NCBI RefSeq assembly: GCF_002150685.1
Contig: NZ_MSSW01000004.1
Span: 62,001 to 126,000, forward strand
Length of the DNA: 64,000 nt
Reading direction: 5' to 3'
From: Algoriphagus antarcticus
GTDB lineage: Bacteria > Bacteroidota > Bacteroidia > Cytophagales > Cyclobacteriaceae
The notes under the pieces were generated by a model. The model saw only the letters and a list, made by a program, of their open reading frames with translations, was not told the origin of the DNA and did not search any database. A program made the position numbers and the translations under genes. Each line of letters starts with the position of its first letter. Positions within the stretch are counted from its first letter, which is position 1. Shown here piece by piece: positions 1 to 64,000 of this stretch.

Positions 1-885
1 ACCACCAATGAGCATCAAATATTCTTAGAATATTTACCTCAAAATCTTCAGCAGAATGTAGTATCTGCACAAACTCTCGCCGTGCGTTGGTTAGAAACTA
101 GAACTGAACCTGAAATGGCTACCTACAAACATATTCAGGAAATTGCCCATTCAATTATAAGTGAGGGGTTTTCGGAAGCTGTCATTACACCTGGAGCAAC
201 TACCACAGAAGATGTAGTCTGGTGGTATAGAGAGAAGATCAAGGAACTGAAATTGGACACTTGGTTTCATCCATCGGTGGATATTCAGCGAGCTGATCCA
301 GCTAATATGGAGCAAAACAGAAACTTTGCTACTAAGTCTCCTGAATCAGTCATTATGCCTGGGGACTTGCTGCATGTGGATTTTGGGATCACTTACCTAA
401 GGCTGAATACAGATACCCAGGAAATGGCTTATGTACTTAAAGCTGGCGAAACCGAGGTTCCTGATTATTTAAATAAAGCTTTTAAGCAGGGGAACAGAGT
501 GCAGGATATCCTGACTTCTAATTACGTAGCAGGGAAAACTGGGAATGAAATACTTCGAGCTTCTCGTAAAGTGTTGGATGCCGAAGGTATCAGAGGAAGT
601 ATCTACACGCATCCACTTGGTTTTTATGGACATTCCGCTGGTCCAACGATCGGAATGTGGGACAACCAAGGCGATACTCCCGGAGCTGGCGATTTCCCTC
701 TTAATGCAAATACAGGCTATGCCATCGAATTGAATGCAGTGGTATTTGTGCCAGAATGGAATAAGGATGTGCGGATTATGCTGGAAGAAGGAGCTTTTTT
801 TGACGGGCAAAAAGTGACGTATTACAACGGTCGTCAGAAAGAAATTTTCGCCATACCAAGAGTGAATAAACACCTAGGTAATTAA
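1..885 (+). CDS. M24 family metallopeptidase (Xaa-Pro aminopeptidase-like), 5' end missing
   Basis: The reading frame is open from base 1, so the gene begins upstream of the window; the ATG at base 100 or the GTG at 82 are internal. The visible 295 codons hold a pita-bread aminopeptidase fold. All five metal ligands expected for M24 enzymes can be placed: Asp in HVDFG and Asp in RLNTD, His in GFYGHS, Glu in AIELN and Glu in MLEEGAFF. The family removes N-terminal residues, often before proline, using two metal ions. No signal peptide can be judged because the N-terminus is missing. Its stop codon overlaps the stop of the convergent MFS gene by three bases. Family is confident; substrate is not. 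Confidence 0.85.
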   Translation, partial: TTNEHQIFLEYLPQNLQQNVVSAQTLAVRWLETRTEPEMATYKHIQEIAHSIISEGFSEAVITPGATTTEDVVWWYREKIKELKLDTWFHPSVDIQRADPANMEQNRNFATKSPESVIMPGDLLHVDFGITYLRLNTDTQEMAYVLKAGETEVPDYLNKAFKQGNRVQDILTSNYVAGKTGNEILRASRKVLDAEGIRGSIYTHPLGFYGHSAGPTIGMWDNQGDTPGAGDFPLNANTGYAIELNAVVFVPEWNKDVRIMLEEGAFFDGQKVTYYNGRQKEIFAIPRVNKHLGN

Positions 886-2060
886 ATAGCTTCTGGGATT
901 CGGTTTTCCTTTTTGATTAAAATCAGAAAAATGAAAGCGAGTCCTGCAAAGCCAGCACTGGTAAGAAATACCAAGCGGAAATTCTCAGGACTATTTGCAA
1001 AAAGAAATCCGGAAACTAGTGCGCCTATGCCTATTCCAGCTTCCAAAGCAATGTACATCGTAGCTAAAGCGCGTCCGCGAAATTGATCTAACGATAGATC
1101 TATGACCCATGCAGCTGTAGTAGGACTATACATCCCCACTGCACAGCCAAAGAGAACACCTGATCCCAATAATGCGAATTTACTTTCTGCAAAAGCAATC
1201 AAAGCCATTGCACAAACTAACGTAGCGCTGGCGGCGCGCATTACCGGAACTCTGCCGTATCGGTCGGAGGTTTTGCCTGCCAACAGCCTGATTCCCAAGG
1301 AAGAGACGGTAAAGACACCAAAGAAAAGCCCTTTGTTTTCTATGTCCAAATGAGTGGAGAAATCTGGTATGATTGTCAGCACTACTCCAAAAGAAAAGGC
1401 ACATAGGAATAGTATTCCAGAGGGAACCAGAACTCTTTTCTCAATTATCTCATCCTTCTGTAACTGAAACATTTTCCAGGAAATCTTTTGCTTGTTTGGT
1501 AGTGTTTCTTTGAGCTTTAGTAAAATAAGAATTGAAAATATGGCTGTAAATGCGGATACATAGAAAACTGTGTCTATAGAAAATAGAGTGCCCAGCCATC
1601 CACCGACAGCAGGTCCTGCAGCCATTCCCATAGAGCCGAAGAGCGAAAATAAGCCCATCGCTTCGCCACGTTTTTGATAAGGGACAATATCAGCGACATA
1701 CGCTGAAGCCCCAGTAGGGGTGAACCCTGTCGAGAAACCATGCGCGAACCTCAGAAATAGAAATCCACCAACGAAACTGAGTAGGGGATAGAGCATTCCG
1801 ACCACAAAGCATACACTTGCTCCGATCATCATCACGGGAATTCTTCCGATTTTGTCTGCTAACTTCCCGCTGAATGGTCTAGAAAGTCCCGCTGAGAGTG
1901 TGAACAAGGCTATGATGAACCCCTTGTAGTCTTCTCCACCAAGTGAGGTGAGATATTCTGGAAGCTCCGGAATGATCATATTGAAGGAAGAGAAAAACAG
2001 GAAGGAGCTTAAACAGAGTAGAGAAAAATCTACAGTAAAAAATGAAGAGCTAATTTTCAT
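882..2060 (-). CDS. MFS transporter, drug/metabolite efflux type
   Basis: The 392-residue protein has the length and twelve hydrophobic segments of the major facilitator superfamily. The signature loop between helices 2 and 3 is visible as GKLADKIGRIPVM, and its pseudo-repeat in the second half as GKTSDRYGRVPVM. A motif typical of exporters, with Gly-Pro in helix 5 (GPAVGGWLG), points to efflux of small molecules such as drugs or metabolites; the substrate cannot be read from sequence. It starts at ATG 2060. A transcription terminator separates it from prfB upstream, so it probably has its own promoter. Confidence 0.85.
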   Translation of the reverse strand: MKISSSFFTVDFSLLCLSSFLFFSSFNMIIPELPEYLTSLGGEDYKGFIIALFTLSAGLSRPFSGKLADKIGRIPVMMIGASVCFVVGMLYPLLSFVGGFLFLRFAHGFSTGFTPTGASAYVADIVPYQKRGEAMGLFSLFGSMGMAAGPAVGGWLGTLFSIDTVFYVSAFTAIFSILILLKLKETLPNKQKISWKMFQLQKDEIIEKRVLVPSGILFLCAFSFGVVLTIIPDFSTHLDIENKGLFFGVFTVSSLGIRLLAGKTSDRYGRVPVMRAASATLVCAMALIAFAESKFALLGSGVLFGCAVGMYSPTTAAWVIDLSLDQFRGRALATMYIALEAGIGIGALVSGFLFANSPENFRLVFLTSAGFAGLAFIFLILIKKENRIPEAI

Positions 2061-2076
2061 ATAAACCTTGATGTAG

Positions 2077-2103
2077 AAAAAAGGCCAGAGTTAAACCCTG
2101 GCC
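2077..2103 (-). terminator. Rho-independent terminator after prfB
   Basis: Read on the minus strand, CTGGCC pairs with its complement GGCCAG across a 9-base loop, followed by six T residues. It lies just after the prfB stop codon and before the MFS start, so it ends prfB transcription. Confidence 0.8.
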
Positions 2104-2110
2104 CTAAGTA

Positions 2111-3212
2111 TTAATCTTTACTTGCCTGCTCTTCGCTTTGCGCCAGCAAAAATGCTTTCATAAACTCATTCAATCCGCCATCCAGTACATGCTGGGTGTC
2201 AGAGGTTTCATGTCCAGTTCGATTGTCCTTTACCAGTTTGTAAGGATGAAGCACATAATTTCGGATCTGCGATCCAAAATCGACACGCATTTTGGAAGAT
2301 TCGATCTTTGCGATTTCCGCATTTCTCTTTTCCAATTCCATCTGAAACAAACGAGATTTCAGCATTTGCATAGCCTTCTCTCTGTTGGCAAGCTGGGAAC
2401 GCTCGATCTGACAGACCACCACGATTCCAGTAGGCTTGTGAGTCAACTGAACTTTTGTTTCCACCTTGTTCACGTTCTGTCCACCGGCACCACCTGATCT
2501 AGATGTATGCAATTCCACATCTGCTGGGTTGATCTCGATTTCTATGGTGTCATCCACTTCTGGATAGGCATACACAGAGGCAAAAGACGTATGTCTTCTT
2601 CCCCCTGAGTCAAATGGAGAGATTCGAACCAAGCGGTGAACGCCAGTTTCAGATTTCAAAAATCCATAAGCCAGTGGTCCTTCAAATTCCAAAGTACAGG
2701 ATTTGATCCCTGCCACTTCGCCTTGTTGTACATCTACTTCTCTGACCTTGTAGCCATTTTTCTCGCCCCACATGATATACATTCTCATGAGGATAGAGGC
2801 CCAGTCATTACTTTCTGTTCCCCCAGCTCCCGGATTGATTTCTATTACCGCATTCAGCTGATCCTCTTCCGATGAAAGCATTTTCTTGAGTTCTAGCTCT
2901 TGTACCTCAGCCTCAGCTTTGATATACTCAGCTTTGATTTCTTCTTCAGAAACCTCCTCTGCGCTATAGAACTCATATAAAACTTCGAGATCCTCAATGG
3001 TTTTACTAAGATTTTCAAATGAACTGGTCCAGGCTTTACGGGCTTGAATCTGTTTCATACTTTTTTCTGCCTCTTCTGGATTGTTCCAAAAATCAGGCTG
3101 GGCCGATACGGCCTCTAGGTCTTCTATTTCTGCTTTCTTACGATCGTAGTCAAAGATACCTCCTCAAAGCCGATGTGCGGGCTTTCAAGTCTTTCAGTTG
3201 TTCTGAAGTCAT
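2111..3212 (-). CDS. prfB: Peptide chain release factor 2, with programmed +1 frameshift
   Basis: RF2 ends translation at UGA and UAA codons. The gene is in two frames. The first is 20 codons from ATG 3212 to an in-frame TGA at 3152-3150. The second supplies the remaining 346 residues after a +1 shift, giving 366 in total, the usual RF2 length. The RF2 tripeptide anticodon SPF is at residues 198-200 and the hydrolysis motif GGQ at 243-245. Translation from the internal ATG at 3058 would lose about 50 N-terminal residues, so the frameshifted product is the real one. The region 3213-3278 upstream is short and shows no clear promoter. A terminator follows directly. Confidence 0.97.
3149..3164 (-). 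promoter_or_regulatory. Programmed +1 ribosomal frameshift site in prfB
   Basis: On the minus strand the site reads AGGAGGTATCTTTGAC. It has an internal Shine-Dalgarno sequence (AGGAGG), the slippery codon CTT, the RF2-dependent stop TGA and a following C. This is the established RF2 autoregulation cassette: when RF2 is scarce the ribosome slips from CTT to TTT and continues. The anti-SD contact is needed here even though most genes in this genome show little SD signal. Confidence 0.96.
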
Positions 3213-3278
3213 CTGTCTAGGTTAAAATTTAGGGTGCAAAAGTCCGAAAAAATATCTGTTTTTGCCAGTATTCCTCAA

Positions 3279-3785
3279 TTAATCCATTCTCATCAGAATG
3301 AGCTGGATTTTATTTCGGCCAGTATTCTTAAATGTCTTGTACCGCAACGGAAGCAAAACGAGTCCAGTTCCCACTAGAATACCAGAAGCAAGCCCAACTC
3401 CGCTGCTGATGGCGAATTCATTGTCATGGTAAATGCTATTGATGGATTCGGCTCCGAACAATATGACTCCCGCACTTATGGTCAATACACTCAATGCTCT
3501 CAAAGTACTGTTTCTTCGATCTTTATCCCGAATGTCGATTTCAGTAATAGTCTCAGGCGAAAGGATGTTTTCGCTGAGATAGATGTAATTCTGATCTATG
3601 CTCTGGATCACATCTGTCACGAAGTAGTTTATTTTTGTGCTTTTGTAGGTGATTTCCTCGCCTGGATAAAATCGGATTTGGGATTTTTGTTTGGTTCCTT
3701 TTTTCAGTAGTATGAAGTCAGTTCCTTGAGCGAAAGAAGTGAGTGAGGATGTAAAAATCAGTAACAGGACTAAAAGACTTTTCAT
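3279..3785 (-). CDS. Secreted protein of unknown function with C-terminal membrane region
   Basis: I chose ATG 3785 because it starts a typical signal peptide (MKSLLVLLLIFTSSLTSFAQ) ending with a Bacteroidota-style AQ cleavage site; a longer frame from 3851 would add 22 residues that do not look like a leader. The mature part of about 148 residues has a basic N-terminal stretch, a predicted beta-rich section, and two hydrophobic segments near residues 103-120 and 129-150. I do not recognise the family. It is transcribed away from the Rrf2 operon, sharing a 198-bp intergenic region with it. Confidence 0.6.
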   Translation of the reverse strand: MKSLLVLLLIFTSSLTSFAQGTDFILLKKGTKQKSQIRFYPGEEITYKSTKINYFVTDVIQSIDQNYIYLSENILSPETITEIDIRDKDRRNSTLRALSVLTISAGVILFGAESINSIYHDNEFAISSGVGLASGILVGTGLVLLPLRYKTFKNTGRNKIQLILMRMD

Positions 3786-3923
3786 TCCGCTAAATAAAAC
3801 AAAATGCGGAAAGAAGCATGCTGTATTTTCCAGAATTCTAGTCTTACGCAAACTTTATTTAACTAATCTCTTAAAGAAATGGTGTTCTAATTCTGAGAAG
3901 TTTCTGAGCTAACTGAAAGTTTA

Positions 3924-3965
3924 TTTAAGATAAATTTGTCTTAAATAAAAATCTACTTACTTTTG
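3924..3965 (+). promoter_or_regulatory. Promoter with Rrf2/NsrR-like operator
   Basis: A near-ideal Bacteroidota sigma-A promoter is visible: TTTG at 3935-3938, a 19-base spacer, then TACTTTTG at 3958-3965 (consensus TAnnTTTG). Transcription should begin near 3972. Overlapping the -33 element is the dyad TTTAAGA (3924-3930), 8 bases, TCTTAAA (3939-3945). The inner part, AAGATAAATTTGTCTT, resembles NsrR half-sites (AAGATG-type) known from other phyla. A repressor bound here would block the polymerase, so autoregulation by the downstream Rrf2 protein is the natural reading; binding itself is inferred. Confidence 0.75.
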
Positions 3966-3983
3966 GCATATCAAAACCTAACT

Positions 3984-4418
3984 ATGTTTTCAAAAGCCTG
4001 CGAGTACGGAATCAAAGCAATCATATACATAGCCTCTCAGTCTATGCTCGAAAGACGTGTGAAGATAGGGGAGGTAGTGGAGCATATTGATTCGCCAGAA
4101 GCTTTCACAGCCAAAATCGTCGGAGCTTTGGTAAAGGAAAATATCGTTCAATCTGTCACTGGACCCTATGGCGGTTTTTATATTGATAAGTACCAAATGG
4201 GTCAAATAACCATGATAGACATAGTCACGGCGATTGATGGGGATTCCATATTTAATGGCTGTGGTCTTGGGCTGAAAGATTGTGATGCAGAACAACCTTG
4301 TCCTATGCATTCCAAATTTGTAAAAGTCAGAGCTGACCTCAAAAGCATGCTAAATTCCACTTCTATCTTTGAATTGGCTGAAGGCCTTAAATCTGGAAAA
4401 TCTACTTTAATGAGATGA
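3984..4418 (+). CDS. Rrf2-family transcriptional regulator (NsrR-like)
   Basis: Rrf2 proteins are winged-helix repressors, many of which sense NO, iron or redox state through a Fe-S cluster. I chose ATG 3984 because Rrf2 proteins begin like MFSKACEYGIKA and because an earlier TTG at 3963 lies inside the promoter -10-like box. The 144-residue protein has the N-terminal helix-turn-helix and three clustered cysteines in CGLGLKDCDAEQPC, the spacing class that binds [2Fe-2S] or [4Fe-4S] in NsrR and IscR. Its stop overlaps the next start (ATGA). Position at the head of an operon with RIC and hemerythrin genes supports an NO-responsive role, which is inference. Confidence 0.88.
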   Translation: MFSKACEYGIKAIIYIASQSMLERRVKIGEVVEHIDSPEAFTAKIVGALVKENIVQSVTGPYGGFYIDKYQMGQITMIDIVTAIDGDSIFNGCGLGLKDCDAEQPCPMHSKFVKVRADLKSMLNSTSIFELAEGLKSGKSTLMR

Positions 4419-6265
4419 AAAAAAATTTGATTTTATTTACGACAAAAATGTCTGAAAAAAAAGTTGGATTAACGATCTTACTTTCATGCTTGGCTTATTT
4501 GCCACTAGCCGCACAACCAACGCCAAATCCAAGTACAAATAATTGGCTTGCAAGTCCAGGGATTATTGGCACTTTGGTATTGATTGCTTTGGTATTGATG
4601 ATTGCGATCTTAATCGTGGTAAAGCGTGCATCATCCATCATGAATTTTTTCCAACGGAAAAACGAAAAAGTAACGATTCAAAAGCTCCGGGAGGAGCTAT
4701 ATCAACTTGAAGAAGATGAAATAGATGAAGTACTGGAGGAGCGGAAAACGGCCAAAACCTATAAGCTAACTGGCGATGAACTATATCAAGGTGGGAAAGC
4801 AGTGGACCGAAAAGGAATTGTCTCCAGCTATACGAATGATCCGCAAAATCCTCTTGTAGATGAAAAGAAGCGATCTCGCTCTGTCTTGCAGATTCCCGTT
4901 GAGCTGAAAAACTTAGTGGTTTGGTACATTGGTGCAGCTACTTTTTGGTTGGTTTTTGGAACCCTCGTAGGTCAGTATTTAGGGATGAAATTTATGTGGC
5001 CTGATTTAGATCAGGTGTCTTTTCTGTCATTCGGTAGATTGAGACCTGTTCATACGAATACAGTGTTTTGGGGATGGGCATCTCTGGCTATGATTGGGCT
5101 AGGGTATTTTGTAATTGCCAAAACCTCCAACACTAAGATTTATAACTATAAAATCGCTTGGACTACCTGGGTTTTGATCAACCTTACCTTAGTGATCGGC
5201 AATATCTTCTTGATGTCGGGGATCAACAATGGAGGTGGAGAATATCGTGAGTACATCTGGCCGGTGATGATCATGTTTGCCATCGGGCTGATTCTTACTT
5301 TTTACAATTTCTACAAGACCATTCAGCTTCGCAAAATTGAAGAAATCTATATTTCCAACTGGTATATTATGGGTGCCATGGTGTGGACAATCGTCTTGGC
5401 GATAATCGGTTACTTGCCATGGTACCAAAATGGCTTGGGAGAGACAGTGATTCAAGGGTACTACATGCACCAAGGCGTGGGAATGTGGTTTATGACCTTT
5501 ACACTTGGGTTAGTCTATTATTACCTGCCTTCGTCACTCAACAAACCAATCTACTCTTATTCTCTTGGTGTATTGGCATTTTGGACTCAGATGCTGTTTT
5601 ATACCATGATCGGTACGCACCACTTTGTGTTTAGTCCACTTCCATGGTGGTTGCAGACGGTGGCGATTGTATTCAGTGCTGGGATGTTTATTCCCGTAGT
5701 GGCCGGCACTACAAATTTTCTGATGACCATGCGCGGTAGCTGGAATGACATCTCCAAAAGCTATGTATTGCCTTTCTTTTTGGTTGGAGTGGTCTTCTAT
5801 TTTGTAGGATCTACTCAGGGAAGTTTGCAGGCATTTCGCTTTACCAATTTTGTATGGCACTTCACAGACTTTAATGTAGCCCACTCGCATATGACCATGT
5901 ATGGGATTATCACATTTTTGCTCTGGGCGGCTATCTATGCTTTACTGCCCAAAATTACTGGAAATGAACCCAAGCAGCTTTTTGTTGGTGTCCATTTTTG
6001 GCTTGCATTCGTGGGATTATTCGCCTATATGATTTCGCTGATGGCTGGCGGTACGCTACGTGGGCTGAGTTGGATTGCTGGCGATACCTTTATAACGTCA
6101 GTAGTACTGATGCAGCCTTATTGGGTTTGGAGAGCCATAGGCGGCACACTGATGTTCATTTCGCATCTGATCTTCGCTTATAATTTCTACGAGATGGTAA
6201 GAGAAAGGAAAGATGCTGCAAAGCCAGCAGTAGTTCCTATGAAATCCACACTAGCTAACGTATAA
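4415..6265 (+). CDS. Divergent cbb3-type heme-copper oxidase subunit I (CcoN-like)
   Basis: The core from about residue 170 is a twelve-helix heme-copper oxidase subunit of the C family. Ligands can be assigned: H213 (RPVHTN) and H492 for low-spin heme b, H490 for the high-spin heme (AHSHMTMYG), and H352, H402, H403 for CuB. Y396 lies 44 residues after H352, the spacing of the cross-linked Tyr in CcoN. The FeB-binding Glu of cNOR is absent (Gly after HQGV). These residues suggest oxygen reduction, although cbb3 enzymes can also reduce NO. Unusual is a 160-residue N-terminal extension: a cleavable-looking leader, one membrane helix and a charged, coiled-coil-like stretch. ATG 4448 is an alternative start that gives a cleaner signal peptide. 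Confidence 0.85.
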   Translation: MKKNLILFTTKMSEKKVGLTILLSCLAYLPLAAQPTPNPSTNNWLASPGIIGTLVLIALVLMIAILIVVKRASSIMNFFQRKNEKVTIQKLREELYQLEEDEIDEVLEERKTAKTYKLTGDELYQGGKAVDRKGIVSSYTNDPQNPLVDEKKRSRSVLQIPVELKNLVVWYIGAATFWLVFGTLVGQYLGMKFMWPDLDQVSFLSFGRLRPVHTNTVFWGWASLAMIGLGYFVIAKTSNTKIYNYKIAWTTWVLINLTLVIGNIFLMSGINNGGGEYREYIWPVMIMFAIGLILTFYNFYKTIQLRKIEEIYISNWYIMGAMVWTIVLAIIGYLPWYQNGLGETVIQGYYMHQGVGMWFMTFTLGLVYYYLPSSLNKPIYSYSLGVLAFWTQMLFYTMIGTHHFVFSPLPWWLQTVAIVFSAGMFIPVVAGTTNFLMTMRGSWNDISKSYVLPFFLVGVVFYFVGSTQGSLQAFRFTNFVWHFTDFNVAHSHMTMYGIITFLLWAAIYALLPKITGNEPKQLFVGVHFWLAFVGLFAYMISLMAGGTLRGLSWIAGDTFITSVVLMQPYWVWRAIGGTLMFISHLIFAYNFYEMVRERKDAAKPAVVPMKSTLANV

Positions 6266-6268
6266 CAC

Positions 6269-7282
6269 ATGTTTAATTTTCATAAAAATCTAAATAGTCT
6301 GGTTTTGACATCCTTCCTGGTTTTTCTGGGCTTGACGTTGATCGTGGCAGTGATTCCAGCTTTTCAACTTCAGAAAACAGAACCGCTTCCAACTATGCTC
6401 GAACCTACTGCAGATGAACTGGAAGGACTTAAAGTCTATGTAAGTGAAAACTGCGTCGCCTGTCATACCCAACAAGTACGGAATATCGAGATGGATCAAA
6501 CCTGGGGCGATAGACCGTCTATTCCATCGGACTACTACTACAGCAAGCAACGACTGAATGTCTGGCAACAATCCCCTTCTGTATTGGGAAGTGAGCGAAC
6601 CGGGCCAGATCTGACCAATGTAGGGAAAAGACAGCCCGGCAAAGAATGGCACCTTTTACACTTATATAATCCTCGGATAGTCGTAAAGGAATCCATCATG
6701 CCAGGTTATTCGTGGATGTTTGAGGAGAAAACTCCTGATCAAGTGAAGGAAACAGATGTAATCGTATCAGTTCCCAAGGAATACTTAAGCCATCCTGACA
6801 ATAAGATTGTAGCTACCCAAAAGGCAATGCAGCTGGTAACTTATCTACAATCTCTGAAGCAAACCGATATGCCTGGAATGGATGCGACAGCTTTCATTCC
6901 TTCTTCGAAGAAAAAAGTGGCTCCTGCAAATTCGTCAACAGCAGGGGAGGCAGTTCTTCCAGATGGACTAGCACTATATTCACAGTCTTGTGCAGCCTGT
7001 CACCAAGCGAATGGTGAAGGTATAGCTGGAGCATTTCCACCGCTGGCTGGGTCGGAGATCATAAATGAAGATAATCTTGAGACACTTATCAGAATCATCT
7101 TGCAAGGATATGACGCAAGGCCTGAATATGGAGCTATGCCCCCTTTCGGAGACCAACTTTCGGATGAAGATATTGCTGCGATTACTAGCCATGAACGTAG
7201 CAGTTGGGGAAATTCCGCCAAGAAAGTAACCGCGGAAGAAGTGAGGAAAATCAGAGAATTAGTAAATCTTTCGAATAACTAA
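6269..7282 (+). CDS. Membrane-anchored di-heme cytochrome c: CcoO-like domain fused to a second cytochrome c domain
   Basis: One N-terminal membrane helix (residues 14-33) is followed by a CcoO-like domain. This domain has heme site CVACH at residues 62-66, the family stretch ERTGPDLTNVGKR, and a Met ligand in SIMPGYSW. A linker leads to a second cytochrome c domain with CAACH at 241-245 and a Met ligand in AMPPFGD. The protein therefore combines the electron entry roles that CcoO and CcoP share between two subunits in standard cbb3 oxidases. It starts 3 bp after the oxidase subunit and must be its redox partner. It acts on the outer face of the inner membrane. Confidence 0.88.
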   Translation: MFNFHKNLNSLVLTSFLVFLGLTLIVAVIPAFQLQKTEPLPTMLEPTADELEGLKVYVSENCVACHTQQVRNIEMDQTWGDRPSIPSDYYYSKQRLNVWQQSPSVLGSERTGPDLTNVGKRQPGKEWHLLHLYNPRIVVKESIMPGYSWMFEEKTPDQVKETDVIVSVPKEYLSHPDNKIVATQKAMQLVTYLQSLKQTDMPGMDATAFIPSSKKKVAPANSSTAGEAVLPDGLALYSQSCAACHQANGEGIAGAFPPLAGSEIINEDNLETLIRIILQGYDARPEYGAMPPFGDQLSDEDIAAITSHERSSWGNSAKKVTAEEVRKIRELVNLSNN

Positions 7283-7283
7283 G

Positions 7284-7556
7284 ATGATGAAAACAAAAAT
7301 AATTGCGCTATCAATCCTTCTGTTTATTGTTTCTATAGGAGGAGCATTCGCCTGCGAAGTATGTAAAAGTAAGCAGCCAAAAGGGTTTGCGGATATTACT
7401 CATGGATCAGGTCCAGGCAGTAATTTGGAATATTTCATTGTTTGGGGAGCGGCAATACTCGTGACCATTACGCTAGGCCTGAGCTTAAAATTTCTGATCA
7501 AACCACAGGAAAATCAACCTGATCACATCAAAAATAGTATCCTAGATCATTTATAA
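7284..7556 (+). CDS. Small membrane protein with CxxC, oxidase-operon accessory subunit
   Basis: This 90-residue protein starts one base after the previous stop. It has a signal peptide ending at AFA, then the motif CEVCKSKQP directly after the predicted cleavage site, and one membrane helix (about residues 51-71). The two cysteines at the mature N-terminus could bind a metal or act in thiol exchange during cofactor insertion. Size and position recall the small CcoQ/CcoS subunits of cbb3 oxidases, but I see no sequence match to them. Confidence 0.65.
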   Translation: MMKTKIIALSILLFIVSIGGAFACEVCKSKQPKGFADITHGSGPGSNLEYFIVWGAAILVTITLGLSLKFLIKPQENQPDHIKNSILDHL

Positions 7557-7559
7557 ATC

Positions 7560-7982
7560 ATGGAAGACAAGAGAAGTATAAGAATATTCCTAGACGACGA
7601 TCCAATACCATTTGCGGAGTTTGCCCCACCGGTAAAGTTTGTATTCGATTCTACCAAAATCCCAGACGGAAAACACGAATTGAAGATTGTGGCAGTTTCC
7701 TCCAATGGAAAAGAGGGAGTAAAGCACATTCCGTTTGAAGTTCGTAATGGGCCGTCCATCTCTGTCATTGGATTAAATCCAAATGAAGTAATCAATGAAC
7801 AGATACCGATCACAGTCAATGCCTATGGTAGCGAAAGAAGTGATCTATTTATAGTGACAGGCTCCGAAAACCCCAAAGGAATACCTGCTTGGATTTGGGC
7901 GCTGGTGCTATCATTCGTCGGATTCGCACTCTTCTATCTAATCATGTATTTCAATCCGGATTTTTACAAATCATTTATATAA
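7560..7982 (+). CDS. Membrane-anchored beta-sandwich protein, oxidase-operon accessory
   Basis: The 140-residue protein begins with an Ig-like or fibronectin-like beta domain of about 95 residues and ends with one membrane helix (residues 108-128, IPAWIWALVLSF). It carries no signal peptide and no heme motif, so the tail probably anchors it. An Ig-like fold with a membrane anchor recalls FixH-like assembly factors, but residue-level support is lacking. It sits 3 bp downstream of the preceding small gene and is surely co-transcribed. Confidence 0.6.
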   Translation: MEDKRSIRIFLDDDPIPFAEFAPPVKFVFDSTKIPDGKHELKIVAVSSNGKEGVKHIPFEVRNGPSISVIGLNPNEVINEQIPITVNAYGSERSDLFIVTGSENPKGIPAWIWALVLSFVGFALFYLIMYFNPDFYKSFI

Positions 7983-8001
7983 AATCAATCGATCAACCGA
8001 T

Positions 8002-8445
8002 ATGTCATTGGTCAAAAATCCCCTATCTCTGATTTCCACGTTTCTTTGGATAGGCTTTGTATGCGCAATTAGCTTTATGGAAGCTTGGCTGAAATTTCAG
8101 GCTCCGGGAATCACAGTAGCCTTGGGTTTGGGAATCGGGAGACTAGTCTTCTATGCGCTGAACAAAGTAGAATGGGTCTTTGCAATAGCCATTTTGCTGA
8201 GTAGTATCATAGCTAAGGAAAGGTTGCTCAGTTTTAAGACCATTCCTTTTGCTATTCCCTTGTTGTTCTTGCTCATTCAGACTTTCTGGCTTTTACCTGC
8301 GCTGGATGCACGAGCAGAATTAATCATTCATGTACATGATTTACCCTCTTCAAACCTTCATTTCTATTATGTAGGAATGGAAATAATCAAAGTATCAACA
8401 CTTATCATATTTGGAATATTTCACTTCAAAACTATAAAATCATGA
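8002..8445 (+). CDS. Four-helix integral membrane protein in the NO/respiration operon
   Basis: The 147-residue protein has four hydrophobic helices and contains conserved-looking charged positions within or near them, such as SFMEAWLKF in helix 1 and a His pair in IIHVHD between helices 3 and 4. Glu and His at the membrane face could bind heme or metal. Its stop overlaps the RIC start by ATGA, indicating translational coupling to RIC. I do not recognise the family; small membrane proteins of this shape are often found with NO-handling genes, which is context only. Confidence 0.55.
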   Translation: MSLVKNPLSLISTFLWIGFVCAISFMEAWLKFQAPGITVALGLGIGRLVFYALNKVEWVFAIAILLSSIIAKERLLSFKTIPFAIPLLFLLIQTFWLLPALDARAELIIHVHDLPSSNLHFYYVGMEIIKVSTLIIFGIFHFKTIKS

Positions 8446-9170
8446 GTCTTACAGAACAATCTATCATCGGAGAATTAGTAGCAAAGGATTATCGCTATGC
8501 TACTGTATTTCAGAAAAACAAAATTGATTTCTGCTGCCAAGGCAATAGAACAATTGAAGAAGCTTGCGACAGAAAAAAAGTGAATATTGATGCTTTACTT
8601 TCTGAGTTGACAGAAGCAGCCCAAATAAATGAAACTGCCACTACAGATTTCAATTCATGGCCGTTAGACTTGCTGGCTGATTACATAGAGAAAAAACACC
8701 ACCGCTATGTGGAATCTCGAATCACTGAGATCAAGCCTATGCTTGCAAAGATCGTAAAGGTTCATGGAGAAATGCACCCTGAATTACTCGAGGTAGAGGA
8801 GCTGTTTCTCGGATCGGCAGGAGAACTGACAGCGCATATGAAGAAGGAGGAGTTTATTTTATTTCCTTTCGTCAAAAAACTGGTTCAAGCATCTGAGGAG
8901 AAAACGGAATTGACACCTGGCCATTTTGGAACGGTCGCCAATCCAGTCGCTATGATGATGGAGGAGCATGCAGCAGAGGGAGAGCGATTCAGAAAAATTG
9001 CTGAATTAACTGATGATTATACTCCACCAAAGGGTGCTTGTACTACTTATATGGTTACCTTTTCCTTATTGAAGGAATTTGAGCAGGATTTGCATTTGCA
9101 TATTCACCTGGAGAATAATATTTTATTCCCTAAAGCTATTGAATTAGAAAAATCCCAAGTCTATGCCTAA
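8442..9170 (+). CDS. ric: Iron-sulfur cluster repair di-iron protein (RIC/YtfE/ScdA family)
   Basis: RIC proteins help restore Fe-S clusters damaged by nitric oxide or peroxide. The 242-residue protein has the N-terminal ScdA domain with its signature cysteines (FCCQG, C31/C32, and C42), then a hemerythrin-like four-helix bundle with the di-iron ligands in KKHHRYVE, HGEMHPE, HMKKEEFILFP, EEHAAEGE and HIHLENNILFP. Length fits the family. Translational overlap on both sides ties it to the membrane protein before and the hemerythrin after. This gene is the strongest evidence that the operon answers nitrosative stress. Confidence 0.95.
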   Translation: MSLTEQSIIGELVAKDYRYATVFQKNKIDFCCQGNRTIEEACDRKKVNIDALLSELTEAAQINETATTDFNSWPLDLLADYIEKKHHRYVESRITEIKPMLAKIVKVHGEMHPELLEVEELFLGSAGELTAHMKKEEFILFPFVKKLVQASEEKTELTPGHFGTVANPVAMMMEEHAAEGERFRKIAELTDDYTPPKGACTTYMVTFSLLKEFEQDLHLHIHLENNILFPKAIELEKSQVYA

Positions 9171-9642
9171 TCAGCCTATAAAGAGACATATAGCACTTCA
9201 GCCTTTAAGCCGTGATCATCATCACGGCTTATTGTTCTGCTGGAAAGTTCGATCCGGAGTAAAGAGAGGCATTGATGTCAGCCGAATGAAAGCTCATGCT
9301 ATTTGGTTCTGGGAATCACATTTGGTTTCGCATTTTGCTGAGGAAGAAGCAGTAGTATTTCCAATTTTAGGAAAAGAAAATGAATTGATCCAGCAGGCAC
9401 TTGCCGAACATGCAGAGTTAAAAAAGTTGTTTTCCCAAGAGGAAATGGATTATGAGTTTCTGAATTACCTTCAGGTGGCCTTGGAAAAACACATTCGATT
9501 TGAGGAGCGGATTCTTTTTAATGAAATTCAAGAAGTGGCCAATGCTGATCAACTGGCGGCAGTAGATCAACACAATTCTTCCAATGACGAGGAGTTTGAA
9601 TGGGCGGATGATTATTGGAATTGGAAGAAATCAGAGGCATAG
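9163..9642 (+). CDS. Hemerythrin-domain protein
   Basis: A stand-alone 159-residue four-helix bundle with an HHE-type ligand set: SRDHHHGLL near residue 18, HLVSHFAEEEAVVFP near 65, HAELKK near 92 and HIRFEERILF near 115. Such proteins bind a di-iron centre and can carry oxygen or NO, or store iron. It overlaps the RIC gene by 8 bp and is the last gene of the operon. The tail is acidic and aromatic (DDYWNW). A 15-bp duplication straddles its stop codon. Confidence 0.85.
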   Translation: MPNQPIKRHIALQPLSRDHHHGLLFCWKVRSGVKRGIDVSRMKAHAIWFWESHLVSHFAEEEAVVFPILGKENELIQQALAEHAELKKLFSQEEMDYEFLNYLQVALEKHIRFEERILFNEIQEVANADQLAAVDQHNSSNDEEFEWADDYWNWKKSEA

Positions 9643-9660
9643 TTATCAGAGGCATAGTTA
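9631..9660 (+). repeat. Perfect 15-bp tandem duplication at a stop codon
   Basis: TCAGAGGCATAGTTA occurs twice back to back (9631-9645, 9646-9660). The first copy contains the last codons and stop of the hemerythrin gene, so the second adds a copy of the gene's end into the intergenic region. Confidence 0.9.
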
Positions 9661-10035
9661 ATTATGCTTTTTATAGTGTTTTGACACTTCGGCTAATTTA
9701 AAAATTTTCTCTCTGTTCTTTTTGCTTCGTCAACCTTTTTCCGTGAACCAACGTTCGTGGTATATATTAAAGAGATAGCCTTACGTATAAACTTTTGGCT
9801 ATTTTTTGTTTTAAATACGCTTCCCTTGAATTTACAGGTTTCACATATTTCCTTTGGTACTTCAACTGCATCTGTCAGACCGGATATTTGTGGGCTTTTC
9901 CGAAAGAATAAAGCCTTTATTTATTAGCCCCCAGTGATTTTAAGGATTACGTAGGTAGGGCAATTTTTCCAGACTTCTCACTTTTATATACCCGATCATA
10001 TCATGCTTGGGTTCAAATTCTTACCTCAAAAAACC
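9643..10035. other. Intergenic region after the RIC operon
   Basis: No open frame of note. It holds the end of the 15-bp duplication, the terminator at 9775-9807, and about 220 bp of AT-rich leader before the Rnk-like gene. I see no tRNA or strong promoter. Confidence 0.6.
9775..9807 (+). terminator. Probable terminator of the Rrf2-RIC operon
   Basis: ATAGCC (9775-9780) pairs with GGCTAT (9797-9802) over a 16-base loop and is followed by six T residues. It lies 133 bp after the last operon gene. Confidence 0.6.
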
Positions 10036-10422
10036 ATGAAGCCAATACTCACAAAATCAGATTATAATACCATTAAGGATTTGATCGTCAATACTCCTTC
10101 TCACCTGATTACTAAGGAGATTTCTTTGCTTGCCAAAGAGATAGAAAAAGCTAAAAAAGTACCTGAGGAAAAAATTGATGCTACTGTGATTCGTATCAAT
10201 TCTCATTTCGAAGTACAGGATGTAGCTTCTGGGCAACTTTTGAAATTCCAGATGACCTTACCAAAGTATAGTAACCTGGCGGAAAAGAAACTTTCAATAC
10301 TTACTCCATTAGGAGTTGCTCTAATTGGTTGTCAAGAAGGAATGCAGATCGAATATGTGCTGCCAGGAGGATTGAAAAAACTTAAAATCCTAAGTGTAAA
10401 GAATCATGTGCATGCAGATTGA
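10036..10422 (+). CDS. GreA/GreB C-terminal domain protein (Rnk-like)
   Basis: The 128-residue product from ATG 10036 has a short helical N-terminus (about 50 residues) and a C-terminal FKBP-like domain of the GreA/GreB/Rnk group, seen in ILTPLGVALIGCQEGMQIEY. Rnk proteins bind RNA polymerase near the secondary channel; the N-terminal helices are too short for a GreA coiled coil, so transcript cleavage is unlikely. An upstream ATG at 10003 would add 11 residues of no clear role. It is monocistronic, closed by a terminator. Confidence 0.8.
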   Translation: MKPILTKSDYNTIKDLIVNTPSHLITKEISLLAKEIEKAKKVPEEKIDATVIRINSHFEVQDVASGQLLKFQMTLPKYSNLAEKKLSILTPLGVALIGCQEGMQIEYVLPGGLKKLKILSVKNHVHAD

Positions 10423-10448
10423 AAAAAGCTACCAATAGCCTTTTTTTT
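10422..10448 (+). terminator. Terminator after the Rnk-like gene
   Basis: GCTA and TAGC flank a 4-base loop; the surrounding A6 and T8 runs extend the stem past one mismatch and provide the U tract. The symmetric A/T runs may let it work for both strands. Confidence 0.6.
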
Positions 10449-10505
10449 GTATGATAATTACCAATTATTGGCATCGTAGAACCAGCTCACTAATCTAAGT
10501 TTTCA

Positions 10506-10531
10506 GGAGAAGCAAAATTATCTGCTTCTCC
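10506..10531. other. Stable hairpin without T-run
   Basis: GGAGAAGCA (10506-10514) is perfectly complementary to TGCTTCTCC (10523-10531) across an 8-base loop. It lies 55 bp beyond the stop of the minus-strand TrpF-like gene and may protect or end its mRNA. Confidence 0.55.
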
Positions 10532-10585
10532 AGTAGCTGGTCTTGCCATTTCTCAATTCAAGAAAGTTTTCTATGTGTTGGGCGA

Positions 10586-11206
10586 TTACTCTTCTATCTC
10601 TAGTGCTTCCAGAATATCGGCTAATTCATTAAAGTCTTTAAAGCCAGGCTTGATCTCTAGTCCTCCAGTAAGAGAGATGCCATATAGGTTCAACTCAGCG
10701 ATTAAATCTTGGACATTCTCGGCGGTAATGCCAACACCCAGGATAACTTTGCAATTTTCGCTAATAAGCTTTATGGCTTTGATGTCATCTTCATCAAGCA
10801 CTGCATGATCTGAAGTGATATGAAAAATAATCCCGGATTGACTGAGTTTCTCAGCCACTTCCAATTCAATGTTCTTCACTTCCTTCAAATCCATTTTGTA
10901 GATCAAGCCCTGACCTTTACCTTCCAAATCAGCTAGATGTTCGATTCTGTCATGCTCGATCCATTTCACAGATGGATAGTTCTTTATGGTCTCGGATACC
11001 TGATATGCATCGTAGGTTTCAAATTCACCTACAAACTCAAGCCCGGAAACCCAACCTGTGATCTCATTATACTGAGTGGGAGTGATGAATTTTTCAGATT
11101 CTTCTTCCAAAGAAAAACCTAATAAATCCACATACATTCCGGCGCAATACCGAGCATCAGAGAGATTGGTGATGCCGCTTATTTTTACAAAAGTTCTTAG
11201 AGCCAT
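10586..11206 (-). CDS. TrpF-like (beta/alpha)8 protein lacking the catalytic cysteine
   Basis: Phosphoribosylanthranilate isomerase (TrpF) is a 200-residue barrel with an N-terminal KICGIT motif whose Cys is the general base. This 206-residue protein has KISGITNLSDA at residues 8-18, with Ser10 in place of that Cys. The C-terminal phosphate-binding area is recognisable as GGLEIKPGFKD. No other trp gene is near. A Bacteroidota paralogue with a different activity or a binding role is more likely than the tryptophan enzyme. The gene stands alone between terminator-like hairpins and a divergent promoter region. Confidence 0.75.
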   Translation of the reverse strand: MALRTFVKISGITNLSDARYCAGMYVDLLGFSLEEESEKFITPTQYNEITGWVSGLEFVGEFETYDAYQVSETIKNYPSVKWIEHDRIEHLADLEGKGQGLIYKMDLKEVKNIELEVAEKLSQSGIIFHITSDHAVLDEDDIKAIKLISENCKVILGVGITAENVQDLIAELNLYGISLTGGLEIKPGFKDFNELADILEALEIEE

Positions 11207-11335
11207 GGTTAAAATATTGAAGTCGCTAAGTTAAACAGGATGATCGGCTAGAAAAATGTATTTCGAAACTGTAAGTAAACTCACTTATCCAGATATTTAA
11301 GAAAATACTAGTATTTTTAGTCATCGAAAGTCACC

Positions 11336-11995
11336 ATGAATAGACGCCTACCCAGTATTATTTTAATCGTATTTGCTCTTTTTACTTCTTGTGCTAAAGA
11401 AATAGAAGAAGGACAAGTGGATTTAGGCTATGATTTCCAGCCGTTGGAAATTGGCTTATTCTGGATTTATAGCGTAGATCAAACTACTTATTTTGGTGAA
11501 AATGATTCTGTACAAGAGCTGTTTTTTTATAAAGACAGAATAAGAAGCTTTTATACAAATGCTGAAGACGAGCAGGCTTTTATCATGCAGCGTTCCAAAT
11601 CCTCAGATGAAATTAATTGGGTTACTGAAATAGAATATACATTGATTCAGCGCGACTTGTCACTTGTGAGAACCATCCAAAATCAATCACTGGTTACCTT
11701 GGTCTTTCCTCCGAAAGATGGAGTTGTGTGGAATGGGAATGTCTATAGAAATGATGTAGAAGACGATTTTGAGTTAATCAATTCTGGTAATTCCATTCGT
11801 ATCAATCAGGAGGATAGCGATGATAAAGTGACTTATAGGGATATTCGCTATGAGATATATGACAAGAATGTAGGCTTGGTGGAAAGGTATGATGAAGTAC
11901 TGACTTACTGCTCCAGAAATGATTGCCTCGGAGATATGTTGATTGATTCAGGATCTAAGGTTCAAATGAAATTGACCGATAATGGAAAGGATTAA
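11336..11995 (+). CDS. Lipoprotein of unknown function
   Basis: A lipoprotein signal peptide ends at FTSC (Cys20), followed by an acidic linker (AKEIEEGQVD), a layout that in Bacteroidota favours export to the outer membrane. The mature 200 residues are beta-rich and contain several aromatic-rich strands (GLFWIYSVDQTTYF). Two cysteines near the end (YCSRNDC) may form a disulfide. The gene overlaps the downstream subtilase by 14 bp, so the two products are made together; the lipoprotein may be an inhibitor, chaperone or partner of the protease, which is inference. Confidence 0.65.
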   Translation: MNRRLPSIILIVFALFTSCAKEIEEGQVDLGYDFQPLEIGLFWIYSVDQTTYFGENDSVQELFFYKDRIRSFYTNAEDEQAFIMQRSKSSDEINWVTEIEYTLIQRDLSLVRTIQNQSLVTLVFPPKDGVVWNGNVYRNDVEDDFELINSGNSIRINQEDSDDKVTYRDIRYEIYDKNVGLVERYDEVLTYCSRNDCLGDMLIDSGSKVQMKLTDNGKD

Positions 11996-13646
11996 ATTTT
12001 TAGCTTTTTTTTTACTTGGAGTGGCTTTTTCTGGGAGTCTCGCTGCGCAAGATCGCTATGCGGTATTCTACAAGTACAAGCCGCAGGAAAGTCTTTCATT
12101 GGAGAAACCAAATGAATTTCTAAGTCAAAAAGCTTTGGATCGTAGAATTAAAGAAGGAGTAGCTCCTGATAGTTTGGATCTTCCTGTTTCGCAGAAATAT
12201 GTGGATGCAGTAGATGAGAAGTCTACTTACATCTTGTATTCCAGCAAATGGTTTAATGCGACGCTACTAGTAACTGATGAAGCTGGAGTTAAGGAATTGC
12301 AAGCTTTGCCTTTTGTAGAAAGAGTAGAGCTGGTGGGCAGAAGCTTTATCCCAAGACCAAATGCTAGACAAGACAGTAAGATTTTGGCCTCTATTACTAA
12401 TAAGCATAGTCCTCCTACCGCAAAAAATGACCGGATTTTAGCTACTGATGAGGAAACTTACGATTTTCAGAATTCACTGCTGGGAATAGATAAAATGCAT
12501 GAGGAAGGCTTTACTGGAAAAGGAGTGACTGTCGCCGTTTTTGATGCGGGTTTTCCAGGTACAAATACTGCGAGCTCTCTGGTTCATCTGCAGACAAACG
12601 GGCAAATAATTGGAACAAAAGACTTCGTAAGGCCTTGGAATACGAATGTGTATTCTGACAATCAACATGGAACTAATGTGCTTTCACTCATTGCATCAAA
12701 CGAGCCAGGGAAAATGCTATCAGGAGCTCCGGATGCAGACTATATACTAGTGATGACAGAGGAAGTAGCTACTGAATATTGGGTCGAGGAGTACAACTGG
12801 GTTCGGGCAGCAGAATATGCCGACAGCCTAGGCACAGACATTATAAGCAGTTCGGTAGGGTATTGGGACTTTGATGATCCTGAGATGAATTACACGGTAG
12901 AGGATTTGGATGGCGAAACCACTATAATTGCCCGCGGAGCTAGTATCGCAGCCAGCAAAGGGATTTTAGTGATAAATAGCGCGGGCAATAGCGGTCCAGC
13001 ATTATCTACAATTACTTCTCCTTCAGATGCAAAAGGTATTTTGGCAATTGGGTCTGTGAATAGAGAATTGGTCGTTTCCAGCTTCAGCTCACGCGGCCCC
13101 ACTGGAGATGGTAGAATTAAGCCAGACTTGGCAGCTTTTGGTGAAGGTACAGTTTTGATCAGATCCAATGGCGCAGTAGGTTTTGCCAGTGGCACTTCTT
13201 TTTCAGCTCCTCAAATAGCCGCATTGGCGGCGGGACTATGGGAAGCCAAACCAGAATGGACAAAGGATAAGTTGCTGGAAAGTTTGATAAATAGCGGAAC
13301 ACAAGCCGAAGAACCGGATAATTTATTAGGCTATGGAATTCCCAATTTCTTTGATGCGCTTTACGGAGAAATACTTGCAGTAGAAGAAAACGAGGAAGCA
13401 TTAGCCTGGAAAGTTTATCCTAACCCAATTCTTGGTGATGCGTTGAATATTTACTTTGGAAATAGCCTGAGTGCGGAATTTTCTATAATTGATCTACATG
13501 GCAGAACGTTACAAACTGAAGTGCTCAACAGATCCACCCTCAAAGAACCTTTCCAGATTCTTTTGCAAGGAGTTAAGCCAGGTTTATATATGATTCAGAT
13601 GCAGAATAGCTCGTTGATCATGCAGGGCAAATTGATAAGGCAATAG
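11982..13646 (+). CDS. S8 family serine peptidase (subtilase) with type IX secretion C-terminal domain
   Basis: A signal peptide (cleavage near SLAAQ) precedes a propeptide-like region of about 140 residues and a subtilisin catalytic domain. The triad is visible: D188 (VFDAGFPG), H229 (QHGTN), S406 (SGTSFSAPQ), with the oxyanion Asn in NSAGNSG. The last 80 residues begin with WKVYPNPILGD and end in a basic strand, the type A sorting signal of the type IX secretion system. The enzyme is therefore exported to the surface or medium. It follows the lipoprotein gene in an overlapping pair. Confidence 0.93.
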   Translation: MERIKFLAFFLLGVAFSGSLAAQDRYAVFYKYKPQESLSLEKPNEFLSQKALDRRIKEGVAPDSLDLPVSQKYVDAVDEKSTYILYSSKWFNATLLVTDEAGVKELQALPFVERVELVGRSFIPRPNARQDSKILASITNKHSPPTAKNDRILATDEETYDFQNSLLGIDKMHEEGFTGKGVTVAVFDAGFPGTNTASSLVHLQTNGQIIGTKDFVRPWNTNVYSDNQHGTNVLSLIASNEPGKMLSGAPDADYILVMTEEVATEYWVEEYNWVRAAEYADSLGTDIISSSVGYWDFDDPEMNYTVEDLDGETTIIARGASIAASKGILVINSAGNSGPALSTITSPSDAKGILAIGSVNRELVVSSFSSRGPTGDGRIKPDLAAFGEGTVLIRSNGAVGFASGTSFSAPQIAALAAGLWEAKPEWTKDKLLESLINSGTQAEEPDNLLGYGIPNFFDALYGEILAVEENEEALAWKVYPNPILGDALNIYFGNSLSAEFSIIDLHGRTLQTEVLNRSTLKEPFQILLQGVKPGLYMIQMQNSSLIMQGKLIRQ

Positions 13647-14015
13647 GAATTTGGAGGCTGAGTATTATCTTGGTTTTTGAGGTTTTGAGCTATATTAACA
13701 TTGAAAGAAACGCGATATTAATCCCATAAAACAGTTACTATAACGTTTCTTCCGTCATCTGCCTGCCCGATGCGGTGGGTTTTCCAGCCCTTTTATATAA
13801 GGAGAAATATTCTGTCTCTTCATTAAAAATTGTGATTATACGGAATCGTGCCAGTATAAAATTTATAGGATCGAAAATCCAAAGACACATTGAATTCTGG
13901 TTTACTCCGGTCTTCGGTCTTCCAACCTATTGACCAAAGAGAATTCGCTTACTGGCAGAATAGCGTATGTACAGATTAAAAATTATCTTAATATAAAACC
14001 TAACAACTAACATCC
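13647..14015. other. Intergenic region with degenerate repeat fragments
   Basis: No gene is seen in this 369-bp gap. It contains a CTGCCTGCC fragment near 13760, which recurs inverted near 31700, and a GGTCTTCGGTCTTCC stretch near 13910, a member of a degenerate GACCGAAGACC family also seen near 28305 and 39500. Confidence 0.5.
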
Positions 14016-14675
14016 ATGTCCCCATTAATTGCCCCTTCTATATTAGCTGCTGATTTTGCAAACCTTCAAAGGGAAGTAGAAATGCTCAATTCCTCAGTGG
14101 CAGATTATATTCATATAGATATAATGGACGGGGTATTTGTTCCGAATATTTCCTTTGGTATTCCTGTGATGCAGGCGATTCATCGCCATGCGAACAAGCC
14201 ACTGGATGTGCACTTGATGATCGTGAATCCAGATAATTTTTTGGAAGCTTTTAGAGATGCAGGTGCTGAAGTCATCTCGGTGCATTACGAAGCTTGCACG
14301 CATTTGCACCGCACTTTACAGGCGATAGCCGACCTTGGTGCGAAGCCTGGTGTGGCAATTAATCCCCATACACCTGTGGAATTTTTGACCGATGTCATCC
14401 AGGATATTGACATGGTGTGCATGATGTCTGTGAATCCGGGATTTGGTGGACAGAAATTTATAGAGAATACCTATTCGAAAATTTCCCGCCTGAAGGACTT
14501 GATTTTGGCAAAGGGAGCTAAGGCAAGAATTGAAATTGATGGAGGTGTAAATCTTCAAAATGCGCCCAAATTGCTTGCTGCGGGTGCTGATGTGTTTGTA
14601 GCAGGCAGTTTTGTGTTCAATTCCTCAGACCCTGTCAAGACAATCAGTGAGCTTAAGAGTATTTCTCAGGATTAA
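14016..14675 (+). CDS. rpe: Ribulose-phosphate 3-epimerase
   Basis: Interconverts ribulose-5-phosphate and xylulose-5-phosphate in the pentose phosphate pathway. The 219-residue barrel has all hallmarks: APSILAADF at the start, metal-binding His and Asp in HIDIMDGVFVPN, DVHLMI, the substrate loop VNPGFGGQKF, and the catalytic Asp and phosphate site in EIDGGVN and AGSFVF. The start at 14016 is the natural one for the family. It appears to be a single-gene unit. Confidence 0.97.
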   Translation: MSPLIAPSILAADFANLQREVEMLNSSVADYIHIDIMDGVFVPNISFGIPVMQAIHRHANKPLDVHLMIVNPDNFLEAFRDAGAEVISVHYEACTHLHRTLQAIADLGAKPGVAINPHTPVEFLTDVIQDIDMVCMMSVNPGFGGQKFIENTYSKISRLKDLILAKGAKARIEIDGGVNLQNAPKLLAAGADVFVAGSFVFNSSDPVKTISELKSISQD

Positions 14676-14788
14676 ACTTCTCTCACACCATTTATCCTAA
14701 AAAACCTTAAAAAGCTGATTTATTTCTTGAATTATTGACTTTTGGTTTTTTTATTGGAGAATATATAGAAATCAAAATCACAAAGTTT

Positions 14789-15298
14789 ATGAAAAAGGTA
14801 CTGCTTTTCGGAGCGTTGTTCGCGTTCCTAGGGCTTGCTGCTTACGCACAAGATGAGGAGAAAGTCACAGATGAAGACTTGGCTAAATATGCAAATGTAG
14901 AGGTGACATTTGATAATTACGTAAATTCAAAAACGGAAGAATTGAAGTCAATGATTTTGGAGAATGAGATTTTCCAAGGTGGTGGCAGATATAATGAAAT
15001 CAAAGCGGCTTGGGATGATGAAGCTAAAATGACTGAAGCAAAAGTTACTGAGGAAGAAAAAGTCGCCTATGAAGAAGTTAAGGAATTCCAGGCCTCTCTT
15101 CAGGGAGTTTTGAAAGAATATAAGACAGGCTTAATTGTGGATGAGGAGATTTTGGGGGCTGGTACTTATAATAAAGTATTGAAAGCTACTAATGATGATC
15201 CAACCATTAAAGAGAAACTGGATAATATGATCGCTGAAATGAAAGCGAAACAAGCTGCTGAAAAGGCGGACACTACAAAAGTGACAGACGGAAAATAA
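14789..15298 (+). CDS. Secreted, highly charged helical protein
   Basis: From ATG 14789 the protein opens with a signal peptide (KKVLLFGALFAFLGLAAYAQ). The mature part of about 150 residues is rich in Glu, Lys and Ala and almost wholly helical, ending AAEKADTTKVTDGK. Such proteins in Bacteroidota are annotated as periplasmic DUF4168-like; I cannot confirm that here. A frame from 14735 would add 18 non-leader residues. A strong terminator follows at 15323. Confidence 0.65.
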   Translation: MKKVLLFGALFAFLGLAAYAQDEEKVTDEDLAKYANVEVTFDNYVNSKTEELKSMILENEIFQGGGRYNEIKAAWDDEAKMTEAKVTEEEKVAYEEVKEFQASLQGVLKEYKTGLIVDEEILGAGTYNKVLKATNDDPTIKEKLDNMIAEMKAKQAAEKADTTKVTDGK

Positions 15299-15322
15299 AT
15301 TCATTTTCAAGTTATTATGAAG

Positions 15323-15352
15323 ATGCCTCCCAATCGGGAGGCATTTTTTTTT
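15323..15352 (+). terminator. Strong rho-independent terminator, GCCTCC family
   Basis: ATGCCTCCC pairs with GGGAGGCAT across AATC and is followed by nine T residues. The same stem core recurs at 20353, 26009 and, on the minus strand, 49251. Confidence 0.92.
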
Positions 15353-15392
15353 AATTTCACACCATTAGTCCCAAGCAATCGTTAAGAAAAGT

Positions 15393-16424
15393 ATGAATTT
15401 TATAAAGCTGCCGCTCTCAATTATTCTTTGTTTTTTACTTACAGCTGTGTTTGCACAGGAAGAAGATATTTTCGGAATCTCTGCAAAAGCCAAAAATCCC
15501 AAAAGTGAGTCTGGTATGGGTAATGTTGCCCGGAATGTCTTGGAGATGCTAAGTGTGGAGCTTTCTGGAGGAGGTGCTTACCAGCAGTTTGGGACAAGTT
15601 TTTATTCTGCGAATCCAAGCCTTTACCCCTTTTCACGATATCAAAATCTAGATGGAGATCCTCTGGATATTACTGAAGAAAATCCGCTGGACATGAAAGG
15701 TGGAGACTGGATGTTTCCAATATGGAATGGGGGAGTGAGAATCAACCTTTTCAACCTTCTAACTATTGGAGGAGGTTACGGGCAAGAGTCGGGAAATCTA
15801 TCACCTATTCAGGGGGATAATTATCAGTTTAATTTTGAAGGTGCTAACTACCGAGCTAGTAAAGTGTACGGCACCATAGGTTTGGTTCTTTACGATGCCA
15901 ATAGAAGAAGGGCCTTTTTAAACTGGAGGTATAGAAATTACTCTTCTTCCAATCTTTATATGCAGTCAGAGCTCAGACAGCGGGCTAAGCAGAATTATCC
16001 TTGGAGATTTGTTTTAGAAGCTGAGTTGGGTAAACTGAATCTTAAGGAAGCATATAGAGGAATTGATTCAAGATTTCCTAATGGTCCAGTTTCAAGCGTT
16101 CCTAGACTGTTAGCTTCAGATGAGAACTATTATGGCCTAGGCTTGAGAATAGAGCGTGACTTCTCCGAGTACACCAAGATGTTTATCAAAGGAGGAGCTG
16201 ATTTCCGCAAATTCACTTATGCTGCAGCTGATTTTTCGGAAGTACAAGACCTCGACCAAAAGTTATATGCGTTGCAATTTGGATTGGCAGTTCGCTTTCC
16301 AGGGACTAAGCGTTGCAAAATTGCTGGTTGCGGCGTGGTGATGAAGCATATGCACAACGGAATCGAGTACAGAGGAAGCGGGATATTCAATTTTCAAGAC
16401 AGGAAAGTAGGACAGTGGTACTAA
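15393..16424 (+). CDS. Outer-membrane or periplasmic beta-barrel protein, unknown function
   Basis: The 343-residue protein has a signal peptide ending VFAQ and then alternating beta strands rich in Tyr and Gly, with sequences such as GGVRINLF, GGGYGQES and GLGLRIERDF typical of barrel hairpins. The last residue pattern (VGQWY) ends in an aromatic residue, as outer-membrane barrels do. The late segment RFPGTKRCKIAGCGVVMKH, with two cysteines and a His-rich stretch, is unusual for a barrel and may bind metal or sit in the periplasm. It is separated from gyrA by 97 bp. Confidence 0.6.
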   Translation: MNFIKLPLSIILCFLLTAVFAQEEDIFGISAKAKNPKSESGMGNVARNVLEMLSVELSGGGAYQQFGTSFYSANPSLYPFSRYQNLDGDPLDITEENPLDMKGGDWMFPIWNGGVRINLFNLLTIGGGYGQESGNLSPIQGDNYQFNFEGANYRASKVYGTIGLVLYDANRRRAFLNWRYRNYSSSNLYMQSELRQRAKQNYPWRFVLEAELGKLNLKEAYRGIDSRFPNGPVSSVPRLLASDENYYGLGLRIERDFSEYTKMFIKGGADFRKFTYAAADFSEVQDLDQKLYALQFGLAVRFPGTKRCKIAGCGVVMKHMHNGIEYRGSGIFNFQDRKVGQWY

Positions 16425-16521
16425 AAGTCTTACTTATCCACTTTGGTCTTGGTAATCTCTTTTCAAAACTAGTCTGTTTTTACTATCTTGCAGTCTTAAC
16501 CGACCCCGTGAATAGCATTAT

Positions 16522-19095
16522 ATGGCTCAAGGAGAAAACGAGAACATCATACCCATTAATATTGAAGAGGAAATGCGTGGAGCCTACATCGATTATTCGA
16601 TGTCGGTTATTGTTTCAAGAGCGCTTCCTGATGTCCGTGACGGACTGAAACCAGTACACCGCAGAATCCTCTTCGGAATGCAGGAACTGGGAGTATTACA
16701 TAACAAACCTCATAAAAAATCTGCCAGAATTGTCGGTGAGGTACTCGGTAAGTATCACCCACATGGTGATTCTGCTGTTTACGAAACGATGGTTCGTATG
16801 GCACAACCTTGGTCTTTGAGATATCCATTAGTGGATGGTCAGGGTAACTTTGGTTCTGTCGATGGAGATAATCCTGCCGCGATGCGATATACCGAAGCAA
16901 GACTGAAGCGTATAGCTGAGGAGCTTTTGGTGGATATCAACAAGGAGACAGTAGATTTTCAATTCAACTTTGATGACTCCCTTAAGGAGCCGATCGTATT
17001 GCCTGCAAAAGTCCCTGCACTTCTATTGAATGGAGCTTCAGGAATTGCAGTAGGTATGGCGACAAATATGGCGCCCCACAATCTGGGAGAAGTTATTGAC
17101 GGGATTGTCGCCTACATCGACAACAATGAGATTACCATAGAAGAATTAATGGTGCATATCATTGCGCCTGATTTTCCAACCGGTGGTATTATCTATGGTT
17201 ACAATGGCGTGAAAGCTGCCTTTGAGACTGGCCGTGGTAGAGTGGTGATGCGTGGCAAAGCCAATGTAGAAATCAAAGATGGGGGAAGTAAGGAGATGAT
17301 CATCATCACCGAGATCCCATATATGGTGAACAAGGCGAGCATGGTGGAGAAAACTGCCGCGTTGATCAATGAAAAGAAAATCGAAGGAATCTCTGCAATT
17401 CGTGATGAGTCTGATCGCTCAGGAATGCGAATTGTTTATGAATTGAAGCGTGACGCTATATCTAGCGTTGTACTTAATAATCTTTATAAGCATACACAGC
17501 TACAGACTTCATTCTCAGTGAATAATGTTGCCTTGGTAAAAGGTAGACCTTATACGCTGAACTTGAAGGATATGATCGTTCACTATGTCAATCACCGCCA
17601 TGAGGTAGTGATTCGTAGAACGGAATATGAGCTGAGAGAAGCAGAAAAGAGAGCACACATTCTCCAAGGTTATTTGATCGCATTAGATCATTTGGATGAG
17701 GTGATTTCGTTGATCAGAAGTTCTGCAGATCCAGAGACAGCTCGAAATGGCTTGATTGAGAGATTTGATTTGAGTGAAATTCAGGCAAGAGCGATTCTCG
17801 ATATGAGATTACAGCGTTTGACCGGAATGGAGCGAGATAAGATCATCAATGAATATGAGGAGATTATGGCTTTGATCGAACAACTTAAAGAAATTCTTAC
17901 CAGCGAGGAAAGGAGAATGGAAATCATCAAAGAAGAGCTTGCAGAAATGAAGACTCGCTATGCTGATGACCGAAGAACGGAAATCGAGCATAACGCGGAA
18001 GATTTCAGTTATGAAGATATGATTCCAAATGAGGAAGTGATCATCACTGTTTCCCATGAAGGATATGTAAAGCGTACTGCGCTTTCAGAATATAGAACAC
18101 AAGGTAGAGGTGGAGTAGGATCGCGTGGTGTAAGTACCAAGCAAGATGATTTCACAGAGTACTTATTTACCGCCTCTACTCACAACTACCTATTAATCTT
18201 TACAGATAAGGCAAAATTGTTCTGGTTGAAAACCTACGCTATTCCCGAAGGATCAAAGACTTCCAAAGGAAGACCAATTCAGAACTTAATTAGCATCGAG
18301 CAGGATGATAAGATACGCTCTATCATTCAGGTTGCAGATTTGAATAATCAGGATTACCTGAACAATCACTTCCTAGTAATGGTGACCAAACGAGGTATCA
18401 TCAAGAAGACTACACTAGAGCAGTATAGCCGCCCGAGAACAAATGGTATCATTGCTTTGAACATACGTGAAGATGATCAATTGGTGAAGGTAGAGATGAC
18501 AAATGGCAGTCAGCATATTGTGATCGCAGCTAAATCCGGTAGAGCAATCCACTTCAACGAAACAGCAGTAAGACCTATGGGTCGTACAGCCACAGGCGTA
18601 AAAGCTATCAAGTTAAATGATGATAATGATTATGTGATTGGCATGGTATGTGCATCTGAGGAAAATGCAACGCTGCTTGTCGTTTCAGAAAAGGGATACG
18701 GTAAGCGCTCCAACCTTGATGAATATAGAATCACCAATCGTGGAGGAAAAGGAGTAAAAGCGATGAGTGTAACTGAGAAAACGGGTACACTGGTAGCAAT
18801 CAAAGAAGTAGTAGAAACTGATGATTTAATGATCATCAACAAATCAGGCATTACCATTCGTATTTCCGTAGATGGACTTCGCATAATGGGAAGAGCTACT
18901 CAAGGAGTAAGATTGATTAAAATCGGAGAGAATGACGAAATTTCTTCGGTAGAGAAAATATCAAAAGAAGAAGAGGTAGAAGCGATCGAAGAAGCAACAG
19001 TAGTTTCCGATGAAAATTCTGAAATAGCTACTGATGACCCTTCAACTGACGAATCCGAGGATTCTTCTGATGAATCAAATGAAATTAACGAATAA
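16522..19095 (+). CDS. gyrA: DNA gyrase subunit A
   Basis: GyrA cuts and rejoins DNA to introduce negative supercoils with GyrB. The 857-residue protein shows the catalytic Tyr123 in AMRYTEAR, the quinolone region [12 protein letters not shown] (Ser and Glu at the usual resistance positions, i.e. a wild-type form for this phylum), and the C-terminal beta-pinwheel with the GyrA box as [10 protein letters not shown]. The tail is a long acidic stretch from about residue 810, which is known to tune supercoiling in other GyrA proteins. A TPR-protein gene follows after 27 bp. Confidence 0.98.
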
Positions 19096-19122
19096 CCAAC
19101 CAAACAAGATAAACACGCTAAA

Positions 19123-20331
19123 ATGAAGAAGCTAATTCTATCAATGGCCTTGATCGGTGCAACGACTCTGGCTTTTGCACAAAAAAAAGTGGTTCGCTCG
19201 GCAGAGAAAAACTTCAAATCCGGAGATCTAGCTGCTGCACTGACTGATGTGGAAGCTGCCAGTAATGATCCGGAAACAGGAAGCGATCCTGCCACTTATC
19301 TACTTAAAGCCCAAATTGAAACCAAAATCTTTGGTTCAGACTCTTCTAATACCGCTTCAACTCTGGAAACAGGGCAAGCAGCATTCGATACTTACAATAA
19401 GGCTTTTGAAATGGCTGGAAGTAATAAAGAAGATGGTATAGGGGAAGAGGTATATGCAGAGGATTTACCTGGTGTTCCGGCTAATCTTAGACCTTACTCA
19501 ATTTTGACACTTAAAAACTTAGCCTTTGATAAGGGCGGTGAAAGGTACAATGCTGAGGACGTTGAAATGGCCTATGAATTCTTTGACTTAGCTGGGCAAG
19601 TAGATCTTACTGATACTACAGTGCACTACAACGCTGGTTTCATTGCAAATGATTTGGGCAAATTTGACGAGGCAAAGAAGCATTTTGGATATTTACTGGA
19701 TATTGAGGAGTACAACAAATTAACTGTTTACTACTTAATGGTTCAAATATTAAGTGGTGAGGAAAATCCTGAAGCAGCGTACGACATCATCATGGCAGGT
19801 AGAGAAGACTATCCAGAAGATAAAGTTCTTGCTGAATATGAGATTCAATTGTTACTTCAACTGAACAAAATGGACGAGGCTATGGCATCTATTCAGGATG
19901 CACTGAAAAATGATCCTAATAATGCAGGTATTCTATTGAGATCAGGTTATCTAAAGGAGCAAGCTGGTGATATGACAGGTGCGCTAGAAGATTATAAAAA
20001 GTCTGTAGTGGCCGATCCTAGTTTCTATGATGGCAACTATTATACTGGAGCCCTTTTGTTGGAGAAATCAAGAGCTATTCTTGCTGAATTAAGTGCTCTT
20101 CCTGATGCTGAATGGGAAGCCAGATCAGAAAAAATGGGTGGTGAAGCAAATCTTTACTACAAAGAAGCAGTTCCATATTTCGAGAAAGCATTGGAGATCA
20201 GAGCTGATAATACGGACATAATGGCGATTCTATATCAGGTTCATACTAGATTGAAAAATGATGCAGAAGCTGAAAAGTATAACAAGAAGCTAATTGAATT
20301 GAAAGGTCCAAACTGGATTGAAGGCAATTAA
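19123..20331 (+). CDS. Secreted tetratricopeptide-repeat protein
   Basis: The 402-residue protein has a signal peptide ending AFAQ and then TPR-like helix pairs. The clearest are near residues 160-190 (HYNAGFIANDLGKFDEAKK), 265-300 (LLRSGYLKEQAGDMTGALED) and 345-385. TPR arrays bind other proteins; here the site is the periplasm. It follows gyrA by 27 bp and is probably partly co-transcribed with it, an arrangement I would not call functional. A GCCTCC-type terminator ends the unit. Confidence 0.8.
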   Translation: MKKLILSMALIGATTLAFAQKKVVRSAEKNFKSGDLAAALTDVEAASNDPETGSDPATYLLKAQIETKIFGSDSSNTASTLETGQAAFDTYNKAFEMAGSNKEDGIGEEVYAEDLPGVPANLRPYSILTLKNLAFDKGGERYNAEDVEMAYEFFDLAGQVDLTDTTVHYNAGFIANDLGKFDEAKKHFGYLLDIEEYNKLTVYYLMVQILSGEENPEAAYDIIMAGREDYPEDKVLAEYEIQLLLQLNKMDEAMASIQDALKNDPNNAGILLRSGYLKEQAGDMTGALEDYKKSVVADPSFYDGNYYTGALLLEKSRAILAELSALPDAEWEARSEKMGGEANLYYKEAVPYFEKALEIRADNTDIMAILYQVHTRLKNDAEAEKYNKKLIELKGPNWIEGN

Positions 20332-20352
20332 TAAGTAAATTGAAATTATAGT

Positions 20353-20385
20353 AAAAGCCTCCTGAAAGAATCGGGAGGCTTTTTT
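20353..20385 (+). terminator. Rho-independent terminator, GCCTCC family
   Basis: AAAAGCCTCC pairs with GGAGGCTTTT across an 11-base loop; the T-run continues beyond the stem. It ends the gyrA-TPR unit. Confidence 0.9.
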
Positions 20386-20476
20386 AATTTTGATTTTCTA
20401 ACAAATGTTAGCTATACACTCTCTAATTCTTATGTAATTGTGTTTCAAAAATAATAGGCTGGTTTTACAATATTTT

Positions 20477-20484
20477 TATCTTTG
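20477..20484 (+). promoter_or_regulatory. Promoter -7 element upstream of the PagL-like gene
   Basis: TATCTTTG matches the Bacteroidota consensus TAnnTTTG, 23 bases before ATG 20507. No clear TTG -33 element is present at the right distance. Confidence 0.5.
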
Positions 20485-20506
20485 CCAACAGAAATTCATA
20501 GCAGCT

Positions 20507-21637
20507 ATGAGATTGCACAAAGTGCCAATTATAACTTTTATATTTTTTGGATTGGTCGCTCAGCAAGTAGAGGCGCAATCGAAAAATTTTTTTGAGCTTT
20601 CCTATGACCGAGGACCCATAATCAGTAATCACAACGACTGGTCAGATGTACTAATCGACAAAATAGGTTATGCCGGAGTTGATGTGAGAATTGGCTGGAG
20701 GAGTAGTAAGAATACCTACTACAATTACATCAATAGATATCCGAGCTACGGATTGGGGTTTACTACCGCTGTTAATTACTATTCAGAGATTGGGAGGCCG
20801 ATGGGAATCTACGCATTTGGCGAGTTTCCTTTTGGTAAGAATATTTTTGACCGTAAACTCAATTTTAGCTACTACTCCCAAATTGGTTTGGGTTTCAATA
20901 TGAATCCATATAGTGTCGAAACGAATCCAATCAATGGATTTGTAAGTTCAGCCATCAATGCACACATTCATTTTGGATTTAAAGCTTCCTATCAATTCTC
21001 TGAATTATTCGAAGTTTTTTCTTCAATTGGCACCAAGCATTATTCCAATGGCTCCATCAAAAAGCCTAATTCTGGAATCAATTTTATCCCTATTGCAATT
21101 GGACTTCGGGTGAATCTTGACAAAGAGGAATTCAATCCTGGCGCCAAACCTGATTTTCCTCTCTTAGAGAAGAGAGGATATTGGAATATAGCAGCTTACA
21201 CCGGTTTGAAAAGCTATGATATAGGAGAGAAAACCTATTTTAGAGGAGGTTTGGGAGTGAATTACCTTTGGGAGTTTTCTTACAAATATAGAGGCGGAAT
21301 AGGTTTAGATTGGTTTTATGGAGCTGGAGCGCACGATCGCTATCCTAATGAAAATATCTCTTTTTCAGATGTGAACTCTTTTGCCGTGGTTGGCTCCTGG
21401 GAATGGAAACTTACCGAGAATTTGTACATGCCTGTAGCGCTCGGAGTTTACCTGAGTAGGGCACAATACAACCAAGAAGTAAATGGTTTTTATGAGCGAA
21501 TTGGTGTTCGATACAGGATGAACAATAATACTTTTGTAGGTATACAGATCAAAGCCCACAAGGCAAAGGCTGACTTTTTTGAGTTTACGTTGGGATACAC
21601 TATTCCCGACAAACATAAAAAAGTCACAGGGCTTTAA
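20507..21637 (+). CDS. Acyloxyacyl hydrolase / lipid A 3-O-deacylase (PagL-like)
   Basis: From ATG 20507 the 376-residue protein has a signal peptide ending at VEAQ, then a beta-barrel with many Tyr/Gly strands. The segment GTKHYSNGSIKKPNSG carries the His-x-Ser-Asn arrangement of PagL enzymes, where His and Ser are catalytic; this supports a lipid A deacylase acting in the outer membrane. PagL proteins from Proteobacteria are about 170 residues, so the extra C-terminal half (from about residue 205) is a Bacteroidota feature and seems to hold more barrel strands. Function is inferred from the motif alone. Confidence 0.72.
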   Translation: MRLHKVPIITFIFFGLVAQQVEAQSKNFFELSYDRGPIISNHNDWSDVLIDKIGYAGVDVRIGWRSSKNTYYNYINRYPSYGLGFTTAVNYYSEIGRPMGIYAFGEFPFGKNIFDRKLNFSYYSQIGLGFNMNPYSVETNPINGFVSSAINAHIHFGFKASYQFSELFEVFSSIGTKHYSNGSIKKPNSGINFIPIAIGLRVNLDKEEFNPGAKPDFPLLEKRGYWNIAAYTGLKSYDIGEKTYFRGGLGVNYLWEFSYKYRGGIGLDWFYGAGAHDRYPNENISFSDVNSFAVVGSWEWKLTENLYMPVALGVYLSRAQYNQEVNGFYERIGVRYRMNNNTFVGIQIKAHKAKADFFEFTLGYTIPDKHKKVTGL

Positions 21638-21719
21638 CTGGTTCTTCTTCCATTAATCAAATAATGTTTTTATTTCCATCTGGCTTGTTCTAGCTTGTAG
21701 CGTTAAATTATGCCCATTT

Positions 21720-24176
21720 ATGACCAAGCTTATATTGCTCAGGTTTTTAGCGTTTCTTTTTGTTTCGCTAACCAGTTTGATCTGTGTTTCACAATCCCTA
21801 CCATCTTCTGCCATTTATCATCAGCTACTTCAGCTCAAGGAAACCAAAAGAGTGCTGTATGTGGCAGCACATCCTGATGATGAAAATACGCAGCTGATTT
21901 CCGCTCTCCGAAATGGTGAGCATGTGCAAGTGGCATATTTGAGTTTGACGAGAGGTGATGGGGGCCAAAATTTGATTGGTAAAGAACTGGGAATTGAACT
22001 TGGCCAGATCCGAACGCAGGAATTGCTTCGTGCCCGCGAGACAGATGGCGGAAGACAGTTTTTTACCCGAGCAATGGATTTTGGCTACTCCAAGAATCCT
22101 GATGAAACCTTACAAAATTGGGATAAGCAAAAGGTGCTTTCTGATGTGGTTTGGGTAATAAGAAATTTCAGACCAGATATTATCATTACCAGATTCAACA
22201 CCATTCCGGGTGGGAATCATGGACATCATACCACTTCAGCGATTTTGGCTGAAGAAGCATTTGATTTAGCCGCTGATCCTTTAGCGTTTCCAGAGCAATT
22301 GAAGTACACAGAAACATGGCAGCCGAAAAGAATATTTTGGAATTCTTACAATTTTGGAGGAGAATTTAAAGCTTTAGAATCTGAGCAATATGCTGTATTT
22401 CCAGTAGGGGAATTTAATAGCTTACTCGGAAAAACCTACAGTCAAATAGCTGCAAATAGCCGTACCATGCACAAGTCGCAGGGTTTTGGAGCTACGCCTA
22501 GAATAGGTGCCGCCGAGGATCATTTACAATTCATCAAAGGAGAGGCTTTTGAAATATCAGCTTTCGAGGGAATTCCTGATCGCTGGATGGAGCTGGATGG
22601 AGGCAAGGAAATAGAATCGATGATTCAAACTGCGATTGAGAAATTTGACTTTAAAGATCCTGCTTTCAACCTTAAATCTCTGATGCAAATCCGTTCAAAA
22701 CTATTAGCTCTTAACTCCAAAACTTCATGGGTAATTGAAAAAACCAAGAAGTTGGATGAGGTTATTTTTGATGTGTTGGGTTTGAAGATAGAGTTTGTGA
22801 CAAATCAGGAACTTGGTCATGCAGGTGAAGCGATCAAGGCAAACTTGGTGGTCAATAATCCTTCTGTTGTATTACTCACAGAAGCTTCATTTCAGCTTTA
22901 CGATGCTTCCTATTCAGCGAAGAAAAATGTTATTGCTAATAATGATCCTGCTCTAATTCCTGTTGAATTTCAAATTGCTGAAAACGCCGCCTTATCTCAA
23001 CCTTATTGGCTAGTAAATCAAGTAGTTGATGCGATCTACGATGTGAAAGATCAGCTTATGATCGGTAAACCTTTCAACGATATGAAAGTTGGAGGTGAGT
23101 TGACTTTCAAAATTGACAGCCAGGAATTTAAAACTTCCATTCCACTGGAATACAAATACAATGATCAGGTGGATGGAGAAGTAAAGCAGCCTTTTACTAT
23201 TGTTCCTGAGATAGATTTAGAAGTTTCTGATCAAAATGTGTTTTTGATTTCAGGAGTAAATCCTGTTGTCACCGTTACTGTTAACTTCAATGGCGGATTG
23301 AAAGACGGAGAATTGACTTTTGGCAATCTTCAAAAATCTGAGTTTGAGATTTTAGGAATGGGTGAAAATTTACTCCAGAAGAAAAGAGTTTACAGAGTTA
23401 CTTTCAAACTGGACAAAAATGAAAAGCGAGAAGTGGTAGCACAGTTTACCACCACTGAAGGAAAAGTGTATGACCAGATTACCCATCGCATCTCCTACAA
23501 ACATATTCCGAATTTGACCTATTTTTCTCCAGCGGGGATGAATTTGATTCAGGAAAACTGGAAAGTGTCTGGAGCTAAAATCGGCTACATCATGGGAGCT
23601 GGCGACGATGTGCCAGCAGTGCTTTCTTCGCTAGGTTATCAGGTGAGTGAAATCACAGATTATTCCTTGGCAAATCTTTCCCAATATAAAAGTATCGTAG
23701 TAGGAATCAGAGCGTACAATACCAATTCAGATCTCGCCACCAATCAACCAAACCTCATGAAGTATGTAGAAAATGGGGGAACTATGGTACTGCAATACAA
23801 TGTGAGTAGACCACTTCTGATTGACAACCTTGGGCCTTATCCCTTCGCTATCAGCAGAGATCGGGTGACAGTGGAAGATTCTCCATTTGAGGCTGATTGG
23901 GATCATCCGATTTTGGCGGGGCCAAATAAGATAACATCAGCTGATTTTGACGGTTGGGATCAGGAAAGAGGATTGTATTTTGCATCAGCTATCGCTCATG
24001 AATATTCCTCTCCGCTTACGTTCCAAGATCCAAATGAGGAACCTTTGAACGGCTCATTGATTTACACGAAATATGGCAAAGGGACATATATTTATACCGG
24101 AATCTCGTTCTTTAGAGAATTGCCAGCTGGTGTACCAGGAGCTACTAAATTATTCATCAACTTGATCGAGCAATAG
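21720..24176 (+). CDS. Secreted PIG-L family deacetylase with C-terminal amidotransferase-like domain
   Basis: A signal peptide (to about residue 25) leads into an LmbE/PIG-L N-acetylglucosamine deacetylase domain. The zinc and catalytic residues are in AAHPDDEN (H51, D53, D54) and in the NHGHHTT stretch near residue 170. The middle is beta-rich. The C-terminal 220 residues resemble a class I glutamine amidotransferase-like fold (GYQVSEITDYSLANL, YVENGGTMVLQYN). The protein acts outside the cytoplasm, probably on amino sugars. It heads a unit with a tiny membrane peptide and a symporter, suggesting that the product or substrate is imported. Confidence 0.85.
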   Translation: MTKLILLRFLAFLFVSLTSLICVSQSLPSSAIYHQLLQLKETKRVLYVAAHPDDENTQLISALRNGEHVQVAYLSLTRGDGGQNLIGKELGIELGQIRTQELLRARETDGGRQFFTRAMDFGYSKNPDETLQNWDKQKVLSDVVWVIRNFRPDIIITRFNTIPGGNHGHHTTSAILAEEAFDLAADPLAFPEQLKYTETWQPKRIFWNSYNFGGEFKALESEQYAVFPVGEFNSLLGKTYSQIAANSRTMHKSQGFGATPRIGAAEDHLQFIKGEAFEISAFEGIPDRWMELDGGKEIESMIQTAIEKFDFKDPAFNLKSLMQIRSKLLALNSKTSWVIEKTKKLDEVIFDVLGLKIEFVTNQELGHAGEAIKANLVVNNPSVVLLTEASFQLYDASYSAKKNVIANNDPALIPVEFQIAENAALSQPYWLVNQVVDAIYDVKDQLMIGKPFNDMKVGGELTFKIDSQEFKTSIPLEYKYNDQVDGEVKQPFTIVPEIDLEVSDQNVFLISGVNPVVTVTVNFNGGLKDGELTFGNLQKSEFEILGMGENLLQKKRVYRVTFKLDKNEKREVVAQFTTTEGKVYDQITHRISYKHIPNLTYFSPAGMNLIQENWKVSGAKIGYIMGAGDDVPAVLSSLGYQVSEITDYSLANLSQYKSIVVGIRAYNTNSDLATNQPNLMKYVENGGTMVLQYNVSRPLLIDNLGPYPFAISRDRVTVEDSPFEADWDHPILAGPNKITSADFDGWDQERGLYFASAIAHEYSSPLTFQDPNEEPLNGSLIYTKYGKGTYIYTGISFFRELPAGVPGATKLFINLIEQ

Positions 24177-24178
24177 TT

Positions 24179-24283
24179 TTGGACGAGAAACCTATCCGTT
24201 GGAAATACTTGTATGCAGGATTGATTGCATGTCTTTTTATACTCATGGCCTTATTTTATTGGCTTAATGTGGCCTACGCATGA
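24179..24283 (+). CDS. 34-residue membrane peptide, likely symporter accessory protein
   Basis: A TTG-started frame encodes a basic start (LDEKPIRWKY) followed by a single hydrophobic helix (LYAGLIACLFILMALFYWLN). It fills the short gap between the deacetylase and symporter genes and its stop overlaps the symporter ATG (ATGA), so translation is coupled. Very small one-helix proteins encoded directly before sodium:solute symporters are known as accessory proteins of that class. The start codon is uncertain because no ATG is in frame. Confidence 0.6.
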   Translation: MDEKPIRWKYLYAGLIACLFILMALFYWLNVAYA

Positions 24284-25992
24284 GCACATTAGATTGGGTA
24301 GTACTATTTGGTACGTTGACGCTTATTGCTACCTATGGAGTGTATAAAACGTACGGCCCCAAGAGTTTGGATTCTTACCTACGAGGTAAAAACTCAACGA
24401 ATTGGTGGACGATCGGATTATCCATTATGGCCACCCAAGCTTCGGCTATCACCTTTCTGAGTACTCCGGGACAGGCCTATGAAGATGGGATGAGGTTCAT
24501 TCAGTTTTACTTTGGTTTACCCTTGGCGATGATTATTATCTCGGTAGTTTTCATTCCGATTTATTACAAACTGAAAGTTTACACGGCATACGAATTCCTG
24601 GAGAATCGCTTTGACCTGAAAACAAGGACACTTGCGGCCTTGCTTTTTATCATACAGAGAGGCTTGGCAGCTGGAATTACCATCTATGCACCAGCGATTA
24701 TTCTATCTACTTTACTTGGCTGGAATCTGACGGTTACAAATATTCTGATTGGATCAGTGGTCATTCTCTATACCGTTTCTGGCGGTACGGAAGCCGTATC
24801 TATCACCCAGAAGCAGCAAATGGCTGTGATGATGGGAGGGATGATTCTGGCAGGAATTATTGTCATTCAGATGCTCCCAATTTCCTTTCAAGAAGCTATG
24901 CATGTAGCGGGAAAGATGGATAAGCTGAATATGATCAACTTCGAATTTGACATCTCGGATCGGTACAATGTCTGGTCTGGAATGACTGCAGCCGTTTTTC
25001 TTTTCCTCTCTTATTTTGGTACAGATCAAAGCCAGGTGCAACGGTATCTTTCAGGACAGACCCTTTCGCAAAGTCGGATGGGCTTGATCATGAATGGTTT
25101 TTTGAAGATCCCAATGCAATTCATCATTCTATTTATCGGAGTGATGGTCTTCGTGTTTTACCAGTTCTTTTTACCTCCAGTTGTTTTCAACAAAGTGCAA
25201 ACCGATAAGCTTCGCCAAAGCGAGTATTCAGGCGAGTTTGAAGGATTGGAAGCCGAATACGCTGAGAATTTCGAAGAAAGTAAAACTTCCTATCTGAATA
25301 TGCTTGATGCGATAGATCAAAAAGATCAAGCGCGTGAAACTGAAATTCGGGAGAAATTATTTGGTTTGAAAACGGAGCAGAAAGCAATTCGGGATGAGGT
25401 GAAGGAATTAATCGTTACCAATGATCCAGTGGCAGAGACTAGGGATACGGATTACGTGTTTATGCGCTTTGTGATGGACCATCTTCCTAAGGGCATTATA
25501 GGATTGCTTTTCGCTGTAATTTTCTCGGCAGCCATGTCATCTACGGCTTCTGAACTGAATGCACTCGGTTCCACTACTACAATAGATTTATATAAGCGAT
25601 CCATCAAGAAAGATGCAAGCGATAAGCACTATGTGAAATCCTCCAAGCTGTTTACCGCTTTTTGGGGGCTGGGAGCAATTCTCTTTGCTACCTATGCGTC
25701 ATTATTTGAAAATTTGATTCAGGCAGTTAATCTACTTGGCTCGCTATTTTATGGGACGATCCTTGGGATATTCTTGGTGGCTTTCTTTATGAAGTGGGTG
25801 CAGGGGCAAGCTGTATTTATAGCTGCTTTGCTATCCCAAGCGCTGGTTTTATTTGTGCACTTCAACAATGGGGATGTGGTGGATGGCAATCTCTGGGATA
25901 TAGGATTTCTTTGGTATAATCCCATAGGCTGCCTGGCAGTAATGCTATTTGCGGCGTTGATTCAGCTGGTGTTTCCTCCTAAAAATGCCTAA
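24280..25992 (+). CDS. Sodium:solute symporter (SSS family)
   Basis: The 570-residue protein has about 13-14 membrane helices and family marks such as the N-terminal YLRGKNSTNWWTIGLS, GLAAGITIYAP in helix 4 and the sodium-site region AAMSSTASELNALGS. Between helices 8 and 9 there is an extra soluble loop of about 85 residues (near 304-390), very rich in Glu, Lys and Gln and probably coiled. It is translationally coupled to the small membrane peptide and downstream of the secreted PIG-L deacetylase, so an amino sugar or sugar-derived solute is a reasonable guess. Confidence 0.9.
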   Translation: MSTLDWVVLFGTLTLIATYGVYKTYGPKSLDSYLRGKNSTNWWTIGLSIMATQASAITFLSTPGQAYEDGMRFIQFYFGLPLAMIIISVVFIPIYYKLKVYTAYEFLENRFDLKTRTLAALLFIIQRGLAAGITIYAPAIILSTLLGWNLTVTNILIGSVVILYTVSGGTEAVSITQKQQMAVMMGGMILAGIIVIQMLPISFQEAMHVAGKMDKLNMINFEFDISDRYNVWSGMTAAVFLFLSYFGTDQSQVQRYLSGQTLSQSRMGLIMNGFLKIPMQFIILFIGVMVFVFYQFFLPPVVFNKVQTDKLRQSEYSGEFEGLEAEYAENFEESKTSYLNMLDAIDQKDQARETEIREKLFGLKTEQKAIRDEVKELIVTNDPVAETRDTDYVFMRFVMDHLPKGIIGLLFAVIFSAAMSSTASELNALGSTTTIDLYKRSIKKDASDKHYVKSSKLFTAFWGLGAILFATYASLFENLIQAVNLLGSLFYGTILGIFLVAFFMKWVQGQAVFIAALLSQALVLFVHFNNGDVVDGNLWDIGFLWYNPIGCLAVMLFAALIQLVFPPKNA

Positions 25993-26008
25993 CCAAATCT
26001 ACACAATA

Positions 26009-26040
26009 GAAGCCTCCTGATTGGGAGGCTTCATTTTTTT
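26009..26040 (+). terminator. Rho-independent terminator, GCCTCC family
   Basis: GAAGCCTCC pairs with GGAGGCTTC across a 6-base loop, followed by seven T residues after CA. It ends the deacetylase-symporter unit. Confidence 0.9.
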
Positions 26041-26049
26041 GAAATTTTT

Positions 26050-26082
26050 AACCACAGAGTTCGCTGAGGTTTACTCAGAGAG
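26050..26082 (+). repeat. AACCACAGAG-type dispersed repeat, copy 1
   Basis: AACCACAGAG is followed by GCTGAGG and CTCAGAGAG. Related degenerate copies lie at 29305, 30209 and, inverted, 49201. All are intergenic. Confidence 0.55.
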
Positions 26083-26240
26083 TACCATTTATTATTTCAT
26101 TTGTATAGTCACTTTTCTGCCCGTATAGAAACGAAAGCATGATAGAATCCACAAAACACTCGCAGGACCTGACATCGGTATTAGGTTCCGCCGCTTAGGA
26201 CAGGTACCTGTTTTCCCGCTTACCTCAGCGACTTAACCAC

Positions 26241-26265
26241 GCCGTAGTCTGTGTCTCCACAGACC
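26241..26265 (-). repeat. 25-bp palindromic repeat, intergenic copy
   Basis: Read on the minus strand it begins GGTCTGTGGAGACACAGAC and ends in TACGGC. It is the same sequence, with one or two changes, as the two copies inside folC (40770 and 40812). The core GGTCTGTG..CACAGACC is a perfect inverted repeat. Confidence 0.75.
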
Positions 26266-26289
26266 ACCACATATTCCGGTCTATCAGAC

Positions 26290-27135
26290 TTACTTCAACG
26301 ACTTGATCAATCTTTCATTCAAGCCCACATAATCCTGATTTCCTGCTTCTTCTGCCAAGTCAATTGCCTCTTCGGCAGTTTCTGCTGCATCTGTTTTTTT
26401 GCCTAAAGCGGCTTCTATTTTAGCCTTGAGATGCATTGTCCAATACTTAGGATCATCTTCTACAGACTCATTTATCCAGCTGTATGCCTGATTCATGTCT
26501 TTGCTATTGGTGTAATAATAGCTTGCTGCAGAATATAATAAGCTCGGATCTGTGCTATTACCGTCGATTACATATTCCTTGATTTGAGCCATTACAAGTG
26601 GATCTACCTCAGTTTCTATTCTGAAATCTACCCGAGTATTTTCCCATTTCAATGAGAGATCAGAACCTGTATCGGTCATATTTGCAAAGCTGATTTCGAA
26701 GGTTTCATTCTTCTTGCTAAGTTTTGCAGGCTCAGTTTTGAATCTGATCACGTCCTCACTTTGCTCGTAACCAATAGCTCCCCAAAGCTTGATGTTTTTG
26801 GAAAGAATCATCGTCCACTCAGATTTGCCCGGAATAGCATAAAGTGCATATTGACCGGCTGGAATGGTCTTACCATCTACGATTACATCTGTGGAAAAAG
26901 AAAGCACGGTAGCTCCATTTGCACCAGTTCGCCAAACCTGTCCGTAAGGAACCAGCTCTCCAAAAATCTTACGACCCTTTGTACTTGGCCTGCTGTAATC
27001 TACCGTCACATCCGTCAAACCTACTTTTTGGGCAATCTTAGCCGATGGGGAGGCCTGAGGCATTTGGATTTGCTGCGCAAAAGAACCTAGACTGCAGAGC
27101 AAAAAGGCTAAAGTGAATGCTAATTTTTGTTTCAT
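26290..27135 (-). CDS. DUF2911 domain protein with C-terminal TPR-like helices
   Basis: The signal peptide ends at SFAQ, followed by the DUF2911 domain (about residues 25-175) with its typical pieces VTVDYSRPSTKGRKIFG, VPYGQVWRTGANGAT and YALYAIPG. The C-terminal 90 residues form helices like TPR units (AASYYYTNSKDMNQAY). DUF2911 proteins are abundant periplasmic proteins in Bacteroidota with no assigned activity. It is monocistronic with 190 bp before the divergent ghrA-like gene. Confidence 0.88.
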   Translation of the reverse strand: MKQKLAFTLAFLLCSLGSFAQQIQMPQASPSAKIAQKVGLTDVTVDYSRPSTKGRKIFGELVPYGQVWRTGANGATVLSFSTDVIVDGKTIPAGQYALYAIPGKSEWTMILSKNIKLWGAIGYEQSEDVIRFKTEPAKLSKKNETFEISFANMTDTGSDLSLKWENTRVDFRIETEVDPLVMAQIKEYVIDGNSTDPSLLYSAASYYYTNSKDMNQAYSWINESVEDDPKYWTMHLKAKIEAALGKKTDAAETAEEAIDLAEEAGNQDYVGLNERLIKSLK

Positions 27136-27324
27136 TGAAATGGAATTTATAATTTGGTTTTAAGTTACTTAAGCGTAAAATTTGATAGTATGTTTTGAAA
27201 AGAGCTGCAATTTGATGCTTTTTTATGCAATATTTTAAAATGCATCACTCATTTTTTATCGCATGAACTAGAACTTATTTCAAGTGTTTTTCATCATCAA
27301 TTTATATCCTCCGTATAGATCATT

Positions 27325-28245
27325 ATGAGTTTAGCTATTATTAGTCCCGGCAAGAATCCGAAAATTTGGATTAAAGAATTTAAAGTCCTAGCGCCCGATT
27401 TGGCCGTAGAGACCTATCCCAAAATCACAGAACCTGAAAAAGTAGAATATGTGTTCCTGTGGCAACATCCCGAAGGTATACTTTCTGATTACCCAAACTT
27501 GAAACTCATCAGCTCGATGGGGGCTGGAGTAGATCATATTTTGAAGGATAAGACGATCCCTTCATCTATTCCCATAGTGCGAATAGTGGATGAAAAACTA
27601 ACTTTTTCTATGACCAACTATGTGGTGATGGCTGTTCTCAATTTTCATAGACAGAAGCTGCGCTACCAAGTAAATCAGACGCGGAAGATCTGGGATATGA
27701 GTAACCCAGAGTTAGATGTGACAGTAGGAGTGATGGGAGTGGGGGCTTTGGGAAAAGATGTAATGGACAAACTCAATTACATGGGGTTTCCTGTAGTTGG
27801 ATTTGGCTTTTCAGATAAACCTGATTTTGAATATCCGTATTACAAAAAGGATAATTTGGATGAGTTTTTAAAGGAAGTTAATGTATTGGTTTGCTTGCTT
27901 CCACTTACTCCCGACACCGAAAACATCTTAAATGGCGAACTGTTTGAGAAGTGCAATCCTAATACGTATCTAATAAATGTAGCTCGGGGAAAACATTTGG
28001 TAGAGGATGATTTGATCATAGCTTTAGAAGAGGGTCATATATCCGGAGCGATGCTTGACGTGTATAGACAGGAGCCTTTACCTAAAGATCATCCTTTTTG
28101 GGAAAATTGGAAAATAACAATGACTCCACACATAGCAAGTGTGACTAATCCTCAAGCTGCTGCCCCGCAAGTGATAGAAAATATCAAGCGGATCAGGGAA
28201 AACAGAGAATTGGTCAATGTAGTAAATAGAACAAGAGGTTATTAA
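27325..28245 (+). CDS. ghrA: Glyoxylate/hydroxypyruvate reductase A-type D-2-hydroxyacid dehydrogenase
   Basis: Reduces glyoxylate or hydroxypyruvate with NAD(P)H. The 306-residue protein has the nucleotide-binding motif GVMGVGALGKDV near residue 138, catalytic Arg in NVARGKHL, Glu in DVYRQEPLPKDHPF and His in MTPHIAS. The wording of the C-terminal third (LPKDHPFW..TPHIAS) matches the GhrA branch rather than SerA. It is transcribed alone, with a terminator 90 bp later. Confidence 0.88.
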   Translation: MSLAIISPGKNPKIWIKEFKVLAPDLAVETYPKITEPEKVEYVFLWQHPEGILSDYPNLKLISSMGAGVDHILKDKTIPSSIPIVRIVDEKLTFSMTNYVVMAVLNFHRQKLRYQVNQTRKIWDMSNPELDVTVGVMGVGALGKDVMDKLNYMGFPVVGFGFSDKPDFEYPYYKKDNLDEFLKEVNVLVCLLPLTPDTENILNGELFEKCNPNTYLINVARGKHLVEDDLIIALEEGHISGAMLDVYRQEPLPKDHPFWENWKITMTPHIASVTNPQAAAPQVIENIKRIRENRELVNVVNRTRGY

Positions 28246-28330
28246 GCATATCTGTATATCCGCTTTTATGCCAGTAGGCTCACTTCTTTAGAGGCACAAT
28301 GACGGGTGACCGAGGACCGAAGTACCTCAT

Positions 28331-28352
28331 GGCTAGGTTTTAGCCTTTTTTT
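28331..28352 (+). terminator. Terminator after the ghrA-like gene
   Basis: GGCTA pairs with TAGCC across a 5-base loop and is followed by seven T residues. Confidence 0.7.
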
Positions 28353-28439
28353 ATTTTAGTTAACATATAAACTCTTAGATTCAAGTGATAAACGCATCGC
28401 CTCGTTGCAGAAAATGGGCAATTAAAAATAAGAATAGCT

Positions 28440-29282
28440 ATGGCACCGACTTTTAAAATTTTATGTCCGACAGATTTTTCCGAATGCTCATTGAATGCCA
28501 TTGAGTATGCTACTAGATTGGGCGAGAAATACAATTCTGATTTGATTCTATTCCATGTGTTAAATAGGGAAGATTATAAAAAACTATCTCCTATAGATGC
28601 CTCTGGAAAACATCAAATGGAATTTGTGCAAGAAAAGCTTCAAAACCTGCAGGATGCTGTCTTGAAAGAAAGCATAGAAAAGGGGCTAAAAAGTTGCATT
28701 ACTGTAGTAAAAGAAGGGAGTATTGTCAAAGAGACATTAGCTTACGCTGCCGAAATAAATGCTAGTTTGATCGTAGTCGGAACTGAAGGGGTGAATGATT
28801 TTAGGGAAAATATTATAGGCTCACGTGCCAGCAGAATCGTCGAGCAGTCTGATCGTGATATCCTGGTTGTACCAAGAAAAGTTTATTTCAGAGCTCCCCG
28901 CAAGCTTGTCTATGCAAGTGACTACATGGAAGAGGATAAAATTGCCATTCAGAAAATCGTGGAACTAGCCAGATTTTTCGATTCAGAAATCGACTTGGTA
29001 CACGTCAGCACTACGCACAAAGCACTTGACAAATCATTGCACATGGCCATGATCGAGGAAATACAGCCTTTTATCAAGTATGATAAAGTCAATTTCGTCT
29101 TAAAATCATTTCGTGACGATATTGCCTTGGGGTTGGAAAATTACCTGCAAACAGCAAAAGGTGATATATTGGTGACCCTAAGTGAAAAGAAGTCTTTCTT
29201 TGATCAGATTTTTTCAAAAAGCCTCTCGAAAAAAATGGCCTATTTCATCAGTAAGCCCCTGTGGGTGATCAAGTCTTTTTAG
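28440..29282 (+). CDS. Tandem universal stress protein (UspA family)
   Basis: Two UspA domains of about 140 residues. The first has the fold start FKILCPTDFSECSLNAIEYA and an ATP-loop-like VVGTEGVNDFRENIIGSRASRIV with the expected Gly and Ser spacing. The second begins near KLVYASDYMEEDK and lacks a clear Gly-rich loop, so probably only one half binds nucleotide. Usp proteins are cytoplasmic and help survival in starvation or oxidative stress. Confidence 0.9.
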   Translation: MAPTFKILCPTDFSECSLNAIEYATRLGEKYNSDLILFHVLNREDYKKLSPIDASGKHQMEFVQEKLQNLQDAVLKESIEKGLKSCITVVKEGSIVKETLAYAAEINASLIVVGTEGVNDFRENIIGSRASRIVEQSDRDILVVPRKVYFRAPRKLVYASDYMEEDKIAIQKIVELARFFDSEIDLVHVSTTHKALDKSLHMAMIEEIQPFIKYDKVNFVLKSFRDDIALGLENYLQTAKGDILVTLSEKKSFFDQIFSKSLSKKMAYFISKPLWVIKSF

Positions 29283-29304
29283 AGTTTTTTCTGAAGGTCT
29301 AATT

Positions 29305-29345
29305 TAACCACGGAGGTCACAAAGAAAGGCGTAAAGGTCACAGGT
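29305..29345 (+). repeat. AACCACAGAG-type dispersed repeat, copy 2
   Basis: AACCACGGAGGTCACAAAG is followed by AGGCGTAAAGGTCACAGG, a degenerate member of the family. About 20 bases later (29360-29380) there is an inverted fragment related to the 184-bp repeat at 51998 (ACCACTTCGTAGTC on the minus strand). Confidence 0.45.
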
Positions 29346-29460
29346 AATTTTATTTTTTTTATGACTACGAAGTGGTTTGACCCCGTTGGGATCTTTTAAA
29401 AAAATCCTTATGGAAAGGCTTCAGCAAATTAATTGTAGAGTTCAAGTATCGAATTTTCCC

Positions 29461-30180
29461 TCATTCCACTTTTCCGCCAACCAATTTTTTTAAATAATTA
29501 GTGAATTCTCTTCGAGTTTTAGCACTGGTGAAAACCGAACCAAGTGTTTTCACAAAATGTCCAAAACTCATTTCTTTTTTTCGAGATGTAATACCAGGTT
29601 TTGCTTTACCTTTTGGGTCGATCTCAGGGAAGTTTGAGCTTTCTTGTTTTGTCTTGGGAATCGAACTCTCTCCTGGCTTATTGTCTACTAAATCATCAGC
29701 CTTTTCAAAGCTCTTCTTTGACCTTTGCTGATATCCCAGTTTCTCCTCCACCATACCTTTATTATTATGCGAAACTGCATCTTCCGGATCCAGTTCTATA
29801 GCTTTCTCATAGTCTGCTATTGCTCCTTCCAAATCTCCGATTCGATCTTTTAAGTAAGCACGACTACTGTAGCGATACGGGTTTTTAGGATCGAGATTTG
29901 CCGCCCGATCCAATTCACTAAGCGCTTCCTCATTTCTTTTGAGCAAGTGCAGAACAACCGCTCGATCAGAAATAAAGTCAGTATTGTAGGGCTCTAGCGA
30001 GGTGATGAAATCAAAATCAACCAAAGCTTCCTCAGTTCTACCAAGTCGAGAAAGTATCCTTCCACGATTGAGATGTAGTTGAGGCTGATCTGCAGTAGCT
30101 TTTACCAACACATCAAAAATGACCAATGCCTCCTCAAATTTCCCTGATTTGTATAATTCAATTCCTTTTTCTAAACTCAT
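29461..30180 (-). CDS. Cytoplasmic TPR protein
   Basis: From ATG 30180 (MSLEKGIELYKSGKFEEAL) the 239-residue protein carries about four consecutive TPR units up to residue 150, each with the W/L-G-Y-A pattern, for example LHLNRGRILSRLGRTEEAL and YSSRAYLKDRIGDLEGAI. The last 90 residues are basic, Ser/Pro-rich and end in a helix. A longer frame to 30222 would run through a dispersed repeat and is less likely. No signal peptide is present. It is a scaffold protein of unknown partner. Confidence 0.8.
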   Translation of the reverse strand: MSLEKGIELYKSGKFEEALVIFDVLVKATADQPQLHLNRGRILSRLGRTEEALVDFDFITSLEPYNTDFISDRAVVLHLLKRNEEALSELDRAANLDPKNPYRYSSRAYLKDRIGDLEGAIADYEKAIELDPEDAVSHNNKGMVEEKLGYQQRSKKSFEKADDLVDNKPGESSIPKTKQESSNFPEIDPKGKAKPGITSRKKEMSFGHFVKTLGSVFTSAKTRREFTNYLKKLVGGKVE

Positions 30181-30208
30181 GTTTTTGTCTTTTTTATCGC
30201 TTTTTTTT

Positions 30209-30244
30209 ACCACAGAGGGCATAAAGGTTTTCGCAGAGAGCGCA
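30209..30244 (+). repeat. AACCACAGAG-type dispersed repeat, copy 3
   Basis: TACCACAGAGGGCATAAAGG followed by TTTTCGCAGAGAGCGCAA. It sits directly upstream of the minus-strand TPR gene. Confidence 0.5.
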
Positions 30245-30316
30245 ATTAATATTTGTCACACGTGGTTTGAGTCTTATGATTTGCACATAAATCATTGCAG
30301 TCTTTAGACTGCCCTG

Positions 30317-30479
30317 TTCTACTTAACACTTTTCATCTCTCTCAATTCACTATTACTTACTACTTTTTACCTCTTACCACTTACTACCTCACCACTTACC
30401 CCTTACAACCCCTAACCCTTACCACTTACCACCTCTTACCACTTACCACTTACCACTTTCCACCTCTTAACAATAACAA
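30317..30479. repeat. 163-base G-free tract with CTTACCA microsatellite
   Basis: Not one G occurs on the plus strand from 30317 to 30479. The core is a degenerate 7-base repeat (ACTTACC ACTTACC ACTT) around 30370-30460. The opposite strand is therefore C-free and rich in GGTAAGTGGTAAGTGG runs. No real protein is encoded; a 68-residue frame here is low-complexity. Confidence 0.9.
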
Positions 30480-30582
30480 GACAAATTTAAGCCCTGAATA
30501 GTTTAACAAAGAATCTTTCTCTGGTTTTTGCCAGCTATACGATCGGGATGTTATCTTTAAGCTCCCAAGAATTTATCACCTA

Positions 30583-31611
30583 ATGCCTCAAAATCCACAA
30601 ACGGTACTTAAAGACCTGAAAGCGAAAAAGTTTGCTCCCATTTACTTTTTGGACGGGGAGGAGCCTTTCTTTATTGATGAGATTGTAGACTTCATTGAAA
30701 AGAATGCGATAGCGGAGCATGAGCGTGGTTTTAATCAAGTTGTGCTATATGGCAAAGACTCCAATGTTGGTCTGATCCTGAACAATGCAAGGAAATTCCC
30801 GATGATGTCTGATCGACAAGTGGTGATCATCAAGGAAGCTCAAAGTCTTGCGGATTTGGGTAAGGAGGATATGCAAAAGCTGCTGATCAGCTATGTGCAA
30901 AATCCACTTCCAAGTACGATTTTGGTTTTTGCGCATAAGTATAAAAAACTGGACGGGAGAACTGCGCTTTATAAAGAACTGGACAAGAAAACGGTATATG
31001 TGCGCTCAGACAAGATTAAAGATTACAAGCTGACCGATTGGATAGAAGGATTCATTAAAGAAACTGAGCACTCAATTGATAAGCGAGCAGCACAGCTTTT
31101 GTCAGATTCGATTGGGAATAACCTGGAAGTACTTTCCAATGAGATAGGGAAGATGCTGATCAATTTTCGTGAACCTACGAAAATCACCAATGAGCACATT
31201 TCTAAGTATATAGGGATCAATAAGGATTACAATAATTTTGAGTTTTTGAATGCAATCGGATTCAAGGATGTGGTGAAGGCAAACAAGATCATTCATTATT
31301 TTATCCAAAACCCGAAAGCAAACCCAGTGATTCCTATGTTTTCGCTGCTGTTCAACTATTTTACCAGAATAGCTTTGATTCATCAGGCGAAAAAAACTGG
31401 AGCAAATGAACAACAACTTGCGAGCCTCTTGGGGCTTCCTCCTTTTGTAGTCAAAGAATATTTGGTAGCGTCCCGAAACTATAATTTGGGCAAGGTAATT
31501 GATGTGTTCGCATACATCAAAGAGGCTGATCTTCGTTTCAAAGGAGTTGACTCCGGAAGTCTGAGCGAAGCCGAAAACCTCCGCGAGCTTGTTTACAAGA
31601 TTTTGCACTGA
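30583..31611 (+). CDS. holA: DNA polymerase III subunit delta
   Basis: HolA opens the beta sliding clamp as part of the clamp loader. The 342-residue protein starts with the characteristic FAPIYFLDGEEPFFIDEIVD, has FPMMSDRQVVIIKEAQ as the beta-binding region and the AAA-like lid plus C-terminal collar helices. Length fits Bacteroidota HolA. The G-free tract lies immediately upstream, within about 100 bp of the start. Confidence 0.93.
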   Translation: MPQNPQTVLKDLKAKKFAPIYFLDGEEPFFIDEIVDFIEKNAIAEHERGFNQVVLYGKDSNVGLILNNARKFPMMSDRQVVIIKEAQSLADLGKEDMQKLLISYVQNPLPSTILVFAHKYKKLDGRTALYKELDKKTVYVRSDKIKDYKLTDWIEGFIKETEHSIDKRAAQLLSDSIGNNLEVLSNEIGKMLINFREPTKITNEHISKYIGINKDYNNFEFLNAIGFKDVVKANKIIHYFIQNPKANPVIPMFSLLFNYFTRIALIHQAKKTGANEQQLASLLGLPPFVVKEYLVASRNYNLGKVIDVFAYIKEADLRFKGVDSGSLSEAENLRELVYKILH

Positions 31612-31627
31612 TTACCAAAGCCACTCT

Positions 31628-31799
31628 ATGAAATCGAGCATGACTGCAAGCTTTATATAGAGGGATGATTTTGCACCGTGCGAGATTCCACCAGCCTACC
31701 GGCAGGCAGGTATGCCCATTGAAAGTCAATTAAAAACATATGAAATCCAGCATTTCAACGGCCACATACGGGAATGATTACAAATCAAGCGAGATTCCA
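31628..31799 (+). repeat. Degenerate direct repeat of about 62 bp, two copies
   Basis: Copy A (31628-31690) and copy B (31740-31799) both open with ATGAAATC.AGCAT, share GGGA.TGATT in the middle and end in GCGAGATTCCA. Between them is CCTACCGGCAGGCAGG, a short hairpin-forming motif. Each copy starts like a gene start, but neither stays open, so they appear to be non-coding or decayed. Confidence 0.65.
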
Positions 31800-31829
31800 T
31801 ATGGCCTTTAAAAGACAAATAATAATCAT

Positions 31830-34820
31830 ATGAAATATCACCTTGTGCTCCTTGCGAGCCTTGGACTTAGTTTGGAGGCGTATTCCCAGTCTACCCTCTA
31901 TCAGACCAGTCCACAACAGCAACTAGATCACAATCTGGAGCTTTTTGATAAGCAGCTTTTTTCTGCAAGTATCTATGACAATACCAGACTTCTAGAAAAA
32001 CCTGTCAACTCCGGACAGGCAAAAGCAGCAGAACTGAATCGTGCGATGGCGGCATTGCAGTTGGAAAGTCCAGACGGGGCTGGCTTGATGAAAAGCTACA
32101 TTTATGATCATGGAAATGATCCTTCTGTGACCACTGCAGGGTTGTATCTGGGAGATCATTTTTTCTTCAAAAGGAATTTCTCGGAGGCCATCGATAGTTA
32201 TAAATTGGTCGATACCAATAGGCTACCTGTAGAGAATCAAGCCGAAGTGTTTTTCAAGCAAGGCTATTCACATTTCCAGCTCAACCAATATGCAGAAGCT
32301 GCTCCCTATTTCGATTCCGGTAAAGCGCTAAACCAGCAGGCGAGTTTTGATTCCTATTACTACAGTGGCTTCATCGCCATGGAAAACGGGAATACCGATA
32401 AAGCTATCGCTGATCTTCAGACTGCTTCCCAATCACCTTTCTACGCAGACAAAGTCCCTTACCTATTGGCAGCGCTTTATTACAGGCAAGGCAGCTATGA
32501 TCAATTGATCTCTTTTGCGGAGCCGAAGTTGAAGACAGGGCAAAACCTTGAGAAAAAGGATGTTATTTATCTGTACTTGGCAGAGGCATATTATGCCAAA
32601 AGGAACTTCCCCAAAGCAGCAGAAAACTACGATGCTTTCATCAATTCGCAAAAAGGCAAAGAGTTAGGAAGAGAGGAAATCTATAAAGCTGGAATTTCTC
32701 AATTTGAAATCAAAAACTACCAACGCGCTACCGATTACCTTAAAGTATCAGCCTCAGCGTCTGACGAGATAGGTCAAGCTTCCAGTTATTATTTGGCTCA
32801 ATCGTATTTGAAACTTGAAAATTATCAATTTGCTTCTACGAGCTTTCAGTCAGCTGCAAAATCTGATTTTAACCCGGCGATCAAGGAAGAATCAATTTTT
32901 AACTACGCTAAAGTAAACTTGCAGAAAGGGAGTTTCCAGGATGCGATCACCGCTTTGGATGAATATGTGGAAACGTATCCTTCAGGAAAATACAGGGCAG
33001 AAGCTGAGAATTTGCTTTCTGAAGCATTGGTAAATACCAACGATTACCTGCGCGCCATCGATCAGATGGATAAAATCCCCAAGAAATCTCCTAGGATCCA
33101 GGAAGCTTATCAAAAAGTAGCGTTCTATCAGGCGATGGTTTATTACCGTGATCAGAAGTGGAACCCATCATTGGCATATTTGGATAAATCACTGCAATAT
33201 CCGGTTGATAAAAGTTTGCTTCTGGATTCTCATTTCTGGAAAGGAGAAATCAATTCTGCTGCAGATAATTTGCCGCAGGCGATCAAAGCTTACGAATCAG
33301 TACTTAGCAATCGTCCTTCTGGAGCAAATGGTACTGTTGCCAAAACCCATTATGGACTTGGCTACGCTTACTTCAACTCTCAGCAATATCCAAAAGCGGA
33401 GGAGCAATTCAGAAAATTCACAGAAAACAGACTAATCATCGCCAATAAGCAGCAATACGATGACGCGATATTAAGATTGGGAGATTGTTACTATGTGCAG
33501 AAGAGATTTGGTGAGGCAGCTTCCACTTTCCAGCGAGCGATCAACGAAGGGAATTCCGGAGTAGATTATGCCTACTATAGATTGGCTGTGGTTCAAAACT
33601 TCCAATCTAGCAATCAGCAAGCTTTAGGTCAACTGGATGTACTGATTTCCCGCTATCCCAATAGCTTGTATCTGGAAGATGCGCTGTATCAGCGTGGTCA
33701 GATCTATATGGAAGAAACCAGTTATCAAGCTGCTTCAGTTTCTTTCTCTGATTTGCTGAGCACCAAGCCAAATAGCCCATTTGTCCCATACGCATTAGAA
33801 GGAAGGGCTGTCGCAAATTTCTCTCTTCAAAATTACGATCAGACGATTAAGGATTACAGTACGATCTTAAATAACCATCCAAATTCAGAAAATTCTGAAA
33901 CAGCGCTAAAAGGTCTCCAGGAAACACTGGCACTTCAGGGAAGATCTGGTGAATTTTCTGATTATTTAACCAAATATAAAGGAGCTAATCCAAGTAATGG
34001 AAGCGTTCAGTCTTTGGAATTTGAAGCCGCGAAAGGGACATTTTTCGATAAGAACTATTCTCAGGCAATACGGGGATTTGAAAGTTACCTGAAGAATTAT
34101 CCTCAGTCAGCTCAGCGGGCAGATGCACTTTACTTTTTGGGAGATAGCTATATGCAAGTCGGTGATTCGGATAAAGCATTGACACAATTCAAAACCTTAG
34201 AAAAAGAACCTGCTTCTCCGCAGCGAATTCGTGCTATGCAGAAGATAGGAACCATTGAATTGGAACGAGGAAACTTTGCGCAAGCAATTCCATATCTGGA
34301 GACATCGGTTCAAAATGCCCGCAGCAAACCTGAGGAAGCCGAGGCTGTTCAGGGTTTGATGATTGCGAATTTTGAGACCAAGAAATATCAGCAGGCGATT
34401 ACCCAAGCCGAGCGTTTAGCTACGCTGGATGGAGTGATTCCTGAATCTTCTCCAAAGGCATTGCTTATCAAAGCAAAGTCTCAACGTGATTTGAACCAAA
34501 AACCACAGTCAGAATTGACTTTGACGGCTTTGGTTGCTGATTACAAAACTGAGCAGGGAGCAGAAGGGCTTTATTTGTTGGCATTTGCAGCGCAAGAGAA
34601 AGGTGAAGTGACGCAATCCAATGAATTGATATTTGATCAGTCAGGCCCATTTGTCAATTATGACTATTGGTACGGGAGGATCTTCTTGCTTTTGGCAGAT
34701 AACTATGTGAAAAGTGGAGAGGAGTTCCAGGCGAAAGCGACCTTGGAATCAATCGTTGGAAATTCTACCAATGCTGAAATCAAACAAATGGCTCAATCCA
34801 AACTTCAAACCCTTAAGTAA
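31830..34820 (+). CDS. Large secreted TPR protein of an ExbB/ExbD/TonB cluster
   Basis: The 996-residue protein has a signal peptide (cleavage near AYSQ) and then TPR-type helical repeats throughout, such as VFFKQGYSHFQLNQYAEAA and THYGLGYAYFNSQQYPKAE. With up to about 25 repeats it would make a long periplasmic superhelix. It lies three bases before a beta-barrel gene and heads a cluster with SPOR, ExbB, ExbD and TonB-like genes. That context parallels a Tol-Pal or YbgF-like envelope system in which a TPR protein supports outer-membrane constriction; this assignment is inference. Confidence 0.82.
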   Translation: MKYHLVLLASLGLSLEAYSQSTLYQTSPQQQLDHNLELFDKQLFSASIYDNTRLLEKPVNSGQAKAAELNRAMAALQLESPDGAGLMKSYIYDHGNDPSVTTAGLYLGDHFFFKRNFSEAIDSYKLVDTNRLPVENQAEVFFKQGYSHFQLNQYAEAAPYFDSGKALNQQASFDSYYYSGFIAMENGNTDKAIADLQTASQSPFYADKVPYLLAALYYRQGSYDQLISFAEPKLKTGQNLEKKDVIYLYLAEAYYAKRNFPKAAENYDAFINSQKGKELGREEIYKAGISQFEIKNYQRATDYLKVSASASDEIGQASSYYLAQSYLKLENYQFASTSFQSAAKSDFNPAIKEESIFNYAKVNLQKGSFQDAITALDEYVETYPSGKYRAEAENLLSEALVNTNDYLRAIDQMDKIPKKSPRIQEAYQKVAFYQAMVYYRDQKWNPSLAYLDKSLQYPVDKSLLLDSHFWKGEINSAADNLPQAIKAYESVLSNRPSGANGTVAKTHYGLGYAYFNSQQYPKAEEQFRKFTENRLIIANKQQYDDAILRLGDCYYVQKRFGEAASTFQRAINEGNSGVDYAYYRLAVVQNFQSSNQQALGQLDVLISRYPNSLYLEDALYQRGQIYMEETSYQAASVSFSDLLSTKPNSPFVPYALEGRAVANFSLQNYDQTIKDYSTILNNHPNSENSETALKGLQETLALQGRSGEFSDYLTKYKGANPSNGSVQSLEFEAAKGTFFDKNYSQAIRGFESYLKNYPQSAQRADALYFLGDSYMQVGDSDKALTQFKTLEKEPASPQRIRAMQKIGTIELERGNFAQAIPYLETSVQNARSKPEEAEAVQGLMIANFETKKYQQAITQAERLATLDGVIPESSPKALLIKAKSQRDLNQKPQSELTLTALVADYKTEQGAEGLYLLAFAAQEKGEVTQSNELIFDQSGPFVNYDYWYGRIFLLLADNYVKSGEEFQAKATLESIVGNSTNAEIKQMAQSKLQTLK

Positions 34821-34823
34821 ACC

Positions 34824-36542
34824 ATGCAAATGCTAGCGAAAACTATCCTTTTGACAGGAATTATCGGTTTGACATCCGGATGGGCATTGGCACAAACCCA
34901 GAAAAGGGGTGCTGTCACGGATCAGGAATTTGTGATCCGAAAAGACCGTGTGCTCACTGTGCCAGTACAACCGAGAATGTTTGAAAAATTGCCAGTGCTT
35001 CCTAAGCCAACAGGTTTGAGCGAATATAATTACCTGGTGACAAGCTATCCGTTGAATCTAAAACCATTGGATTTGAAAGCGGAACCATCTCAGAAAGTCT
35101 ATACGCCAGAGCGTATGGATTTATATCCTGGCTACGTACGCGCTGGTTACGGGAATTTTGCTTCGCCACTTTTGGAAGCAAGATATATGGCGACAGATAT
35201 TGCGGACTTCAATTATGCAGTGCAGTTGAATCACCGGAGTTATGGAAAAGGGCCTGTTTTAGCAGAGGAATCCAAAGAGTCCCATACAAATTTGGGATTT
35301 GATGGTAGCTACTTTACTGATTTTTTTGAAGTATTTGGTGGACTCAATTGGAATCAGGATACTTATCAATTTTATGGTCTTGATCCTATCTATGCCACAG
35401 ATGACAATGGGGCTTTTACGGGTTTTGATGGTAATGTATTGCAAGCCATAGAGTTCAAGGCAGGTATTCGTGAACTAGAGAAAGTTGGGCCTTTTTCTTA
35501 TGAGGGGCAATTGAGCTTTAGGAATTTCACGGATAGTTATTTGGTCAAGGAGAACCAGATTGGGGTAGAGGCCAGTGGGACTTTTAGACCTACTGAAGAT
35601 TGGGCTGGGAAGGTAGGTTTATCCTATTTTTCTACAAAACCCGAAGATTTAACCTACTCATTGAACAGAACTTATTTTGCCATTCGACCTACAATTTCAT
35701 ATCAATACGAAGCGTTTAATTTCACTGCAGGAGTAAATCTAGTTTCTGAAAATGATTCTCTAGCGGATAAATCAAGTGATTTCCATGTGTTTCCAGTACT
35801 TAAAGCAAACTATCAGTTTGCTGAGGAGTTTGGCTTTTTCGCGGAATTATCCGGTGATGTTCAGCGCAATACGTATTACAGTTTTGTAAATGAAAACCCT
35901 TATTTGGGACCAAGTGATCAACTGCTCAACACAATTCAGAATTACAAAGTTGAAGCTGGGATAGAAGGTCAGTTTAATGGAGCATTCAGCTATCGTGGAG
36001 CAATTAATATGAGTCGGTACAATCAGATGCACTTTTTTGTGAATAACTACACAAACATCTTGGTGACTACCGATTCAGCCAGGTTCAGTTTAGTGTATGA
36101 TGACAGGACCACCGTTTTCAACGTCAATGCCGAATTGGGATATAAATTCTCGGACATGTATACGCTTAACAGTAGATTGGATCTGTACCAATATGACTTG
36201 AGTACACAAGCTGAAGCATGGAATAGACCATTGTGGGAATTGAGAGTCAACAATCAATTTACTCCAATAGCCAGATTGATCGTTCAGGCAAATCTAAATC
36301 TGATGGGCGGAATAAAAGCCCGCGGAAATGATTTGAGCGATGTGGTTGGATTTCCTGGGCCATATGAGGTAGTGAAATTGAAAACAATAGCTGATCTACA
36401 GTTGAAAGCGGACTACGGAATTACCGATAGAATTTCAATTTTTGCCGAAGGAAACAATATCCTGAATGGCAAAAACATGCGTTGGCTAAATTATCCAGTA
36501 AGGGGAATTCAGTTCATCGGAGGAGCCTCTTTTAAATTCTAA
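34824..36542 (+). CDS. TonB-receptor-like outer-membrane barrel without plug
   Basis: The 572-residue protein has a signal peptide ending ALAQ. A proline-rich stretch of about 60 residues (VPVQPRMFEKLPVLPKP) is followed by a barrel of long beta strands from about residue 95. The end sequence IQFIGGASFKF is a classic barrel terminus. There is no N-terminal plug domain or SusC-like carboxypeptidase domain. ATG 34830 is an alternative start. Position directly after the TPR gene and before ExbB/ExbD suggests a barrel energised or positioned by this cluster. Confidence 0.72.
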   Translation: MQMLAKTILLTGIIGLTSGWALAQTQKRGAVTDQEFVIRKDRVLTVPVQPRMFEKLPVLPKPTGLSEYNYLVTSYPLNLKPLDLKAEPSQKVYTPERMDLYPGYVRAGYGNFASPLLEARYMATDIADFNYAVQLNHRSYGKGPVLAEESKESHTNLGFDGSYFTDFFEVFGGLNWNQDTYQFYGLDPIYATDDNGAFTGFDGNVLQAIEFKAGIRELEKVGPFSYEGQLSFRNFTDSYLVKENQIGVEASGTFRPTEDWAGKVGLSYFSTKPEDLTYSLNRTYFAIRPTISYQYEAFNFTAGVNLVSENDSLADKSSDFHVFPVLKANYQFAEEFGFFAELSGDVQRNTYYSFVNENPYLGPSDQLLNTIQNYKVEAGIEGQFNGAFSYRGAINMSRYNQMHFFVNNYTNILVTTDSARFSLVYDDRTTVFNVNAELGYKFSDMYTLNSRLDLYQYDLSTQAEAWNRPLWELRVNNQFTPIARLIVQANLNLMGGIKARGNDLSDVVGFPGPYEVVKLKTIADLQLKADYGITDRISIFAEGNNILNGKNMRWLNYPVRGIQFIGGASFKF

Positions 36543-36609
36543 GATTGTTTGAGCCTTAGGTTGGGGTTTAGACTCAATTCATTTAGTTTCGTAACATTCC
36601 CCCAAAATA

Positions 36610-37395
36610 ATGAATGGTAAAACCGAAGATTATAAGCAATGGACTGATCCAAAGGATTATGGACTTCCTTTTGTAGAAGTCGTTCCTTTAAGCCAAGCCT
36701 CCATATCTAAGAAGGAAGATGAAATATCAGCACCAATAGATGTAGCCGAAGTCAAAAAGAAGACTATTCATGCGGTAAGAACTTCCGTTGTTGAGCGTCA
36801 AGAGAGTACAAAATCCGAAAGCAAAATTGAGGAAAAGAAATCCAATAATTCATGGATTTGGATTGCTGCTGTTTTTACTGTGGCAGTAGTGATTGTGATT
36901 ATTTGGCAAATGAACAAATCTGTAATTCCTGCTTCAGATTCTGGTGAAATTTTTTCTGATTCGACAGAAGGATTAGCGAGCCAGGAAAATGATGAAGTTG
37001 CCATCAATTCTACCCCAAGTAAAGAAACGCAAACGTCTGATATCCAATCAACTATTTCAGACTCCATAAGTTCTGTTTCGCCTGCGTCTATATCAGCCCA
37101 AACTGGTACAACTATTGCGTCTAGGGTGTCTGGAACTTTGGTTCGAGTTACAGAGAAAGCTGACAGAGCTCAATTCTATATCATTGTGGGAAGTCTTCCC
37201 AATGAAGCTATGGCTTTGAAAGAAGCTGAGCAATATAAAGATAGAGCGGAGAAAGTTTACCTGATTTTACCATACGAAGATGTAACAAACTATCGTTTGG
37301 CAATAGGGACTTCAAGAGGCTGGACTGCCATCAACGAAGAGCTAGCTCTGGTCAAAGACCAGTACACTGAGGAATTATGGATTTTGAAATATTAA
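36610..37395 (+). CDS. Single-pass membrane protein with SPOR domain
   Basis: Residues 1-80 are cytoplasmic and charged, 82-99 form one membrane helix, then a Ser/Thr-rich periplasmic linker of about 90 residues leads to a C-terminal SPOR-like domain (FYIIVGSLPNEAMALKEAEQY). SPOR domains bind denuded glycan at sites of septal peptidoglycan splitting. Upstream of ExbB by one base, it links the motor cluster to the cell wall, as Pal or FtsN do elsewhere. Confidence 0.78.
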   Translation: MNGKTEDYKQWTDPKDYGLPFVEVVPLSQASISKKEDEISAPIDVAEVKKKTIHAVRTSVVERQESTKSESKIEEKKSNNSWIWIAAVFTVAVVIVIIWQMNKSVIPASDSGEIFSDSTEGLASQENDEVAINSTPSKETQTSDIQSTISDSISSVSPASISAQTGTTIASRVSGTLVRVTEKADRAQFYIIVGSLPNEAMALKEAEQYKDRAEKVYLILPYEDVTNYRLAIGTSRGWTAINEELALVKDQYTEELWILKY

Positions 37396-37396
37396 T

Positions 37397-38086
37397 ATGA
37401 TTTTACTTCAAACGCTCTCTACAGATACTCTTTCTGCAGCAGACAACCTGGCGATGGGTGCCACCAAGGATAACATCGGACTCCTCGATCTTTTAATCAA
37501 AGGCGGATACATGATGGTTCCGCTTTACTTATTGTTTATTCTTGCGATTTACATCTTTGTAGAGCGATTGATTACCCTTAATAAAGCTTCCAAAACCTCC
37601 TCGTATCTCATGGATCAGGTTAAGGTATTGGTTCAGAGTGGTCAAACTGAAAAAGCTAAAATCCTCTGCGCCGGTGAGCATACTCCAGTTGCAAATATGA
37701 TTGCCAAAGGCGTCGAGCGTATTGGTTCGCCTCTGAAAAATATAGAAGTAGCTATCGAGAACGTAGGCAAGATCGAGATTTATAAGTTGGAGAAAAACTT
37801 GAATCTTCTAGCGACCGTGTCTGGTGCAGCGCCGATGATTGGTTTCTTAGGTACGGTTGCTGGTATGATCCAGGCGTTTATTGCGATAGCGCAGGAAGAA
37901 GGTATGGTTTCACCAAAGCTTCTTTCGGAAGGTATCTATGAAGCGATGATAACCACTGCCGCAGGATTGGTGGTAGGTATTATAGCTTATTTGGGATATA
38001 ATTTTCTAGTATCGAAAGTGTCGAAGCTTGTTCACAACATGGAATACTCTTCGATAGAGTTTATTGACCTGCTTCAAGACAAATAA
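37397..38086 (+). CDS. exbB: MotA/TolQ/ExbB proton channel protein
   Basis: The 229-residue protein has the ExbB/TolQ architecture: one membrane helix near residues 36-54, a long cytoplasmic loop, and two helices near 130-165 and 175-200. The second pair contains the key region LLATVSGAAPMIGFLGTVAGM with the Thr and Gly pattern of the proton path. It works with ExbD. The gene starts one base after the SPOR gene stop. TolQ cannot be excluded. Confidence 0.9.
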   Translation: MILLQTLSTDTLSAADNLAMGATKDNIGLLDLLIKGGYMMVPLYLLFILAIYIFVERLITLNKASKTSSYLMDQVKVLVQSGQTEKAKILCAGEHTPVANMIAKGVERIGSPLKNIEVAIENVGKIEIYKLEKNLNLLATVSGAAPMIGFLGTVAGMIQAFIAIAQEEGMVSPKLLSEGIYEAMITTAAGLVVGIIAYLGYNFLVSKVSKLVHNMEYSSIEFIDLLQDK

Positions 38087-38087
38087 A

Positions 38088-38477
38088 ATGGGACTTCAGG
38101 CTAAAAATAAAGTAGATCCGGCATTTAGCATGTCATCGATGACAGATATCATATTTCTGTTATTGATCTTTTTCATGCTTACTTCTTCCTTCATCACGCC
38201 TTCAGGTTTACCTGTGAACCTGCCATCCAGCGAGACTTCAGATATCGTTATGCAGGAAGTTAGCGTTACTATAACTAAGGATCTTAAATACTCTGTAAAC
38301 GATAGGATAGTCCCAAGGGAACAAATCAAGTCCGAATTGACTTCTTTACTTAAGGATAAGAAAGGTCAGGTTGTTTTGCATATTGACAAAGATGTTCCTG
38401 TAGAGTATTTAGTGGAGATAGGAGGAATAGCAGCAGGATTGGAAGCAAATGTTTCCATCGCAACTAAACCATTTTAA
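38088..38477 (+). CDS. exbD: Biopolymer transporter ExbD
   Basis: From ATG 38088, the 129-residue protein has the single helix FSMSSMTDIIFLLLIFFML with the essential Asp, followed by a periplasmic domain with the TolR/ExbD ending VEYLVEIGGIAAGLEANVSI. The ATG overlapping exbB at 38064 would add eight residues and is less likely. It forms the proton-driven motor with ExbB. Confidence 0.92.
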   Translation: MGLQAKNKVDPAFSMSSMTDIIFLLLIFFMLTSSFITPSGLPVNLPSSETSDIVMQEVSVTITKDLKYSVNDRIVPREQIKSELTSLLKDKKGQVVLHIDKDVPVEYLVEIGGIAAGLEANVSIATKPF

Positions 38478-38480
38478 GCA

Positions 38481-39437
38481 ATGGAATACTGGAATGCAGA
38501 AAAGATAGAGAGCGAAAGCAAAAAAAAATCGTGGGTAATTACAATTATCTTCAACGTGTTGCTTTTGATTGCGCTCTATTTTATTGTAGTCTGGAAACAG
38601 CCTGTTCCACCTTTACCTACTTTCGGGTTGGAGCTAAACCTTGGTTTTACTCCTACGGGATCAGGTGAAAGAAACAGTCCCGATGCACCATCAGAAATCC
38701 CTACACCAGTAGTAGAAGCAGCGGCACCTGGAGAAATAGCTCCTGAAGTGACCAAGCCGGCTACTCCAGCTCCAAGTCCAAAGACGGAGACAGCGAAGCC
38801 AACCGCTCAGCCAAAACCATCAGTGAATAAGGCTGTGACTACAAAGCCATCTCCAATCAGAGGAGAGGAAAAAGCCACAGAACAGACTAAAAAGCCTGAA
38901 CCAGTTAAAAAGGAAGTTGCCAAGCCAGTAGAAACTCCTGCCAAAGCAGAGGAAAAAGAATCTGTGCAAAAAGCACCTGAAAAACCAAAAATTGATCAGA
39001 GAGCGATCTTTGGCGCTGGCGGCACATCAGGCACAGGCACAAAGCCTGCATCGGGAGGAGCTCAAGGAACATCCAATGAGAAAGGTGACGAGGGTGATCC
39101 AAAAGGAACAGTAGATGGCCGTGCTATCATGGGCGTGGGCTCTGGAAAAGGGGCCAATTCTGGTGATGGATACAGCTTAGATCTTGCAGGGTGGGATTTT
39201 GCTAATCGACCAAATATCAATGATAGAGTATCTACCAGAAATGGTAAAATTGTTTTTAAAATTACCATTGACGATTTGGGAAGAGTAGTACAGGCAGTTC
39301 CTCTAGAATATAATGTCTCGAATGATGTTTTGGCTTATTATCGACAGGTAGTCAATCAAATATCTTTTAAGAAGCAAGGTGGCGCAGCTGCTGAATTCTC
39401 TTCCGGGAAGATTACGTTTGTGGTTAAGGTTGATTAA
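38481..39437 (+). CDS. TonB-like energy transducer
   Basis: The 318-residue protein has one N-terminal membrane helix (about residues 19-39), then a Pro/Lys/Glu-rich extended region of about 110 residues (AKPTAQPKPSVNKAVTTKPS), a Gly-rich linker, and a globular C-terminal domain of about 75 residues (VVQAVPLEYNVSNDVLAYY) shaped like TonB or TolA. It begins three bases after exbD. With the plugless barrel and TPR protein upstream, it may move energy to an envelope-stability system rather than to classical receptors. Confidence 0.85.
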   Translation: MEYWNAEKIESESKKKSWVITIIFNVLLLIALYFIVVWKQPVPPLPTFGLELNLGFTPTGSGERNSPDAPSEIPTPVVEAAAPGEIAPEVTKPATPAPSPKTETAKPTAQPKPSVNKAVTTKPSPIRGEEKATEQTKKPEPVKKEVAKPVETPAKAEEKESVQKAPEKPKIDQRAIFGAGGTSGTGTKPASGGAQGTSNEKGDEGDPKGTVDGRAIMGVGSGKGANSGDGYSLDLAGWDFANRPNINDRVSTRNGKIVFKITIDDLGRVVQAVPLEYNVSNDVLAYYRQVVNQISFKKQGGAAAEFSSGKITFVVKVD

Positions 39438-39759
39438 GTCAAGTGATCCGCAAGGATGCCAATCACCGTATTTCCTTTGGCTTATCGATTGGCTGGAAGA
39501 CCGATGACAGATGACCGAAGTGGCCGATTCGCTAGTACCGTGGCTATCGGGATAACCATCGCCGCTGAGCTTTTTAGTCTACTAATTGCATAAAATGTGG
39601 ACACCATTTTTAATTCTTTCATATTGAAGTGATATCTTAAACCAGTCATAAAAGCTAGGTTTGAAGAGTTCACTTGCTTAAAAAATTATTCATACTTTGT
39701 CGATCGAAATCCTAAACCCGAAAGCCCTAGAGTTGCTTACTGATTTGGAGTGAAAGGGA
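39438..39759. other. Intergenic region with GACCGAAG-type fragment
   Basis: The 322-bp gap contains AAGACCGATGACAGATGACC near 39500, a degenerate member of the GACCGA repeat family seen at 13910 and 28300. I see no terminator with a good T-run and no RNA gene. Confidence 0.5.
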
Positions 39760-39987
39760 TTGATAAGAATAGTCGATGATCCAAAAACTAAGCTCCAGAA
39801 TTACTTAGCTGAATTGAGGAAGAACGCTGATTCAGTTCCTTTTTTGGAAGAAATAACGGAGGAGGCTGATTCAGTAAGGACTTTCCGAGAAATCAAAAAC
39901 AAAATTTCTGAGAAGATGCAAGGCATGACTTTAGAAGAAATTAAAGATTACCTAAAAAAGCATAGCCTAAAATTTCAAGCTAAATAG
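39760..39987 (+). CDS. Small acidic/basic helical protein of unknown function
   Basis: The 75-residue product starts at TTG 39760, the only start in frame after a TGA at 39751. It is helical and charged throughout, with no signal peptide or membrane segment. It ends 13 bp before folC and is likely the first gene of the folC unit. A conserved short protein in front of folC fits but I do not recognise it. Codon use looks like neighbouring genes, which supports coding. Confidence 0.5.
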   Translation: MIRIVDDPKTKLQNYLAELRKNADSVPFLEEITEEADSVRTFREIKNKISEKMQGMTLEEIKDYLKKHSLKFQAK

Positions 39988-40000
39988 CAGAGCAAAACTC

Positions 40001-41395
40001 ATGAATTATCAAGAGACGTTGGATTATCTATACAAAGAACTCCCCATGTTCCAGCGAGTGGGAGCATCAGCTTTTAGAAAAGACCTTCTAAGTACGATTT
40101 TGCTTTGCGATCACCTCGGCAATCCTGAGCGTAAATTCAAATCAATTCATGTAGCTGGAACGAATGGAAAAGGAAGTTCTTCCCACAGCTTGGCGGCTAT
40201 TTTTCAAAGTGCTGGTTATAAAACCGGACTTTATACCTCACCGCATCTCAAGTCTTTTACCGAGCGAATCAGAATAGATGGGCAAGAAATCAGTTCTGAG
40301 CTAGTCGTTCAGTTTGTGGAAGAAAACAAAAGCTTCCTCGATGACTTGAAGCCTAGTTTTTTTGAAATGACCGTTGGAATGGCTTATTGGCACTTTGTAG
40401 AACAAAAAGTTGATATTGCAATAGTGGAAGTAGGTATGGGCGGGAATTTCGATAGTACCAATGTCATCACCCCTGAGCTTTCGTTGATCACTAATATCGG
40501 CTATGATCATATGCAGTTTCTAGGAGATACTTTGCCATTAATAGCTGGGGAGAAAGCGGGCATCATCAAGACAAATATCCCGGTGGTGATCAGCGAAACC
40601 CATGAAGAAACAAAAGAAGTTTTCATCAAGAAAGCTCAACAAATGAATGCCCCGATCTGCTTCGCCGATCAAAAATGGAAAGCTGTAAAAATTTATGAAG
40701 AAGATGGGAAGGCGAAGTATAAGGTTGAGAATTGTGATTCAAAGTTAAATCTGACTAATGAATCAAACTGGTCTGTGGAGACACAGTCCACGGCAACGGA
40801 TGTATCGAATCGGTCTGTGGAGACACAGACCACGGCAAAGAATGAAAATACCTTCGATCTGACTTTTGGATTGAATGGAAATTACCAGAGATATAACCTT
40901 CTTGGTATCCTGGAATCCGTGGCTCAAATGAGGCAACTAGGCTGGGATTTGCCAGATGAGTCTGTATCAGAGGGATTGAAAAACGTTATTGAATTGACCG
41001 GCTTGAAAGGTAGATGGCAGACGCTTTCTGATAATCCAACAGTAATTTGCGACACAGGACACAATGAAGCTGGATTCAGAGAGGTACTTTCCCAATTGGA
41101 AACCTACACTTTTGCGAAGCTATGGCTGGTGCTTGGTATGGTACAGGATAAGGATATCTCCAAAGTACTCTCCATGCTGCCGAAGAAAGCCAACTATGTC
41201 TTTTGCGAAGCAAAATTACCAAGAGCTTTGCCTGCTGATCAATTGGCAGAAAAGGCTCTTTCTTTTGGTTTGACGGGTGAAATTGTTCCCGATATAAATG
41301 AGGCTTTAGCTTTTGCTAGAAAAAATGCAACCGAAGATGACTTGATTTTTGTGGGAGGGAGTACTTTTGTGGTCGCAGAAATCGAAGAGCTTTAG
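40001..41395 (+). CDS. folC: Bifunctional folylpolyglutamate synthase / dihydrofolate synthase with repeat insertion
   Basis: FolC adds glutamate residues to folate. The P-loop is seen as VAGTNGKGSSSHSLA, the family Asp/His sites in ERIRIDGQ and VGMGGNFDSTNVI, and the C-terminal domain with CDTGHNEAG. Between residues 255 and 282 lies an in-frame insertion of two 14-residue units (SVETQSTATDV, SVETQTTAKNE), encoded by the dispersed 25-bp palindrome described below. The insertion sits between the catalytic domain and the C-terminal domain, in a surface loop by position, so activity can be preserved. Confidence 0.95.
   Translation: MNYQETLDYLYKELPMFQRVGASAFRKDLLSTILLCDHLGNPERKFKSIHVAGTNGKGSSSHSLAAIFQSAGYKTGLYTSPHLKSFTERIRIDGQEISSELVVQFVEENKSFLDDLKPSFFEMTVGMAYWHFVEQKVDIAIVEVGMGGNFDSTNVITPELSLITNIGYDHMQFLGDTLPLIAGEKAGIIKTNIPVVISETHEETKEVFIKKAQQMNAPICFADQKWKAVKIYEEDGKAKYKVENCDSKLNLTNESNWSVETQSTATDVSNRSVETQTTAKNENTFDLTFGLNGNYQRYNLLGILESVAQMRQLGWDLPDESVSEGLKNVIELTGLKGRWQTLSDNPTVICDTGHNEAGFREVLSQLETYTFAKLWLVLGMVQDKDISKVLSMLPKKANYVFCEAKLPRALPADQLAEKALSFGLTGEIVPDINEALAFARKNATEDDLIFVGGSTFVVAEIEEL
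40763..40846 (+). repeat. Two in-frame 42-bp copies of the palindromic repeat inside folC
   Basis: Units 40763-40804 and 40805-40846 are tandem 42-bp copies, each holding GGTCTGTGGAGACACAG followed by (A/T)CCACGGCAA. The palindrome copies are at 40770-40796 and 40812-40838. The same 25-bp sequence lies intergenically at 26241-26265 in the other orientation. Confidence 0.9.
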
Positions 41396-42055
41396 ATGAG
41401 TAGAAAAAAACTGGTTCGCTTCCAAGAAAATGAAGAGAACCCAAATGTAATCCAGGCCGGAAAGCCAATTTTTGACACAATCAAAGGAAACTGGAGTGAA
41501 GTACAGTTTCAGAATCCCAATCCAATCGTAGTAGAACTAGCCTGCGGAAGAGGCGAATTCACAGTGGGCTTAGCTCGGAATTTCCCTAACCAGAACTTTA
41601 TCGGCGTTGACATCAAAGGCAGCCGAATCTGGAAAGGTAGCTCTACTGCAACCGCCGAAGGTATTCAGAATGTTGCTTTTCTCAGAACTCAAATTGAGCT
41701 TTTGGAAAAGCACTTTGCTGCTGATGAGATTTCCGAACTTTGGATCACATTCCCCGATCCATTTCCCAGAGAGGGAGACGAGAAGCGCAGATTGACATCC
41801 CCACGGTTTTTGGATATGTACAAATCCATGTTGAAAAAGGATGGTGTTTTACACTTCAAAACAGATAATACGGACCTTTTCAATTATTCCCTGGACCTTT
41901 TTCAAAGTAGGGAAGACATTGAAGTGATCGGCTTCACACATGATTTCTATCAAAGTGAATGGAAGGATGATCACTTTGGGATAAAGACTCGCTACGAAAA
42001 GATGTTTTCTGATAAGGGAGAAAAGATCAAATACCTTAAATGCAGGTTTATTTGA
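41396..42055 (+). CDS. trmB: tRNA (guanine-N7)-methyltransferase
   Basis: Methylates G46 of tRNAs with S-adenosylmethionine. The 219-residue protein has the SAM motif VELACGRGEFTVGLA, the acidic FIGVDIKGSRIWKG, and the TrmB signature ITFPDPFPREGDEKRRL. It starts directly at the stop of folC with no gap, so it is co-translated. Length fits the family. Confidence 0.96.
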   Translation: MSRKKLVRFQENEENPNVIQAGKPIFDTIKGNWSEVQFQNPNPIVVELACGRGEFTVGLARNFPNQNFIGVDIKGSRIWKGSSTATAEGIQNVAFLRTQIELLEKHFAADEISELWITFPDPFPREGDEKRRLTSPRFLDMYKSMLKKDGVLHFKTDNTDLFNYSLDLFQSREDIEVIGFTHDFYQSEWKDDHFGIKTRYEKMFSDKGEKIKYLKCRFI

Positions 42056-42096
42056 GTAGGACTTGCATTTGCATTTGATTCAATTCAACTTTAATC

Positions 42097-42795
42097 ATGA
42101 GTAAAAAGAAACATTTGGTAGTGCTTAGTGGGGCAGGGATTTCCGCAGAGAGTGGGATCAAAACTTTTAGAGATTCTGGTGGTCTTTGGGAAGGTCATGA
42201 TGTGATGGAAGTGGCTTCACCAGAGGGCTGGAGAATCAATCGACCACTCGTACAGGATTTCTATAATCAGAGGAGAAAGCAATTGCTCGATTGTGAGCCG
42301 AATGAGGCGCATGTGATTTTGGCTGATTTAGAAAAAGATTTTGATGTGTCCATCATCACTCAAAACGTAGATGATCTGCATGAACGTGCTGGTTCTTCTC
42401 AGGTAATTCATCTTCATGGAGAACTTAAAAAGGCTCAAAGTTCTCTGGATCCGAGTTTAGTTTATGACTTAGATCACTGGGAAATAAAAGATGGTGACAA
42501 ATGCGAGAAGGGGAGTCAGCTACGTCCTCATATCGTATGGTTTGGTGAGCAAGTTCCTAAGATGGAGGAAGCTGCAACTATTGCTGCTAAAGCGGATATT
42601 TTCGTGGTGATAGGAACTTCACTGCAAGTTTATCCAGCGGCAGGCTTAGTTGAGTATGTGGCAGCCGAAACCAAGATTTATGTAATTGACCCCAAAAGGT
42701 CAGATGTAAATTTTGGAAGGAAAGTGGTTCATATTATCGAAAATGCCACAAATGGGATGAAGACACTTGAGAAAATCATTAAGTCTGAAAATTAA
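42097..42795 (+). CDS. cobB: NAD-dependent protein deacylase (Sir2 class III) without zinc cysteines
   Basis: The sirtuin core is complete: SGAGISAESGIKTFRDSGG at residues 11-29, TQNVDDLHERAG at 89-100 with H107 as catalytic base. The pair Tyr56/Arg59 in DFYNQRRKQ marks the SIRT5-like group that removes succinyl and malonyl groups. The zinc-binding cysteines are missing: where CxxC pairs should be, the sequence has SSLDPSLVYDL and only one Cys (residue 136). Bacterial sirtuins of this type can fold without zinc, so this is unusual but not necessarily inactive. Confidence 0.9.
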   Translation: MSKKKHLVVLSGAGISAESGIKTFRDSGGLWEGHDVMEVASPEGWRINRPLVQDFYNQRRKQLLDCEPNEAHVILADLEKDFDVSIITQNVDDLHERAGSSQVIHLHGELKKAQSSLDPSLVYDLDHWEIKDGDKCEKGSQLRPHIVWFGEQVPKMEEAATIAAKADIFVVIGTSLQVYPAAGLVEYVAAETKIYVIDPKRSDVNFGRKVVHIIENATNGMKTLEKIIKSEN

Positions 42796-42844
42796 TTTTT
42801 GTTCAGTAAGGAAAACCTATAAATTGAGGGATTAACTTTTAATT

Positions 42845-43780
42845 ATGGCAATCAAAAAGAATTCGTGGCCAGTATTTCAATTTGAAGAGAATAAAGACAC
42901 CATTTATCTCTTGCATCAGTGGACACAGATAGTGGGCAAAGTACGGCTCAGGAAATCACCATGGCAAAACCACTCGTGGCACGTGTCATTGTATGTGGAC
43001 GCGCAAGGATTGACTACGGGAAACATTCCTTTTGAAGGAGGAGTATTTGAAATCAAATTTGATTTCATCCATCATGAATTGAGAATCAAGACCAGCAATG
43101 GTAATCGTGATCGTTTTGCATTGGGTGGTCAGACTGTTGCCAGCTTCTATGAGCACCTGATGGAAAAGTTGAAGTTTTTAGGTATTGAGGTGAAAATTCA
43201 TGAAAGTCCTAATGAAGTTCCTGATCCTATTCCATTTCCAAAAAACAAGAAACGCATCATGTACCAAGCCAATGCTGCGCAAAGTCTTTGGAAAGCATTG
43301 GTTCAGATTCAAAATGTTTTTGGAGTTTTCAGAACGAAATTTACAGGAAAAAATAGCCCGATTCACTTCTTTTGGGGGTCTTTTGATTTGGCTTACACCC
43401 GATTTTCGGGCAATAAGGCGCCGGAATTTTCTGGTCGGGTTCCCAACATTCCTGCTTCAGTGATGCAGGAAGCTTATTCTCATGAAGCATTTAGTGTGGG
43501 ATTTTGGCCAGGGAGTGAGGTTTTCAAAACTCCGGTTTTCTACGCCTACAGCTATCCAAATTATCCGGACTTTCAGGATGCTAAAATTTCTCCTGATAAA
43601 GCATATTGGAGCAAAGAACTGGGAGAGTTTATGCTGAACTACGAGGAGGTAAGCAAGTCTTCAGATCCAGCTAAAATGCTGCTTGATTTCTTACAAAGCA
43701 CCTATGAAGCTGCTGCCAAGTCTGGAAATTGGAATCGTGAGAATCTAGATTGCGATTTTTCACACATGAATAAAAAGTAA
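42845..43780 (+). CDS. DUF5996 family protein
   Basis: The 311-residue protein has the family architecture: an N-terminal sheet region with KVRLRKSPWQNHSWHVSLYV and a C-terminal half with HFFWGSFDLAYTRFSG and HEAFSVGFWPGSE. His/Trp/Asp-rich positions recall a small-molecule binding site. Function is unknown. It lies 50 bp after the sirtuin and ends before a serine hydrolase. Confidence 0.8.
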   Translation: MAIKKNSWPVFQFEENKDTIYLLHQWTQIVGKVRLRKSPWQNHSWHVSLYVDAQGLTTGNIPFEGGVFEIKFDFIHHELRIKTSNGNRDRFALGGQTVASFYEHLMEKLKFLGIEVKIHESPNEVPDPIPFPKNKKRIMYQANAAQSLWKALVQIQNVFGVFRTKFTGKNSPIHFFWGSFDLAYTRFSGNKAPEFSGRVPNIPASVMQEAYSHEAFSVGFWPGSEVFKTPVFYAYSYPNYPDFQDAKISPDKAYWSKELGEFMLNYEEVSKSSDPAKMLLDFLQSTYEAAAKSGNWNRENLDCDFSHMNKK

Positions 43781-43882
43781 GTAGAAATGAATAGTTTCTA
43801 ATTCCATGAAGATAACTAGATCTCATTTTTATAGCATAATTCTCATATTCAAAGTCTAATTTGACTAAACGTTGTTTTTTTT

Positions 43883-45004
43883 ATGAGCAAGAAAATCAAA
43901 ATCTTATTTGTTGTTTTGGTTTTCTGGTTAGCTCTATTTATCACTTGGGAATGGTGGCATAGTTTTCCTAAAGTCCGATTTAATCCCAGTATAAAAGTAT
44001 CGTCCAAAAAAGAAGGCATTGACTCCATATTGACCCAGGCCATGTCCAGCTATCTGTTGCCAGGCGTATCTGTTGCGATTGTAGAGGAGGGTAAAGTTTC
44101 CTATCTGAATGCATTTGGTTATGAAAATTTAAAAACCAAAGACTCCCTAACTGTAGAAAGCCAAATTCTGGTGGCATCTGTATCCAAGTTATTCACGGCT
44201 TTGGGAGTAGCAAGTGCTTTTCAGGATAAAGAAATCATTTCCCAGGATTACGTTTCCTCACTTGGATTGGGAAAAAAAGTCAATTCATCTTCCCTCGCCA
44301 ACCTCAGGTTAAAGGATCTTTTGTCCCATCAGTCGGGTGTCCGTGACAAAAATTTTTCTGAGATGATTTTTTCTTTCTCAAAATTCCAAAGTTTGAATGA
44401 GTGGGGAGTGGAGTTTTTAGAGAAAGGCAACAAGTACCAAACTGATTCCATTACCTATAATTACGCAGACTCAAATTACGATTTACTTGGTTTTTTGCTC
44501 AGTCAGTCGGATAATCTTGATTTTGATTCCCTTATACAAAGGGATGTTTTAACACCATCAGGAATGGTGAATTCTAAGTTTTTGTCCAGCTGGCCGGTTG
44601 AAGAAAATGGCATTACAGGATATCAGAAGACCTTTCTCTGGAAAAGGCTGGAGCCTAAGCGCATTAGTTTTCAAGTATATCCTTCTCCTTCCTCAGGCCT
44701 ACTTACCACTACGAGAGATATGAGCTTGGCCATGGTTCATTTGCTGAGAGGAGAAATGGGAGTGTATCAGAATGCCTTGTATTGGCTTACAATAGGAGGT
44801 AGTGATGTGCCTCTAGGCTTCCAAAAAGTTCAAATTAATGGAAGCGAATGGATAGGCCATTTTGGTGGACAGGCAGGGTATTCCAGTCTTCTGTTTTACT
44901 CCAAAGAGGCAGAAACGGGAATTTTCTTATTTGCGAACGCCAGAGACAAGGAGGATTTCAGAATTTCAATTGCCAGTCAAATCATATCCTATATTTCTCC
45001 ATGA
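43883..45004 (+). CDS. Membrane-anchored serine hydrolase (beta-lactamase/DD-peptidase fold)
   Basis: A membrane helix at residues 7-24 anchors the protein. The penicillin-binding fold is recognised by SVSKLFTALG (SxxK at about residue 97), YNYADSNYDLLG (YxN-type) and a later HFGG stretch at the position of the KTG triad. These proteins (class C beta-lactamase-like, esterase EstB, D-aminopeptidase) act on peptides or esters outside the inner membrane. It precedes a YfcC-type transporter by 13 bp, suggesting that hydrolysis products are imported. Confidence 0.82.
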   Translation: MSKKIKILFVVLVFWLALFITWEWWHSFPKVRFNPSIKVSSKKEGIDSILTQAMSSYLLPGVSVAIVEEGKVSYLNAFGYENLKTKDSLTVESQILVASVSKLFTALGVASAFQDKEIISQDYVSSLGLGKKVNSSSLANLRLKDLLSHQSGVRDKNFSEMIFSFSKFQSLNEWGVEFLEKGNKYQTDSITYNYADSNYDLLGFLLSQSDNLDFDSLIQRDVLTPSGMVNSKFLSSWPVEENGITGYQKTFLWKRLEPKRISFQVYPSPSSGLLTTTRDMSLAMVHLLRGEMGVYQNALYWLTIGGSDVPLGFQKVQINGSEWIGHFGGQAGYSSLLFYSKEAETGIFLFANARDKEDFRISIASQIISYISP

Positions 45005-45017
45005 CTTATCTTTTTAA

Positions 45018-46352
45018 ATGAAACTATCCTTCCCACATCCGATAATCATTCTTTTGGGGTTTATTATTCTTGCAGGCGTGGCCAGCTATTTTGTACAATC
45101 AGGCAGCTATGATCGGGTCTTGGATCCGGATACTGGAAGGGAAATAATCGTCCCAGGAAGTTATCGCACGATCGAAGATCAAAATTCGAGTATTTATGAT
45201 GTAGCTCTGTCCATTCCTGAAGGAATTATTTTGGGGGCAGATATTCTAGTTTTGATTTTGCTGATTGGCGGTGCTTTTTATGTGATTGAGAAAACTGGGG
45301 CACTTCAAGTCGGTATTGAAGCACTTATTTATCGTTTTCGAAATGGGCAATATTTACTCCTTTATCTCATAGGTTTTGTCTTTGCTTTTTGTGGTAGCAC
45401 CATTGCTATGCAAGAAGAAATCATTGCCCTAGCTCCCGTATTGGTGCTTTTAGCAAAGAAAATAAATTACGACAAACGAGCGATTGTGGCTATAGCTCTA
45501 GGCTCTGCTATTGTTGGAGCGAGTTTTTCACCCGTCAATCCCTTTGGTTCATTGCTTTCTCAAACTATCGCCGAACTGGATTTCAACGAGGGATTTGCTT
45601 ACAGATTGATTTTCCTGATTATGGCGGTTACGATTTGGTGCAGCTATCATATCAAGTATGGTAAGATGAAAATCGCTTCTTCTGAGACTTATAATATGAA
45701 GCCAGTAAAAATATCTTTTCAGCATGTGGTGATACTTTTTCTGGCTTTTGGTGGAGTGGTAATTATGGCTTGGGGAATAATCTATAGAGACTGGGGCTAC
45801 AATGAAATGAGTGCATTGTTTTTTGTAGTAGGCGTGAGCTGCGGTCTAATCGGAAGATTGGGACTTAATGGAACCGCAAGGGCATATTCGGAAGGTTTCA
45901 GTGAAATGATCTTTGCTGGGGTGATCGTGGGATTAGCTCGAAGTGTTTACTTGATTTTGCAGAATACAGCTATTATTGATCCGATTATTCAAGCAATGTT
46001 TGAACCACTCGAAAGTATGCCTACACAACTGGCAGCCGTGGGGCTGTACGTGACTCAAGCACTAATCCATATCCCTGTTCCGAGTACTTCTGGCCAAGCA
46101 GTTTTGACTACACCGTTGGCAGTTCCTTTGATGGATTTGTTAGGTATTTCCAGACAAGTTGCAGTGCTTACATATCAATATGCGGGAGGATTAATGGATT
46201 TACTCACACCAACCAATGGCGGTATGATGGCAGTAATAGCTGCTGCAGGAATTAGTTTTAATAGCTGGATTGGCTATCTATGGAAAAGTTGGTTACTTCT
46301 TATGGCTTTAGGTTTGATATCAGCATTAATCGCTCTATTTTGGTTTGCTTAA
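45018..46352 (+). CDS. YfcC family membrane transporter
   Basis: The 444-residue protein has about 12 hydrophobic segments and the YfcC/DcuC-type motifs: GGAFYVIEKTGALQVGIE near residue 88, NPFGSLLSQTIAEL near 173 and PVPSTSGQAVLTTPLAVPLM near 357. The family is linked to uptake of dicarboxylates, peptides or amino-acid derivatives. Its neighbours (serine hydrolase upstream, aldo/keto reductase and MFS downstream) suggest a unit for import and use of an amino-acid-like or peptide-like compound; the substrate is inference. Confidence 0.82.
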   Translation: MKLSFPHPIIILLGFIILAGVASYFVQSGSYDRVLDPDTGREIIVPGSYRTIEDQNSSIYDVALSIPEGIILGADILVLILLIGGAFYVIEKTGALQVGIEALIYRFRNGQYLLLYLIGFVFAFCGSTIAMQEEIIALAPVLVLLAKKINYDKRAIVAIALGSAIVGASFSPVNPFGSLLSQTIAELDFNEGFAYRLIFLIMAVTIWCSYHIKYGKMKIASSETYNMKPVKISFQHVVILFLAFGGVVIMAWGIIYRDWGYNEMSALFFVVGVSCGLIGRLGLNGTARAYSEGFSEMIFAGVIVGLARSVYLILQNTAIIDPIIQAMFEPLESMPTQLAAVGLYVTQALIHIPVPSTSGQAVLTTPLAVPLMDLLGISRQVAVLTYQYAGGLMDLLTPTNGGMMAVIAAAGISFNSWIGYLWKSWLLLMALGLISALIALFWFA

Positions 46353-46374
46353 TCGTACACTCAAACCTTAAATA

Positions 46375-47394
46375 ATGGATATCAACGATCATTCACCACT
46401 TTTGCCTTATCAGCCTGCAGCTGATCGCTATCACCAGATGAAGTACCGCAGATGCGGAAATAGTGGTTTAGTTTTACCTGAAATTAGCCTTGGATTATGG
46501 CATAATTTCGGCCATAATGCGGATTTTACACTTGGGCGTTCTATTCTCAGAAGAGCTTTTGACCTTGGAATTTGCCACTTTGATCTGGCAAACAATTATG
46601 GTCCTCCGTTTGGATCTGCAGAGGAAAATTTTGGTAGAATCCTGAAAAAAGACTTTTCTACCTTAAGAGATGAATTGATTATTTCTTCCAAAGCTGGCTG
46701 GGATATGTGGCCTGGACCGTATGGGAATTATGGTTCCAAAAAGTATCTGGTGGCCAGCTGTGACCAAAGTTTGAAACGAATGGGATTGGACTACGTGGAT
46801 ATTTTCTACCATCATCGGCCAGATCCGGATACACCACTGGAAGAGACTATGGGAGCACTTGATCTTTTGGTAAGACAGGGCAAGGCACTTTATGTGGGGA
46901 TTTCCCAATACTCTGCAGAAGATACTGCCAAAGCTTATGAGATTTTAGCACGTCTTGGAACGCCACTTTTGATTCATCAGCCAAGATATTCCATGATAGA
47001 TCGATGGGTGGAAAATGGCCTGATGGACGTGTTGGGAGAAAAAGAAGTAGGAAGTATAGCTTTCTCTCCATTAGAGCAAGGTCTGCTTACTGACAAATAT
47101 CTGAAAGGAATTCCTGAAGATTCCCGTGCTGCCAAAGACGGTAGATACCTGAAAGCTGAGCAAATTTCTGATGAGAAGATCAGCATGATTTCAAAGCTAA
47201 ATGACCTTGCGATCGGTAGGGGGCAAACACTGGCTCAAATGGCAATCGCCTGGCTGCTGAAGGATGAGCGAATTACTTCTGTATTGGTAGGAGTTTCCAA
47301 GCCAGAGCAATTGGATGATAATGTTGCTGCTGTTAAGAACTCTTTATTCAGTGGTGAAGAGGTAGCTACTATCAGAGGAATCTTAGGAGCTTGA
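46375..47394 (+). CDS. yghZ: L-glyceraldehyde 3-phosphate reductase-like aldo/keto reductase
   Basis: A 339-residue AKR14-type enzyme that reduces aldehydes with NADPH. Signature parts are visible: YRRCGNSGLVLPEISLGLWH, catalytic Asp-Tyr-Lys-His as FDLANNYG, SSKAGWDM and YHHRPDPDTPLEET, and the NADPH-binding SVLVGVSKPEQL. YghZ removes methylglyoxal or L-glyceraldehyde 3-phosphate. Its stop TGA overlaps the next gene's TTG start. Confidence 0.9.
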   Translation: MDINDHSPLLPYQPAADRYHQMKYRRCGNSGLVLPEISLGLWHNFGHNADFTLGRSILRRAFDLGICHFDLANNYGPPFGSAEENFGRILKKDFSTLRDELIISSKAGWDMWPGPYGNYGSKKYLVASCDQSLKRMGLDYVDIFYHHRPDPDTPLEETMGALDLLVRQGKALYVGISQYSAEDTAKAYEILARLGTPLLIHQPRYSMIDRWVENGLMDVLGEKEVGSIAFSPLEQGLLTDKYLKGIPEDSRAAKDGRYLKAEQISDEKISMISKLNDLAIGRGQTLAQMAIAWLLKDERITSVLVGVSKPEQLDDNVAAVKNSLFSGEEVATIRGILGA

Positions 47395-48572
47395 ATTCCC
47401 AACTAACATCTCGAAGTGCCCTGATATTGATAGTCATTGCTCAGTTTCTGGGCACTTCGCTTTGGTTTGCAGGGAATGCTGTAGCCCCTGAAATCAGTCA
47501 AATTCTTGGTATCCCCGGAATTTTGGCCACAATAACTTCTGTGGTTCAATTGGGATTTATTCTGGGAACGTTGGTTTTTGCAATTTTTTCAATTCCAGAT
47601 CGCTTTTCACCGAGCGATGTGTTCTTCTTCAGTTCGATTCTGGCGGCTTGTTTCAATCTCTTTATTGTGATGTTGCCCATGCACTTGACCACGGTATTGG
47701 TCTGTAGGTTTTTGGTTGGTTTTTTCTTGGCAGGCATATATCCAGTCGGAATGAAAATCGCCGCAGATTACTTTCAAAAAGGGCTGGGCGCTGCCTTGGG
47801 TTTTTTGGTAGGGGCTTTGGTTTTAGGAACCGCTTTTCCGCATCTGTTAAAGGGATTGGATTTAAATTTCTCTTGGAAGCTTGTGCTGTGGTTCACGTCA
47901 GGCTTAGCATTGCTGGGAGGATTTATTGTAGGATTCTTTGTTCCAGATGGGCCGTTTCATAAAATCAATTCAAGATTTGATCTCAGTCTTTTACCAAACC
48001 TTTCCAAAATCAACGCGCTGAAAAGTGCCGCTTCTGGCTATTTTGGGCATATGTGGGAGTTATACACTTTTTGGGCTTTCGTACCGATGTTGATTGTTTT
48101 GTTCAGAGGAAATGAAGTGATGGATTCCAGTGATAGTTTACTTTCATTTTTCGTGATTGCCATAGGAGGGGTTTCATGCGCAGTAGGGGGAATTATAGCT
48201 GATGGATTAGGAAGTAAAAAAGTCGCTCAATTTGCCCTTGCAGGCTCAGGGCTTTGCTGCCTTTTGGTATTATTTGTTGGTGGTTTACCTAGCTGGATCT
48301 GGATGGGATTGCTACTCATCTGGGGAATATTGATTACTGCAGACTCTCCTCAGTTTTCCACGCTTGTAGCCCAAAGTGTCCCTGCAGAATATAGAGGAAC
48401 AGCGTTGACTCTGGTCAATTCTATGGGCTTTGCCATTTCTATTCTGAGTATTCAGCTTGCTCAGTTTCTCCTGAACTGGCTTACCATTGATCAGGTCCTT
48501 GCTCTGTTGTTTTTTGGGCCAGTGATGGGGCTTGTTCTTTTCAGATTTTATGATCGAAGGATGATTGTATAG
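47391..48572 (+). CDS. MFS transporter
   Basis: The 393-residue protein has twelve hydrophobic segments, the MFS loop between helices 2-3 in FAIFSIPDRFSPSD and a helix-4 to 5 region with GMKIAADYFQKG. The TTG start overlaps the yghZ stop (TTGA), and AGGAGC lies 4-9 bases before it, which makes TTG plausible. No family-specific substrate signal is visible. It ends the four-gene unit; a terminator lies 220 bp downstream. Confidence 0.82.
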   Translation: MNSQLTSRSALILIVIAQFLGTSLWFAGNAVAPEISQILGIPGILATITSVVQLGFILGTLVFAIFSIPDRFSPSDVFFFSSILAACFNLFIVMLPMHLTTVLVCRFLVGFFLAGIYPVGMKIAADYFQKGLGAALGFLVGALVLGTAFPHLLKGLDLNFSWKLVLWFTSGLALLGGFIVGFFVPDGPFHKINSRFDLSLLPNLSKINALKSAASGYFGHMWELYTFWAFVPMLIVLFRGNEVMDSSDSLLSFFVIAIGGVSCAVGGIIADGLGSKKVAQFALAGSGLCCLLVLFVGGLPSWIWMGLLLIWGILITADSPQFSTLVAQSVPAEYRGTALTLVNSMGFAISILSIQLAQFLLNWLTIDQVLALLFFGPVMGLVLFRFYDRRMIV

Positions 48573-48830
48573 CGGCAATGAACACGGTGGTTTCGTGAGA
48601 AGCGCAAGTATTCCTGGACTTCGAATGGTTCTCTATGCGACGATGTTCTAGGATTTATAACGAAATGTTTTTGACCGTATATCTGCATAGAATACATAGT
48701 TTATCATAAAGTATCCGTGTGATCTTTGGCCTCAATTCAAATTGTTGCCCCTTGAATTTGATCATTGATTACTAAGCCATCGGTCCACTATGGTTTAAAA
48801 ATCTTAAACCCTTTTTTTTATTCAACTTTT
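48573..48830. other. Intergenic region upstream of the multi-hairpin element
   Basis: About 258 bp without a gene. It contains the terminator at 48792-48820. A 60-residue frame further along (49063-49245) is low-complexity and overlaps a dispersed repeat, so it is not called. Confidence 0.5.
48792..48820 (+). terminator. Rho-independent terminator of the YfcC-MFS unit
   Basis: GGTTTAA pairs with TTAAACC across AAATC and is followed by nine T residues. Confidence 0.85.
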
Positions 48831-49000
48831 CCGCCCCATCGGGGCTAACTATGGGTAGTTATTGATTAGCGTTATATTTTGCTGTGCCTTTAGGTACAGG
48901 CCTATTATGACCGTGAATTTTAGTGCCCTACCTGAAGGCACGGCTTGGTAGGCACCCTGAAGATTGTTTTTTTACCCATAGCTAGTCCCTAAAGGGACGT
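48831..49000. mobile_element. 170-bp multi-hairpin element with inverted ends (BIME/MITE-like)
   Basis: The left end is GCCCCATCGGGGC then TAACTATGGGTA (48833-48857); the right end is its imperfect inverted copy, TACCCATAGCTA then GTCCCTAAAGGGAC (48973-48998). Each end is itself a small hairpin. Inside are TGTGCCTTTAGGTACA (48883-48898), and GTGCC.TACC (48923-48932) pairing with GGTAGGCAC (48947-48955). The element has no coding capacity. Layout resembles a REP/BIME mobilised by a separate transposase; the transposase is not in the window. Confidence 0.7.
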
Positions 49001-49200
49001 TTTGAAAAGGGGCCAACTAACAAAAAGTGTTTTTCACTACATAGATCATATTACTCAAGGTTTTGAAATTAGATTTGACTATTCTCAAAACTGATTCAAT
49101 TGGCTATGGCGCAAATGGGTATGTGTTTTTTAAGGTAATATTTTCAATTAGCAAGCATGAAATAACGATGAAATTCAAGCTTCAGGAGAAGCAGGACGAT

Positions 49201-49240
49201 AGCGCTCTCTGCGTAATCCTCTGCGCTCACTGTGGTTTAA
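49201..49240 (-). repeat. AACCACAGAG-type dispersed repeat, copy 4 (inverted)
   Basis: On the minus strand it reads AAACCACAGTGAGCGCAGAG, then ACGCAGAGAGCGC. It is the best conserved copy of the family in the window. Confidence 0.6.
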
Positions 49241-49250
49241 AATAACACAC

Positions 49251-49278
49251 AAAAAAAAGAGGCTTCTTTCAAAGCCTC
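49251..49278 (-). terminator. Rho-independent terminator, GCCTC family
   Basis: On the minus strand GAGGCTT pairs with AAGCCTC across a 6-base loop, followed by eight T residues. It ends transcription of the secreted protein gene at 49300. Confidence 0.88.
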
Positions 49279-49299
49279 CCCACGTAAGTTGCTACCGGA

Positions 49300-50091
49300 C
49301 TATCGAACTACGTTTTCTAATGTTGCTAGGTAAACCCATTTTTGATCCCGAGAGTTTAGACCCTTATTCACAGCTTCTCGCTGTGATGCTGTTTGATTCA
49401 TGTCTTCATAGGATTGAGCGTTAAAGAACTGCATGTAATCCTTGTAAACATTCATCGTTAAGTGTGTGGATTTGGCTTCTGATCCTAGAGGCAAAGCAGT
49501 TCTCAATAAACTCCAATGTCCCATTAATCCCTGCTCGACAAATTTTTGATGTATTGGCTTGAAAATCTCTGATTCAGCCTTTTCATAGACGTCAAATTGA
49601 CCTTCGTTTGCTTTCATCAAATCAAAAGAAGCCAACACGCCAGGCTTCATCTGGAATTTATCGTTGGTCTCAGCGATTTCCTTCATGTAAAGCCTCATGG
49701 GCATATCCCGCATACCAAGTGACTCTTGGAACAATTTGTTGACCTGAATGCTGTTTAGATGTGGATAGGCGATTTTAGTGTACTCCATCATGGATTGCTC
49801 ATCGAGGCCATTCATCATTTGTACTGGATCATTGTAATAGGTGACCATTATATACTGGAAAGCCGCCTGATCACCACCGGATTGGAGAGCCCAGAAGTCC
49901 CAGCCTTTGATTCGCTTGTCGTTTAAGGCTTGCCTGTATACTTTCTCCATTAGATCTTTGAACTCGATATAATCAAAAAGTTGATCGTTTTCAACCTTGA
50001 CAAATTCGAATACCATGTACTGCGTTTGCTGAGCCTTGAGACTATGTACCCAAAGCATCCCGCAAACCAAGAAAAGTAATAGCTTTTTCAT
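49300..50091 (-). CDS. Secreted protein of unknown function
   Basis: The 263-residue protein has a signal peptide ending SLKAQ. The mature part is rich in Met, Tyr and Phe and helix-strand mixed, with phrases like YMVFEFVKVENDQLFDYIEF and AAFQYIMVTYYNDP that recall a ferredoxin-like or NIPSNAP-type alpha-beta barrel. I cannot name a family. It is monocistronic and diverges from the Tat aminotransferase over a 198-bp AT-rich region. Confidence 0.6.
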   Translation of the reverse strand: MKKLLLFLVCGMLWVHSLKAQQTQYMVFEFVKVENDQLFDYIEFKDLMEKVYRQALNDKRIKGWDFWALQSGGDQAAFQYIMVTYYNDPVQMMNGLDEQSMMEYTKIAYPHLNSIQVNKLFQESLGMRDMPMRLYMKEIAETNDKFQMKPGVLASFDLMKANEGQFDVYEKAESEIFKPIHQKFVEQGLMGHWSLLRTALPLGSEAKSTHLTMNVYKDYMQFFNAQSYEDMNQTASQREAVNKGLNSRDQKWVYLATLENVVR

Positions 50092-50289
50092 GAATATTAG
50101 GGTTTAGGGTTAATTTCGCTTTTGTATAATTTAGAGAAATATTTTGTTGATACACATATTAAAGAGAGATAATTTTATTGGAACCTAGTTTTACCAAACA
50201 TGCTGTAATTGAAAGAATTGCTTAAAAAATGAAGATATTTTAATATCTGTGCTGAAACATTACTATTTTAACAATTAAATAGAAAAATC

Positions 50290-51414
50290 ATGTCAGGAAT
50301 TTCAAGAAGATCATGGCTAAAAAAAGCTTCTTTAGGAAGTGGTTTGGCTGCGTTGGGTACTACGGGAATAATCAGTTCGCTTTCTGCGGAGGAAATTAGA
50401 AAGTTTAATCCTAGATCAATCGAGGGACCCATCCGCTTAGGTTCAAATGAAAATCCGTATGGCCCTTCCGAATCCATGCGAAAGGCGATGATCAAAGCCT
50501 TTGATAATGGCTGCCGTTATCCTTGGGGGTACAATGCGGATTTGGTCAAAATGATTGCTGAAAAAGAAGGTGTGCCTGAGGACCATATTGTTTTGGTAGC
50601 AGGATCTACAGAAGGTCTGAAGATAGCAGGGATTACTTTTGGAGGTGGGGGAGAGATTATCTCTTGCTCGCCTACTTTCCTTTCTATGATGAGCTATGCC
50701 GAACTTTGGGGTACAGATATCAATTGGGTACCGCTAAATAAAGACTTGGACTTTGATCTGGAGGAAATTGAGAAACGCGTTTCTTATAAAACCAAGATGG
50801 TTTTCCTCTGCAATCCCAATAACCCAACAGGCAAATTGCTTCCCGCAAATCAAGTGGTTGATTTTTGCAAAACAGTAAGCAAGCATGCGGTGGTGTTCTC
50901 CGATGAAGCGTATTATGATTACATCACCGAACCGAATTATCCCTCAATGGTAGAGTTGGTGAAGCAAGGCTACGATGTGGTAGTTTCCCGGACTTTCTCA
51001 AAAGTGTATGGATTGGCTGGAATCAGAATGGGTTATTTGATTGCAAAGCCTGAATTAGCCAAACTCCTTTCGGATCGTGTGGTCGCCAATACAAATATTA
51101 TGGCCATCGAAGCGAGTAAAGCTGCGATGCTGGATAAGGAGTTCTATCAGTTTTCCCTTCAAAAAACCAAAGAAGCGAAAGTAATGCTCACCAAAACGCT
51201 TGACGACTTGAAATTACCCTACTTAGATTCTCATGCTAATTTCATTTTTTTCCAGTCAGGTAGAGATATCAAAGAATTGAATAAGACGATGTATGACAAA
51301 GGCTTTATTGTAGGCCGACCTTTTGAGCCATTGAATGATTGGTGTAGAGTTTCCACCGGCACGATTGAGGAAATAGCGCTATACAATACAGCCATTCAGG
51401 AAGTTTTAGGCTGA
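50290..51414 (+). CDS. Tat-exported HisC-like aminotransferase
   Basis: Residues 1-30 form a twin-arginine signal (SRRSWLKK with a hydrophobic stretch ending at SSLSAEE), so this PLP enzyme is exported folded. The mature part is a class II aminotransferase like histidinol-phosphate or aromatic aminotransferases: RLGSNENPYGPSESM, VFLCNPNNPTG, SDEAYYDY and the PLP lysine K238 in SRTFSKVYGLAGIRMGY. The C-terminus keeps the substrate Arg (WCRVSTGT). An exported amino-donor enzyme is uncommon. It overlaps the following GNAT gene by one base, giving a two-gene unit. Confidence 0.88.
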   Translation: MSGISRRSWLKKASLGSGLAALGTTGIISSLSAEEIRKFNPRSIEGPIRLGSNENPYGPSESMRKAMIKAFDNGCRYPWGYNADLVKMIAEKEGVPEDHIVLVAGSTEGLKIAGITFGGGGEIISCSPTFLSMMSYAELWGTDINWVPLNKDLDFDLEEIEKRVSYKTKMVFLCNPNNPTGKLLPANQVVDFCKTVSKHAVVFSDEAYYDYITEPNYPSMVELVKQGYDVVVSRTFSKVYGLAGIRMGYLIAKPELAKLLSDRVVANTNIMAIEASKAAMLDKEFYQFSLQKTKEAKVMLTKTLDDLKLPYLDSHANFIFFQSGRDIKELNKTMYDKGFIVGRPFEPLNDWCRVSTGTIEEIALYNTAIQEVLG

Positions 51415-51968
51415 TGTTGAATCCGAAGTTGATTTTAGAAAACGAAAGGATTTTACTCCGTCCGATTTCCGAACAGGATTTCCCTAGTTTGATGCGTTTG
51501 GCAAATGACCCGAGTCTTTGGACATCTTTCACCTATGACTTGAGTATCCCAGCCGAATTTGATGAATGGGCAAGGCCAGCGCTTTTAGGACAGCGCTTAC
51601 AGTTTGTGGTGATCGAAAAGTCCAGCAAAGCCATCGTAGGAAGTACTGCTTTTGGGAACTTTTCTCCAAGGGATCAGCGAATAGAAATCGGTTGGACCTG
51701 GCTAGGAAGAGCCCATCATGGAGCCGGAATCAATCACCAAATGAAACTTTTAATGGTACGCTATTGCGCCGAGGTATTAAAACTCAAAAGGGTGGAGTTG
51801 AAAACGGATGTGCTGAATATTCCAGCTCGGAACGCTATGTTGAAAATGGGTTTTGTCGAGGAGGGAATTCTCCGATCCCATACGCAAATGACTCATGATA
51901 GGCGAAGGAATACGATTTACTACAGCTTGTTGGAAGGGGAGTTTATGGGGTTTTTGGAGGGCAAATAA
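51414..51968 (+). CDS. GNAT family N-acetyltransferase (RimJ/RimL type)
   Basis: The 184-residue protein has the GNAT fold: ILLRPISEQDFPSLMRLAND, the acetyl-CoA loop region around IEIGWTWLGRAHHGAGINH, and RVELKTDVLNIPARNAMLKMGF typical of RimJ/RimL proteins. It probably acetylates an amino group of a small molecule or protein in the cytoplasm. It shares one base with the exported aminotransferase stop, implying joint expression although the two act in different compartments. Confidence 0.85.
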   Translation: MLNPKLILENERILLRPISEQDFPSLMRLANDPSLWTSFTYDLSIPAEFDEWARPALLGQRLQFVVIEKSSKAIVGSTAFGNFSPRDQRIEIGWTWLGRAHHGAGINHQMKLLMVRYCAEVLKLKRVELKTDVLNIPARNAMLKMGFVEEGILRSHTQMTHDRRRNTIYYSLLEGEFMGFLEGK

Positions 51969-51997
51969 TTAATCCTCCGTACATCGTGGTGGTATAA

Positions 51998-52181
51998 AAG
52001 TTCGACAGCTTCGCCGTCATAGGGTCATTTTGTATTTCATTGTTACCCCGCATTTCATACCGGGCTATTCGTGGTTTGACCACTTCATGGTCGTAAAATG
52101 GTATAAAGGTATGTGTGTCATCAATCAAATAATTGATCCTGAAATCTCGGCTTGCCATGGCGGGATCGAACCCTGAATAAC
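51998..52181 (+). repeat. 184-bp direct repeat, copy 1
   Basis: About 85 percent identical by eye to copy 2 at 52289. It contains the hairpin GACCACTTCATGGTC (52078-52092). The region 51969-52605 has no gene. Confidence 0.85.
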
Positions 52182-52288
52182 TTGTCCGCTAAGCCACTGC
52201 GCTCAGGCGTTGCGGAGCTATGGTTGAAGCCCGTGGTAAAAAACGGTGAATGGTAATTTATCCCCCAAACCCAACGGATTGAACAATT

Positions 52289-52472
52289 AAGTTCGACAGC
52301 TTCGCCGTCGTGAGGTCATTTTGTATTTCATTGTTACCCCGCATTTCATACGAGGCTATTCGTGGTTTGACCACTTCGTGGTCGTAAAATGGTACAAAGG
52401 TGTGTGTGACATCAATTAAATAATTGATCCTGAAATGCGGCCCGAAGTGGCGTGGATCGAACCATGAATAAC
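52289..52472 (+). repeat. 184-bp direct repeat, copy 2
   Basis: Paired with copy 1, starts 291 bp apart. Here the hairpin is perfect, GACCAC TTC GTGGTC (52369-52383). A further partial piece (GATCCTGAAATGC) lies at 52559-52571, and an inverted fragment at 29360. Confidence 0.85.
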
Positions 52473-52605
52473 TGCTTGGAAATGCTCATTTATCGATAAC
52501 AAAGAGATCGTTGCTTTAAAATGTATTTCTCCGCTCTTTAACAATTTATTTTCATTACGATCCTGAAATGCACATACCGTTGCGCCGCTGCGAGAAAAAT
52601 TCTTT

Positions 52606-53835
52606 CTACAAGCTGATTCCCAAAACAGCCAAAATACTTTTCAATCCCAATACCAAGGTTATCAGCCAAATTAATGCAGCTAGGATTGTATAAAATGGCT
52701 TATTGCGGAAATCACCCAAAATATCTTTTTGCGAAGCAACCCAAATAATCCAGCCACTGATCAAGGGAAGTAGCACCCCATTTGCCAACTGAGCAAGCGT
52801 AATCAATTGTATTGGTTTGATTCCCAAGGATGCAAAAATCAATCCCAGGCCGACGATTGCTCCCATGGATGCCCGCATTGACTTTGATCGGATGCCTTGA
52901 TCCCAACCCATAATTCCACAGATTACCAATCCTGCCGCCAGTGGAGCTGTGATACTTGAGGTAAGTCCAGCTGCCATCAGCCCAAAGCCCATGAGGTATT
53001 TTGCGAAGCTTCCAAAAACCCCCTCCAATCCTTTGCTCACGTCTAACGCACTAGTAATTTGAGCGCTCACATTCGCAGCTCCCACCATCAAAATTGCCAT
53101 CGATACTATGCCACCAAATACGATGGAAATGACAATATCTCTACGCATCCACGGGATATCAGAAGATCCTGACCAACGGTTTTTGGCCAAACTTGCATAG
53201 AGAAATAGGTTATAAGGGACGACTGTTGTCCCTATCAAAGCGACTAGCGTGGGGAGATTAGCGTCATTCCAACTAGGGATAAAACCTGCAAATACTGCTG
53301 ACCAATCTGGTTTGGTGAGAATAGCTGCGGCTGTAAAGGCTAGGGACATAAAAATCACCAATCCCACCAGCACTCTTTCCAGAGCTTTGTAGTTACCCAG
53401 CCAAAGCAATAGGAAGGCGAGAATTCCTAAGAGTAGATTTCCTAAGTGGATTTCTATTCCTGAAAAACCTAGAGTCGGCGCTTCCCAGAACACCTGCAAT
53501 CCCAAATTCGTCCCTGAGATATTTCCCGATTCGTAAGCAGCATTTCCCAGACCAATAGCGATTAATACCAATCCCATGGAAAAATACCGAACTGCGGGAT
53601 TTCCTTTTTGACTGCGGATCAATTGGCTCAGATCCTTTCCTGTGATCAGTCCTAATCTGCCTGAAATCTCTTGGAGAATCACTGTAGCAATCACGGATAG
53701 GCCCAAAGCCCAGATTAGGGAAAAGCCAAAGTTAACTCCTGCAAGTGTGCAGACGGTCACCGTACCTGGGCCAATAAACGCAGCGGCGATGATAGGACCA
53801 GGGCCCAGATTTTTGAAAACCGATTTAAGATTCAA
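52606..53835 (-). CDS. Nramp-like transporter lacking the canonical metal-binding residues
   Basis: The 409-residue protein has the eleven-helix Nramp shape. In canonical Nramp the TM1 motif is DPGN and the TM6 motif MPH; here TM1 reads FIGPGTVTVCT (Gly22 and Thr25 in place of Asp and Asn) and TM6 reads GTTVVPYNLFLY (Val206 and Tyr208 in place of Met and His). The Met is known to select manganese and iron. Hence a different substrate, such as magnesium as in NRMT proteins, is likely, or a non-metal. It is monocistronic, divergent from the alpha/beta hydrolase. Confidence 0.85.
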   Translation of the reverse strand: MNLKSVFKNLGPGPIIAAAFIGPGTVTVCTLAGVNFGFSLIWALGLSVIATVILQEISGRLGLITGKDLSQLIRSQKGNPAVRYFSMGLVLIAIGLGNAAYESGNISGTNLGLQVFWEAPTLGFSGIEIHLGNLLLGILAFLLLWLGNYKALERVLVGLVIFMSLAFTAAAILTKPDWSAVFAGFIPSWNDANLPTLVALIGTTVVPYNLFLYASLAKNRWSGSSDIPWMRRDIVISIVFGGIVSMAILMVGAANVSAQITSALDVSKGLEGVFGSFAKYLMGFGLMAAGLTSSITAPLAAGLVICGIMGWDQGIRSKSMRASMGAIVGLGLIFASLGIKPIQLITLAQLANGVLLPLISGWIIWVASQKDILGDFRNKPFYTILAALIWLITLVLGLKSILAVLGISL

Positions 53836-53930
53836 GAGTTATCTTTTTTACCAAGCTAGAGATTAGAGCAGAATTGTTGTACTTTTTCTCTTCTGGCTGG
53901 ATTTAACACAAACTCAAAAAAGCCAAATTT

Positions 53931-54929
53931 ATGGGTTGGATCAAACGAATTTTGAAAGTAATAACGGTTATTGGTTTATCGTGCATTTTCTTTTTGCTAT
54001 TGCTTTATAGAAGCGATATGACGTCTGAGGAAATCGAGCAGAAGTACGCTACACCGCAATCTCATTTTATCGAAGTGGATGGGATTAATGTTCATGTGCG
54101 CTTTATGGGTGAGGGCGATCCGATTTTTCTTTTGCACGGCAGCTTTTCCTCACTTCATACTTGGGATGCTTGGCAGCAGGAACTGAGTCCGTATTTTCTT
54201 ACAATTTCCTTAGACTTTCCCGGACATGGACTTACAGGGCCGGATGAAGAGAAGCGTTACAGCCTGACTGATTATTCCCAGTTGGTTTTGCGATTGTCCG
54301 AAAAGCTGAATCTTGACAAGTTTCATCTGGCAGGGAACTCTATGGGTGGAGCAGTGGCTATGCAAGTAGCTTCTACTCGGCCAGACAAAATACTTTCACT
54401 GAATCTCATAGATGCTGCTGGTGCACCTCGACTTAAAAACCGATCCCTGGACGGAGAGGAGCCAAAGCAGAATGAAGCCTGGATTTTCAAGCTTGCAAAG
54501 AATCCGATTTTTTCATCCATTCTGCTGAAGTGTACACCAAAATTTTTGTTTGCGATGAACATGAGGCAAGTCTATTTTGATCAGGAAAAAATCACGGATG
54601 AAGCTATAACCCGCTATTATGAATTGATGCTTCGTGATGGGAATAGGCAGGCGACTTTAGACCGCTTGGGTGCACCTAGAGAATCGAGGATAGACTTCGA
54701 GCGCTTGACCATGCCCACTTTGATACTGTGGGGAAAAGAGGATTCATGGATTCCAGTAGCTCAGGGATATTCACTCGAAAAAGCAATTCCAGGTTCTAAA
54801 TTGATTGTTTTTGATGATGCCGGGCACGTCCCGATGGAAGAAATATCGACGGAATCGGTCGCTAAATATTTGGCATTTTTAGGGGTAGAAGTTCGAAAGA
54901 AAGACCCTTTCTTCGATAATTTTAGCTAA
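53931..54929 (+). CDS. Membrane-anchored alpha/beta hydrolase
   Basis: One N-terminal helix (residues 10-24) anchors it. The hydrolase core has oxyanion HGSFSSLHTW, nucleophile Ser in LAGNSMGGAVA (about residue 139), acid Asp in WGKEDSWIP and His in DAGHVPMEE. Substrate is probably an ester or epoxide. It is followed by about 1.1 kb without a clear gene. Confidence 0.88.
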   Translation: MGWIKRILKVITVIGLSCIFFLLLLYRSDMTSEEIEQKYATPQSHFIEVDGINVHVRFMGEGDPIFLLHGSFSSLHTWDAWQQELSPYFLTISLDFPGHGLTGPDEEKRYSLTDYSQLVLRLSEKLNLDKFHLAGNSMGGAVAMQVASTRPDKILSLNLIDAAGAPRLKNRSLDGEEPKQNEAWIFKLAKNPIFSSILLKCTPKFLFAMNMRQVYFDQEKITDEAITRYYELMLRDGNRQATLDRLGAPRESRIDFERLTMPTLILWGKEDSWIPVAQGYSLEKAIPGSKLIVFDDAGHVPMEEISTESVAKYLAFLGVEVRKKDPFFDNFS

Positions 54930-55146
54930 AACTGTTTTGAGGAAATTATCCTAAACTATATTTCATAGTGCTCACCACACCTTTGCGACATTCATTACTT
55001 CGGGAAAAAGCAGGTTCAGGTTTTCATATGAACTACTTTTTTATCCTAAAGTGAAATGGCCAATCTCAGTAAGACGCTTTAAATAATTTTTAGAGGAATA
55101 TCTTTATAGAATTTCAAAGCGCTGGTTCTGAGATAATATTTAATCT

Positions 55147-55172
55147 CAACTTGTATAGACAAGTTGTTTTTT
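55147..55172 (+). terminator. Strong hairpin with T-run, likely terminator
   Basis: CAACTTGT pairs exactly with ACAAGTTG across ATAG and is followed by six T residues. It is 218 bp after the hydrolase stop. Confidence 0.8.
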
Positions 55173-55337
55173 CTACATTGGTTTTCGAATTAACAACCAA
55201 AGCCTATTTTACTATGAGTAAACCTGAACATTTAAGCAGCAGGGAATTTATCCAATAGTTCTATATAGTTGATTGATTATCCCAAATTTACTTGACGCTT
55301 TTTCGCATTCTAATTTCATTAGGGGAAGGTAAACTGG

Positions 55338-55695
55338 ATGGAAATACCCAAGAGTTGGGAGAAAATGAGATTCAAAGCCTTGACTTACCGACAAGAAGAT
55401 TCCAGGCTAATAACTACAGACGACTTCAAGAAATACTGCAGCGAGGAAGATTTGTTGTAGACTGTGGAGCTCAGGCTGGGCATCGTGAGTTTCTGGCAAG
55501 ATAGGTATGGAATTGACGGACCGATGGAAGGGAAATGGGATGGTTTTTAATGCAGAAACAATAAGTAGCTTAATCGATTGGGTTGTCAGGTGTAACTCAT
55601 TAAATGAAGGAGTGCAAGGTCAATGTACAAATATCGATCTTCTGCGAAAATGTATGAACCGAATAAATAGGTGTGAGATTTATCTGTGCAAATGA
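55338..55695 (+). pseudogene. Possible decayed coding fragment
   Basis: From ATG 55338 one frame reads plausible protein (MEIPKSWEKMRFKALTYRQE) to a TAG at 55458, then resumes in the same frame (VSFWQDRYGIDGPMEGKWDG) to a TAA at 55548. A +1 or -1 move then continues as FNAETISSLIDWVVRC to 55695. The WQDRYGIDGPMEGKWDG part has the feel of a glycoside-hydrolase C-terminal region, but this is weak. Two stops and one frame change argue for a relic rather than a working gene. Confidence 0.3.
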
Positions 55696-56024
55696 TAAGA
55701 CTTAAAAAAGTGATATACCGGATTTGAAGTTGAGCTAAAAATAGGTTTAAAATCAAATTCGAAGTTAATAAATGAGTACTAAAGTATTATTTAGATAGCT
55801 TTACTTTTATTAAGTAAAGAATTTCGATGCTTCAATCTTTATTCATAAGTTGAGTTCCAAAAGATAATCAGGGATAAAATCTTTAATTGGATATTATAAA
55901 GTCTAAGATGAGCATTGATTAAATAGACCATAAACCCAATAAATCAAGTTCGGAAATCAGGTTTCAAAATTATCTGAAGCCATCTTTAACTTGATTTAGA
56001 ATAAAAAGCCAAAGGTTCCATTAT

Positions 56025-56627
56025 ATGGGTAATCTGAGCAATCATAATGACCAAGAGCTGCTGATCAAGTTAAGGCAAGGTAATGTCCCTGCATTTGATG
56101 AATTATATCACCGATATGTAAAAAAATCTATGGCTTTTGCACTCACTTTTTTCCCTAGCAAGGAATTGGCAAAGGATGCTGTTCAGGATATTTTTATCAG
56201 AATTTGGGAGAGGAGAAGTGAACTAGATGATTCCAAAAGTTTCAAAACATACCTTTTCCAATCTGTCAAATTTTACATGTACAATTATGCCAGAGACAAG
56301 AAACCTTCCTGCACTTTAGAGGAGGCACCTGAATCAGTATTTTTAAGGGAAAACAAAGTGGAAAATGACCTTGCCTACCAGGATCTTGAACTTGCAGTGT
56401 TCTCACTTGTTGAGAAACTGCCAAAAGTGCAGCAGGAAGTTTTCAGATTGAATAAACTGGAAGGTTTTACAGCTTCTGAAATAGCCAAGAGAATGAATCT
56501 GTCCCAAAGAACTATTGAACACCATATTTATTTGTCCACCAAAACCATAAAAAAGGAATTGGGCGGAAATATTTTTTACCCAAGTTCCTTAACACTTGCA
56601 CTACTTCATTTTAGCTTAATTCTGTGA
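56025..56627 (+). CDS. RNA polymerase ECF sigma factor (FecI-like)
   Basis: The 200-residue protein has sigma region 2 (LAKDAVQDIFIRIWERRSE) and region 4 (LEGFTASEIAKRMNLSQRTIEHHIY) spaced as in ECF factors of Bacteroidota. The end has an unusual hydrophobic tail (SLTLALLHFSLIL) not needed by the family. The FecR gene follows after about 93 bp and a SusC/SusD pair follows that, the arrangement in which an occupied outer-membrane receptor releases the sigma factor to induce its own operon. Confidence 0.9.
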   Translation: MGNLSNHNDQELLIKLRQGNVPAFDELYHRYVKKSMAFALTFFPSKELAKDAVQDIFIRIWERRSELDDSKSFKTYLFQSVKFYMYNYARDKKPSCTLEEAPESVFLRENKVENDLAYQDLELAVFSLVEKLPKVQQEVFRLNKLEGFTASEIAKRMNLSQRTIEHHIYLSTKTIKKELGGNIFYPSSLTLALLHFSLIL

Positions 56628-56720
56628 TTTTCAGATTTTATTTAATTTATTTTTGATTTTTTAAGTATCTGCTTAAGTATTCTTCCGTGTTTTTGTTTTC
56701 TATAAGAAAATATAAATGTT

Positions 56721-57737
56721 TTGGAAGAGACTAAACTCATAAAATTTTTAAATGGCTCCGCATCTCCAAAGGAAGAGCAAGAGGTGGTACAATGGTTAAA
56801 ACAACCACACTCACGAGGGGAATTTGATATCGTAATGGAAAAATACTTTGATAATCCTTCTCCGAGGTTTACGGACGAAACAGACTACGACCTGTTGTTG
56901 AATTCTATTCATCAAAAAATCATTACTCCGAAAGCAAAAAATAGAGGTTTGGTCAGATCACTGACTTCCCGAAGTCTTAAAATTGCAGCTAGCGTTATTT
57001 TATGCTTCTTTCTGGGATATGCCTTGGTCCAAAGCTTCACTTATAAGGATAGCCAGTCCAACACAGAAAGTGAATCACTCATTTCTAGTATAGTTCGGAC
57101 GACTGGTCCTGGAGAAAAGCTAACATTGCTGATGTCAGACAAAACCAAGATAACTGTAAATGCCCTATCGGAAATCAGTTTCTCTTCAGATTACGGCAAA
57201 AATGATCGGATAATCAATATTACAGGTGAAGCTTATTTCGAAGTCGCCTCTAACCCCTCAAAGCCATTTAAGGTCATTTCAAACGGAATTACCACTACAG
57301 CTTTAGGAACGGAGTTTAATGTTTTTGCCAGAGAAAACGATTATAGAATAGCTTTGGTTGAAGGCAAGGTAGCTGTGGCCAAAGCCAGTAAAGAAGTAGC
57401 CCTTTCACCGGGGCAGATGGCAGTTTGGAACTACGAGAAAAACGCCCCCAAAGACTTTTCTATTCAATCTTTCAATCAGGAAAGAACAACTTCTTGGAAA
57501 GAGGGAGTACTTATTTTTAACCGAAAACCATTCTGGGAAATCCTAAATGACTTAGAGGCTTGGTATGGTGTGAAATTCAAAGTGGATAAAGGAATAGACA
57601 CGAAAAGCCGAATAATTGGCTCCTACGAAAATAAAAATTTGAAAGATATCCTCACTGGTCTAAGTTTCTCGTTGGGCTTTGAGTTTGTGATTGAAGGGAA
57701 AATTGTCCACATCAAAAAGTCCAAAACCATGAATTAA
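56721..57737 (+). CDS. FecR family anti-sigma factor
   Basis: The 338-residue protein starts at TTG 56721 (no in-frame ATG nearby). It has a cytoplasmic N-terminal part, one membrane helix near residues 89-108, the FecR domain at about 125-220 (TGEAYFEVASNPSKPFKV, TALGTEFNVFA, VEGKVAVA) and a C-terminal DUF4974 domain (KPFWEILNDLEAWYGVKF). It passes the SusC signal to the ECF sigma factor. Confidence 0.92.
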   Translation: MEETKLIKFLNGSASPKEEQEVVQWLKQPHSRGEFDIVMEKYFDNPSPRFTDETDYDLLLNSIHQKIITPKAKNRGLVRSLTSRSLKIAASVILCFFLGYALVQSFTYKDSQSNTESESLISSIVRTTGPGEKLTLLMSDKTKITVNALSEISFSSDYGKNDRIINITGEAYFEVASNPSKPFKVISNGITTTALGTEFNVFARENDYRIALVEGKVAVAKASKEVALSPGQMAVWNYEKNAPKDFSIQSFNQERTTSWKEGVLIFNRKPFWEILNDLEAWYGVKFKVDKGIDTKSRIIGSYENKNLKDILTGLSFSLGFEFVIEGKIVHIKKSKTMN

Positions 57738-57751
57738 GAAGAACACAAAAA

Positions 57752-57792
57752 CAGGGTAAATTCTCCATCGCCAAATGAAATCCTTTACCCTG
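57752..57792 (+). other. Stem-loop between fecR and susC
   Basis: CAGGGTAAA (57752-57760) and TTTACCCTG (57784-57792) are perfectly complementary over a 23-base loop. It has no T-run, so a processing site or partial attenuator is more likely than a terminator. It could set the ratio of sensor to transporter mRNA. Confidence 0.6.
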
Positions 57793-57829
57793 AAGTCTTA
57801 AAGCGTAAACCCTAAAACCAATTAAAATT

Positions 57830-60800
57830 ATGAAAAGAAAATTACTGTGCCTAATAAAAATGGTATCTAAGAATCTCATCTATGGCTGTATCGTACAATG
57901 CCTCTTCCTGACGGCAGTAATGGCCCATGGTACAAATGCTCAGGTAAAATCAATTGACAAAACCTTTGTGGTTATCCAAAAGAGTAATTGGGGAGTAGAA
58001 GAAATCTTCAAAAATCTGGAGCGTGTCACAGACTACAAATTTGTCTACACTGAAGAGATGTTGCAAAACACATCAACCGTTAAGGTTAATAAAAAGAGGC
58101 AATCGGTTCATGATGTCCTTTTGGAAATTGCGTCCTCTTCCAATCTGAAATTTAAACAGGTCGACAGTTCCATTTTTGTAGCGGAAAGATCCAAACCCAA
58201 TTCTTCACAAGAGAAAGATCCTTTATTTGAAGAGGTGAATGTGTCGGGAATTGTCAAAGATGCTAATGGCGAACCACTTCCAGGGGTAACTGTAATTATA
58301 GAGGGAACTTCCGATGGTACAGTTACTGATGTTGATGGCAACTACACAATAGAAGTCCCAGAAGGTGGAGTTTTGATTTTTTCTTTCGTTGGGTTTGAGA
58401 GGCAAAGAATTGCCATTACTAATCAGACGAATATTGATATTATTTTAAAGGAAGATGCCAGATCTTTGCAAGAAGTTGTAGTGATAGGGTATGGATCTGT
58501 TCAAAGAGCTGATATTACTGGTTCTGTCGCTCAAATTTCAAGTAAGGATATTGATGCATTCCCAGTTCCAAACGTTCAACAAGCACTTAGAGGTAGAGCA
58601 CCTGGTGTAAGAGTCATTCAGAATTCAGGCCAGCCAGGATCATCTGTCCAAGTTCAAATAAGAGGAGGGAATTCATTTCTAGGTAGTAACCAGCCATTAT
58701 ATGTGGTGGATGGTTTTCCTTTAGCTGGAGGAATTGATTTTTTAAATCCCTCAGATATAGCTTCGATAGATATTCTTAAAGACGCTTCTGCAACTGCAAT
58801 TTATGGTGCAAGGGGTGCAAATGGCGTAGTGATAATAACCACAAACAAAGGCAAAGAGGGTATCAATAGAATTTTGGTCGATAGTTATTATGGAGTACAG
58901 GAAATCAGCAAAAAATTTGATTTAATGAACGAAAGACAATTTGCTGAGATTGCAAATGAATTGGCAAGAAATGATGGGCGACCTGAGGTTTTTGATATCA
59001 ATAACCTTCCCAATATCAATACTGACTGGCAGGATGAAATTTTGCAAATAGCACCGATACAAAGCCATACCGTGACTTTTGATGGCGGTAATAAAACATC
59101 AAAGTATTCCATATCAGGAAATTATTTTCAGCAGGACGGTATCGTGATCGGTTCAGGTCTTCAGAGAGGTTCCATAAGGGTTGGACTTGATCAAAAAGTG
59201 AAAGATTATTTATCGATAGGGACAAATATCGTTGCTACACGTCAGATGACTGATAACGTTAATGCCAATAATGGTCACAGAGGTAATGGAATCCTTTCAG
59301 CAGCTTTTGTTTCCCCTCCTACAATAGCTCCTTTTGATGAAGATGGAAACTTTTCTGAGGTAAATAGGTACTTCTTTAGTCCCAATGTTTTACAGAACCC
59401 TTTGCTCTTTGCAGAAATATTCAATAGAACAACCAGTTCAAATCTACTTGCTGATGTGTCTGTAAATTTCCGGATAACGGATGATTTTTCTTTTAAGGTT
59501 ATTGGAGGAATAGAACAGGGATTTCTCGAAAATGATTTTTATTCCCCTTCCGTTGTTAGATTAACTTCACCAAATGGAAATGCAAGTACCTCAATCATAA
59601 GAAATATATCATATCTGAATGAAAACATATTGACCTATAACAAGATGATTGGAGCCCACAAACTTAATTTGGTTGGAGGATTTACCTTTCAGGATTTTAG
59701 AAGTAAAGACAACAGGTCAAGTGGAAGTGGATTTGTCACTGATCTCCTACTTAACAATAACCTTGGAGCAGCCCAATTAACGGATCCGAATTTTTCTGAT
59801 TTTTCTGAATGGACAATTCTATCTTGGTTAGGTAGGGCAAATTTTTTCCTAAACGATAAAATCCTTTTTACGGGAAGTATTAGGGCGGATGGATCATCCA
59901 GATTTGGGGCCAATAATAAATGGGGATATTTCCCTTCAGGTGCAATTGCTTGGCGCTTATCCGATGAGAAATTTATGAAAAATATAACATGGATAAGTAA
60001 CCTTAAACTTAGGACGAGTTACGGTGTAACAGGAAGTACAGCTGTTTCGCCATTTCAATCCCTTAATAGATTGGGAGTACAAAGGACAACTTTTGGAAAT
60101 AACGATGCCATAGGTTTTGTTCCTGCAGCTGTTCCTAATGACAACTTAAAGTGGGAAACTACAGAGCAATTTAACTTTGGGATTGACTTTGGAGTGGTAG
60201 ATGAACGTTTTAGGCTTACAGCTGACTACTATGTGAAAAACACGAGAGATTTATTGGCAAGGGTCACGCTACCTGGTTCTACTGGATTTAATTCTGTGTT
60301 GGTTAACTTAGGAGAATTACAGAATAAAGGTTTCGAATTAGGTATTTGGGGAGATATTTTAATCAATAACTTTAAATGGGATGCTTTTGGACAAGTTTCT
60401 TTTAACCTCAATAATGTCATAAATATAGGTGGCAGTGATGTATTTGGAGGAGGTTTAAGTCTTCCTTTCGGTTCTCCGATCAACATTGCAAGGGAAGGTC
60501 AGCCCCTCGGGATGTTTTGGGGATTTTTGGAGGACGGTCTCAATGAAAACGGATCGATAAAATTTCAGGACTTAAACGATGATGGTGTAATCAATAACCA
60601 AGACCAAACAATCATTGGCAATCCATATCCAGATTTCATTTACAGTATAAATAATAATTTTAGTTACAAAAATTTCGACTTAAACATTTTTATTGAAGGA
60701 GTCAAAGGAGCAGATATGTTCTTTGCAACTGGTGGGTCAATTTCCAATGCTTTTAATACAGGGGAAAATCAATTGGTAGATGTTTACAATGATAGGTGGA

Positions 60801-61135
60801 CCACTGAAAACCAGAATATAAATGCCGCTCATCCAAAAATAAGTGCCAATACTGTTTTCAGATCTTCTAATCGGTTCATACATGATGCTTCTTATCTGAG
60901 GTTAAGAAATATCAAATTGGCCTATAACCTTCCTTTTTCCAAATGGAACATTAAAGGAGTTAGTAATGCACAAGTTTATATCAGTGGTCAAAATCTGCTT
61001 ACAATCACTAGCTATCCAGGTCTGGATCCTGAAGTGAATACAAGGGGTGCTACTGGGGATTTAAGGATAGGAATAGATGAAACTGGATATCCCATCGCAA
61101 AGTCATACACGCTTGGACTAAGAATTGGTTTTTAA
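57830..61135 (+). CDS. SusC/RagA-type TonB-dependent receptor with STN domain
   Basis: The 1101-residue protein has a signal peptide, an STN secretin-like domain (about residues 50-105, NLERVTDYKFVYTEEML), a carboxypeptidase-like domain (about 139-212, VSGIVKDANGEPLPGVTVI), the TonB box region (VVVIGYGSVQRADITGSV), a plug with VPNVQQALRGRAPGVRV and GGNSFLGSNQPLYVVDGFP, and a 22-strand barrel ending SYTLGLRIGF. The STN domain is the part that contacts FecR, so this receptor also signals. It imports an oligosaccharide or other large nutrient together with SusD. Confidence 0.97.
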   Translation: MKRKLLCLIKMVSKNLIYGCIVQCLFLTAVMAHGTNAQVKSIDKTFVVIQKSNWGVEEIFKNLERVTDYKFVYTEEMLQNTSTVKVNKKRQSVHDVLLEIASSSNLKFKQVDSSIFVAERSKPNSSQEKDPLFEEVNVSGIVKDANGEPLPGVTVIIEGTSDGTVTDVDGNYTIEVPEGGVLIFSFVGFERQRIAITNQTNIDIILKEDARSLQEVVVIGYGSVQRADITGSVAQISSKDIDAFPVPNVQQALRGRAPGVRVIQNSGQPGSSVQVQIRGGNSFLGSNQPLYVVDGFPLAGGIDFLNPSDIASIDILKDASATAIYGARGANGVVIITTNKGKEGINRILVDSYYGVQEISKKFDLMNERQFAEIANELARNDGRPEVFDINNLPNINTDWQDEILQIAPIQSHTVTFDGGNKTSKYSISGNYFQQDGIVIGSGLQRGSIRVGLDQKVKDYLSIGTNIVATRQMTDNVNANNGHRGNGILSAAFVSPPTIAPFDEDGNFSEVNRYFFSPNVLQNPLLFAEIFNRTTSSNLLADVSVNFRITDDFSFKVIGGIEQGFLENDFYSPSVVRLTSPNGNASTSIIRNISYLNENILTYNKMIGAHKLNLVGGFTFQDFRSKDNRSSGSGFVTDLLLNNNLGAAQLTDPNFSDFSEWTILSWLGRANFFLNDKILFTGSIRADGSSRFGANNKWGYFPSGAIAWRLSDEKFMKNITWISNLKLRTSYGVTGSTAVSPFQSLNRLGVQRTTFGNNDAIGFVPAAVPNDNLKWETTEQFNFGIDFGVVDERFRLTADYYVKNTRDLLARVTLPGSTGFNSVLVNLGELQNKGFELGIWGDILINNFKWDAFGQVSFNLNNVINIGGSDVFGGGLSLPFGSPINIAREGQPLGMFWGFLEDGLNENGSIKFQDLNDDGVINNQDQTIIGNPYPDFIYSINNNFSYKNFDLNIFIEGVKGADMFFATGGSISNAFNTGENQLVDVYNDRWTTENQNINAAHPKISANTVFRSSNRFIHDASYLRLRNIKLAYNLPFSKWNIKGVSNAQVYISGQNLLTITSYPGLDPEVNTRGATGDLRIGIDETGYPIAKSYTLGLRIGF

Positions 61136-61153
61136 TTATAAAATTTAAGCAAC

Positions 61154-62617
61154 ATGAAAAAATTATTTATACTTCCATTAATCTGCATCTTACTAACTAA
61201 TTGTATTGGTATTTTAGATGAGGATCCCAAGAGCTTTATTTCCAAATCAAATTTCTATAGAAATGAGTCTGATGCCTTTGCGGCATTATTTGGCACCTAT
61301 GGAACTTTAGGAAATAGTTCCTTTCCCACTATTTGGTTTATGGCTTTATTGGAATGTAGAGCTGATCATGCAAATGGAAGAGGAAGTCAGGTTCCGATAA
61401 GTAATTATTCCCAACCTCTTGATGCTTCCAATCAAGTAAGAGCTTGGAACTCTTACAATGAAATATATCAGGGAATTAACAGGGCCAATGCGGTTTTGGA
61501 CAACGTTCCTGGGATTGAAATGAACGAGGAGACAAAAAAAATCATCTTGGCAGAAGCAAAATTTCTTAGGGCTTTCTTTTACAGCAATCTTGTAAAATAC
61601 TGGGGAGGAGTACCTTTAAGGGACAAAGAATTCACGGATTTTGCGCAGATCGCAGCCCCAAGGGAATCTAAACAAGTGGTATGGGATTTCATCATTAATG
61701 ATCTGACTGATGCGATTCCCAATTTGGAAAGCTCTTTTCCGCTTGGGCAAACAGGAAGGGCAACTTCTTGGTCTGCAAAGATGCTGTTGGCTGATAGTTA
61801 TTTGAATCTTGAAAATTGGCAAGAAGCTGCCAATATTGCGGAAGATGTGATATCAAATGGGCCATATACATTTGTCGAAATTAATGAACCTAATGATTAT
61901 AATAGAAAAATATATGGTGCCGATGTAATTTCAAATTCAGAAAATATTTGGTCAATTCAACACTCTGCAACCAATGGTAATTCTATTGCGCAATTTTTAC
62001 ATCGGACACAGTCAGGAGGATATGGTATAGGTGGTGTTTTTGCTTGGGTTCCCGTCATGAGCTCTTATCTAGGAACATGGGATAAAAATGATTTCAGGCA
62101 AGATTACAATACTTACACATTTACAACAGCCCCTTCAGGCCAGATAATCCCTTTACCTTCTCCTTCGCCATTATTCAAAAAATACCAGGATGGAACTGCT
62201 GCCTCCGGAGCAGCCCATAGGAATAATATACCTGTTTATAGATTACCGGAAGCTTATTTGATATATGCAGAGGCAAGTGCAAGAGCAACCAATTCAGTGA
62301 ATGCCCTATCTGTTGAACGCCTCAATGCGGTCAGAAGAAGGGCTTATGGTTTTGATCCACTTTCACCATCTTCAGTAGATTTCCCTTCCGATTTGCCGCT
62401 AAACCAGTTCATAGACCTCCTAATTCAGGAAAGAGCCTATGAATTTATACTTGAAATGAAAAGATGGAATGACCTTTTAAGAACAGGGAAAGCGAAAGAG
62501 GTAATAGAAGCTACAGGCAAAGTTTGGAGTGATGTGAGCTATTTGTTTCCTCTGCCGGTAGACGAAATCAATAATAATCCGGGTATGACTGAAGCAGATC
62601 AAAATCCAGGTTATTGA
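61154..62617 (+). CDS. SusD/RagB nutrient-binding lipoprotein
   Basis: The 487-residue lipoprotein has a lipobox at ILLTNC (Cys17) and the SusD fold: helical core with TPR-like parts (AEAKFLRAFFYSNLVKYWGGVPL), EAYLIYAEASARA and the end RWNDLLRTGKAKEVIEATG, LFPLPVDEINNNPGMT. It sits on the cell surface and caps the SusC barrel. Directly downstream of SusC. Confidence 0.96.
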   Translation: MKKLFILPLICILLTNCIGILDEDPKSFISKSNFYRNESDAFAALFGTYGTLGNSSFPTIWFMALLECRADHANGRGSQVPISNYSQPLDASNQVRAWNSYNEIYQGINRANAVLDNVPGIEMNEETKKIILAEAKFLRAFFYSNLVKYWGGVPLRDKEFTDFAQIAAPRESKQVVWDFIINDLTDAIPNLESSFPLGQTGRATSWSAKMLLADSYLNLENWQEAANIAEDVISNGPYTFVEINEPNDYNRKIYGADVISNSENIWSIQHSATNGNSIAQFLHRTQSGGYGIGGVFAWVPVMSSYLGTWDKNDFRQDYNTYTFTTAPSGQIIPLPSPSPLFKKYQDGTAASGAAHRNNIPVYRLPEAYLIYAEASARATNSVNALSVERLNAVRRRAYGFDPLSPSSVDFPSDLPLNQFIDLLIQERAYEFILEMKRWNDLLRTGKAKEVIEATGKVWSDVSYLFPLPVDEINNNPGMTEADQNPGY

Positions 62618-62754
62618 TAGCAAATCTTTAGTTTAATCTTCAATAGAGATGTTTATCTTTTCCTTCCCAAAAATTTGTAGTATTCAATCAAAAAGTAATG
62701 ATTAAAAAAATTTCATTTTTTTTAAACCAGCTTTTAAAAAGTAATCTAAATCTT

Positions 62755-64000
62755 ATGAAAACCTTGTTAAGCAAAAAATATAACTTAAAACTACAGTTAT
62801 TTTCTTCACTTTTTTTTCTGATAATAGGATCTCTTTCCTCATGTAGTTCCAATGAGGGCGAGGGAAACAATAATTCTATTCATCAATCCGATTTAATTGT
62901 TTATGGCGGCACCTCCGCAGCAATTACCGCAGCTGTCCAAGCCAAGAAAATGGGTAAATCTGTTATTGTGGTTTCCCCGGACATTCATTTGGGAGGGCTT
63001 TCCTCCGGAGGTTTGGGTTTCACAGATACAGGGGATAAAACCGTGATCGGAGGCTTGGCAAGGGAATTTTACCACCGTGTTTATATGCACTACCAGAATG
63101 ACTCTGCTTGGAAATGGCAAAAACGGGAGGAATATGGAAACAAAGGACAAGGAACTCCTGCCATCGACGGCAATGCGAGGACAATGTGGATTTTTGAACC
63201 TCATGTAGCAGAGATGATTTTTGAGGATTTTGTCAGGGAAAATGAAATTGAGGTTTTGCGGGATGAATGGCTAGACAGGGAAAATGGCGTGGTCAAGGAA
63301 AACGGCAAAATTGTTTCCTTCAAAACGCTTTCAGGAAAAACCTTCAAAGGGAAAGTATTTATCGATGCGACCTATGAAGGAGACCTATTGGCTGCAGCGG
63401 GCGTTGGCTACCATGTCGGAAGGGAATCCAATGAGACTTATGGAGAAACATGGAATGGAGTTCAGTATGGGGTCTTCCAACACAGACATTATTTCATAGA
63501 ACATGTAAGTCCATATGTTGTACCCGGAGATGATACAAGTGGTTTGCTTCCCGAAATAGCGGATGAGCAGCTTCCTGAAAATGGAACTGGCGACGATAAA
63601 GTACAGGCCTACAATTTCAGGATGGCACTCAGTCAGCATCCCGACAACAGGATTTCTTTTCCAAAGCCTGCAAATTATGACCCCGCTAGATATGAACTAT
63701 TGGCTAGGGTTTTTGAATCCGGTTGGGATGAGACTTTTAACAAATTCGACGACATTCCCAATCTGAAAACTGACACCAACAACCACGGTCCGTTCAGTAC
63801 CGATTACATAGGAAAAAACTATGGCTATCCTGAGGCAAGCTATGAAGATAGGAAAACCATGATCCGGGAACATGAAGATTACCAAAAGGGATTGATGTAC
63901 TTTTTGGCTAATGATACAAAAGTTCCCGACTCTGTGAGGCTAGAAATGTCAAAGTGGGGTTTGGCAAAGGATGAATTTACGGATAACGGCAATTGGCCGC
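62755..64000 (+). CDS. Lipid-anchored FAD-dependent oxidoreductase, 3' end missing
   Basis: The open frame runs past the window end. From ATG 62755 a lipoprotein signal peptide ends SLSSC; ATG 62698 in the same frame is an alternative. The FAD-binding core begins with DLIVYGGTSAAITAAVQAKK (Gly-rich Rossmann loop), then the family motif HLGGLSSGGLGFTDTGD and FIDATYEGDLLAAAGV. The family (FAD_oxidored) is often found in polysaccharide-use loci. An extracytoplasmic lipid-anchored flavoenzyme without a Tat signal is odd and worth noting. It probably acts on the sugar or amino-sugar taken up by the adjacent SusCD pair. Confidence 0.88.
   Translation, partial: MKTLLSKKYNLKLQLFSSLFFLIIGSLSSCSSNEGEGNNNSIHQSDLIVYGGTSAAITAAVQAKKMGKSVIVVSPDIHLGGLSSGGLGFTDTGDKTVIGGLAREFYHRVYMHYQNDSAWKWQKREEYGNKGQGTPAIDGNARTMWIFEPHVAEMIFEDFVRENEIEVLRDEWLDRENGVVKENGKIVSFKTLSGKTFKGKVFIDATYEGDLLAAAGVGYHVGRESNETYGETWNGVQYGVFQHRHYFIEHVSPYVVPGDDTSGLLPEIADEQLPENGTGDDKVQAYNFRMALSQHPDNRISFPKPANYDPARYELLARVFESGWDETFNKFDDIPNLKTDTNNHGPFSTDYIGKNYGYPEASYEDRKTMIREHEDYQKGLMYFLANDTKVPDSVRLEMSKWGLAKDEFTDNGNWP

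Follow-up and report, generated by a model that had tools for sequence, protein, structure and literature searches.

An eight-gene operon is found on the forward strand of the window, a 64,000-nucleotide stretch of the Algoriphagus antarcticus genome. It encodes an Rrf2-family regulator, a CcoN-like subunit I, a CcoO-cytochrome c fusion, three small membrane proteins (s4, s5, and s6), RIC, and a hemerythrin-domain protein (Table 1). Open reading frames and HMM searches bore out the first-pass annotation of these genes, including the claimed gaps of at most 19 bp and three overlapping starts; the gaps are 3, 1, 3, and 19 bp, and the overlaps 4, 4, and 8 bp. For the regulator, a start at ATG 3984 was preferred over TTG 3963. 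RIC scores above the cut-off of its equivalog, TIGR03652 (204.7 bits). CcoP, CcoQ, and cbb3 assembly genes were not found among the eight operon proteins by HMM search, in agreement with the earlier claim that CcoP and assembly genes are absent. A literature search of titles and abstract openings found no description of this operon.

Table 1. Features of the operon and its flanks, in window coordinates
Feature	Position	Strand	Support or remark
Operator-like palindrome TTATTTAAGATAAATTTGTCTTAAATAA	3921..3948	not directional	26/28 positions self-complementary
Promoter-like TTTG-N19-TACTTTTG, Bacteroidota -33/-7 type	3935..3965	+	-33 box within operator
Rrf2-family regulator, Cys 93, 100, 106 as for Fe-S sensor	3984..4418	+	HMM 6.8e-21
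Subunit I, CcoN-like C-family heme-copper oxidase	4415..6265	+	COX1 1.2e-79 over residues 167-579
Subunit II, CcoO/FixO plus second cytochrome c domain at C terminus, two CXXCH	6269..7282	+	FixO 7.5e-30
s4, small membrane protein: signal, CXXC, one TM	7284..7556	+	read from sequence
s5, small protein: predicted beta domain and C-terminal TM helix	7560..7982	+	
s6, membrane protein, several TM stretches	8002..8445	+	read from sequence
RIC, ScdA/YtfE-type di-iron Fe-S cluster repair protein	8442..9170	+	TIGR03652 240.1 bits
Hemerythrin-domain protein	9163..9642	+	PF01814 2.7e-9
Terminator-like hairpin 3' of operon	9741..9760	+	1 found vs shuffle mean 0.3

Conservation of the operon and its control region

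Related loci were collected in one scan of genome contigs, and the best 80 of 418 relatives of any closeness (64 to 88% identity) were compared; L133, in which the ORF picker found no subunit I, was dropped, leaving 79 readable loci. The subunit II gene lies directly 3' of the subunit I gene in all 79 of these loci from the best 80 of 418, a pairing far beyond chance, and two CXXCH motifs are present in 80 of 82 strong subunit II matches at related loci. The proposed fusion of CcoO with cytochrome c was upheld by HMM, and its domain order is that of the best NCBIfam match, NF011054 (bifunctional cbb3 subunit II/cytochrome c; E = 8.7e-38), although its 130.5 bits fall short of the 447-bit cut-off. 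Among the same 79 loci (best 80 of 418), s4 is present in 62, s5 in 66, and s6 in 27. The predicted structure of s5 consists of β-strands and a TM helix (pTM 0.42), with no match in the PDB at an E value of ≤0.001; in some deeper relatives, s5 has an additional cytochrome c domain.

The N-terminal extension of subunit I, put at 160 residues in the first-pass annotation, is about 165 residues long, since the COX1 match begins at residue 167; it reads as a signal-like stretch and one TM helix. A fused CcoP anchor was considered and rejected, as the genome's own CcoP-like protein gave no significant match to it (E = 0.014 by phmmer and 0.044 by profile). The best phmmer match of the extension, an unrelated-looking 254-residue membrane protein (L049; 4.7e-5), was not borne out by profile search (0.15).

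Of 56 related upstream regions, 41 contain the operator core, GAYAAANTTRTC, with at most one mismatch, compared with 1.2% of shuffles; loci lacking a same-strand Rrf2 gene among the two genes upstream (23 of 79) were left out of this count. In 35 of 42 regions, compared with 0.5% of shuffled tails, TANNTTTG lies 19 to 22 nt 3' of the operator TTTG/TTTA, in the manner of the Bacteroidota -33/-7 promoter consensus. The conserved operator thus overlaps the promoter, with the -33 box inside it (combined span, 3921 to 3965). The genome has a single exact copy of the full site, and a genome-wide regulon under the same operator was rejected: the six near-matches that were placed (one each in C124 and C80 of this genome, two in G194, and two in G273, with the two-mismatch sites in C24 and C60 of this genome left out) all fall inside open reading frames. 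A phylum-wide count of the operator pattern was too loose for use.

The three cysteines of the regulator are invariant in 58 of 58 aligned sequences, with a spacing that we take to be that of an NsrR-like Fe-S sensor. Its score against the NsrR equivalog is 33.0 bits, far under the cut-off of 182, and that against IscR is higher (49.1 bits); neither exceeds its cut-off. In the NsrR regulon, an Rrf2 protein controls dnrN/ytfE (RIC) and nnrS via a palindrome (PMC1274295). The operon likewise combines an Rrf2 protein, a RIC gene, and a palindrome, but the motif is ATTTnnGAYAAATTTRTCnnAAAT, not gATGyAT-N5-ATrCATc.

Placement and active site of subunit I

Subunit I scores 249.1 bits against the ordinary ccoN equivalog TIGR00780, under the cut-off of 583.15. 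Foldseek aligned it with Pseudomonas stutzeri cbb3 (3mk7) at an E value of 2.3e-20, with 28 to 29% identity over the alignments; because its AlphaFold model has low pLDDT (mean, 65; <50 in residues 349-352, 374-391, and 393-409), no geometry was taken from the model. In the tree, 23 rows, here called clade 1, fall on a single side of one branch (100/100). On the oxidase side of the tree (97/89) they belong to the C-family (cbb3) oxygen reductases, apart from cNOR and qNOR (100/100); gNOR, eNOR, and sNOR, reportedly further NOR families along with nNOR, were absent from the tree. Since clade 1 stands apart from the ordinary ccoN rows, firm clustering within ordinary ccoN, the outcome named beforehand as contrary to the first-pass annotation, is not seen. 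Subunit I is a distinct C-family (cbb3-like) branch, and the low ccoN score, the lack of adjoining CcoP or assembly genes, and the loss of a Trp sustain the claim that the enzyme is not an ordinary ccoNOPQ oxidase.

An alignment of 88 subunit I rows was examined, in which one genome seemingly appears twice (L041 and L065, whose contigs share a length of 56584) and one MAG contributes two copies (L132 and L134). The heme b/b3 and CuB His ligands and the Tyr (H213, H352, Y396, H402, H403, H490, and H492) are found in all 88. This Tyr, one helix ahead of the His-His pair and counterpart of the cross-link residue Tyr251 (P. stutzeri numbering), is kept throughout, whereas its position holds Gly, Ser, or Thr in all eight NOR rows. 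The first NOR Glu site, four residues past the first CuB/FeB His, is Gly in 88/88, and the second, one turn on, is Met in 83 and Thr in 5; both are Glu in 8/8 NOR rows. For Thermus L160 and Thioclava L161 (two cNOR rows out of three), annotated "cbb3-type subunit I", this contrast is partly circular, since they were called cNOR from their Glu residues and neighbors. Each NOR type given in table A4 of PMC8756737 has the active-site Tyr replaced, by Asp, Gln, and Asn in gNOR, eNOR, and sNOR; no such replacement occurs in the 88 rows. On tree position (relative to cNOR and qNOR) and active-site residues, membership of subunit I in the NORs was rejected. The Trp four residues before the CuB His is Gly in 88/88 (Trp in 17 of 18 other C-family rows and 8/8 NOR rows), and two further C-family-conserved positions are changed, S240 to Gly in 88/88 and T215 to Met in 83/88; loss of S240 and T215 might hamper O2 reduction or the supply of protons.

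The enzyme shares with P. stutzeri cbb3 the fold, the heme and CuB ligands, the cross-link His and Tyr, and a CcoO-like subunit II with heme c. It differs in its separate clade, the N-terminal extension, the changes Trp203 to Gly, Ser240 to Gly, and Glu323 to Gln, the second heme c fused to CcoO, the Rrf2 regulator, and the lack of CcoP and assembly genes in the operon. Other divergent C-family rows usually have Gln at the E323 site as well. This Gln is found in the neighboring tree group (98/94), clade 2 from other genomes of the phylum and oxidases from Proteobacteria plasmids (Azoarcus, Paraburkholderia, Cupriavidus, and Paracoccus, genera as given in the record titles), which keep the WW-[YF]-[GA]-HN motif. 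Where the plasmid or clade 2 stretches are annotated (those of Cupriavidus and Paracoccus are not), CcoO and cytochrome c are encoded by different genes.

NO-related neighborhood and genome distribution

At 61 of the 79 loci (best 80 of 418), RIC, hemerythrin, or truncated globin is encoded nearby, compared with none of 11 other C-family control loci (13 minus L048 and L053, where no subunit I was found). All three are lacking in 18 of the 79, and truncated globin is present in 48; 14 of the 79 loci are shorter than 15 kb, and because contig ends truncate some loci, these neighbor counts are lower bounds. The names globin, HTHP, and Trp-dioxygenase were assigned from one representative each. 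In 4 loci among the best 80 of 418 relatives, qNOR is at most six genes away; it was not found at the 11 controls. Denitrification islands are present in three genomes, where nosZ and also qNOR or NirK lie within 13 to 30 kb of the clade 1 locus; other genes there were named tentatively from their sequences, among them one for an NnrS-like protein that gave no Pfam or NCBIfam match. Like cNOR and qNOR, members of the same superfamily, the enzyme thus has an NO-linked neighborhood. A 49%-identical Rrf2 directly precedes the genome's own qNOR and has a similar palindrome, and in G338 a paralogous Rrf2 directly follows qNOR. With the invariant cysteines and the operator on the promoter, these neighbors point strongly to the link between the enzyme and NO genes that had been claimed.

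Of the 148 genomes compared from the family, 21 carry clade 1. NosZ is present in 17 of these 21 and in 62 of the 127 others (P = 0.008, without kinship correction); for qNOR alone the counts are 6/21 and 18/127 (P = 0.11, not significant). Canonical NORs follow NirK across the 148 genomes, occurring in 20 of 27 NirK genomes, and the clade 1 enzyme does not (4/27); the 21 genomes counted as having cNOR are matches to the Thermus protein with E values of 1e-77 or better. A canonical NOR match is lacking in 13 of the 21 clade 1 genomes, 11 of which have NosZ, and among NosZ-positive genomes there is no complementarity with NOR (6/17 versus 22/62, P = 1). A role as the missing NOR of nirK-positive genomes was rejected, as clade 1 is in one of seven NirK-positive genomes lacking a qNOR or cNOR match.

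Function of the oxidase

Given the directly computed operon, its conservation, operator-promoter overlap, clade placement, active-site residues, and NO-gene neighborhood, we lean toward an NO-responsive operon for a distinct C-family cytochrome c:O2 reductase, NO-induced and NO-adapted; here NO sensing, repression, O2 as the main substrate, and NO tolerance are what we infer. Electrons would enter via the cytochrome c domain fused to CcoO and pass from the CcoO heme through heme b to heme b3-CuB in subunit I, the proposed site of O2 reduction. The putative Fe-S Rrf2 repressor would occupy the -33 box of its own promoter until NO damage to its cluster caused release, and the oxidase would be co-induced with RIC and hemerythrin (elsewhere truncated globin). 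O2 respiration could then continue, and perhaps some NO be cleared, while ordinary oxidases are inhibited. The cbb3 enzymes of Vibrio cholerae and Rhodobacter sphaeroides are strongly inhibited by NO, according to PMC9266656, so any tolerance here would have to stem from putative changes. Against this reading stand the lost S240 and T215, the regulator score far under the NsrR cut-off, the 18 of 79 loci (best 80 of 418) without RIC, hemerythrin, or globin, and the nonsignificant qNOR association.

The 13 clade 1 genomes without canonical NOR would also fit a dedicated NO reductase with its own origin within the C-family oxidases, which we regard as rather unlikely. Here, with His-Tyr intact, Gly for Trp beside CuB and a rebuilt proton route would favor physiological reduction of 2 NO to N2O, alone or with O2/NO switching, and the enzyme would serve for detoxification as the NO scavenger mainly of N2O-reducing Bacteroidota without other NORs. 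The NO-gene neighborhood and the NosZ of 11 of those 13 genomes accord with it, as does the slow NO reduction already known for C-family enzymes (PMC8780969 and PMC9266656). It is opposed by the kept Tyr, by the lack of Glu at either NOR position, by the failure to track NirK or to complement NOR, and by the few loci (4 among the best 80 of 418) with qNOR close by. The NO-reducing alternative raised in the first-pass annotation is not supported as a placing among NO reductases: residues and tree assign the enzyme to the C-family O2 reductases, and its distribution differs from that of canonical NORs.

An ordinary high-affinity oxidase for low O2, riding with general Fe-S or oxidative stress genes under an Rrf2 that senses O2, iron, or peroxide, would explain the higher IscR score and the 18 loci without NO-related neighbors, and oxidative stress also fits RIC, hemerythrin, and HTHP. 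We consider it improbable given the paralogous Rrf2 beside qNOR in two genomes, the three denitrification islands, the truncated globin in 48 of 79 loci (best 80 of 418), and the absence of such neighbors at the 11 control loci. Divergence from CcoN and the loss of Trp and Ser240 could even suggest a non-catalytic or sensory heme-copper protein, but with every heme and CuB ligand and the Tyr invariant in 88 rows, with subunit II next to it in 79/79 loci (best 80 of 418), and with two CXXCH in 80 of 82 strong subunit II matches, this is very hard to credit.

Heme-copper oxidases are well-known targets of NO, which normally inhibits them. Many Bacteroidota carry this distinct O2-reductase branch with genes seemingly induced by NO, which suggests a system built to work amid NO. 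If true, such an oxidase would amount to a natural experiment on the ways in which a heme-copper site evades or makes use of NO, with the invariant Trp-to-Gly change beside CuB as a single-residue handle. The clade is common, both among the 418 relatives and in the family, and its enrichment in NosZ carriers is relevant to N2O turnover where oxic and anoxic zones meet. Another contig of the genome carries an ordinary-looking CcoNO fusion followed by CcoP, CcoG, FixH, and a SafE-like protein, with names read from sequence rather than by HMM.

Family and active site of subunit I

Subunit I matched five PDB sequences at E ≤ 0.001, every one named cytochrome oxidase; the match to CcoN of the cbb3 oxidase 3mk7 covers residues 175 to 602 (E = 1.2e-62). 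Its ccoN equivalog score of 249 bits is below the cut-off of 583. Close matches (50 to 100% identity) were found in 9 of 296 genomes of the phylum, with the next ones down at 37%, and the group above this gap was defined as clade 1. A genome-contig scan gave 418 relatives of any closeness; titles among the best 80 of these (64 to 88% identity) include Algoriphagus, Cyclobacterium, Arenibacter, Gillisia, Gelidibacter, and Sphingobacterium. A tree was built in a single search from 50 hand-chosen rows; it has no gNOR, eNOR, or sNOR, and some of its branches are long (those of Thermus cNOR and Phyllobacterium). In it, the 23 rows of clade 1 were split off by one branch (support 100/100) and grouped among other C-family oxidases (97/89), adjoined by divergent cbb3-like enzymes (98/94); the eight cNOR and qNOR rows were set apart from both (100/100). 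The first-pass annotation had called subunit I CcoN-like and suggested an NO-tolerant or NO-reducing enzyme: a C-family placement is supported, and neither a cNOR/qNOR placement nor ccoN equivalog membership is upheld.

The active site was compared across 88 clade 1, 18 other C-family, and 8 NOR rows. H213, H352, H402, H403, H490, H492, and Y396 are kept in all 88 clade 1 rows. At His+4 and His+8, where all eight NOR rows have Glu, clade 1 has Gly (88/88) and Met (83) or Thr (5), respectively, and the Tyr of clade 1 is Gly, Ser, or Thr in the NOR rows. The residue key in table A4 of PMC8756737 assigns Y to oxygen reductases, E to cNOR and qNOR, N to sNOR, Q to eNOR, and D to gNOR; by this key, clade 1 reads as an oxygen reductase.

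The motif around the CuB His is QGYYMHQG in clade 1 versus [QNE]WW[YF][GA]HN in the others. Four residues before this His, Gly is found in 88/88 clade 1 rows and Trp in 17/18 other C-family rows, all eight NORs, and the A-type oxidase of the same genome, the sole C-family exception being a long-branched Phyllobacterium row. In A-type oxidases, this Trp is redox-active. The Ser240 and Thr215 sites (P. stutzeri numbering), which we take to be part of the proton route, are Gly (88/88) and Met (83/88) in clade 1, versus Ser and Thr, each in 17 of 18 other C-family rows. Literature searches on the roles of these residues gave no usable result. A divergent cbb3-like subunit I on a Phyllobacterium zundukense plasmid (L157) also has Gly for the Trp ahead of the CuB His; it sits on a very long branch, and its subunit II has 561 aa.

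Operon, operator, and regulator

Gene spacing and domain content of the eight-gene operon were borne out as first annotated. The regulator most likely starts at an ATG, because aligned relatives start with MFSK and an upstream TTG sits inside a promoter-like stretch; the operon start annotated earlier falls within a palindrome (see the table). Subunit II has two CXXCH motifs in 8/8 relatives from the phylum genomes and in 80 of 82 strong matches among fetched loci. The small membrane proteins s4 and s5 are present in 62 and 66 of 79 readable loci; s5 has an additional cytochrome c domain in 5/8 phylum genomes, and the one example tested matched CcoP weakly (34.7 bits; cut-off, 180).

The best 24-mer was palindromic at at least 20 positions in 24 of 56 upstream regions, versus 2.8% of shuffles. 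Its core, GAYAAANTTRTC, is present with one mismatch or none in 41/56, versus 1.2% of two-base-block shuffles, mostly 50 to 63 bp upstream of the regulator start, and with at least two mismatches in 15/56. TANNTTTG follows the TTTG/TTTA of the operator by 19 to 22 nt in 35 of 42 regions, the window included (0.5% of shuffled tails). Because we take TTTG-N19-TANNTTTG to be the Bacteroidota promoter form, the -33 box appears to lie within the putative operator. Within the Algoriphagus antarcticus genome, the full motif without mismatch was found only at this operon; the qNOR regulator has a separate palindrome with a similar core, GACAAACTTGTC. Three Cys are present in 58/58 aligned regulators, including that of this operon and that of qNOR. 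NsrR of Proteobacteria controls dnrN/ytfE and nnrS by way of a motif that differs from this operator (PMC1274295).

Gene neighborhood, distribution, and role

RIC, hemerythrin, or a globin is present at 61/79 clade 1 loci and at 0/11 control loci of other C-family oxidases. Neighbors at the 79 loci are truncated globin family proteins (48), RIC (38), hemerythrin (30), s6 (27), HTHP (25), and qNOR (4); neither qNOR nor HTHP was found at any of the 11 control loci, one of which has an Rrf2-like gene. For HTHP, this setting suggests a link to NO or peroxide. In three genomes of the family (G338, G395, and G410) the operon lies 13 to 30 kb from nosZ with qNOR or NirK, RIC, and NnrS-like genes. The Algoriphagus antarcticus genome has NirK and qNOR matches, and a search for NosZ gave no match; its qNOR lies directly behind a gene for another Rrf2 protein, which shares 49% identity with the regulator of this operon.

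Carriers among 148 genomes of the family numbered 21 for clade 1, 24 for qNOR, 79 for NosZ, 27 for NirK, and 21 for cNOR. With kinship ignored throughout, canonical NOR (qNOR/cNOR) tracked NirK (20/27 versus 20/121; p = 1.4e-8), clade 1 was not associated with NirK (4/27 versus 17/121; p = 1) or significantly with qNOR (6/21 versus 18/127; p = 0.11), NosZ was enriched with clade 1 (17/21 versus 62/127; p = 0.008), and clade 1 and NOR showed no complementarity among NosZ-positive genomes (6/17 versus 22/62). The clade 1 enzyme therefore accompanies N2O-reducing life without being the usual NOR of nirK denitrifiers. A canonical NOR match is lacking in 13 clade 1 genomes (11 with NosZ), which would also fit the main rival reading, a dedicated NO reductase; the kept Tyr speaks against that reading, and we regard it as less likely.

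As judged from sequence, clade 1 is a widespread, NO-linked C-family branch with changed CuB surroundings and a conserved putative Rrf2 operator. We lean toward an enzyme that would sustain O2 respiration under NO. According to reviews (PMC9266656 and PMC8780969), NO is a strong inhibitor of the V. cholerae and R. sphaeroides cbb3 oxidases, and cbb3 enzymes reduce NO slowly. A literature search, mostly outside subscription journals, found no description of the operon.

Coordinates of features
Feature	Location	Strand
prfB-like gene	window 2111-3212	-
28-bp palindrome	window 3921-3948	
Operon start, first-pass annotation	window 3924	
TTG in promoter-like stretch	window 3963	
Regulator start (ATG), most likely	window 3984	
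Tryptophan 2,3-dioxygenase-like example	L087:14905-15834	
Protein resembling the preceding, by eye	L149 8621-9538	
Short heme-copper/NnrS-like proteins	L044 4856-6888; L045 14538-15803	
Divergent cbb3-like subunit I	L157 5001-6434	

At 11/79 loci, a divergent protein resembling tryptophan 2,3-dioxygenase, from the heme family PF03301, is encoded a few genes past the operon core. The short heme-copper/NnrS-like membrane proteins occur in clusters adjoining the clade 1 operon, beside genes that we name from sequence as DUF2249-like, SufT/PaaD-like, and CRP-like. Annotated Rrf2 genes near qNOR and a cNOR-like gene are also found in other phyla, on Novosphingobium (L162) and Thermus (L160) plasmids. 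The gene that we take to be prfB-like has the classical programmed +1 frameshift arrangement, a short leader (20 residues) and TGA followed by a 315-aa frame.
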